Source of the DNA: Lachnospiraceae bacterium
GTDB lineage: Bacteria; Bacillota; Clostridia; Lachnospirales; Lachnospiraceae
Direction of reading: 5' to 3'
Assembly (NCBI GenBank): GCA_014799405.1
Contig: JAAVIA010000032.1
Coordinates: forward strand, 30,437 to 69,539
Length of the DNA: 39,103 nucleotides
Shown: in pieces, positions 1 to 39,103 of the stretch
Position numbering within the stretch: the stretch's first letter is position 1
How the letters are laid out: every line of letters begins with the position of its first letter
Program-made: the position numbers and the translations under genes
The notes under the pieces: generated by a model
Databases searched by the model: none
What the model was told of the DNA's origin: nothing
Seen by the model: the letters and a program-made list of their open reading frames with translations, nothing else

Positions 1-2502
1 ATTATATTGGTAAAAAATGATATAGGCAGAGTGAATTTATACAGACTTATATCCGAATCCCATATAAATTATTTTGCCAGACGTCCGAGAATACCGAAAA
101 GTCTCCTTAACAAGTACCGTGAGGGGCTTATTATAGGCTCTGCCTGTGAGGCTGGAGAGCTTTATAAGGCTGTGCTTTATGATGAGGGAGAGGATGAGAT
201 AACAAGGCTTGCAAACTTTTATGATTACTATGAGATACAGCCTACGGGAAACAATATGTTTCTACTTGATAAGGAAAGCGCTCCCGTTAAAACGGTTGAG
301 GATCTTGAGGATGTAAACAGGAAAATTGTGGAGCTGGGACATCAGATGGGTAAGCCGGTTGTTGCTACCTGTGACGTTCATTTTTTAGACCCTGAGGATT
401 CAATCTACAGAGGTATCATTATGGCAGGGCAGGGATTTGCCGATGCTGACAGACAGCCTCCTCTATATTTTAGGACGACGGAGGAAATGCTTCAGGAATT
501 TCAGTATCTTGGCAGCGACATTGCACGGGAGGTCGTTATAACAAACACAAATAAAATTGCTGACATGATAGAAAAAATTTCACCGGTAAGACCTGACAAG
601 CAACCGCCTATAATAGAAAATTCTGATGAAACCCTGAAAACCATATGCTATGAAAAGGCATACGAAATTTATGGGCCAAAGCTTCCTGACATTGTTGTTG
701 AGAGGCTGGAGAGAGAGCTTAACTCAATTATAACGAACGGATTTGCGGTTATGTATATAATTGCCCAAAAGCTTGTGTGGAAATCAAATGAGGACGGATA
801 CCTTGTAGGCTCAAGAGGTTCCGTAGGTTCCTCCTTTGTGGCGACAATGGCAGGTATTACGGAGGTAAATCCGCTGCCGGCACATTATATATGCCCAAAG
901 TGCTACTACACGGATTTTGACTCTGAGGACGTGAAAAAGTACAGCGGACGTTCCGGCTGTGACATGCCTGACAAGGCATGCCCTAAGTGTGGCTGCAACA
1001 TGAAGAAGGAGGGACACGATATACCATTTGAAACCTTCCTTGGCTTTAAGGGAGATAAGGAGCCTGATATTGACCTTAATTTTTCGGGAGAGTATCAGCC
1101 TAACGCACATGCCTACACGGAGGAGCTTTTTGGAAAGGGAAAGGCATTCCGTGCAGGAACAATCGGTACAATGGCGGAAAAAACGGCATTTGGGTACGTT
1201 TATAATTATTTCAAGGATAAGGAAGAGGAAAAAAGAAGGTGCGAGATGGAGCGGCTTGCCGTGGGTTGCACGGGTGTCAAGAGGACGACGGGACAGCACC
1301 CCGGTGGTATAATCGTTCTTCCTAAGCATGAGGAGATATATTCCTTTACACCCATACAGAAGCCTGCGAATGATATGTCAACGGACATTATTACTACACA
1401 TTTTGAGTATCATTCTATAGACCATAACCTTTTAAAGCTTGATATACTTGGACACGACGATCCTACAATGATAAGAAGGCTTGAGGACCTTACGGGAATA
1501 GATGCAAAGACAATTCCTCTTGATGATAAGGATGTCATGTCACTTTTTCACAGCACGGATATACTTAACATAACTCCTGACATGATAGGGGGAACCAAGC
1601 TTGGCTCACTGGGAATACCTGAGTTTGGTACGGAATTTGCCATGCAGATGCTTATTGACACAAATCCCAAGTCCTTCTCAGATTTAGTCCGTATAGCAGG
1701 GCTTTCCCATGGTACGGACGTGTGGCTTGGAAATGCCCAAACGCTTATAACGGAGGGAACCTGTGAGCTTTCCTCCGCCATATGCACAAGAGATGATATA
1801 ATGATATATCTTATGCATATGGGTCTTGAATCGGGAACAGCATTTACGATTATGGAGAGCGTCAGGAAGGGCAAGGGTTTAAAGCCTGAATGGGAGGATG
1901 AAATGCGTGCTCACGATGTGCCCGATTGGTACATATGGTCCTGCAAAAAAATTAAATACATGTTCCCAAAGGCACATGCGGCGGCATACGTTATGATGGC
2001 ATGGCGAATTGCGTGGTTTAAAGTGAACTATCCACTTGAATATTACACTGCATTTTTCAGTATAAGAGCCACTGCCTTTGATTATAAAACCATGTGTCTT
2101 GGAAAGGATTACCTTGAGGAATGTCTCGCACAACTTCAAAAGATAGACAAGAACGAACAGACCCAAAAGGTAAAGGATACAATCAGGGATATGAAGATTG
2201 TACAGGAGATGTATGCAAGAAATATAGAATTTATGCCTATAGACCTATATAAGGCAAAGGCTGACCGCTTCCAGATTATAGACGGAAAAATAATGCCCAG
2301 CTTTAGTGCCCTTTCCGGAATGGGAGATAAGGCGGCATCAGATTTGGAGGAGGCTGCTTCCAAGGGAGCTTTCACTTCCAAAGACGATATACGTCAAAGG
2401 GGAAAGGTGTCAAAAACAATACTTGATGATATGCGGGAACTTGGTATATTAGGAGAACTGCCTGATACAAACCAGTACGACTTTTTCAGCATGCTGCAAT
2501 AA
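1..2502 (+). CDS. polC: DNA polymerase III alpha subunit, PolC type (3' portion; 5' end lies outside the window)
   Basis: Open frame to the left edge. Motifs such as GSRGSVGSSFVATMAGITEVNPLPAHY, CPKC..CPKCG, GFKGDKEPDIDLNFSGEYQ, GTIGTMAEKTAFGYV, TTGQHPGGIIVLP and FPKAHAAAYVMMAWRIAWFKVNYPLEYY are typical of PolC. Confidence 0.97.
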   Translation: MILVKNDIGRVNLYRLISESHINYFARRPRIPKSLLNKYREGLIIGSACEAGELYKAVLYDEGEDEITRLANFYDYYEIQPTGNNMFLLDKESAPVKTVEDLEDVNRKIVELGHQMGKPVVATCDVHFLDPEDSIYRGIIMAGQGFADADRQPPLYFRTTEEMLQEFQYLGSDIAREVVITNTNKIADMIEKISPVRPDKQPPIIENSDETLKTICYEKAYEIYGPKLPDIVVERLERELNSIITNGFAVMYIIAQKLVWKSNEDGYLVGSRGSVGSSFVATMAGITEVNPLPAHYICPKCYYTDFDSEDVKKYSGRSGCDMPDKACPKCGCNMKKEGHDIPFETFLGFKGDKEPDIDLNFSGEYQPNAHAYTEELFGKGKAFRAGTIGTMAEKTAFGYVYNYFKDKEEEKRRCEMERLAVGCTGVKRTTGQHPGGIIVLPKHEEIYSFTPIQKPANDMSTDIITTHFEYHSIDHNLLKLDILGHDDPTMIRRLEDLTGIDAKTIPLDDKDVMSLFHSTDILNITPDMIGGTKLGSLGIPEFGTEFAMQMLIDTNPKSFSDLVRIAGLSHGTDVWLGNAQTLITEGTCELSSAICTRDDIMIYLMHMGLESGTAFTIMESVRKGKGLKPEWEDEMRAHDVPDWYIWSCKKIKYMFPKAHAAAYVMMAWRIAWFKVNYPLEYYTAFFSIRATAFDYKTMCLGKDYLEECLAQLQKIDKNEQTQKVKDTIRDMKIVQEMYARNIEFMPIDLYKAKADRFQIIDGKIMPSFSALSGMGDKAASDLEEAASKGAFTSKDDIRQRGKVSKTILDDMRELGILGELPDTNQYDFFSMLQ

Positions 2503-2914
2503 AACAAGAAGGGGCTGCCACAGATAGGAACGACTGTATTGGCACACCGACGGCTGTTGCTTGCTGCTCTATATGCCCCAAAAACACGCTTTCGCTCGTC
2601 TCCGACGTAGTGGTACTAAGAATTGCCTGTACGGATATACTATACAGCAGCGAAAAACCGTTTGAAGACGTCGGCACTTAAATTGCCAGCACAAGATATC
2701 CTTATATAGGAATTTCTTAAGCTGGCAATTTTTAGTGCCGCTACGTCGGAGACGAGCGAAAGCGTGTTTTTTCGTTGCTGTATAGTATATCCGTACAGGC
2801 AATTCAAGTACCAACGTCTTCAAACGGTTTTTGGGGCATATAGAGCAGCAAGTGACAGCCATCGGTGTGCTATACGGCGCAATCATTACTGCGACAGCCC
2901 CTTCTTGTTTTATT
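2498..2914. repeat. Long modular inverted-repeat (palindromic) intergenic element between convergent genes
   Basis: Outer 20-bp perfect inverted repeat AATAAAACAAGAAGGGGCTG (2498-2517) / CAGCCCCTTCTTGTTTTATT (2895-2914). Inner inverted pairs: B 2542-2585 / ~2826-2870 (few mismatches), C 2580-2610 / 2741-2771 (31 bp), D 2611-2657 / 2767-2813 (few differences), E 2653-2671 / 2814-2832 (19 bp), F 2672-2690 / 2721-2740. Confidence 0.9.
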
Positions 2915-4211
2915 TTTCTTGCTGTTTTTCTGCCTGCTGTTTGGCGTACTCACGCTTCCTAGCCGAAAGCTCAATGCCCGAAAGCGGTGCGGCAACGGTT
3001 TCAATACAGAGCATAAGTATCATAAGGAAAACGGATATTGTGCAAATAAGTGAATAAATATATACCTCACTGCCTGTATTGCCTGCAAGATTAATTACGC
3101 AGTCCTTTATGGCGATAGGTGCAAGCATTAGAATGAAAAATACAGTGTATATAAAGTCTGCTTCAATGCGCGCTTCATCAGAATCAATAAGCATGATAAG
3201 AGGAATTATAAGGTAGGCAATATTTGCCTGCATTGAAATGAAAGGTCCGCAGGAAACGATAAGTGAAAGTGCAAGCACTGTGCGCCACTTTGATTTTGAG
3301 ATACATGCACAGACAAGCAGTACAATTAATATAAGTCCCCACAGAACAAGCTTTAACGCCCTGCTTTCAATAAGTCCCTTTCCAAGACAGAGGCTTATAA
3401 GATTAAGACCTGATATAATGTCAATTCTGTAAGCGATACCTGTGTCTAAGGCATCGGTAATAACCGCTTTAAGATTATTAAAATAATAGCCAAGCCTTCC
3501 TAAACCGCCGAATGCAAAAATTGGTGCAAAAAATATGACGAAGGAGTAGACAAGACACCTGAATGCATTTCCAAAGCGCTTTTTCCTGTAGGAAAGAATT
3601 ATAAATATAATAGGATAGGCGGATAAACCTGTTGCTGCTGCAAGGGCTATATGAGCAAACTCACGTGTGAGTTTGTCATCGCTGTCATATCCTGATATAT
3701 AAAGCATTATAAGTGTAACCGTAAATAAAACTATGCTTCCCTGCTCAAACAAATATATGAATGGGGTTGAGAAAAATATAAGAAAAAGAAACCATGCTTT
3801 AAACAGTCCGTTTCCTTTTTTTGTGGAAAATACAGTAATGGCAAAAAGGATAGCGGAAAAGGAAACAGCCATAAAAAGCACAAGGGTTGCCTCTGCAAAA
3901 TGCTGCATATATGAAATATCATAGTTAAATACGTCACGTTTTGTAAAGCTGCTTAAAAACTTGCCAAGTAAAAGTACAAGAGGGGTATCCGTGAGTCCGC
4001 CCTTGTATGGATTATATTTTTGGGATTCATAAAAAGGCTTAAAAAAATCTAAATATGCACCTTCATAATAGCCCGGTATTATGGAATGCATACTGAAGCC
4101 ATACGTGGTTATATTTGATATAAGGAAAAAAATCTGGGTTAGGGTAAGGGCGATAAGAAATGCCCACATTATTATTTTACTTCTTTTTTCATTGGACATA
4201 GGTGGTTTCAT
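2910..4211 (-). CDS. Multipass membrane protein, possibly GT-C/GT87-like glycosyltransferase
   Basis: Many hydrophobic segments; start taken at MKPPMSNEKRSK, where the reverse-strand context CCAAAAGGAGAATATATATAATG supplies a ribosome-binding site. The family call is tentative. Confidence 0.75.
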   Translation of the reverse strand: MKPPMSNEKRSKIIMWAFLIALTLTQIFFLISNITTYGFSMHSIIPGYYEGAYLDFFKPFYESQKYNPYKGGLTDTPLVLLLGKFLSSFTKRDVFNYDISYMQHFAEATLVLFMAVSFSAILFAITVFSTKKGNGLFKAWFLFLIFFSTPFIYLFEQGSIVLFTVTLIMLYISGYDSDDKLTREFAHIALAAATGLSAYPIIFIILSYRKKRFGNAFRCLVYSFVIFFAPIFAFGGLGRLGYYFNNLKAVITDALDTGIAYRIDIISGLNLISLCLGKGLIESRALKLVLWGLILIVLLVCACISKSKWRTVLALSLIVSCGPFISMQANIAYLIIPLIMLIDSDEARIEADFIYTVFFILMLAPIAIKDCVINLAGNTGSEVYIYSLICTISVFLMILMLCIETVAAPLSGIELSARKREYAKQQAEKQQEK

Positions 4212-4307
4212 TATATATATTCTCCTTTTGGTTATTTTATAATAGGTACTTAATAACAATATTTTATTGGTTCAAATCCCACATGTCAATTGTAATTAGA
4301 AAAAAGA

Positions 4308-4336
4308 TTGCTATTTTTCCATAAATATATTAAAAT
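4308..4336 (+). promoter_or_regulatory. Putative sigma-A promoter upstream of ireB (TTGCTA-17-TAAAAT)
   Basis: -35-like TTGCTA at 4308-4313, 17-nt spacer, -10-like TAAAAT at 4331-4336, about 30 nt before the start. Confidence 0.5.
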
Positions 4337-4365
4337 GAATCTATATGTTTGAAGGACGTGATGAA

Positions 4366-4623
4366 ATGAATAATCAAAATACACAAGATATAGGCATGAT
4401 CAGAGAGACTATGATAGAGGTTCCGGAAATACTGGCACAGGTATATGAGGCACTTTCAGAGAAGGGATATAATCCTGTAAGTCAGATAGTCGGTTATATT
4501 ATGAGTGGTGATCCTACCTATATTACAAGCTATAAAAATGCAAGAAGTCTCATTATGAAAGCAGAGCGTGATGAGATTATTGAGGTACTGCTGGAAAATT
4601 ATATTGAGACAAGATTAAAATAA
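4366..4623 (+). CDS. ireB: IreB family regulatory phosphoprotein (UPF0297)
   Basis: [63 protein letters not shown] is characteristic of the IreB/YrzL family and lies directly before ruvX. Confidence 0.93.
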
Positions 4624-4643
4624 AATGTAAAAAGGACAAGATT

Positions 4644-5087
4644 TTGAGGACGATAGGGTTAGATTACGGAACAAAAACTGTAGGTGTGGCGCTTTCTGAT
4701 GAGAATGGTATCATTGCAAGTCCCCACACGACAATTGAGAGAGAACGACCGACGAAATTAAGACGGACTTATGCGCAGCTTGAACAAATAATAAGTGAAT
4801 ATAATGTTGGTCTTATAGTGCTTGGTTATCCTAAAAATATGAACAATACTGAGGGTGAGAGAGCACAGAGTACAAGAGAGTTTAAAGAGGCGCTTGAAAG
4901 AAGAACCGGACTTCCTGTTATACTTTTCGATGAGAGACTCACTACCGTGGAAGCAGACCGTATACTTGATGAAACGGGTGTTGCAAGGAGTGCAAGAAAG
5001 CAGCATATTGATAAGATGGCGGCAGCCATTATTCTGCAAAATTATCTGGATAGGGAAAATAATGATGGAAGAAAAGATAGTATTTGA
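4644..5087 (+). CDS. ruvX: Putative Holliday junction resolvase RuvX/YqgF
   Basis: RTIGLDYGTKTVGVALSDENG, GLIVLGYPKNMNNTEGERAQ and FDERLTTVEADR are YqgF motifs; TTG start. Confidence 0.95.
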   Translation: MRTIGLDYGTKTVGVALSDENGIIASPHTTIERERPTKLRRTYAQLEQIISEYNVGLIVLGYPKNMNNTEGERAQSTREFKEALERRTGLPVILFDERLTTVEADRILDETGVARSARKQHIDKMAAAIILQNYLDRENNDGRKDSI

Positions 5088-5322
5088 AACTGAAGACGGA
5101 AATGTTGAATTTTTTGTCCTGGAGCAGACTATGCTCAGAGGCATAAATTATATATTAGTAACTGATGACCGAAACTCTGAGGAGGGAGATTTCCTTATAC
5201 TTAAGGAAACCGGCGGTGAGGGAGATATCGCTTCTTATGAGATTCTTGAGGATGATAACGAACTAATGGCAGTGGTGTCTGTGTTTGACGAGCTGCTTGA
5301 AGACATTGATTTGGAGGTATAG
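5062..5322 (+). CDS. DUF1292 domain-containing protein
   Basis: MMEEKIVFETEDGNVEFFVLEQTMLRGINYILVTDD...DEGDFLILKE-like pattern of DUF1292 (YrzB); overlaps the 3' end of ruvX. Confidence 0.85.
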   Translation: MMEEKIVFETEDGNVEFFVLEQTMLRGINYILVTDDRNSEEGDFLILKETGGEGDIASYEILEDDNELMAVVSVFDELLEDIDLEV

Positions 5323-5324
5323 TT

Positions 5325-6989
5325 TTGAAGGACGGCACAAATAAGCCGGTGAAAATCATTCCATTGGGCGGACTTGAACAGATTGGAATGAATATCACTG
5401 CAATAGAGTACGAGGATACCATCGTGGTTATAGACTGCGGTTTATCTTTCCCTGAGGATGAGATGCTTGGAATAGACCTTGTTATTCCCGATGTGACTTA
5501 TCTTAAGGAGAATGCGGACAGGGTAAAGGGTCTTGTGGTAACTCATGGACATGAGGATCACATAGGAGCCATACCTTATGTTGAAAATGAGATTAATATG
5601 CCCATATATGCTACAAAGCTTACAATGGGTCTTATTGAAAATAAACTTAGGGAACATGATAATATAAACAATATAAAAAGAAAAATAGTAAAGCATGGAC
5701 AGATAATAAATTTAGGCTGCTTCAGAATAGAATTTATAAGGACAAACCATTCAATTGTGGATGCGGCAGCTCTTGCCATATATACACCGGCAGGAATCAT
5801 TGTTCATACAGGAGATTTTAAGGTGGACTACACGCCTGTGTTTGGCGAGGTCATAGATTTGCCGAGATTTGGAGAGCTTGGCAAAAAGGGGGTTCTTGCA
5901 CTTATGGCAGACTCTACCAATGTTGAAAGACCAGGGTACACACAGTCGGAAAAGACTGTTGGAAAAACCTTTGACAATCTCTTTGCTGACAATAGGGAGC
6001 ACAGAATAATAATAGCTACGTTTGCATCTAATGTGGACAGGGTGCAGCAGATAATAAATTCGGCGTACAAGTACGGGCGAAAGGTTGTTGTGGAAGGCAG
6101 AAGTATGGTAAATATAATACAGACTGCCTCTGAACTTGGATATATAAGCATACCGGACAATACGCTTATCGAGATAGAACGTGTCAAGGATTATCCTGAC
6201 GAGCAGCTTGTGCTTATCACAACGGGAAGTCAGGGTGAAAATATGGCTGCGCTTTCAAGGATAGCAGCCTCCATACACAATAAGATTTCCATAAAGCCGG
6301 GAGATGTGGTTATATTCTCATCCCATCCGATTCCGGGAAATGAAAAGGCGGTCTTTAAGGTTATAAATGAGCTTGAGATGAAGGGTGCGCATGTTATTTT
6401 TCAGGATACCCATGTTTCGGGACATGCCTGCCAGGAGGAGCTTAAGCTTATGTATGCACTTATCAAGCCAAAGTATGCCATACCGGTGCATGGTGAGTAT
6501 AGACACCTTAAGCGTCATGCGGAACTTGCTGTTGAGATGGGAATACCGAAGGAAAATGTTAAAATACTTTCAACAGGGGATGTGCTTGAAATATCTGATG
6601 ATAAATTTGATATAACAGGAAGGGTGCCGGCGCAGGGCATTTTGGTTGATGGCCTTGGAGTTGGAGATGTTGGCAACATTGTTCTTCGTGACAGACAGCA
6701 TCTTTCACAAAACGGACTTCTTATTATAGTTGTAACATTGGAAAAGGAGAGTAATCAGATTTTATCCGGACCTGATATTGTTTCGAGAGGCTTTGTTTAT
6801 GTCAGGGAATCGGAGACACTTATGGACGATTGCAGGGCAGTTGTGCAGGATGCATTGGATGAATGTCTTATGAGGGGCGTGTCCGATTGGGGAAGGATAA
6901 AAACCGGAATCAGGGATTCATTGGGTGAGTTTTTGTGGAAACGTACAAAGAGAAGTCCTATGATACTGCCGATAATATCTGAGGTGTAA
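5325..6989 (+). CDS. rnj: Ribonuclease J
   Basis: KIIPLGGLEQIGMNITAIEYEDTIVVIDCGLSFPEDEMLGIDLVIPD, GLVVTHGHEDHIGAIPYV, VPVHGEYRH-like; metallo-beta-lactamase/beta-CASP family. Confidence 0.96.
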   Translation: MKDGTNKPVKIIPLGGLEQIGMNITAIEYEDTIVVIDCGLSFPEDEMLGIDLVIPDVTYLKENADRVKGLVVTHGHEDHIGAIPYVENEINMPIYATKLTMGLIENKLREHDNINNIKRKIVKHGQIINLGCFRIEFIRTNHSIVDAAALAIYTPAGIIVHTGDFKVDYTPVFGEVIDLPRFGELGKKGVLALMADSTNVERPGYTQSEKTVGKTFDNLFADNREHRIIIATFASNVDRVQQIINSAYKYGRKVVVEGRSMVNIIQTASELGYISIPDNTLIEIERVKDYPDEQLVLITTGSQGENMAALSRIAASIHNKISIKPGDVVIFSSHPIPGNEKAVFKVINELEMKGAHVIFQDTHVSGHACQEELKLMYALIKPKYAIPVHGEYRHLKRHAELAVEMGIPKENVKILSTGDVLEISDDKFDITGRVPAQGILVDGLGVGDVGNIVLRDRQHLSQNGLLIIVVTLEKESNQILSGPDIVSRGFVYVRESETLMDDCRAVVQDALDECLMRGVSDWGRIKTGIRDSLGEFLWKRTKRSPMILPIISEV

Positions 6990-6992
6990 TTT

Positions 6993-7328
6993 ATGGATGA
7001 AATAATAAATCAAAGTATTCATATAAACGAGCTTATAAAAAAGTCACCGGAATACGAAAACTATATAAGGGCAAATAAAAAACTGCATGAGCATGTTGAT
7101 TTATATAATCAGCTTAAGGAGTACAGAAGGCGTAACTATGAGCTGCAAAATCTGGTAGGGATGAACCCCTATGATGAGGTTGTGGCTTTGGTAAAAGAAT
7201 ACGATGCTCTTTTACACAACTCTGTTGTCAGTGATTTTCTTAAGGCTGAGGAATGCATATGCAGCATATTAAGAACAGTTTATAACCAGATTGCAGAAGG
7301 ATTGGAGTTTGACTATTTAGATGAGTAA
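6993..7328 (+). CDS. YlbF/YmcA family protein
   Basis: Short helical protein with ELIKKSPEYENYIRANKKLHEHVDLYNQLKEYRRRNYELQ, typical of the YlbF/YmcA family. Confidence 0.8.
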   Translation: MDEIINQSIHINELIKKSPEYENYIRANKKLHEHVDLYNQLKEYRRRNYELQNLVGMNPYDEVVALVKEYDALLHNSVVSDFLKAEECICSILRTVYNQIAEGLEFDYLDE

Positions 7329-7740
7329 TACAAAAAGAAAAAAGAAAAAACCAATAGAAGAAACAGTAAGAAAAGGATTAAAGCATTCAGCGGGCTTTAC
7401 GTGGAGTCTGCTTATAAATGTACTTATAGTATACATTGTAATAAAGCTTTTTTCATATTCCTTTAACTTTGCATACAGCGTTTTTGCAGACGTTGCCTGT
7501 GACCCTTCAAGCAGAGAATATGTTGTCATAGAAATACCATCAGATTCTTCCTCGCTGGATATAGGAAAGGCATTGGAGGAGAGGGGAATCATTGAGGACA
7601 AATATGTTTTTATGGCGAGAGTATGGATAAAGAAATACGGCAATCTCATAACTCCGGGTAAATATGGCCTTTCGGCATCTATGACATATGAAGAAATAAT
7701 AGACATTATATGTCACATTGAGAAAGAGGAGGAAGAATAA
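7321..7740 (+). CDS. Short MltG-like membrane protein, N-terminal and LysM-like region only
   Basis: One TM helix followed by VVIEIPSDSSSLDIGKALEERGIIEDKYVFMARV...LITPGKYGLSASMTYEEIIDII, as in the MltG N-terminal region; syntenic with mltG (yrrL). Confidence 0.7.
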   Translation: MSNTKRKKKKPIEETVRKGLKHSAGFTWSLLINVLIVYIVIKLFSYSFNFAYSVFADVACDPSSREYVVIEIPSDSSSLDIGKALEERGIIEDKYVFMARVWIKKYGNLITPGKYGLSASMTYEEIIDIICHIEKEEEE

Positions 7741-7743
7741 CCT

Positions 7744-8400
7744 TTGGATGGTTTGGATGAAATAAGAGTGTCGTCATTTATAAAATCCTTATATAAGGAT
7801 GATGAAGGCGTTTTGGGAGAAATATACAAAAAAGCCCTCAGAGAGGGTGTGCCTGTAATAAGAACCGACACAAGGGAATATATAAAACATGAGCTTCTTA
7901 TGAAAAAGCCTATGCGCCTTCTTGAAATTGGAACAGCCATAGGCTATTCCTCACTTTATATGAGTTTATTTCTAGATAGTGATGCAAGAATTAAAACTGT
8001 AGAGCTTGATGAGGACAGATACATGCAGGCTTGTGAAAATATACGGCTGATGGGGAAAGAAAATGTCATATCGCCCATACATGGAGATGCTTTTGACATC
8101 ATAAAGGGGTTAGAGGATAATATGTACGACATGATATTTTTGGATGGACCAAAGGGGCAGTATATAAATTATCTTCCTGAGCTTATCCGTGTCATAAAAA
8201 ATGAGGGAATAATTATATCGGATAATGTGCTTCAGGAGGGGGAAATATTAGAATCCCATTTTGCTGTGGAAAAAAGAAACAGAACGATACATGACAAAAT
8301 GAGAGAATATTTATATAAGCTCACACATGAAGATGGTCTTCATACGGTTGTTATACCTGTAGGGGACGGACTTGCAGTAACGTATGTCATTAAAAATTGA
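7744..8400 (+). CDS. trmR: O-methyltransferase, TrmR-like (tRNA 5-hydroxyuridine methyltransferase)
   Basis: LLEIGTAIGYSSLYMSLFLDSDARIKTVELDEDRY and MIFLDGPKGQYINYLPELIRV; lies before a U32 peptidase-family gene, as in yrrM-yrrN-yrrO. Confidence 0.85.
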   Translation: MDGLDEIRVSSFIKSLYKDDEGVLGEIYKKALREGVPVIRTDTREYIKHELLMKKPMRLLEIGTAIGYSSLYMSLFLDSDARIKTVELDEDRYMQACENIRLMGKENVISPIHGDAFDIIKGLEDNMYDMIFLDGPKGQYINYLPELIRVIKNEGIIISDNVLQEGEILESHFAVEKRNRTIHDKMREYLYKLTHEDGLHTVVIPVGDGLAVTYVIKN

Positions 8401-8420
8401 TATAGAAGGATGATTGGGAA

Positions 8421-9689
8421 ATGACAGAAAAAAACAACAAAAAAAAACCTGAGCTTCTCATACCGGCAGGAAGCCTTGAGGTACTGAAATGTGCAGTGAA
8501 CTATGGGGCGGATGCCGTATACATCGGCGGACAAAAATTTGGACTTCGTGCAAAGGCAGACAATTTTACCCTTCAGGAGATGAAGGAAGGGGCAGCTTAT
8601 GCACATGCGAAAGGGGCAAAGCTTTATGTGACGGTAAATATCTTTGCGCATAATGATGATATCGAAGGGGTAAGGGAATATTTCGGTGAAATAAAAAATG
8701 CGGGACTTCACCGTGACATAGATGGGTTCATAATATCAGACCCAGGCATATTTACGCTTTCTAAGGAACTGCTTCCTGAGGTGGACGTGCATGTAAGCAC
8801 ACAGTCAAACAATACGAATTACATGACCTATAATTTTTGGTACAAGCTTGGCGCCACAAGAGTAGTTGCTGCAAGAGAGCTCTCCCTTTCAGAGATAAAA
8901 AAAATAAAGGAAAAAATACCTGAGGATATGGAAATAGAGGCATTTATCCACGGGGCAATGTGCATATCCTACTCAGGCAGATGTCTTTTAAGCAGCTATT
9001 TTACGGGACGGGATGCAAACAAGGGAGCCTGTACCCATCCCTGCAGGTGGAAGTATTCCATTGTGGAGGAAAAACGCCCCGGTGAATATCTTCCTATAGA
9101 GGAGGATGACAGAGGAACGTACATATTCAATTCAAAGGATTTATGTATGATAGAGCATATACCTGAGATGATGGATGCGGGTATTGATTCCTTTAAAATT
9201 GAGGGACGTATGAAAACGGCTCTTTACATTGCCGCAGTGACAAGAACCTACAGGCAGGCAATAGACGACTATATGGAATCAGACAAGCTGTATGAAAGTC
9301 ATATGGAGTATTACAGGAGGGAAATTGCCGCCTGCACCATGAGACATTTTACAACGGGCTTTTACTTTGGAAAAACGGACGAAAAATCACAGATTTACGA
9401 TAATAACACATATATAAAAAACTATACCTATATTGGAATGGTTGAGGATATAACTGATGAAGGACTTGTATGCCTTCATCAGAAAAATAAATTTGAAGTG
9501 GGCGACGATATTGAAATAATGGCATTTTCGGGGAAAAATATTATGGCAAGGGTAGAGGCAATATATGATGAGAGGCTAAATCCCATGCCATCGGCTCCGC
9601 ATCCGAAGCAACAGCTTTTTATAAAGCTTGATGATATAACGGGTGTAAAAAACGGTATGGTTATCCGTTTAAAGCATTGCGAAGCTTAA
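8421..9689 (+). CDS. U32 family peptidase / tRNA hydroxylation protein TrhP-like
   Basis: ELLIPAGSLEVLKCAVNYGADAVYIGGQKFGLRAKADNFT, EAFIHGAMCISYSGRCLLSSYFTGRDANKGACTHPCRWKY and DSFKIEGRMKT are hallmark U32 motifs. Confidence 0.95.
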   Translation: MTEKNNKKKPELLIPAGSLEVLKCAVNYGADAVYIGGQKFGLRAKADNFTLQEMKEGAAYAHAKGAKLYVTVNIFAHNDDIEGVREYFGEIKNAGLHRDIDGFIISDPGIFTLSKELLPEVDVHVSTQSNNTNYMTYNFWYKLGATRVVAARELSLSEIKKIKEKIPEDMEIEAFIHGAMCISYSGRCLLSSYFTGRDANKGACTHPCRWKYSIVEEKRPGEYLPIEEDDRGTYIFNSKDLCMIEHIPEMMDAGIDSFKIEGRMKTALYIAAVTRTYRQAIDDYMESDKLYESHMEYYRREIAACTMRHFTTGFYFGKTDEKSQIYDNNTYIKNYTYIGMVEDITDEGLVCLHQKNKFEVGDDIEIMAFSGKNIMARVEAIYDERLNPMPSAPHPKQQLFIKLDDITGVKNGMVIRLKHCEA

Positions 9690-10296
9690 ATAATGCCTTT
9701 TTTTCAATCCGTGAGACATAGGAGCGTGATATTCCGAGTATCGCTGCTATGTCCCGCTGCGGCATGGGATGATTGCCATAAAGTCCATACCGCATGGATA
9801 TAACCTGCTGTTCGCGCTCATCAAGCACGCGCTTAAAAATTACTGCAATGTGTCTTATGCTGTCATTTGTTATAATACCTGTCAGCACACTCTCATCATC
9901 ACTTTTTATTATATCCATAAGGCTTATTTCATTGCCCTCTTTATCCGTACCTATAGGCTCATAAAGAGATACCTCCCTTGACTCCTTTCGCTCCTGCCTG
10001 AGACGCATCAAAAGTTCGTTTTCGATGCATCTTGAAGCGTAGGTTACAAGACGGCTTCCCTTGCTTTCATCATATGTGTTCACAGCCTTGATAAGCCCGA
10101 TTGTACCTATGGAAAGTAAATCCTCAACGCTTCTGTATGGCGTCTGATATTTTTTTACTATGTGGGCGACAAGACGCAGATTGTATTCCACAAGCGTATT
10201 TCTTGCGTTAAGGTCACCCTGGCGACTAAGAGCCAGATAATGTGCTTCCTCAGAAGGTGATAGGGGGCGCTTGAAAGTCTGCAATGGTAACCTCAT
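9661..10296 (-). CDS. sigK: RNA polymerase sigma factor, SigK-like (sporulation)
   Basis: PLSPSEEAHYLALSRQGDLNARNTLVEYNLRLVAHIVKKYQ...DLLSIGTIGLIKAVNTY...DKEGNEISLMDI...GISRSYVSRIEKKAL; strong resemblance to Bacillus SigK; RBS AAAAGGATAT before the start. Confidence 0.88.
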   Translation of the reverse strand: MRLPLQTFKRPLSPSEEAHYLALSRQGDLNARNTLVEYNLRLVAHIVKKYQTPYRSVEDLLSIGTIGLIKAVNTYDESKGSRLVTYASRCIENELLMRLRQERKESREVSLYEPIGTDKEGNEISLMDIIKSDDESVLTGIITNDSIRHIAVIFKRVLDEREQQVISMRYGLYGNHPMPQRDIAAILGISRSYVSRIEKKALFKLRNALNG

Positions 10297-10378
10297 ATAT
10301 CCTTTTCTCTATATATAATATGAAAAAAAGAAAAAAAAGTGCTTTTCCAAAACTTCATTTAATAAAAAGGAGAAACCC

Positions 10379-11722
10379 ATGGAAGAAAATCTGAAAAAAT
10401 TTTTGAAAAAACACTATGTACCATATATTATATATGGTCTTATGTTTGGGGCATTTATTTTGGTGGGATACGAGATGTTTGGCGATGATATTAATGTCAG
10501 AGAAAAATTAATGCCAAGTCTTTTTGGAGAACTTGAAAATCTGTCACGGTCATATGCCGGTTGGAGCTCCCGCATTTTTATAAATCCGCCCATCTGGATA
10601 ATTATGCATTTCCCAATATGGGTATGGGGGAGTATTACAACCGTACTTGCGGTATATATATTTTGGGGGATTGACAGGCTGCTTTTTAAAAATGAGGATA
10701 TGAAAGCTACATATGTTATGTTGATGCTGTTTGCTTTGTTTCCTATGGAAATTTTATGTGATGTTGGCTGGGTGGTGACAACCATGACCTACATATGGCC
10801 TTCTGCGGCAGCGGTTTGTTCTTTTTTTTCAATAAGGCAGTTTATTGATGGGAAAAAGATAAAATGGTATCACGCACTTTTCCTATGTCTGTGTACTATA
10901 TATGCCGCAAATAAAGAAGAACTTTCCGTTATGTTACTCTTAATATTTGGAACATTTTTTATTCTTTCGGCAAAAGAGAATAAACTGAATATAACAATAT
11001 TGTTTCAAACAGTAATATCTATGGGAAATCTTTTGTTCCATATGTTCTCAGGGGGGAATGCCGAGCGATATGAGAAGATTAACAATTATAATGATACATT
11101 TTATGATAAGTTGGAAATTGGTCTGACACAAGCGCCGCTTCGGCTGTTTTTAAAATATGATTATATGTGTCTTGCTTTTTCGGTAATACTTATGCTTATT
11201 ATTTTTATAAGGTATAAGAATGTCCTTGTAAGAGCTGTATCGGTAATACCTGTTGCAACATGGATTTTTGGAGCTGTTGGAGCTTTTATTTTATCGGGCG
11301 GCAACATAGACGCAGCAGCATATGACACACCGTTTTTTTGTTATGGACTATCCGTATCAAGAGGAAAATATACACATCCTATGGCATGGGTTATGCTTTT
11401 GTGTTCCATAATTGTTATGCTTGCATTAGTCTATACTGCCATGAAATGTGCTCCGAATAAAAAAACAGCGCTATTTACGTTTTTGCTACTAGCCGCTGCA
11501 TACGGTGGAAGGGCAACAACAGGATTTGCTAACTCAGGGTGGGGACTATATGCAAGAACATATATATTTATGTATTATGTGTTTGTAATGCTTATGGCCG
11601 CTTATATACAAGCCGTTATGAAAGAGATGCCGGATAAAAAAACAAAAATAATAATGTGCTGTCTTGCTATATTTGCTTTTGTGGGAGCTTTTAAAAATAT
11701 TGTAACACTTGGCATTATTTAA
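10379..11722 (+). CDS. DUF6056-like multipass membrane protein
   Basis: Multiple TM helices, VTTMTYIWPSAAAVCSF and FANSGWGLYARTYIFM patterns; RBS AAAAGGAG. Confidence 0.65.
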   Translation: MEENLKKFLKKHYVPYIIYGLMFGAFILVGYEMFGDDINVREKLMPSLFGELENLSRSYAGWSSRIFINPPIWIIMHFPIWVWGSITTVLAVYIFWGIDRLLFKNEDMKATYVMLMLFALFPMEILCDVGWVVTTMTYIWPSAAAVCSFFSIRQFIDGKKIKWYHALFLCLCTIYAANKEELSVMLLLIFGTFFILSAKENKLNITILFQTVISMGNLLFHMFSGGNAERYEKINNYNDTFYDKLEIGLTQAPLRLFLKYDYMCLAFSVILMLIIFIRYKNVLVRAVSVIPVATWIFGAVGAFILSGGNIDAAAYDTPFFCYGLSVSRGKYTHPMAWVMLLCSIIVMLALVYTAMKCAPNKKTALFTFLLLAAAYGGRATTGFANSGWGLYARTYIFMYYVFVMLMAAYIQAVMKEMPDKKTKIIMCCLAIFAFVGAFKNIVTLGII

Positions 11723-11735
11723 AATAAAAAATTTC

Positions 11736-11764
11736 TTCACATATATTTTGTTATGTGGTATAAT
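11736..11764 (+). promoter_or_regulatory. Putative sigma-A promoter for the pil operon (TTCACA-17-TATAAT, extended -10)
   Basis: TTCACA at 11736-11741, 17-nt spacer, TGGTATAAT with TATAAT at 11759-11764, ~40 nt upstream of pilB. Confidence 0.7.
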
Positions 11765-11805
11765 TTTATACAGCTAATTATACTAAAAAATGAGAGGGAA
11801 TTGCG

Positions 11806-13527
11806 ATGCGAATAAGTAGTGGAAGAAAGAAAATCCGTGTAGGTGATTTGCTTGTGGAAGCCGGTGCCATTACCGAGGACGAGCTTATGGAAGCACTTGC
11901 CTACCAAAAGGAAAACGGGGGCAGAATCGGTAATGTAATTCTTGAACTGGGCTTAATAAGTCAGGAGCTTCTTGTTACCGTTCTTACAACACAGATGGGT
12001 ATTGACTACATTGAGCTTAAAGCATGTAAGCTGGATGAAGATATACTCAAGCTTGTACCAGAAAACCTTGTCAATAAGTACAAGGCTTTGCCGATAGGAT
12101 TCGATGAGATGAATCCTAACATATTAAGGGTAGCAATGGTAGATCCGATGGATCTTAATGCTATTGATGATATTGGCATAGCAACAAACACTCAGGTTGA
12201 ACCTCTGCTTGCTATGGAGGACGACATGAATGAAGCCATTGGCAAATATTACGGTAATGCACAGGCTATGGAGGCTGCTGAGATGTACCGTAAGGAACGT
12301 GAGGCTGATGGTATAGGTGAGGCTGAGGAGGAAGCTCTTAATGAGGATATAGAAAATTCACCTATCGTTCTTCTTGTTAAGCAGATTATAGAGGGCGGTG
12401 TAAGACAGAGAGCATCTGATATACATATTGAGCCTCTTGAGATGAGTGTCCGTGTAAGGTACAGAATAGACGGTGCCTTAAAGCAGGTTATGACATATGA
12501 CTACAGCCTTCTTTCCGCTATAAGCGCCCGTATTAAGATTATAGGCGGCATGGATATAGCGGAGAAAAGAAAACCACAGGACGGACGTATCACCATTATG
12601 GTTGACAGACGTGAATATGATGTCCGTGTTTCCATTCTCCCAACTGTTTACGGCGAGAAGACGGTTATGAGACTTACCTCCAAGGATGGTCTTACAAAGC
12701 CTAAGAGTGCCCTTGGATTTGGACCGGAAGAGCTTAAGGTATTTGACGGTATTTTAAGTAATCCTCACGGAATTATACTTGTAACGGGACCTACAGGTTC
12801 GGGTAAATCAACAACACTTTACACCTCACTAAGTGAGCTTAACACGGAGGATGTTAATATTATCACTGTTGAGGACCCTGTGGAGGCAAATATCGACGGT
12901 ATCAATCAGGTTCAGGTAAACGTTAAGGCGGATATGACATTTGCTGCGGCACTTCGTTCCATACTCCGTCAGGACCCTGACATTATAATGATAGGAGAGA
13001 TTCGAGACGGTGAAACTGCCAGTATAGCTGTTCAGGCGGCTATTACGGGTCACTTGGTTGTATCTACACTCCATACAAACTCAGCCGCATCTACGGTTAC
13101 ACGTATTATAGACATGGGTATTGAGCCGTACGTTGCAGGAGACGCTCTTGTGGGTGTTATCGCACAGAGACTCGTAAGAAGACTTTGCAGCTCCTGCAAG
13201 CAGGCAAGACTTGCTGAACCGGAGGAGAAGGCTATACTGGGTGTCAAGGATATGGAGGATGACGTAGTAGTTTACGAGCCGGTTGGCTGTACACTTTGCG
13301 GGGATATGGGTTACTCAGGACGTATCGGTGTATATGAAATGATGCCTGTATCTAAGGAGCTTCAGGCAGTTATCGCCAAGGGGGCGACAGCGGATGTTAT
13401 AGAGAAACAGGCGCTTTCCGAGGGTATGATTACACTTAAGATGGGTGCAGCAAAACATGTACTTGCAGGTATTACATCTCTTGATGAGATGAAGAAGATA
13501 ACTTACGAGACAGGTGATGAATACTAA
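11806..13527 (+). CDS. pilB: Type IV pilus assembly (extension) ATPase PilB/GspE
   Basis: MshEN N-terminal repeats, Walker A GPTGSGKSTTLYTSL, RQDPDIIMIGEIRD, HTNSAASTVTRIIDMG, and CSSC...CTLC zinc motif. Confidence 0.96.
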   Translation: MRISSGRKKIRVGDLLVEAGAITEDELMEALAYQKENGGRIGNVILELGLISQELLVTVLTTQMGIDYIELKACKLDEDILKLVPENLVNKYKALPIGFDEMNPNILRVAMVDPMDLNAIDDIGIATNTQVEPLLAMEDDMNEAIGKYYGNAQAMEAAEMYRKEREADGIGEAEEEALNEDIENSPIVLLVKQIIEGGVRQRASDIHIEPLEMSVRVRYRIDGALKQVMTYDYSLLSAISARIKIIGGMDIAEKRKPQDGRITIMVDRREYDVRVSILPTVYGEKTVMRLTSKDGLTKPKSALGFGPEELKVFDGILSNPHGIILVTGPTGSGKSTTLYTSLSELNTEDVNIITVEDPVEANIDGINQVQVNVKADMTFAAALRSILRQDPDIIMIGEIRDGETASIAVQAAITGHLVVSTLHTNSAASTVTRIIDMGIEPYVAGDALVGVIAQRLVRRLCSSCKQARLAEPEEKAILGVKDMEDDVVVYEPVGCTLCGDMGYSGRIGVYEMMPVSKELQAVIAKGATADVIEKQALSEGMITLKMGAAKHVLAGITSLDEMKKITYETGDEY

Positions 13528-13580
13528 AAACACTGCGGCTTCTGCTGTGGTTACTATAATGAGAAGGAGATGGAAATATA

Positions 13581-14633
13581 ATGTTAGACATGAAGGAGTT
13601 ACTTGCATTTGCCGTGGAGCAGAATGCATCAGACGTACATATTGCTTGTGGTATACCTCCGAAGCTTCGTATAAATGGTAAGCTTACTGAGGTTGAGGTA
13701 CCGCCTCTTACGCCGTCGGACGTAGCAGAAGCTATTGGTTCTACCATGCATGAGAGACATAAGGCAATCTTAAAGGAAAGAGGAGAGGTTGACTTTTCAT
13801 ATGCTTCCGCAGAGACCGGACGTTTCCGTGTAAATGTGTTTATGGACAGAGGAAATATGGCGGCTGCATACAGAAAGGTAGATACTCAGATACCAAGACC
13901 TGATATGCTTGGCATACCGGATTCAGTTGTACAGCTTTACAAGAAAAAGAGAGGGCTTGTTCTTGTAACGGGACCTACAGGCTCAGGTAAATCAACGACA
14001 CTTGCCTCTATCATAAATAAGGCAAACGAAAACCTTACGGATCATATAATAACACTAGAAGACCCTATAGAGTATGTACACAAACACAAAAAGTCAGTTG
14101 TAAATCAGAGAGAGATAGGCATGGACACACTTTCTTATGCCAATGCCTTAAGAGCTGCACTCCGTGAGGACCCTGACATAATACTTGTAGGAGAGATGAG
14201 AGACTTAGAGACTATATCTACTGCCATAACAGCAGCAGAGACAGGTCACTTGGTTTTCTCCACACTCCATACGATAGGTGCAGCGTCAACTATAGACCGT
14301 ATTGTTGACGTATTCCCACCTCACCAGCAGCAGCAGACACGTATACAGCTTTCCATGGTTCTTGAGGGAGTTATATCCCAGTCACTTATACCTACTGCTG
14401 ATGGAAACGGACGAGTGGCAGCATTCGAGGTTATGCTTGCAAGTTCCGCTATACGAAGCCTTATAAGAGATGCAAAAACTCATCAGATACAGTCTTCAAT
14501 ACAGACCAGCAGGGCACAGGGCATGGTTACAATGGATGACTTTATCATGGAACTTTACCGAAATGGTTCCATAACAAGAGATAATGCACTTATATATGCT
14601 CAGGATCAGGCTGCCATGAAGAAGCAAATGTAG
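13581..14633 (+). CDS. pilT: Type IV pilus retraction ATPase PilT
   Basis: GPTGSGKSTTLASII, REDPDIILVGEMRDLETISTAITAAETGHLVFSTLHT, and AIRSLIRDAKTHQIQSSIQTSRAQGMVTMD (PilT AIRNLIRE-type motif). Confidence 0.96.
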   Translation: MLDMKELLAFAVEQNASDVHIACGIPPKLRINGKLTEVEVPPLTPSDVAEAIGSTMHERHKAILKERGEVDFSYASAETGRFRVNVFMDRGNMAAAYRKVDTQIPRPDMLGIPDSVVQLYKKKRGLVLVTGPTGSGKSTTLASIINKANENLTDHIITLEDPIEYVHKHKKSVVNQREIGMDTLSYANALRAALREDPDIILVGEMRDLETISTAITAAETGHLVFSTLHTIGAASTIDRIVDVFPPHQQQQTRIQLSMVLEGVISQSLIPTADGNGRVAAFEVMLASSAIRSLIRDAKTHQIQSSIQTSRAQGMVTMDDFIMELYRNGSITRDNALIYAQDQAAMKKQM

Positions 14634-14724
14634 GAAAAATCACATAATAGCATGGCTTTGATAGGCATGTTTAACTTATTTTTTGTAAAAAATGCACAAA
14701 ATATAATCTTTATCTTTATATTTA

Positions 14725-14753
14725 TTGCAAAAAATATTAAAATGGTGTATTAT
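14725..14753 (+). promoter_or_regulatory. Putative internal promoter upstream of pilC (TTGCAA-17-TATTAT)
   Basis: Located in the longest intergenic gap inside the pil cluster (14634-14814); 17-nt spacing. Confidence 0.45.
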
Positions 14754-14814
14754 CAGTTTAGATACATATTGTTAACATTTTGTTCATTTTTAAATTTGGG
14801 TCGGAGGATATGAG

Positions 14815-16017
14815 ATGGCACAATATAATTACAAGGTTATGGACAAAAGCGGTAAAGCCAAGAAGGGTACCGTTGAGGCCGTAAACGAAGACAAAGCAAA
14901 AGAAAAGCTTAAATCCGAGGGCTATATAGTCCAGGAGATTAAGGAACAGGGAACCGGCAAGAAGGGCAAGGGCAAGAAAGTAAAGGATCAGGATTTGGCG
15001 GTTTTCTGTAAACAGTTCGGTGCCGTGCTTAATGCTGGTGTTACCATGATTTCAGCTCTTGAGATGATGGGAGACCAGATTGAGAACAAGGCACTGCAAA
15101 GAGCAGTCAAAGAAGCACAGGCATATGTTCAAAAGGGAGGAACTCTTGCGGACGCATTCAGACTTAACCCTAAGGTTTTTCCGCCTATATTTGTAAACAT
15201 GGTTGCGGCAGGCGAGATTTCAGGTAGCTTAGAGACCTCCTTTGACAGACTTACTACTCATTTTGAGAATGCCAACAAGTTAAAATCCAAGGTTAAAGGT
15301 GCCATGACATATCCTATAGTTATACTTATAGTTGTCATTGCCGTAGTAGTAGTTCTTCTTGTAGGAGTTGTACCTACATTTGCAGATATGTTTGAGGATT
15401 TGGGTTCGGAGCTTCCGAAGCCTACACAGATGCTCGTTAATTTCAGTAGTTTCCTACAGCATCATGGAATTGTACTTGCACTTATTATTGCAGCTGTTGT
15501 ATTTGGACTTGTACAGTTCGGCAAGACACCTTCCGGTGCACAGCTTTACTCAAGCATAGCCATTAAGGCACCACTGTTTGGTGATCTTACGGTCAAGTCG
15601 GCAGCAGCAACCTTTGCAAGAACCTTAAGTACACTTATGGGTTCCGGTGTCCCTCTTATGGATGCCATAGAACAGGTTGCCAGGATGCAGAACAACAAGA
15701 TAATCAGAGAGGGTCTTTTGGATGCCAAGACACAGGTGGCCAAGGGTGTACCTCTTTCAAAACCTATAAGGGATATGGAAATTTTCCCTCCTATGCTTTC
15801 TCAGATGACTAAGATAGGAGAGGAGACAGGTAACATTGAGGATATGATGGATAAGGTTGCAGACTACTACGAGATGGAAGTAAACAATGCAACTGATGCC
15901 CTTACAGCTATGATGGAGCCACTTATCATAGTAGTTATGGGTGTTACCGTTGGTGGTATAGTGCTTGCCATATATTCACCTATGCTCGGTATGTACGACG
16001 CTATCGACAATTACTAA
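14815..16017 (+). CDS. pilC: Type IV pilus inner-membrane platform protein PilC/GspF
   Basis: DLAVFCKQFGAVLNAGVTMISALEMM, FARTLSTLMGSGVPLMDAIEQVA, and GEETGNIEDMMDKVADYYEMEV typical of GspF/PilC. Confidence 0.96.
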   Translation: MAQYNYKVMDKSGKAKKGTVEAVNEDKAKEKLKSEGYIVQEIKEQGTGKKGKGKKVKDQDLAVFCKQFGAVLNAGVTMISALEMMGDQIENKALQRAVKEAQAYVQKGGTLADAFRLNPKVFPPIFVNMVAAGEISGSLETSFDRLTTHFENANKLKSKVKGAMTYPIVILIVVIAVVVVLLVGVVPTFADMFEDLGSELPKPTQMLVNFSSFLQHHGIVLALIIAAVVFGLVQFGKTPSGAQLYSSIAIKAPLFGDLTVKSAAATFARTLSTLMGSGVPLMDAIEQVARMQNNKIIREGLLDAKTQVAKGVPLSKPIRDMEIFPPMLSQMTKIGEETGNIEDMMDKVADYYEMEVNNATDALTAMMEPLIIVVMGVTVGGIVLAIYSPMLGMYDAIDNY

Positions 16018-16098
16018 AATATATCCAGGTTGGATATACATCGCTGGGCGAGGACAGCGGTTTTATATCATAAAAAAAAGAAAAGGAGAGATTTATTT

Positions 16099-16635
16099 AT
16101 GAAAAAAACAAACAACAAAGGTTTCTCATTGGTTGAGCTTATCATCGTTATAGCTATCATGGCTATCCTTGCAGGAGCTATTGCACCAGCACTTATCAGA
16201 TATATTGATAAGTCAAGAAAGTCAAATGACGTTTCAGCAGCTAAGACTATTAAGACTGCTGTTGAGACAGCTATGGCAAACGAGGTAACTTATGAGTTAC
16301 TTACAAGTGGAACTGCAGACTCTGATGGCAACACAGGTATTATTGAAGTAAATCCTGGTCAGTCACAGGCATCTGGTGTAACGATTACTTATCCGAGTAC
16401 AATGCCAAATGGTATTACAGCAGCTGACAAAACTGCTGCTGAGACAGAGATAGCAAAGAACATCGGAGAGAATATGCCTAAGATTAAGTACAAGAAGGCT
16501 GCTGATGGAACAAATGTACCTACAGCTTGGGTTGCTACATGTACAAGTGGTGGAAGCATCAAGGTTGGTCTTAAGACTGCTAGCTCTACTATGGGTTATG
16601 AGCTTGTTCCAGAGATTTGCTCATACTACCAGTAA
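16099..16635 (+). CDS. pilA: Major type IV pilin (prepilin, PilA-like)
   Basis: Leader and N-methylation motif MKKTNNKG|FSLVELIIVIAIMAILAGAIAPALIRYIDKS with Glu5; two C-terminal-half Cys; RBS AAAAGGAGAG. Confidence 0.93.
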   Translation: MKKTNNKGFSLVELIIVIAIMAILAGAIAPALIRYIDKSRKSNDVSAAKTIKTAVETAMANEVTYELLTSGTADSDGNTGIIEVNPGQSQASGVTITYPSTMPNGITAADKTAAETEIAKNIGENMPKIKYKKAADGTNVPTAWVATCTSGGSIKVGLKTASSTMGYELVPEICSYYQ

Positions 16636-16655
16636 GATTTAAACAAGTTATAGTT

Positions 16656-16685
16656 AAATTCCACCTGATTCGCCAGGTGGAATTT
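16656..16685 (+). terminator. Hairpin after pilA (attenuator or mRNA-stabilising stem-loop; no strong U-tract)
   Basis: AAATTCCACCTG-ATTCGC-CAGGTGGAATTT, perfect 12-bp stem. Confidence 0.7.
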
Positions 16686-16719
16686 AGCTGTATTTAAAAA
16701 TGTGAGACAGGGGCATATC

Positions 16720-17481
16720 ATGGGAGAACTGATACTTTTTTCTATTATATTTTTCATATATGGTATTGTTATCGGGAGCTTCCTGAATGTTGTTATAATA
16801 CGCACTCCTTTGAAGGAGAGTCTGGCGAAAAAAAGGTCTCACTGTATGGAATGCGGACATACACTTGCTTGGTATGACTTATTTCCACTTTTTAGTTATT
16901 TATTTTTAGGTGGAAAGTGCAGGTACTGTAAAGTACATATATCATGTCAGTATCCCATAGTCGAAGGACTGAACGGATTACTGTATGCCGGGATTTACCT
17001 CGCACATGGTCTTAGCGTAGATACGATACTTTACTGCCTGTGTACTTCTGCCTTGATAGCGCTGAGCTTTATTGACTGGCGCACGAAGGAAATTCCTTTG
17101 GGATTCAACATATTTATTTTTCTTTTAGGTCTGATTAGACTCGTTACCGATTTGGGTAACTGGAGTCAGTATGTAATCGGTTTATTTGCGGTCAGCGGTT
17201 TTTTACTATTGCTTCTGCTTTTTTCAAAAGGAAGAGCTATGGGCGGTGGTGACATAAAGCTTATGGCGGCAACCGGCTTACTACTTGGCTGGAAGCTTAA
17301 TATTATAGCATTTTTGTTGGGGTGTGTCGTGGGTTCCATTATACATCTCACATTGATGGCTGTTAAAAAGGCTGACAGAGTGTTGGCTTTTGGTCCATAT
17401 TTATCTATGGGCGTATATATAGCAATGATATGGGGTGAGCAGCTTGTAAGCTGGTACCTGAGTATGTGGACTATTATGTAA
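16720..17481 (+). CDS. pilD: Prepilin peptidase (A24 family)
   Basis: GSFLNVVIIRTPL, CMECGHTLAWYDLFPLFSYLFLGGKCRYC, DWRTKEIPLG, and GGGDIKLMAATGLLLGWK. Confidence 0.95.
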   Translation: MGELILFSIIFFIYGIVIGSFLNVVIIRTPLKESLAKKRSHCMECGHTLAWYDLFPLFSYLFLGGKCRYCKVHISCQYPIVEGLNGLLYAGIYLAHGLSVDTILYCLCTSALIALSFIDWRTKEIPLGFNIFIFLLGLIRLVTDLGNWSQYVIGLFAVSGFLLLLLLFSKGRAMGGGDIKLMAATGLLLGWKLNIIAFLLGCVVGSIIHLTLMAVKKADRVLAFGPYLSMGVYIAMIWGEQLVSWYLSMWTIM

Positions 17482-17527
17482 TCCACCGAAATTTTAAATC
17501 ACTGATTAGCGAGGGAGGCTATAAGGA

Positions 17528-19168
17528 ATGGCGAAAACGAATAAAGTGCTATCTATCGATATCACAAATGAAAGTATCACTATTATTGAGTTAACTGTTT
17601 CTCAGAAAAAACAGACAAACATTCACAATGTACTTATTTTTGAAACACCTGAGGATGCTTACGAGGATGGCACCATAAAGGATGCCGACAGAATGGCAGC
17701 GGCTATCAGGGAACAGCTTTCTAGCAGAGGTATTACCAACAAAAATGCAATATTTGTTCTTTCCTCTGCAAAGATTGTAAACAGAGAGGTTGTAGTACCT
17801 TTCGTAAAACCGAATAAAATCAGAGGAATCATAAATGCAAACTCGTCAGAGTATTTCCCTGTAAATATAGAGGATTATGTGGTTTCTCATTCTGTCCTTG
17901 AGACAGTAGTGGACGCAGAAAACAATAAGCAGATAAGAGTTCTTGCTGTTGCGGCACCTACGCAGATGGTCCGATCCTACTATGAGCTTGCGGGTCTTGC
18001 AGGATTAAACGTAGTGAGCGTTGACTACATAGGTAATGCAATGCTTCAGCTTATTAAGACACAGACAAGTGAAAATGCGACAACCATGGTAATCCAGTTA
18101 GGAAGTGAATCAACCGTACTTAATATAGTACAGGGTGACAATCTGCTTCTTCAAAGAACGGTACCATATGGTACAAATTCAGTAGTAAACGTAATTATGG
18201 ATGAAAAGGGTGTGGATGCTACCACAGCTATGACACTTCTTCAAAACGACAGACTTATAACGGTTGATTTTGATGATAATGAGGAAACGGGTGCATTCAG
18301 ATACCTTATTAACAATATCGGGCGTGTTATGGATTATTACGCAAGTAAGAATCCGGATAAACCGATTGATGATGTTTTCCTTACGGGTGATGGAGCCCTC
18401 ATAAAGGGTATAGACGGACTTTTCAAGATACAGTTAAATGTAAATACACGCATTATGGATAGTCTTTACAATATCAAGTTTGACCCAAGCATTGACCTTA
18501 AGGTTTATAATCCGGTATATCTCGTAACCTCCATAGGAGCTGCATTTGCACCTATGGGCTTTGATGTGATTGACCCGACCGCAAAGGTAAAGGGTGGTTC
18601 AGGTGTAAGCCTTGCACCTTTTGTTGCACTTACTGTTATAGCGGCAATTGCAGGAGCAGGTCTTGCTTTCTACTCAATCAAGCAGAAAAATGATGCTGAG
18701 GCGGAGCGGGATAATCTTAACGCTAAGATTGACGCCATATCGGATATAGAACGGATTATTCAGGAACACGACCAGGCTAAGGCTGAATATATGGATGTTG
18801 TAGCTATGTACAATGCTACGTACCAGTTAAATGAAAATGTAAGAATGTTTATAAGTGAACTTGAGGCAAAGATACCTACGACAGTAGTTGTAACAGGCTT
18901 TACATCTACCAATGATGGTGTAAATATTCCGTGTGTATCTGCTGACTATGATTCGATTGCTGACTTTATTATGCAGCTTAAGAAGATAGAGTGTATTGAT
19001 GATGCATATGTGGCATCTATTTCTAAACGAATTGATGAATCAACGGGACAGGAGTCATACGAGTTTACTGTTACGGCGATATATGTAAATACAAACCCGA
19101 AGGCTCTTTTAGCAGTTGATGAAGAAGCAGCGGCAGAAGAGACTTCCACGGAAGAAACAGCAGAGTAG
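17528..19168 (+). CDS. pilM: PilM-PilN fusion protein (PilMN)
   Basis: N-terminal actin-like PilM region (VLSIDITNESITIIELT...), then TM GVSLAPFVALTVIAAIAGAGLAFYSI followed by a PilN-like coiled coil and periplasmic-type domain. Confidence 0.88.
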   Translation: MAKTNKVLSIDITNESITIIELTVSQKKQTNIHNVLIFETPEDAYEDGTIKDADRMAAAIREQLSSRGITNKNAIFVLSSAKIVNREVVVPFVKPNKIRGIINANSSEYFPVNIEDYVVSHSVLETVVDAENNKQIRVLAVAAPTQMVRSYYELAGLAGLNVVSVDYIGNAMLQLIKTQTSENATTMVIQLGSESTVLNIVQGDNLLLQRTVPYGTNSVVNVIMDEKGVDATTAMTLLQNDRLITVDFDDNEETGAFRYLINNIGRVMDYYASKNPDKPIDDVFLTGDGALIKGIDGLFKIQLNVNTRIMDSLYNIKFDPSIDLKVYNPVYLVTSIGAAFAPMGFDVIDPTAKVKGGSGVSLAPFVALTVIAAIAGAGLAFYSIKQKNDAEAERDNLNAKIDAISDIERIIQEHDQAKAEYMDVVAMYNATYQLNENVRMFISELEAKIPTTVVVTGFTSTNDGVNIPCVSADYDSIADFIMQLKKIECIDDAYVASISKRIDESTGQESYEFTVTAIYVNTNPKALLAVDEEAAAEETSTEETAE

Positions 19169-19186
19169 AGAAGGGGGGAATAGAAC

Positions 19187-20296
19187 ATGTCAAAAGCAAA
19201 TATAAGTATATTATTAGTATTACTCTCCGTAGTTATAGTTGGTGGAGTTTACCTTTATGTGTATAAGCCTAATATGGAGGATAAGGATGTAATACAGGCT
19301 GAGATAAATACACTTCAGGCAAGATATAACGATCTTAGCGCCAAGGCACAGAAAAAGGAACAGTATATTGCAGATACAGAAATGTATAGGGCAGAGTTTG
19401 AGGATGAGGTAGCATACTTCCCTGCAACGCTTGATCAGGAGATAAGTGTTATGTTCGTAAAGGGCTTAATTAAGGATGAAGGTGTAAAGCAGTTTGATGT
19501 AAACAATGTGGGCTTGGGAAGACCTAGTATGTTTTATGTGCTTGGTTCAGGAGCAACACAGAGTGGTGCTGATGTTGCAGTGACCGATGATTCCTATCTT
19601 TGTTACACAGCAGCATTTCCTATTTCATATGCAGGTTCATACGAAGGCATAAAGGATTTGCTTGATTATATTATGGCATACAAGTACAGGATGAATGTTT
19701 CAGCTGTTACAATGTCATATAATTCAGAGACAGACGCATTTACAGGTAGTATAAGCATCAATGCTTACTGTATTACTGGAGGCGACAGAGAAGCTGACAA
19801 GATCAGCGTAAATGTAAATAACGGAGTGGACAATATATTCCATGGAGGAAGCGGTGCAGTTGCTGTTTCATCATTCGAATATGATGCAGATAACGGAGCA
19901 GCAATTGTAAGCAACCATGATGTTAATATTCTTCTTAACAATGCAAACAATGATACCTCAGACGGAATAATTGTTTCAGCAGGCGGATCTGATACATATG
20001 TAACAAGTGGAGCTAACGAGGTTCAGACGTTAGTCATTACCGTTGATAGCGAGGAAGGTAAGAATTTTGTTACATATGCCATAGGAGATAAATCATATAA
20101 GAAGGAGATTGTATCCTCAGACCTTAAGATATATGTAGAGTCCTCTAAGAGGGTTGACGGTAACGACAATAACGGAGTAAAGGTTACTGTTGATAACAAG
20201 ACCAGTCTTCCTGTATTCTTTAAGGTTGTTGATGATGATACAACATCTCCAAGATTTAGTGTTGGAAGCAAGAGTGGTACCGTAAAGGTATATTAA
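19187..20296 (+). CDS. pilO: PilO-like type IV pilus assembly protein with C-terminal extension
   Basis: N-terminal TM plus coiled coil (MSKANISILLVLLSVVIVGGVYLYVYKPNMEDKDVIQAEINTLQARYNDLSAKAQKK) directly after pilMN; PilO-type fold inferred. Confidence 0.75.
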   Translation: MSKANISILLVLLSVVIVGGVYLYVYKPNMEDKDVIQAEINTLQARYNDLSAKAQKKEQYIADTEMYRAEFEDEVAYFPATLDQEISVMFVKGLIKDEGVKQFDVNNVGLGRPSMFYVLGSGATQSGADVAVTDDSYLCYTAAFPISYAGSYEGIKDLLDYIMAYKYRMNVSAVTMSYNSETDAFTGSISINAYCITGGDREADKISVNVNNGVDNIFHGGSGAVAVSSFEYDADNGAAIVSNHDVNILLNNANNDTSDGIIVSAGGSDTYVTSGANEVQTLVITVDSEEGKNFVTYAIGDKSYKKEIVSSDLKIYVESSKRVDGNDNNGVKVTVDNKTSLPVFFKVVDDDTTSPRFSVGSKSGTVKVY

Positions 20297-20302
20297 GAGA
20301 GG

Positions 20303-21916
20303 ATGGGATTTATGGCAAAGAATAAAAATAAGGGTTTTACGCTTATTGAAATCATAATAGCTATTGCCATATTAACAGTACTTCTTGTTCCTATTATGAG
20401 ACAATTTACACAGACACTTGAAACAAGCAGAAGGGCTAAAGAATTACAGTACATAAATGAAAATGCTGCGTATGTTTTGGAAATGTCTCAAAGAACAGAC
20501 TTAAGCAATATTGCCAGTGGTTCGGATGCTGCTGACGTGGCTGATGACATCAAAATTGACACGGTAACAAAACATTCCTCAATAACATGTGAGGTGTATA
20601 ATCTGGATGGAACGGCTGTCAGTGGGCCTGATGGTGAGGTTCAATATGCAGCAACCCATTATGTGTTAAATGATGCGAAGCTTGGAGCAAAAAGACATGT
20701 GTATGGAAGGGAAGTTATAACTGATGACCTTTCTGCTAAGCTCGCCTCTAAGGATGTATCAGGGCAGGGCTATAAAGTTGCATATGGACTGACAGATGCT
20801 GATTTGACTAATTTTTCAGCTGACTTTGAGCTTACCAACGAAGGAAGTATTGTACGATATGACAGTAACGGCTTTGTTACGGCAGTAGCCTGCAACAGAG
20901 TTGATACGGTTAATAACCCTAATGACACAAATCTTGGTAACATGCAGGATCTTGATGTGACTAAGGTAGCCATTATACCGGGAACTGCACAGAGCTTTGA
21001 TGCTCAGGCAGAATCACAGTTTTTCTCAATAACTATGGATAAACTGAAAGAGGCAGACTATGATTCCTGGCTGCAGGCAATGATGCATGAGTCAAACGAT
21101 AGTATACTTAATACTGTTGATTATGCAGGTTCTTTGAGAAAAGTAACAAAAATATATGTAGATGAAAATGATAATGGCACACCTAGTAATAAAAGTGACG
21201 ATTATTATGTTGTAAAGGTGGATGTATACTATCACAGTTCTTATTCGATAGCATCACTGATGGAAAACGGTGGGAACGCAGATATAAATGAAACCTTAAG
21301 CTACAATGTATTCTCACAGAAATTTTACACCGACAGATGTCCTGACATATATTTTGAGTATCAGCCATATGTTACAGAATACAGATATGGTGGAAGCACA
21401 TATGTTGAATATGCATCAAATGATGACATAATAATAGACAATTATGTTGAAAATCCTGACGGACCGGTTAAGCTTTATCTCTATAAGCCTACGGCTGACC
21501 AGAGTAATACTGCTTATAATGACAATATAGATGATCCACATGCATATTATACGAGACATGGTGGACTTACAAAGGTAAATATAAATATCTACAAAATAAG
21601 CGACAATGTAAAGCCTGTGGATATTTACACTAATATTTATGGTACAACGTATACGGGAACGCACTTGATTGACCATTCACAGTTTAAGGTTAATGCCCGT
21701 GATGTAATACCGAGTATTGTGACGGATTCTCCAAAGGTTGAAAATCAGATAAACACTGCGAGAGCAGATTACAGCTACAGCAACATAAAGCTGCTTGAGG
21801 AGGATACAAGGTATGCTGACAGGCTGCTTACAGTAACTGTAAAGCTTACACCTAAGGATGCTGATAATAAAATGGTAACTCAAATAAAACTTACTGGAGC
21901 AAAGGGGGAAAATTAG
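20303..21916 (+). CDS. Large minor pilin-like protein (prepilin N-terminus)
   Basis: NKNKG|FTLIEIIIAIAILTVLLVPIMRQF type III prepilin motif; 537 aa. Confidence 0.85.
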   Translation: MGFMAKNKNKGFTLIEIIIAIAILTVLLVPIMRQFTQTLETSRRAKELQYINENAAYVLEMSQRTDLSNIASGSDAADVADDIKIDTVTKHSSITCEVYNLDGTAVSGPDGEVQYAATHYVLNDAKLGAKRHVYGREVITDDLSAKLASKDVSGQGYKVAYGLTDADLTNFSADFELTNEGSIVRYDSNGFVTAVACNRVDTVNNPNDTNLGNMQDLDVTKVAIIPGTAQSFDAQAESQFFSITMDKLKEADYDSWLQAMMHESNDSILNTVDYAGSLRKVTKIYVDENDNGTPSNKSDDYYVVKVDVYYHSSYSIASLMENGGNADINETLSYNVFSQKFYTDRCPDIYFEYQPYVTEYRYGGSTYVEYASNDDIIIDNYVENPDGPVKLYLYKPTADQSNTAYNDNIDDPHAYYTRHGGLTKVNINIYKISDNVKPVDIYTNIYGTTYTGTHLIDHSQFKVNARDVIPSIVTDSPKVENQINTARADYSYSNIKLLEEDTRYADRLLTVTVKLTPKDADNKMVTQIKLTGAKGEN

Positions 21917-24900
21917 TTGAAGAAGATTAAAAAAATGCTTAAAAAACTAAATAATCAGGGCTCTAGTGTAGTTATGGTTGTTGCGGCACTGGGATTTATA
22001 GGTATAATCGTAGGAGCCCTTTTAATGGCTGCCGGATATACATATAAGCAAAAGCTTCAGGATTTAAATGCCAGAGACAACTTCTATTATGTAGAGCAGG
22101 CGATGAATGAGATTTATGCAGGTGTAGGCTCTAAAACTGCGGCAAATATGCAGGAGGCTTATATATATACCGTTGAAAATATGGTATATTTTGACCTGCA
22201 GACAGGAACATACAGAAACAGAACGGATGAAGAAGCAAACCGTATGTTTAAGGAAAAATTTATGGATCTTTTAAGTGCTAATCCGGATTTTGTTGACAGT
22301 GTTGTTGCAGACAGTCTTTCAAAGTATATAACAAATTCATCGGTAGTCTTAGATGCTTCAAGACTTTATGTTGAGAGAGAGTATGATGCTGATGGAAAGG
22401 TACAATCTATCACAATAAAAAATGTGACACTTACAAGAACGGCAAATTATAACCGTTCTCAGGCAAATGGTGCATACACCCAGAGATTGTCAACGGATAT
22501 TGTTATCGGGCAACCTGATTTTAATGTTGCGTTTAATTCCTCAACGTCAGGCTACTCAAATCTCTTCCAGTTTGCAACCGTTGCAGATATGGGACTTGAA
22601 GTAAATCAGACGGCAGGTAATACACTTACAATTTCCGGTAATGTATATGCAGGCTCGGATTATTACAATAAAAAATACAATGAGAGCACATATAATGCCG
22701 ATGTAACTGACGGCAGTAAGACATTTACGGGTACGTATGCAGGTGAGAGTGTATCATATGATCATGGAAGCGTTACATCCAAGAGATATGTTGAGGGCGA
22801 CAGTCCTATGAATACATATTTCAATTCCTATTCAACGCTTAATGACCCTGAAAACCCGGGACTTCGTGACTATTATGACGGTGTCAATCAGAGAAGCGCA
22901 AATTCAGGTATATATATAAACGGTTCTACGGTTTCAATACTTGCCGATACTGTTATAGTACCTGGAACAATTGCAGTTATGAACAGCGGTAATCTTTCCA
23001 TATATGGTAAGAGCGGTACTGCAACCTCTGAGTCAGAAATTTGGACTGATAATATTGTTCTGGATGGCACAAGTAGAAAAACTACTACCCAGATCGGTGC
23101 CGGACAGCCACAGATTAACTATCAGGGAGCTACCGCACTTATAAGGGCAGACCTTTTTGTAAAGGATGATACCGAGATAAATGCAACGGGAGCTACCTTC
23201 CAGCTTAAGGGAAGCTATTATGGATATGGCGACAGTACTGCAAAGGATGAAAGAGATTTTATTCCTACTGTTTTAACTGAAAATTTCCAGATTACAAATG
23301 CTGACGGAACTGTTGAAAACAGGGGACATTACAATAGTAGTGCAATTATAGTAAACGGAGAGCATTCTCTCCTTAACTTAGAGGATACAAATACAATATA
23401 TCTTGCAGGACGTTCTTACATTGAGCTTTCAAAGCAGGTTGAACAGTCGGAGACTGAAGAAAGTAATGAGAATGGGGGAACGGAGACAGTTATAAGACAG
23501 ACATATACTTACACCCCTATGTCTGAGGATAATCTGCTTACCACTGCTGAAAATGATACGGTATATATAAGAGATTATAAGACAGGTGAGAGTATTTCCT
23601 TAAAAAGTAATCAGAAGGCTTACATTCCGGTAATGTACACAGGAGTGCCTACCCTTACAACTGTATATACTAATTCTTCGGATGACCCTGTTCGATGCTA
23701 TCAGGCAAAGCTGCATACCGCACTTAAGGATACGCCTCTGTTTGATAAGTATTTCCCTAACAGTCCGTTCCAAGGTGTAGATACAAGTGGTACTAGAAAC
23801 ACTTATATCCCTTGTGTAATGCAGTTGGTTTCTGGAAAGAAATATTATTATATTGATTTTGAAACGGCGTATGGTATGCTTTTACGATATAATCCAAGCG
23901 TCGCATTGAATTATGATTCTGCACAGGACTATGCAGCATCCTTTATTAAGGACTATGTTGCCGTATTAAATGGCACGTTCAGCCCTGAGGATGAAAACTA
24001 CGCAAAGTATCTTGTTGATATAAGGGACTATGAGGATTTTGAGGCAGGAGAAATCCTTCTTCCGGAGATGGATAATGATCTTAATGTTGAACCTGTAAAT
24101 GTATATTCAAGCGGTGCCATAACTTCAAAGACCGGCACAAGCTTTGATATGATTACAAAAAACAGTCAGGCAGATATAGCAAGCCTGCTTAGCAGTCAGA
24201 GTGTAACACAGACTACAATGGCTGCAAATACTGAAGGAACGGCTCTCAGATTTTCTGATGACCTTGATATTGAATATGAGCTTGTAAAGTGGAATTTAGG
24301 ACACTTTGATTCTGCAACTGACCCTGAGGTTTTGTATATAAAGGCACTTTTAAGTGACAGCTCATTTGGAGTAGGAAGCATTACACCTATAAACAGATAT
24401 ATAAATATGAGACTTGTTCAGAGTGATTCGGGCACAATCGGTGACCTTAGACCTGCCAAATCAAATGAGACAGGAAATGAACCGGGAGTATTAAAGCTTG
24501 AATCCGGGTATAGTGTTTGGGTCAACAATGGTGTTTCATCAGGAACGAGTGACAGTGATTCTGTAACTATATCAACAACGAATGCGGATGGTGTTGTTAA
24601 GGGTATCGTTATAACAAAGGGAGACGTGTACTTTGATACATCAGTTACTGCATTTGAGGGTCTTATTGTTGCAGGTGGAAAGGTATACATAAACAATAAT
24701 CTTTCAACCTTTACGGCAAGCCCTGAGATATGTAGAGCCATAATCAGAGAGTGTCAGCTTTCTTCGGATGACAAGTGCAAATATCTTCTGTCACTATTCA
24801 AGGGCTATGAGGATTCTTCTATAGAGGACCTTACACAGCCTGGTACGGATAAGAGAACTATTGACACAATAGAGTATTCAGATGTTGTAAGCTTTGACAA

Positions 24901-24922
24901 CTGGATGAAGAATGTAGAATAG
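21917..24922 (+). CDS. Very large GspK/PilK/PilX-like pilin-like protein
   Basis: N-terminus KKLNNQG|SSVVMVVAALGFIGIIVGALLMAAGY followed by NFYYVEQAMNEIYAGV; TTG start; 1001 aa. Confidence 0.75.
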   Translation: MKKIKKMLKKLNNQGSSVVMVVAALGFIGIIVGALLMAAGYTYKQKLQDLNARDNFYYVEQAMNEIYAGVGSKTAANMQEAYIYTVENMVYFDLQTGTYRNRTDEEANRMFKEKFMDLLSANPDFVDSVVADSLSKYITNSSVVLDASRLYVEREYDADGKVQSITIKNVTLTRTANYNRSQANGAYTQRLSTDIVIGQPDFNVAFNSSTSGYSNLFQFATVADMGLEVNQTAGNTLTISGNVYAGSDYYNKKYNESTYNADVTDGSKTFTGTYAGESVSYDHGSVTSKRYVEGDSPMNTYFNSYSTLNDPENPGLRDYYDGVNQRSANSGIYINGSTVSILADTVIVPGTIAVMNSGNLSIYGKSGTATSESEIWTDNIVLDGTSRKTTTQIGAGQPQINYQGATALIRADLFVKDDTEINATGATFQLKGSYYGYGDSTAKDERDFIPTVLTENFQITNADGTVENRGHYNSSAIIVNGEHSLLNLEDTNTIYLAGRSYIELSKQVEQSETEESNENGGTETVIRQTYTYTPMSEDNLLTTAENDTVYIRDYKTGESISLKSNQKAYIPVMYTGVPTLTTVYTNSSDDPVRCYQAKLHTALKDTPLFDKYFPNSPFQGVDTSGTRNTYIPCVMQLVSGKKYYYIDFETAYGMLLRYNPSVALNYDSAQDYAASFIKDYVAVLNGTFSPEDENYAKYLVDIRDYEDFEAGEILLPEMDNDLNVEPVNVYSSGAITSKTGTSFDMITKNSQADIASLLSSQSVTQTTMAANTEGTALRFSDDLDIEYELVKWNLGHFDSATDPEVLYIKALLSDSSFGVGSITPINRYINMRLVQSDSGTIGDLRPAKSNETGNEPGVLKLESGYSVWVNNGVSSGTSDSDSVTISTTNADGVVKGIVITKGDVYFDTSVTAFEGLIVAGGKVYINNNLSTFTASPEICRAIIRECQLSSDDKCKYLLSLFKGYEDSSIEDLTQPGTDKRTIDTIEYSDVVSFDNWMKNVE

Positions 24923-24933
24923 AGGTGTTGCCT

Positions 24934-25491
24934 ATGAAGAAAAAAATTGATGATAACAGCGGTTACACCTTGGTAGAGTTAATTATAGTATTGGCTATCA
25001 TAGTTATACTTACAACTGCGGCATTTGTGACTATGTCTGTAATGCATACTGCAAAGGTAAAGGAGGCAGCGGCCACATTTGATGCAGAGATTACTGATTT
25101 GATTGCAAGAACAAGAAATCAGGATGTCTATCAGGACACGAATCAAAATGGTGCTATGGATTCCGGTGAGGAGCTGCCGGGTTATAAGTATGAGTTGGGT
25201 ATATCTTATGACGGAGGAAAGTATTATATTAACAACTGGTATCTTGAACCGGGAGGCACACACAGCGAGGCGACTACAAAGAGAAAAAGCCTTTCTGCTT
25301 ATGCGAGGGTTCAGTATTCTGATTTTGATGGTACCTATGTGGACACTGACGTTATAGATGGTCATATGATAAGATTTGATAAATCCGGTGCCTGTGTTGA
25401 GGGTGCAGGAGTATATAAATTTCTAAAAAAAGATGGAAGTGTTATTGCAACTGTAACTATTAACAAAAATGGTAGTCATCAGATTAAGTAG
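24934..25491 (+). CDS. Minor pilin (GspH/FimU-like) with EF-hand-like loop
   Basis: DNSG|YTLVELIIVLAIIVILTTAAFVTM prepilin motif; start after AGAGGTG. Confidence 0.85.
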   Translation: MKKKIDDNSGYTLVELIIVLAIIVILTTAAFVTMSVMHTAKVKEAAATFDAEITDLIARTRNQDVYQDTNQNGAMDSGEELPGYKYELGISYDGGKYYINNWYLEPGGTHSEATTKRKSLSAYARVQYSDFDGTYVDTDVIDGHMIRFDKSGACVEGAGVYKFLKKDGSVIATVTINKNGSHQIK

Positions 25492-25508
25492 GATAGGGGT
25501 GATAAACT

Positions 25509-26456
25509 GTGAACAAAAAATTAAATAGTAATCGTGGTTTCACTCTTATTGAGTTGATAATCGCCATAGCGGTTCTTGCATTTCTTATGACTGCTATAAG
25601 CTCTTTGATGACCTCAAGTCTTCTCACGAACAGAAAGACACAGGCTGACATAGAGGTTCAGACAACGGCTCAGGAGACTTATAACAAGATTACGGATGCA
25701 CTTATGCAGGCAAAGTCGATTTATGTTTTGGGATACATCTATTCCGGCACACCTGATTTTTCAAAAGCAGGGGAATCGGCAGGCGGTTCGCCGTCATACT
25801 TCGTGGCAGGTGTTTACGATGAAAAGAAGTACGCAGTAAGAGATGTTGTGACCGGTGAGCTTAAGGTTGATGCTACAAAAGATAAAAATAAGACAGGTAT
25901 CGTTAATGAGCTTAATCTTTATGGAATTTCTGCAAATGTAGCCGAGGTTAAGTTTTTCCATGAATTGGCTGGTCAGGATGTATACATTAAGAAGCTTGTC
26001 ATTGTAACCTCAGAGACGTTAGATATTACTCAGGTTCCATCAGCGAGCCCAACCGGCTCTGATGAATGGGATTGTACAAACGCTATTACGAGTCAGTTGA
26101 TAACAGTAAAAAGAGCACCAAGCGGTACTGGTTTTTCTGAAAATGATACAGTCGTACATGTGTTTACCTTTGATGAGGGAAATCTTTACTACGAGAAAGA
26201 ATATGCACTTATGACAGGTAAAAATGACAAAGTGTCTGATTGGGCTGATTCAGATGCCGTAAGGAGAAATATTTTCTCAAATTCAATGTCCTATGTAACT
26301 ACAGATGATGAGCCACTTTCCGGATGTGTGGTAAATTTAAATCCTGATAAGGGTTCATTGGCAGTTGATTTATACTTTAGTGACAAAAATATGACATATA
26401 CGTCACTTGGAATGGTAAACGTAAGAAATTCATACGTTTTAAAAGCAAAGCAATAA
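25509..26456 (+). CDS. Minor pilin (GspJ/PilW-like)
   Basis: NSNRG|FTLIELIIAIAVLAFLMTAISSLMTSSLLTNRKTQADIEVQTTAQE; GTG start. Confidence 0.85.
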   Translation: MNKKLNSNRGFTLIELIIAIAVLAFLMTAISSLMTSSLLTNRKTQADIEVQTTAQETYNKITDALMQAKSIYVLGYIYSGTPDFSKAGESAGGSPSYFVAGVYDEKKYAVRDVVTGELKVDATKDKNKTGIVNELNLYGISANVAEVKFFHELAGQDVYIKKLVIVTSETLDITQVPSASPTGSDEWDCTNAITSQLITVKRAPSGTGFSENDTVVHVFTFDEGNLYYEKEYALMTGKNDKVSDWADSDAVRRNIFSNSMSYVTTDDEPLSGCVVNLNPDKGSLAVDLYFSDKNMTYTSLGMVNVRNSYVLKAKQ

Positions 26457-26475
26457 GAAGGAGGTAAAAAGCATA

Positions 26476-29400
26476 ATGAAACGTAAAACGAAAATGATGA
26501 TTTCAGCTTTATCAGCAATGCTTGTGATGGTTTTGGCAGTAACTATCGTATCCTTCTCACTTGCTGGTAATAATGATGAGTCTGAAGTAAATGAACCGGC
26601 TCTCATGGCTGATGCTTCCGATAATGCAAAAATGACTATGGTAGACAGAATTATTGAGAATTCGAATCTTGATGAGGATGAGAATCCGGATGCAGACCCT
26701 GTTTATCATATAGTGGAGGTTGGCTCCTCGGATTCACCTAAGATGGTTACGTTACCGGATGGATCAGAAGGTTCATATCTTGCGTATCTTGCATATATGG
26801 ATGCAAATGGCGAAAGCCCTTTCAAAAATTATGTGATTGATGGCAATAAGAGTGCAACTTTTGACCAGCTTATGGCAGCGGGAAAGGTAGACTATACGTA
26901 TTATAGTGTAAGAAATATCACAGCAGACGATATTGAAAAAATAGCGGATGCAGATCTTATATACGTAAGTAATGACCCAAGTGATGTGTTTGAAGCAGGA
27001 GATAACGATTTAAGCGAGGATTTATATAGTGCACTTCTTCATACATACGTAAATAATAAGAAGCGCCCTATGATTATTGATAATCCGACAGAGACTTCTT
27101 CTGGTTCACCGTCATCAAGCAATGTGACTATGGGAAAATTGGTAAAAGATGTATTTGATGCAAAAGGAAGCAGATATTATACATTTGCGTGGGATACGTC
27201 AAAGAATGCAACAAGTGCAGAAGGAGCTGAAAATTTCCTTTCTCATAAAAATGGTTCACTGTATCTGGGTATTAACGGAGATAATAAGGCGGCTAATTGG
27301 ATACCTGTGACAATTGGTGATGCAACTTCGGGAGATGCTTCATCTACGTACAACATGGCAAAGGTGTTGATTATATCTTCACAATCGTCAACCGACTATA
27401 CGGATAATCCAATGGCAAATGCTTTGTTTACAGACCTTGGCAGTAGAGAAACCGCAACGGGTATGGACGGCACGCAGTATGGTGGTGTGTATAGGCTTTA
27501 TGCAGATAATATTGACAGAGATCCTATGTCGTTGTTCTATAGTAAGGCATATAACGCAAGGTATTCAAGCAAACCAGACCTTGTAAAGGTGGAGGAAGCT
27601 ACATTATCAGCTATCGATGGTAATTTAGATGTTTTGGACTTTGATGCGTACGACATGGTTATTATTGAGGCTGGTTTGGGAAATACCACGATTTCTCCAG
27701 AACTGTACAGAAAGTTTAGTGCAGCGATGCTTGCAAATGTTACCATAGTATATGATTCAAGTAATACAGGTGCAGGCAGCACAGATACTGGAAATGATAA
27801 CTTTGACGCTACAGCTTCAAAGTTTAATATGCTTTTCTCAACAGTTGCATCTACTTCAGGTGTTTCAAAGAAGACGAATGTAATGGTAACAAATACAGAG
27901 GACTTTGGAGTAATCGCACAAAGTAACAGTGCAGCAACCTGTAAGAAGATTGCAGATCTTTTAAATGCATCTTCGTTCCGAGTATATGGTGGTGCGAATG
28001 CTTCTTCCAACAAGTTTACTGTTTTGGAGTTGCAACCGTGTTATCCGATAGATGTGGAACTTGCAGAAAGCAATACGGTAACACATCCAAATGCTGGAAA
28101 CTTAACAAAGCTTGGTATTAAAGGAAATTACTATACGGTACCGGCAGAGGTGTTAAATGCCACGAAGGAACAGGTTTCAACGCTTAATGCAGATGGAACA
28201 ATAACAACACCGGAATATTATGCATGGGAGCTTTCAGAGGCTAAGATAGCGGATGCTTTGGGCATGGATGTAAACGATGTTCAGGTTGTTCATATGTCAT
28301 CAGAGGAGATGGCTGCAAGCACAACAGATATTTTGGGAACTTACGATTTGATATATATTGGCGGAAATAGAAGTGCACTTAAGGAAGCTACTCAATGGCA
28401 GGCACTTGGTGGTATATCCGGCAATGGAATTAATTCGGCACATTTAATTACTGCCATGCAAAATGGCAACATAAGGTATCTGCCTATATATACCATGTAT
28501 ACCCACAATGGTGATATGACTGCAGTAGATGTAAGTAGTACAGGTGAGTCCGGTTCTGCTGTGGGAAATGGTACTGCATATGCAAATGTAAATGGGCAGA
28601 GTTCATTTACAACGCTTAATGGTAATGATATAACATATAAGCAGAGACAGAAGCTTATTGATTATATAGAAGCAGGAATGCCAGTTATTGTTAGTGATGA
28701 TGCAGCAGCCGGATATCAGGCAATTGTAGATGCAGAAGAACATGATAACAATCCATATCTGCAGAATTCTATTGACCCTGATTGTAACATGGCAAAGGTT
28801 TTAAAAGCATGTTATGACAAGAAGAATGACACGAAGAATGGTTACACTGTGCTTTGGGATTTTGATAAGGACGGAGTTTGTCATACGGACAATGCAGGTG
28901 GAGCTCTTGGAACTACAAATGTAGGCTATGTTGAGGTTTTTGCTTCAATGGATGGTTCATCAGTAAACATAGATGATGGTACAACAGCAATAGGTCAAAA
29001 AGAAAGCATTGCAGATGTTTATAGTATGTCAAATAAGCGACCGACCCTTGAGGTAACAAAGACACCTAAGAGATACGATGATACAAAGTCGGATTCGGCA
29101 TTAGATATTATAGATGATAAGTCAGTTTTGGAATTCGAATATACAGTTTCAGGAACTACAAATTTTTCTGTCACACTTTGGATTGATGATGATGGTAACG
29201 GAAGATTTGGGGATGCGACTGATTTATCTTATTCGGGTTCAAGTACAAGCTGTAGTGCTGAGCTTTCAGACAGTTTTTATGGTCCTGTTTCTTGGAAGCT
29301 TGAGGCGAAGGATAATGTGACAGGTGTTACTTCAGGTATAACCGGACTTTCATATGTGGCTCCAAAGTCTGTGGAAGATAAGCAGAATGTAAGGGTGCTT

Positions 29401-31908
29401 CAGATTATGCCGGGAAAAGCAAACCAATGGTCATCAGCTCCGGCAGGTGAAGGTGCTCAGGGTGCTAACTCCCTGTACTTCTGTGTTGTTTGTCAGCAGG
29501 CATGCGAAAGACTTGAAACGAATCCTTTGGCGAATAATGCAGGATGGTTCCCATTGCATTATTCGGGAAATTACTTCGCTAACCAGTATGGAACAAACGT
29601 TGAAATTCAGTTGCCTTGGCCATATTCGCCTGTAACGATAAATGATGTGGGAACTCATGAGCATGTATTTGGTATCCCATATTATGATGCTAACTTGCAA
29701 TTTAGTAATAACGGTAGTATTAAGTATGGTGCTGATGATTGGCATATAAATCTTGCAGATGATCTTTCAGACAGATTTGATTTTGATATTGATATTCTTA
29801 CAAGAGATGAAGTTGAAGAAATATCAGATCAGGTCAGAGAAGTATATGACTTCTCCAATATGAGTGATGCTGAAAAGCGTGCTGCAATTGCGAAGTTTGA
29901 GGAAACTGTTGATTTAGCTACAAAGGAATTTGAAGATTATGCGGAATATGGGGAAGATGATTTGGATGAGAAGCTTACCTATATCACGCAATACAACAGT
30001 GAAACGTATGCTTCCGAGTATTGGAATCTTTATACCTATATGAGAGATGAGAAGTCAGTTCCAGATAATGTAGAAGATGCTGCTGCAGGTGGTTCCGGTA
30101 GTACAGGAGAGCAAAATATGACCTTTACTGACCCGGTAACAGGTGCAACCATTGAGATAACACAGACAACCTTAGATGCCAAGACAGACCTTAACGAAGT
30201 ACTTGAGAAGCTTGTTACAAGTCTTGGTGCAAGAGGAAAGACTGACCTTATGGAAGAGGTAGAATATATCATAAGAACAGAACGGTATTATGATTTGTTT
30301 AATGCATCAGATGCAAGTACTTTTGCATTTAGGTATACTGGTTTCCAGACATATTTGTCCGCAGAGGATATTAGCAAGCTGTGTACTGCATATAAGGATT
30401 ATGTAAAGGCAAAAAATGTTGAGCTTGAGTACAAAGAGTTATACAAAATGTATGACAGACAGGCACATGCCAATAATTGGATTGAGGGATGTTATTCAAC
30501 GGTTATTTTGGGACCTTCGGATGATTTTGCAGGTGATGATTTCACAGCAGGAAGCAATGGTCTTAGGGATTTAACCAATTATGTAAAGAATGGTGGAAAT
30601 GTTCTTTTGTTCCATGATACATTTACAAGATTTAGTGATGCGGGTTCATATAACCTTACAAATGCAATAAGAGCATATGTAGGTCAGGACAAAAACCATA
30701 TGGAGATTGAAGATGCAAGCTACCAGTACATTAAGTATAAGACTGCTGAAAACTATGATGATGATAAGTACTTTTTGACAAATCTTTCATACAAGTCTGG
30801 TGATGACAGATATCCTACATGGTATGCTGATTTGAGACCATACCAATATGGAAATTCAGGTGCAGGAAGTAACAGATTATATTCAACGGTTGCTTATACA
30901 GATGGATTGCATGGCTCAAACAACTCATCCAACCCTTCGGCGATTGCATATAAGTATGCATATCTGAGCTGGTCATATGCGGCATATTGGTATAACTCTG
31001 CAAGCTTTGATGCCAGAGAGAATACAAAGTATGGTACAAACAGAGGTTCTAAGAATAATGATGGACTTATAACACTGTATCCGTTTACACTTAGTGATGA
31101 TATCTATATAGCAGGTACGCATCCACAGTCATATGCACTTGACCTTGAGGATGATCAGTGTACGGTATGGTACTCACTTGCAGGTGGTTACAATGGTCAG
31201 GAGGGCTCATCCATGTTTGCAGCATCTCCTAGGGACGGTGGAGATAACTACTTTATATATTCATATAAGAATGTATATTACTGTGGTGCAGGACATTCCA
31301 ACGTTACTGGTGTAGGTAAGATGAACAATGATGAGAGAAAACTCTACATCAACATCATATGTAATTCTGTAAGAAAGAGTGCGGTTATGCCAAGTATCTA
31401 TGTATATGATTATGATAAGGATACATACGGTGATAAGATTAAGCGTGAGGATGGAAGCTACTATACTAAGGTAGATGATACGGATTCATATCCGGAGTTC
31501 AGCTTTAAGGCTACAACTGATTCTGACTCAACGCTTGCAAGAATCAGAATTTACTATGACCTTGATTATTCAGATACTAACAGAAGTAATGCATACGTTT
31601 CAGATGCTAACCATATTCTTATTGCTGATTGGGATGCAAAGAATGTAACAGCTGGAGTAAGAAAGAACGTATACAGATATGATCCTACACTTATGACATT
31701 AGTTGATGCAAATGGTAATCCAATCGTTGACTCGAATGCTGATGGCACAAGTAATGTTGCATCTAGGCTGAAGCTTCGACCAGAGTACTTCGACCCATAT
31801 AATGGTGAGTACACATATATTGTAATTGAGGCTACAGATTCAAATGGTAACAAGGTTTACCAGAGAATTAAGATTAAGATTAAAGATGTACTCTTTAACT
31901 TGACGTAA
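26476..31908 (+). CDS. Giant exported protein of the pilus locus (1810 aa; possibly DUF5057-containing)
   Basis: Signal peptide-like MKRKTKMMISALSAMLVMVLAVTIVSFSLAGNN; strong RBS AAGGAGG; last gene before a terminator. The DUF assignment is tentative. Confidence 0.8.
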   Translation: MKRKTKMMISALSAMLVMVLAVTIVSFSLAGNNDESEVNEPALMADASDNAKMTMVDRIIENSNLDEDENPDADPVYHIVEVGSSDSPKMVTLPDGSEGSYLAYLAYMDANGESPFKNYVIDGNKSATFDQLMAAGKVDYTYYSVRNITADDIEKIADADLIYVSNDPSDVFEAGDNDLSEDLYSALLHTYVNNKKRPMIIDNPTETSSGSPSSSNVTMGKLVKDVFDAKGSRYYTFAWDTSKNATSAEGAENFLSHKNGSLYLGINGDNKAANWIPVTIGDATSGDASSTYNMAKVLIISSQSSTDYTDNPMANALFTDLGSRETATGMDGTQYGGVYRLYADNIDRDPMSLFYSKAYNARYSSKPDLVKVEEATLSAIDGNLDVLDFDAYDMVIIEAGLGNTTISPELYRKFSAAMLANVTIVYDSSNTGAGSTDTGNDNFDATASKFNMLFSTVASTSGVSKKTNVMVTNTEDFGVIAQSNSAATCKKIADLLNASSFRVYGGANASSNKFTVLELQPCYPIDVELAESNTVTHPNAGNLTKLGIKGNYYTVPAEVLNATKEQVSTLNADGTITTPEYYAWELSEAKIADALGMDVNDVQVVHMSSEEMAASTTDILGTYDLIYIGGNRSALKEATQWQALGGISGNGINSAHLITAMQNGNIRYLPIYTMYTHNGDMTAVDVSSTGESGSAVGNGTAYANVNGQSSFTTLNGNDITYKQRQKLIDYIEAGMPVIVSDDAAAGYQAIVDAEEHDNNPYLQNSIDPDCNMAKVLKACYDKKNDTKNGYTVLWDFDKDGVCHTDNAGGALGTTNVGYVEVFASMDGSSVNIDDGTTAIGQKESIADVYSMSNKRPTLEVTKTPKRYDDTKSDSALDIIDDKSVLEFEYTVSGTTNFSVTLWIDDDGNGRFGDATDLSYSGSSTSCSAELSDSFYGPVSWKLEAKDNVTGVTSGITGLSYVAPKSVEDKQNVRVLQIMPGKANQWSSAPAGEGAQGANSLYFCVVCQQACERLETNPLANNAGWFPLHYSGNYFANQYGTNVEIQLPWPYSPVTINDVGTHEHVFGIPYYDANLQFSNNGSIKYGADDWHINLADDLSDRFDFDIDILTRDEVEEISDQVREVYDFSNMSDAEKRAAIAKFEETVDLATKEFEDYAEYGEDDLDEKLTYITQYNSETYASEYWNLYTYMRDEKSVPDNVEDAAAGGSGSTGEQNMTFTDPVTGATIEITQTTLDAKTDLNEVLEKLVTSLGARGKTDLMEEVEYIIRTERYYDLFNASDASTFAFRYTGFQTYLSAEDISKLCTAYKDYVKAKNVELEYKELYKMYDRQAHANNWIEGCYSTVILGPSDDFAGDDFTAGSNGLRDLTNYVKNGGNVLLFHDTFTRFSDAGSYNLTNAIRAYVGQDKNHMEIEDASYQYIKYKTAENYDDDKYFLTNLSYKSGDDRYPTWYADLRPYQYGNSGAGSNRLYSTVAYTDGLHGSNNSSNPSAIAYKYAYLSWSYAAYWYNSASFDARENTKYGTNRGSKNNDGLITLYPFTLSDDIYIAGTHPQSYALDLEDDQCTVWYSLAGGYNGQEGSSMFAASPRDGGDNYFIYSYKNVYYCGAGHSNVTGVGKMNNDERKLYINIICNSVRKSAVMPSIYVYDYDKDTYGDKIKREDGSYYTKVDDTDSYPEFSFKATTDSDSTLARIRIYYDLDYSDTNRSNAYVSDANHILIADWDAKNVTAGVRKNVYRYDPTLMTLVDANGNPIVDSNADGTSNVASRLKLRPEYFDPYNGEYTYIVIEATDSNGNKVYQRIKIKIKDVLFNLT

Positions 31909-31925
31909 AAAGAACAAACTATAAA

Positions 31926-31958
31926 AGTAAGACGGGTTATACCCGTCTTATTTTTTCT
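31926..31958 (+). terminator. Rho-independent terminator of the pil locus
   Basis: AAGTAAGACGGGTTATACCCGTCTTATTTTTT: stem AAGACGGGT/ACCCGTCTT followed by a T-tract. Confidence 0.9.
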
Positions 31959-32041
31959 TTGTCTGATTACCAACACTTGAATTATTATGAGGTGAATGTT
32001 ACAATGCTTATGCTTTAATACATCAGAAAGGTTTTATCATA

Positions 32042-32545
32042 TTGAATAAGATATTTATGCTGACACTTAGAAAAAAGATTTTTATTATATGCACATGTCT
32101 TTGGATGATGGTTATTTTTTTGTTTTCTGCAAGAGTTGCAGAAGAATCATCAGCAGACAGCAACGCAGTCATTGATGTAATGGGGCATATTGTGTTTGCT
32201 GATTACGACGAATATACAGAGGAGGAAAAGAGCCGATTTGCAGAATCCATAGAGTATCCTATAAGAAAACTGGCACATGCAATGGAATATTGTATACTTG
32301 GAATACTTCTGATGGGTTGTTTTGTTGATAAAAAGCATAGTATAGTTATGTATGGAGGATTAAGTCTTGGGATTTCTGCATGCTATGCAATGAGTGACGA
32401 GTTTCACCAGTTGTTTGTTGAGGGCAGAAGCGGAGAGCTGACAGATGTTTTAATAGATAGCGCTGGAGCTTTGGTTGGAATATTAATTACCATTTTGGTA
32501 GTTAAAAAATATATTAATTTCAAGGAGAGAAAAAATGCAGCTTAG
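32042..32545 (+). CDS. VanZ-like family membrane protein
   Basis: [54 protein letters not shown] start. Confidence 0.92.
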
Positions 32546-33377
32546 TATAATCGAATTATTAAAGGTATTGTTTTTGGGAATCGTTGAGGGAATTACGGAG
32601 TGGCTTCCTATAAGCAGTACGGGGCATATGCTTTTGGTGGATGAATTTATAAGCCTTAATGCAAGTGATGAATTTAAGGAAATGTTTTTTGTCGTTATAC
32701 AGCTTGGAGCAATCCTTGCTGTTGTGCTGCTGTTTTGGAATAAGATGTGGCCATTTGATTTTTCAAATAATCCGGAAAAGGAAGGGATAATTAAAAAGGA
32801 TATTTTTTCCATGTGGTTTAAGGTTGTTGTTGCCTGCATACCGGGAGCCGTTGTCACACTTTTGTTTGATGATTACATAGAGGCGCATCTGCATACGCCT
32901 ACAGTTATTGCAATTGCACTTATATTTTATGGCTTTGCGTTTATCATTATAGAGGCAAGGAATAAAGCAAAGACGGCAAGCGTTGAAACTTTGCAGGATA
33001 TTACATATAAAACGGCATTTATAATAGGTCTGTTTCAGGTGCTTTCCATTATACCGGGAACCTCAAGGTCGGGAGCAACTATTATTGGAGCGCTCCTTAT
33101 AGGTGTGTCAAGGGTTGCGGCGGCTGAATTTACATTTTTCCTTGCGGTGCCTGTTATGCTTGGACTTAGCCTTATAAAGGTTATAAAGTTTGGATTTTCT
33201 TTTTCAGGCTCAGAGCTGGTTATACTGAGCGTAGGAGTAATAGTTGCCTTTTTAGTTTCTCTGTTCGTTATAAAATTCCTTATGGGATATATTAAAAAGC
33301 ATGATTTTAAGGTGTTTGGATGGTACAGAATTGCACTCGGAGTTATTGTATTATTTTACTTTGCTCTTGTGGGATAA
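32535..33377 (+). CDS. uppP: Undecaprenyl-diphosphatase UppP/BacA
   Basis: [26 protein letters not shown] and [23 protein letters not shown]. Confidence 0.96.
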
Positions 33378-33426
33378 ATAATAGCAAGAAATCAGATAAT
33401 AAATAAAAAGGTTATGGGAGGCAGAT

Positions 33427-34953
33427 ATGATTTTAGAGGGTAAAAAGCCGCAGAAGGTTTTTAAATATTTTGAGGAGCTTTGCAGTATTCCCCACGGCTC
33501 GGGAAATACAAAAAAAATAAGTGATTATCTTGTCTCTTTTGCCAGGGTTCGGGGATTTCAATATATACAGGATGAGCATGATAATGTTGTTATATATAAG
33601 GAGGCGACGGCAGGATATGAGCATTCGCCTGTCGTTATTTTGCAGGGACATATAGACATGGTGTGCGAGAAAACTGCGGAAACGGACATTGATTTTAAAA
33701 ATGAAGGATTAAGGCTTAAATGCGATGGAAATGTAATATATGCAGAAGGAACAACCTTAGGGGGAGACGACGGCATAGCAGTAGCTTATATGCTTGCTAT
33801 ACTTGACTCGGAGGATATCGAGCATCCTGCTCTTGAATGTGTATTTACCTCCGATGAAGAAATAGGGCTTCTTGGGGCAAATGCACTTGACTGCTCGGTT
33901 CTTCGGGGTAGGCTGCTTTTAAATATTGACTCCGAGGAGGAGGGAAAATTACTTACAAGCTGTGCCGGAGGCGTAACGGCTTTTTGCAGCGTTCCCGTAC
34001 AATATGATAATCTGCAATTTGCAAATGGAGTCTCAGATGAGGGTAAAGCTTACTGTTTAACCGTTGAGGGAGTGACGGGAGGTCATTCGGGAGTCTGTAT
34101 AGATAAGCAGGGAGCAAATGCAGTAATGCTTTTGGGACGTGTGCTGTACAGCCTTTTTGAGGATAATGATATTGGCCTTATTTATATTTGGGGCGGAAAT
34201 AAGGATAATGCCATACCGAGAAGTGCGTATGCCCATCTTCTTTTCAGGGAGAGTTCTTATGATGGCATGGAGGCAATCGAAAATAAGCTTTCTAAGCTTG
34301 AAAGCATTTTGAGAAGGGAATACAGGCATACGGATAAGGCTATAAGTATAAGTCTTAAGCCTGTGAATTTTGTTGACAGAGTATGCTATACCGAGGATGG
34401 GGACAGCGCACCTGCATGTGTTATGACTAAGACTTCGTCGGAAAAGGTGCTTGCTGCACTTGCAGGGTTTCCAAATGGAGTTATGAAATACAGCATGGAT
34501 ATACAAGGATTGGTACAGACCTCTCTTAATTTGGGAATTTTAAAGACAAACATTTCTGATAACTCATGTGTAGACTGTAGCTTTTCGGTAAGAAGCAGTG
34601 TTGGTACTGAGAAGGAGGAGCTTATCAGTAGAATGAAATGCCTGATGAAATGTCTTGGAGGAAATGTAGCCGTTTCAGGTGATTATCCTGCGTGGGAGTA
34701 CAGGGAAAATTCTAAGCTTCGTGATATTATGGTGTCCTGTTATGAAATGCTTTATGGTGAAAAGCCGGAGCTTATTGCAGTACATGCGGGTCTGGAGTGC
34801 GGAATATTTGCAGGGAAGCTTGAGGGGCTTGACTGTGTGTCCTTTGGTCCGAATATAGAAAACATACACACTACGGAGGAAAAGCTTTATATTGACAGTG
34901 TTTATCGAACGTGGGAATATATTATTATGGTACTGAAAAATATTAAGTCGTAA
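33427..34953 (+). CDS. pepD: Aminoacyl-histidine dipeptidase (M20 family, PepD)
   Basis: VFKYFEELCSIPHGSGNTKKISDYL, LQGHIDMVCEK, GTTLGGDDGIAVAYMLAIL, LLNIDSEEEGKLLTSCAGG. Confidence 0.95.
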   Translation: MILEGKKPQKVFKYFEELCSIPHGSGNTKKISDYLVSFARVRGFQYIQDEHDNVVIYKEATAGYEHSPVVILQGHIDMVCEKTAETDIDFKNEGLRLKCDGNVIYAEGTTLGGDDGIAVAYMLAILDSEDIEHPALECVFTSDEEIGLLGANALDCSVLRGRLLLNIDSEEEGKLLTSCAGGVTAFCSVPVQYDNLQFANGVSDEGKAYCLTVEGVTGGHSGVCIDKQGANAVMLLGRVLYSLFEDNDIGLIYIWGGNKDNAIPRSAYAHLLFRESSYDGMEAIENKLSKLESILRREYRHTDKAISISLKPVNFVDRVCYTEDGDSAPACVMTKTSSEKVLAALAGFPNGVMKYSMDIQGLVQTSLNLGILKTNISDNSCVDCSFSVRSSVGTEKEELISRMKCLMKCLGGNVAVSGDYPAWEYRENSKLRDIMVSCYEMLYGEKPELIAVHAGLECGIFAGKLEGLDCVSFGPNIENIHTTEEKLYIDSVYRTWEYIIMVLKNIKS

Positions 34954-34994
34954 GAAGGGAGAAATGTGACGCTAAATACGTCATGTGAAGTAAG

Positions 34995-36041
34995 ATGGAA
35001 TTTTGGGAAAAAAACGTAAGAAGGGTTGTTCCGTATGTTCCGGGAGAACAGCCTAAGGCTGATAATATTATTAAATTAAATACAAATGAAAATCCATATC
35101 CGCCTGCACCGGCAGTGGTAAATAAAAGCTTAAGCTTCTCGGATTTAAGGCTTTATCCTGACCCAAGGGCAGAGCTGCTTGTGAAAAAAATTGCTGAGTA
35201 TCATGGATTATCACAGGAAAATGTATTCGTCGGTGTCGGCTCAGACGACGTTATAGCGATGTCATTTATGACGTTTTTTAATTCGGAACGGGAGATACTT
35301 TTTCCGGATGTTACATACTCCTTTTACGATGTGTGGGCAGATATGCTTAAAATTCCCTATAAGGCTGTGCCTGTTACAGAGGATTTTCGGCTTCGCAGGG
35401 AGGATTATTATGTGGAAAACGGAGGAATCATTTTTCCTAACCCCAATGCGCCTACTGGTATTGCAGAGCCTGTTTCATTTGTGGAGGATATACTTAAAGC
35501 GAATCGGGATGTGATAGTTATCGTTGACGAGGCATATGTGGATTTTGGTGGTGAGAGTGTGCTTTCGCTCATTAATGATTACGATAATCTTTTGGTTGTA
35601 AGGACATTTTCAAAGTCACGCTCAATGGCGGGTATAAGAATCGGATATGCCATGGGAAATGCTAAGCTGATTCAGTATTTGAATGATGTAAAATATTCCT
35701 TTAACTCATATACAATGAATATGCCTTCCATAATTCTCGGTGCGGAAAGTTTAGGGGATGACGCATACTTTAAGGATACTATAGCAAAGGTAGTAAGAAC
35801 AAGAGAGTGGTTTAAGAAAGAGATAGAAAAGCTTGGGTTTATAAGCCTTCCGTCCTCTGCAAACTTTTTGTTTATTACACACAAAGCCTTAAATGCCAAG
35901 TATATATTTGAGGAGGCAAAAAAGGCAGGCATATATGTGAGATATTTTGATAAGCCCCGCATAGACAATTATCTTCGCGTTACGATAGGAACAGATGAAC
36001 AAATGGAAACTTTTTTGGGGTTTTTGAAAAAACTTACATAA
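34995..36041 (+). CDS. hisC: Histidinol-phosphate aminotransferase
   Basis: IKLNTNENPYPPAPAV, PNPNAPTGI, VIVDEAYVDFGGES, RTFSKSRSMAGIRIGYAMG. Confidence 0.95.
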   Translation: MEFWEKNVRRVVPYVPGEQPKADNIIKLNTNENPYPPAPAVVNKSLSFSDLRLYPDPRAELLVKKIAEYHGLSQENVFVGVGSDDVIAMSFMTFFNSEREILFPDVTYSFYDVWADMLKIPYKAVPVTEDFRLRREDYYVENGGIIFPNPNAPTGIAEPVSFVEDILKANRDVIVIVDEAYVDFGGESVLSLINDYDNLLVVRTFSKSRSMAGIRIGYAMGNAKLIQYLNDVKYSFNSYTMNMPSIILGAESLGDDAYFKDTIAKVVRTREWFKKEIEKLGFISLPSSANFLFITHKALNAKYIFEEAKKAGIYVRYFDKPRIDNYLRVTIGTDEQMETFLGFLKKLT

Positions 36042-36061
36042 AAATGTCTGTATTTAAGCCA

Positions 36062-36098
36062 AAAAGCAGTGTACAAATTGTACACTGCTTTTTTTATA
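36062..36098 (+). terminator. Rho-independent terminator after hisC
   Basis: AAAAAGCAGTGTACAAATTGTACACTGCTTTTTTTAT, near-perfect stem with T-tract. Confidence 0.92.
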
Positions 36099-36184
36099 TT
36101 TTGTGTTGAAGTGTACAGCACAGTGAAAATAAAATATAAGTGTATTCAGCAAAAATAAAAGGAAGGTGTGTAAAAAGGTTATAT

Positions 36185-37066
36185 ATGGAGTTTAAAGAAT
36201 TTTTAAATATTGTGAAGGACAAACTGCCTGATTACTTATTGCAATATGATATTGAGGATATCCATGTAAATACAGTCAGCAAAAATAATGGCAGGAAATT
36301 CACGGGAATTGCCATAGCAGTGAGGGATGAACAGATTTCTCCCAATATATATATGGATTATTATTATATGCTTTATTCAGAGGAAAAGGACATGAATCAT
36401 ATATTGGAACTTATTACGGAGGAATATGTAAAAGCAAGAGAAAACATAAATGGCTATGATTTCAAGCATTTTGAAGACATGGATATACAAAACCATATTT
36501 TTTTAAAGCTTATTAATTTTGAAAAAAATCAGGAAATACTTGCCGATTGTCCATACATAAAATATGAGGATTTGGCCATAACCTTCAGAATACTTTTAAA
36601 ATCAGATGACAGCGGAATAGCTTCGGCATGTATGCGTAACAAGGAGTTTCATGAGCTTAATATGGATATTGACAGACTGTATCATATTGCAAAGGAGAAT
36701 ACAAGAAAGCTTTTCCCTCCGGTTTTGGAAAGGCTTGATAAAATGATATTTGAAAAATATTCAGATGTATGCGAGCCTCCGCAGGGTATGGATTTATACG
36801 TCCTGACGAATAATCAGGGGATAAACGGTGCTGTATATATGTCATATGAGGATATAATAAGTGATTTTGCGAAGGAGCATGGCAGCTTTTATATTCTTCC
36901 CTCAAGTATTCATGAGGTTATTCTTTTTCCAAGGGAGCGGGACGAGGCAAGAGAGGAGCTTTCAGAGATGGTTATGGAGATAAACAGATATGTAGTTACA
37001 GATACGGAATACCTGTCAGACAGTGTATATTTTTATGATTCCGATGTGGGACAAATCGTTGCTTGA
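36185..37066 (+). CDS. DUF5688-like protein
   Basis: Pattern MEFKEFLNIVKDKLPDYLLQYDIEDIHVNTVSKNNGRKFTGI...YYYMLYSE...GMDLYVLTNNQGINGAVYM resembles DUF5688 proteins abundant in Lachnospiraceae. Confidence 0.75.
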   Translation: MEFKEFLNIVKDKLPDYLLQYDIEDIHVNTVSKNNGRKFTGIAIAVRDEQISPNIYMDYYYMLYSEEKDMNHILELITEEYVKARENINGYDFKHFEDMDIQNHIFLKLINFEKNQEILADCPYIKYEDLAITFRILLKSDDSGIASACMRNKEFHELNMDIDRLYHIAKENTRKLFPPVLERLDKMIFEKYSDVCEPPQGMDLYVLTNNQGINGAVYMSYEDIISDFAKEHGSFYILPSSIHEVILFPRERDEAREELSEMVMEINRYVVTDTEYLSDSVYFYDSDVGQIVA

Positions 37067-37136
37067 CGAATGATTATTACTATGATATTTTAAATAAGCA
37101 AGAATTGCATTATTTTATATAGTTATTGGAGGATTT

Positions 37137-37340
37137 ATGATGACAAAAGGTACTGTAAAATGGTTTAATAGTCAGAAAGGTTACGGCTTTTTAACAAGCG
37201 AGGAGGGTAAGGATGTATTTGTACATTTTACCGGGCTCAATATGGAAGGCTTCAAAACCCTTGAAGAAAATCAGTCAGTAGAATTTGATGTCGTTGACGG
37301 AGAAAAAGGACCACAGGCTGTAAACGTTTCTGTAATATAA
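37137..37340 (+). CDS. csp: Cold shock protein
   Basis: [32 protein letters not shown] with RNP1 and RNP2 motifs. Confidence 0.97.
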
Positions 37341-37360
37341 AAGAACTAAGAAAAGCATTG

Positions 37361-37413
37361 AAAAGGGGCTGTCGCATTAGGGATTTACTGCTTGCGGCAT
37401 GCCCCATTTTTTT
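37361..37413 (+). terminator. Terminator-like hairpin after csp (GGGGCTGTCGCA...TGCGGCATGCCCC + T-tract)
   Basis: GC-rich imperfect stem at 37365-37405 followed by ATTTTTTTG. Confidence 0.85.
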
Positions 37414-37414
37414 G

Positions 37415-37443
37415 TTGACAAAATCTTGTAAATGGCATAGAGT
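37415..37443 (+). promoter_or_regulatory. Putative promoter for tetR (TTGACA-17-TAGAGT)
   Basis: Consensus -35 at 37415-37420, 17-nt spacer, TAGAGT at 37438-37443. Confidence 0.5.
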
Positions 37444-37481
37444 TAAGAGAGAAAAATATTCAATATGTGAGGTGCATTTAC

Positions 37482-38072
37482 ATGGCAGAGAGCTTTGTAT
37501 CGAGGAAGGACAGAATTATAGCCTCGGCAATTGAAATTATAAGTGAGTCAGGTCTATCAGCACTTACAACAAGCAATCTTGCGGCGAGAGAGAATATTGC
37601 GGAGGAAACTCTTTATAAGTATTTTGGCGGGGCAGATGATGTTTTACTTGAGGTTGTTGATTTTTATTCAAGATTTGACAAAAGCATACAAAGTACCATA
37701 AGGTCAAAGGAAGGTACATATATTCAAAAGATAGAGAATTATTTGGATGCATATGCTACATATTACGATAATTATTATGCGATATCAACACTTATGTTAC
37801 AGTATGAGGAGCTTTTGCATAATATGTATACAAGAGATAAAATTGCGGAATGTATTACGGAAAGACTAAGGTACATAGAAGAACTTTTTCAAAGTGCAAT
37901 TGATAGTCGTGAGATTACGGATTCATTTTCTGCATGGGAACTTGCAAATAATGTTACGGGCATAATTATGTCACACACATTGAGCAGGAGGATTGTATAT
38001 CATAAAAAATCATTTAAAACAGAGCTTATGGAGAATATTCATAAGTGGCTTATGTTAATTAAGGTAGATTAG
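37482..38072 (+). CDS. TetR/AcrR family transcriptional regulator
   Basis: SRKDRIIASAIEIISESGLSALTTSNLAARENIAEETLYKYFGGADDVLLEV is a TetR N-terminal HTH. Confidence 0.92.
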   Translation: MAESFVSRKDRIIASAIEIISESGLSALTTSNLAARENIAEETLYKYFGGADDVLLEVVDFYSRFDKSIQSTIRSKEGTYIQKIENYLDAYATYYDNYYAISTLMLQYEELLHNMYTRDKIAECITERLRYIEELFQSAIDSREITDSFSAWELANNVTGIIMSHTLSRRIVYHKKSFKTELMENIHKWLMLIKVD

Positions 38073-38084
38073 GAGGGTTTATTT

Positions 38085-38474
38085 ATGAAGGTTTTAGTAG
38101 CTGAGGACGATATGGCAAGTGGAAAATTCATGGAGAAGCTTCTTTCAAAATATGGGGAAGTGGTTGTCGCAAGAGATGGTATTGCTGCTGTTGATGAATT
38201 TGTTAAGGCGGTAAATAACAATGAGAAATTTGACCTTGTATGTATGGACATTATGATGCCGAAGATAGACGGCTATAAGGCGCTTGCCTCCATTCGGGAC
38301 GCTGAAAGAAAGCTTGGACTTGCAAGGGATTCAAGATGCAAGGTTGTGATGATAAGCGCACTTGACGAGGGTTTTGATGCAGCTTATGCAAGTGATGATT
38401 ATGAGGAGTATATATGTAAGCCTATCGATGTTATTAAATTTGATAATTTAGTAAGGAAGCTTGGCTTGGCATAG
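38085..38474 (+). CDS. Stand-alone response regulator receiver domain protein
   Basis: MKVLVAEDDMASGKFMEKLL, DLVCMDIMMPKIDGYKAL, KVVMISAL, YICKPID; no output domain. Confidence 0.93.
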   Translation: MKVLVAEDDMASGKFMEKLLSKYGEVVVARDGIAAVDEFVKAVNNNEKFDLVCMDIMMPKIDGYKALASIRDAERKLGLARDSRCKVVMISALDEGFDAAYASDDYEEYICKPIDVIKFDNLVRKLGLA

Positions 38475-38483
38475 AATTTCGCT

Positions 38484-39103
38484 ATGGATTTATTTGATTA
38501 TGTACGTGAAAACAATATGAAGGATACGGCTCCTCTTGCAAAACGGTTAAGACCTGAAACGCTTGAGGAGGTTGTGGGACAGGAGCATATTCTTGGGAAA
38601 GACAAGCTCCTGTATCGTCTTATAAAGGCTGATAAGCTGGGCTCCATTATTTTATATGGACCTCCCGGTACAGGTAAGACAAGCCTTGCCGCCGTTATAG
38701 CCAATTCTACCAGTGCCGTTTTTAAGGAATTAAATGCGGTGGCGTCAGGTAAAAAGGATATAGAAGCTTTAGTGAATGAAGCAAAGGACAGGCTTGGAAT
38801 GTACGGTAAAAAAACAATTCTTTTTATCGATGAGATTCACAGGTTTAATAAAGCACAGCAGGATTTTCTGCTTCCTTTTGTTGAGGACGGAACTGTTGTG
38901 TTTATTGGGGCAACTACCGAAAATCCTTTTTTTGAAGTAAACAGTGCTCTTATATCCCGTTCTACAGTATTTCAACTGAACCCTCTCTCAAAAGAAAACA
39001 TAGAAGTTCTTATAAAGCGCGCAGTATATGATACTGAAAAGGGGATGGGTGCATATAATGCTGAAATAACGGATGAAGCTGCTTCTTTTCTTGCACAAAT
39101 TTC
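38484..39103 (+). CDS. rarA: Replication-associated recombination protein A (RarA/MgsA), 5' part; runs off window
   Basis: Manual translation gives MDLFDYVRENNMKDTAPLAKRLRPETLEEVVGQEHILGKDKLLYRLIKADKLGSIILYGPPGTGKTSLAAVIANST...ILFIDEIHRFNKAQQDFLLPFVEDGTVVFIGATTENPFFEVNSALISRS. Absent from the ORF track because it has no stop in the window. Confidence 0.96.
   Translation, partial: MDLFDYVRENNMKDTAPLAKRLRPETLEEVVGQEHILGKDKLLYRLIKADKLGSIILYGPPGTGKTSLAAVIANSTSAVFKELNAVASGKKDIEALVNEAKDRLGMYGKKTILFIDEIHRFNKAQQDFLLPFVEDGTVVFIGATTENPFFEVNSALISRSTVFQLNPLSKENIEVLIKRAVYDTEKGMGAYNAEITDEAASFLAQI

Follow-up and report, generated by a model that had tools for sequence, protein, structure and literature searches.

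The closest described systems are the PilC/PilY1 proteins (PF05567, T4P_PilY1) of P. aeruginosa, M. xanthus, and Neisseria. PilY1 and four minor pilins make up the priming complex, tip, and cork of the pilus (PMC7541494). The protein has a variable N-terminal part and a conserved C-terminal part (PMC7541494, PMC4471445), and its modular N termini parallel the modular pilins (PMC8179133). In M. xanthus, PilY1 caps a full minor-pilin set whose PilX-like pilin lacks Glu5 (PMC7541494). According to reviews, Gram-positive type IV pili lack PilC/PilY1 (PMC4471445, PMC6916266). In S. sanguinis, the only monoderm studied in depth, three minor pilins replace the four, and two of them are modular and do the adhesive job (PMC10191384).

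We analyzed a stretch of 39,103 nucleotides from a Lachnospiraceae genome (the window), in which four minor-pilin genes are followed by a gene for a large exported protein. Like PilC/PilY1, this protein is a large non-pilin with a Sec signal peptide, is encoded with four FimU-PilV-PilW-PilX-like minor pilins, of which the GspK/PilX-like one lacks Glu5, and shares the layout of variable N-terminal modules and a conserved C-terminal part. Unlike PilC/PilY1, it has neither a PF05567 match nor a beta-propeller but tandem Rossmann-like and Ig-like domains, it ends in a fixed LFxL[DNT] peptide, and its host is a monoderm, where PilC/PilY1 is reported absent. With the modular minor pilins of S. sanguinis (PilB with a vWA module, PilC with a lectin-like module), it shares the probable role of displaying a large adhesive module on a monoderm pilus. 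Unlike them, it is no pilin and has no class III signal peptide, and the minor pilins are separate genes. A complete four-pilin set in a monoderm, with a large exported non-pilin in the place of PilY1, favors a non-homologous counterpart. Thus, we consider it rather probable that the large protein caps a type IVa pilus as its non-pilin tip component and is the functional, non-homologous counterpart of PilC/PilY1. The sequence-only reading had made this proposal, and the co-occurrence and fold outcomes given below support it.

The large gene and its pilus operon

The large gene is the last of an operon ordered pilB-T-C-A-D-MN-O-V-K-H-J (Table 1). Its ATG-started frame lies on the same strand as the GspJ/PilW-like pilin gene, with a gap of 19 nt after the stop of the latter. 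A chance ORF is excluded by the 1810-codon open frame and by its conservation in orthologues. The closest relative locus, 85% identical, comes from an uncultured Lachnospiraceae bacterium (L094). We take the names pilB-like, pilC-type, and pilD from family knowledge. The major pilin-like prepilin likely starts at an internal ATG before KKTNNKGFSLVEL.

Table 1. Features of the pilus cluster and of the large protein, in window coordinates.
Feature	Position	Strand	Basis
pilB-like extension ATPase, 573 aa; opens the pilus cluster	11806..13527	+	ORF, Walker-type ATP-binding sequence
pilT retraction ATPase	13581..14633	+	TIGR01420, 475 bits over cut-off at window 13590-14609 (contig 44026-45045)
pilC-type platform protein (presumed)	14815..16017	+	ORF; orthologues in relatives
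Major pilin-like prepilin (pilA)	16030..16635	+	N_methyl, TIGR02532
pilD prepilin peptidase (presumed)	16702..17481	+	ORF; orthologues
PilM-PilN fusion	17528..19168	+	PF11104 99.5 bits, PF05137 32.5 bits
PilO-like protein	19187..20296	+	Layout and conserved position after PilMN; without Pfam match
Minor pilin GspI/PilV-like, 537 aa	20303..21916	+	N_methyl 34 bits; gspI model E 1.9e-4
Minor pilin GspK/PilX-like, 1001 aa	21917..24922	+	Prepilin-like N terminus NNQG/SSVVM (slash, cleavage point); conserved position
Minor pilin GspH/FimU-like, 188 aa	24925..25491	+	N_methyl; gspH model E 2.6e-6
Minor pilin GspJ/PilW-like, 315 aa	25509..26456	+	N_methyl; gspJ and ComGF models
Ribosome-binding site (AAGGAGG) for the large gene	26458..26464	+	Sequence; 11 nt before ATG
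Proposed tip protein, DUF5057-family exported protein, 1810 aa	26476..31908	+	ORF, Pfam, relatives' loci
Sec signal peptide, aa 1-30, probably cleaved after SFSLA	26476..26565	+	Simple rule
Rossmann-like domain D1, aa 70-300	26683..27375	+	Model A
Rossmann-like domain D2, aa 292-512	27349..28011	+	Model A; least conserved part of N-terminal half (occupancy profile)
Rossmann-like domain D3, aa 512-852	28009..29031	+	Model A
DUF5057 match, first part (profile 1-265)	28624..29424	+	Pfam
Ig-like beta-sandwich, aa 850-968	29023..29379	+	Model B strands; Ig-like folds among the top-ranked PDB matches of half B
Acidic loop D904-x-D-x-N-G, possible Ca2+ site	29185..29220	+	D904 in 52/53 members
Insertion with CxxC (C1003, C1006) and HxH (H1061, H1063), possible metal site	29443..29700	+	Almost unchanged across 32 relatives
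Helical insertion, aa about 1095-1335	29758..30480	+	Model B helices; across the wider family, occupancy of most positions 0.06-0.5
DUF5057 match, second part (profile 309-378)	30385..30618	+	Pfam
Remainder of Rossmann-like domain D4	30463..31401	+	Conservation, hhalign; includes aa 1530-1640
C-terminal beta-rich domain, aa 1643-1803	31402..31884	+	Model B strands
Conserved C-terminal peptide DVLFNLT-COOH, proposed docking tail	31885..31905	+	Tail motif comparison
Intrinsic terminator, end of operon	31923..31955	+	15-bp hairpin, then T-rich tail

The sequence-only reading had described the 1810-aa frame exactly as it is present, preceded by four minor pilins, with a signal peptide and no C-terminal LPxTG. 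All of this held up. Three of the minor pilins carry N_methyl (PF07963), and the GspK/PilX-like one has a prepilin-like start that, as in PilX proteins, lacks Glu5; Pfam and NCBIfam profile searches matched no model to the latter. Known PilX proteins are far shorter than 1001 aa, and this pilin may be a second large tip component. The genome has a fifth prepilin-like gene outside the cluster (G000:C39:88101-88172, open frame of 213 aa).

Judging signal peptides by a simple rule rather than by SignalP, we find an N-terminal hydrophobic core in 84 of 85 family members and an A-x-A-like cleavage site in 74 of the 85; the window protein has both. None of the 85 shows LPxTG in the last 60 residues, the C-terminal signal of sortase-anchored surface adhesins. 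Export without LPxTG makes retention by the pilus plausible. The large protein has no N_methyl match, the mark of a class III signal peptide, and the N_methyl matches of the genome fall elsewhere.

Pfam assigns the large protein to DUF5057 (PF16480) at 49.4 bits against a gathering cut-off of 27.9. The match is split between aa 717-983 and about 1304-1382 by an insertion of ∼320 aa, and it covers only about 265 plus 70 of the 1810 residues. Pfam gives the family no function, NCBIfam has no matching model, and our literature search retrieved no paper using the name DUF5057. The protein had been called uncharacterized; this stands for its function in the literature searched, but not for its family, which Pfam names. 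No PilY1 Pfam domain was detected in it at E ≤ 1, and PF05567 was not found across 200 genomes in a search run without a positive control. It matched no enzyme family, and a sequence search of the PDB gave nothing significant. We judged matches of the GH43_C, TseB, and Huntingtin types to be due to chance.

Co-occurrence of the DUF5057 family with pilus genes

DUF5057 is carried by 55 of 250 genomes of the same family. For 48 of the 62 matches in these genomes, PilM and/or PilT was found upstream at no more than 45 kb along the contig, typically at 8.6-12 kb and 12-16 kb; the rest are mostly on short contigs or are sub-cut-off fragments. We read 56 neighborhoods, with relatives' genes called as longest ORFs. 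Six were uninformative owing to a contig end, a fragment, or a marginal partial match (L043, L054, L059, L060, L073, and L093). A prepilin gene lies directly upstream in all 50 informative same-family loci, being one gene away in L038. Scanning named genomes, we find the order PilMN-PilO-like-V-K-H-J-large gene in 32/32 loci, of which at least five are on the same contigs as in the 56-neighborhood set; several of these genomes are near relatives, so the counts are not independent. In other Clostridia families, the DUF5057 gene sits at pilus loci in 4/4 cases. A further family of the phylum, with genomes of 5.6-6.8 Mb, has it at pilus loci in 3/3 cases, transcribed divergently from pilB.

Co-occurrence had been suggested as a check, with regular occurrence of homologues away from pilus genes as the outcome speaking against a pilus role. 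The DUF5057 genes sit in pilus loci in every informative case of the four sets, so the homologues do not regularly occur without pilus genes. The only loci read without such genes, L093 and L137, were dropped as sub-cut-off or marginal partial matches.

Two arrangements depart from one intact gene per operon. Two tandem DUF5057 genes lie within one pilus operon in L075 and at G209:C5:79591-85842. In L059 (G018:C44), a family fragment comprising 652 C-terminal residues comes straight after pilT and pilC, owing either to loss of the central operon genes or to misassembly.

Domain anatomy and the C-terminal tail

The protein was modeled in two parts (A, aa 31-853; B, aa 845-1810) with a mean pLDDT of 79; residues 964-966 of model B, its last three, fall below 50. 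In model A, alpha/beta, Rossmann-like domains follow one another along the N-terminal half, after a hydrophobic helix and a low-confidence linker. Comparing the domains by hhalign, we obtained weak but mutually consistent similarities (D1-D2, P 0.0005; D1-D3, P 0.0017; D3-D4, P 0.0028). An element resembling 'ND-[IL]-[TS] ... L..Y...G.PVII.D', a Rossmann-like pattern, is where both the D1-D3 and the D3-D4 alignment lie. From this pattern, the repeats may be of the class I amidotransferase-like kind.

Using Foldseek against the PDB, we find no match at E ≤ 0.001 for either half and no beta-propeller among the fold matches. Half A is matched only by tandem Rossmann proteins, poorly superposed (rmsd about 15-25 Å), and half B by Ig-like sandwiches. 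The sequence-only reading had noted no obvious PilY1 propeller, and this fold check agrees with it, finding tandem Rossmann-like and Ig-like domains instead. With the propeller tested and absent, the protein is not a member of the PilY1 family.

Across the family, the C-terminal part is conserved, with aa 1530-1640 in D4 as the most conserved block of the protein, while the N-terminal half is the most variable. The CxxC/HxH insertion has low occupancy in the wider family and is absent from most members. A strict EF-hand-like loop occurs in 36/85 members, compared with 3% in shuffles, and lies in a fold different from that of PilY1; it is absent from the window protein, for which a strict calcium-loop claim was rejected.

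Binding modules are grafted onto longer relatives. The L072 relative carries a List_Bact_rpt module (E 1.5e-25), and the L079 relative carries a ricin-B-like module (E 2e-4). No grafted adhesive domain was recognized in the window protein itself. The L135 locus has a neighboring exported protein of 1234 aa (8868-12569, minus strand) with NPCBM (E 2e-47), SpaA, and SdrD_B domains. Its gene separates those of the minor pilins from that of the DUF5057 protein, and its last residues are KLKSLD, compared with KLPSLD in the adjacent DUF5057 protein; it may be another tip protein that shares this tail.

The family has a nearly invariant C-terminal peptide. Its consensus is L-F-x-L-[D/N/T]-COOH, and 66/85 members stop exactly one residue past an L-F-x-L-like motif. 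In two subclades, the motif is internal, within a short C-terminal extension. Among 738 other ORFs of the loci, just 2 have this ending, and one of the two is a fragment of the same family. The proteins range from 802 to 2392 aa, yet the last five residues are kept, which argues that the tail is probably used. The members in the further family of the phylum end in DDRY/GNRY instead. With their transcription divergent from pilB, these ends suggest that tail docking may not be universal. The tail, like the tendency to oversized GspJ-like pilins described below, is new in this analysis.

Proposed tip role and operons without the large gene

We propose that the large protein would be exported by Sec and probably released by signal peptidase I. 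Its conserved C-terminal part, ending in the tail peptide, would dock on the tip complex of GspH/I/J/K-like minor pilins. The variable N-terminal Rossmann-like domains, together with any grafted modules, would face outside and bind a surface, probably a fibre, a glycan, or another cell. Once docked, the protein would serve adhesion and probably pilus priming.

The very large size and the presence of one gene per pilus operon would also suit an envelope-resident assembly factor. An N-terminal helix that escapes cleavage would keep such a factor at the membrane, and the factor would guide or gate the pilus through the thick cell wall, as a substitute for the secretin complex; the hydrophobic helix and low-confidence linker of model A are in line with this. 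We consider it unlikely. Most members have an A-x-A-like cleavage site by the simple rule, and S. sanguinis builds pili without such a factor (PMC10191384). Moreover, the N-terminal half is variable and receives binding modules in relatives, as would be expected of a region that contacts a ligand more than of a component of the machine.

The tail could be read in another way, as the sorting signal of a cargo that the pilus machine secretes in a type II secretion-like export. The gene is apparently co-transcribed with a GspH-I-J-K-like set, and its product has a fixed C-terminal peptide and no anchor. However, the operon contains pilT, a gene indicative of pilus retraction and not of a T2SS (PMC9765702). 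The host lacks an outer membrane that would have to be crossed, the protein already carries a Sec signal, and the family tracks the pilus rather than a variable substrate repertoire. We regard secretion as cargo as quite improbable. We hold it equally improbable that the protein acts on or binds glycans at the surface and is merely co-regulated with the pilus without belonging to it, a reading for which the Rossmann-like repeats (possibly amidotransferase-like by sequence pattern), the Ig-like domains, and the largely rumen and gut habitats could speak, because no enzyme family match or sortase motif was found and the operon-final position is kept in all informative Lachnospiraceae loci.

Extending the tip-protein reading to the family, we see an even chance that the DUF5057 proteins form a second class of PilY1-type tip and priming proteins, one that evolved independently and is present in Clostridia and another lineage of the phylum. 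Its members would plug into the minor-pilin complex by the C-terminal peptide and carry exchangeable adhesive modules. If the tip-protein reading is right, many gut and rumen Lachnospiraceae would rely on a special tip protein whose fold is unrelated to that of PilY1, DUF5057 would acquire a function, and tip capping would have evolved twice. The LFxL[DNT] tail would then offer a direct handle on tip docking.

For comparison, we took 19 genomes with a PilM-type gene but without a Pfam DUF5057 match. In four of them (L139, L146, L148, and L152), a divergent DUF5057 member fills the slot; that of L139, with 935 aa, is missed by Pfam. At least 11 same-family pilus operons are without the large gene, which is therefore not essential to all such pili. 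A profile search of these genomes gave no copy elsewhere, although the same search missed the L139 member. The 1699-aa protein near the pilus operon of L155 was rejected as a family member, being an unrelated LPETG protein.

The GspJ-like pilin reaches at least 400 aa in 9 of the 11 other readable operons, which are without the large gene, versus 16/80 where that gene is present (P 1e-4 by Fisher and 0.019 by Mann-Whitney; uncorrected for phylogeny). This contrast fits a trade in which either a tip protein or a modular pilin carries the adhesive load. A GspJ-like minor pilin at L055:8120-10828 (minus strand) has a C-terminal F5/8 type C (galactose-binding-like) domain (E 4.5e-15) and Big_2. 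Very large frames with prepilin-motif starts, unusually large modular pilins, occur in L145 (2475 aa) and L156 (2655 aa), whose operons are without the DUF5057 gene.
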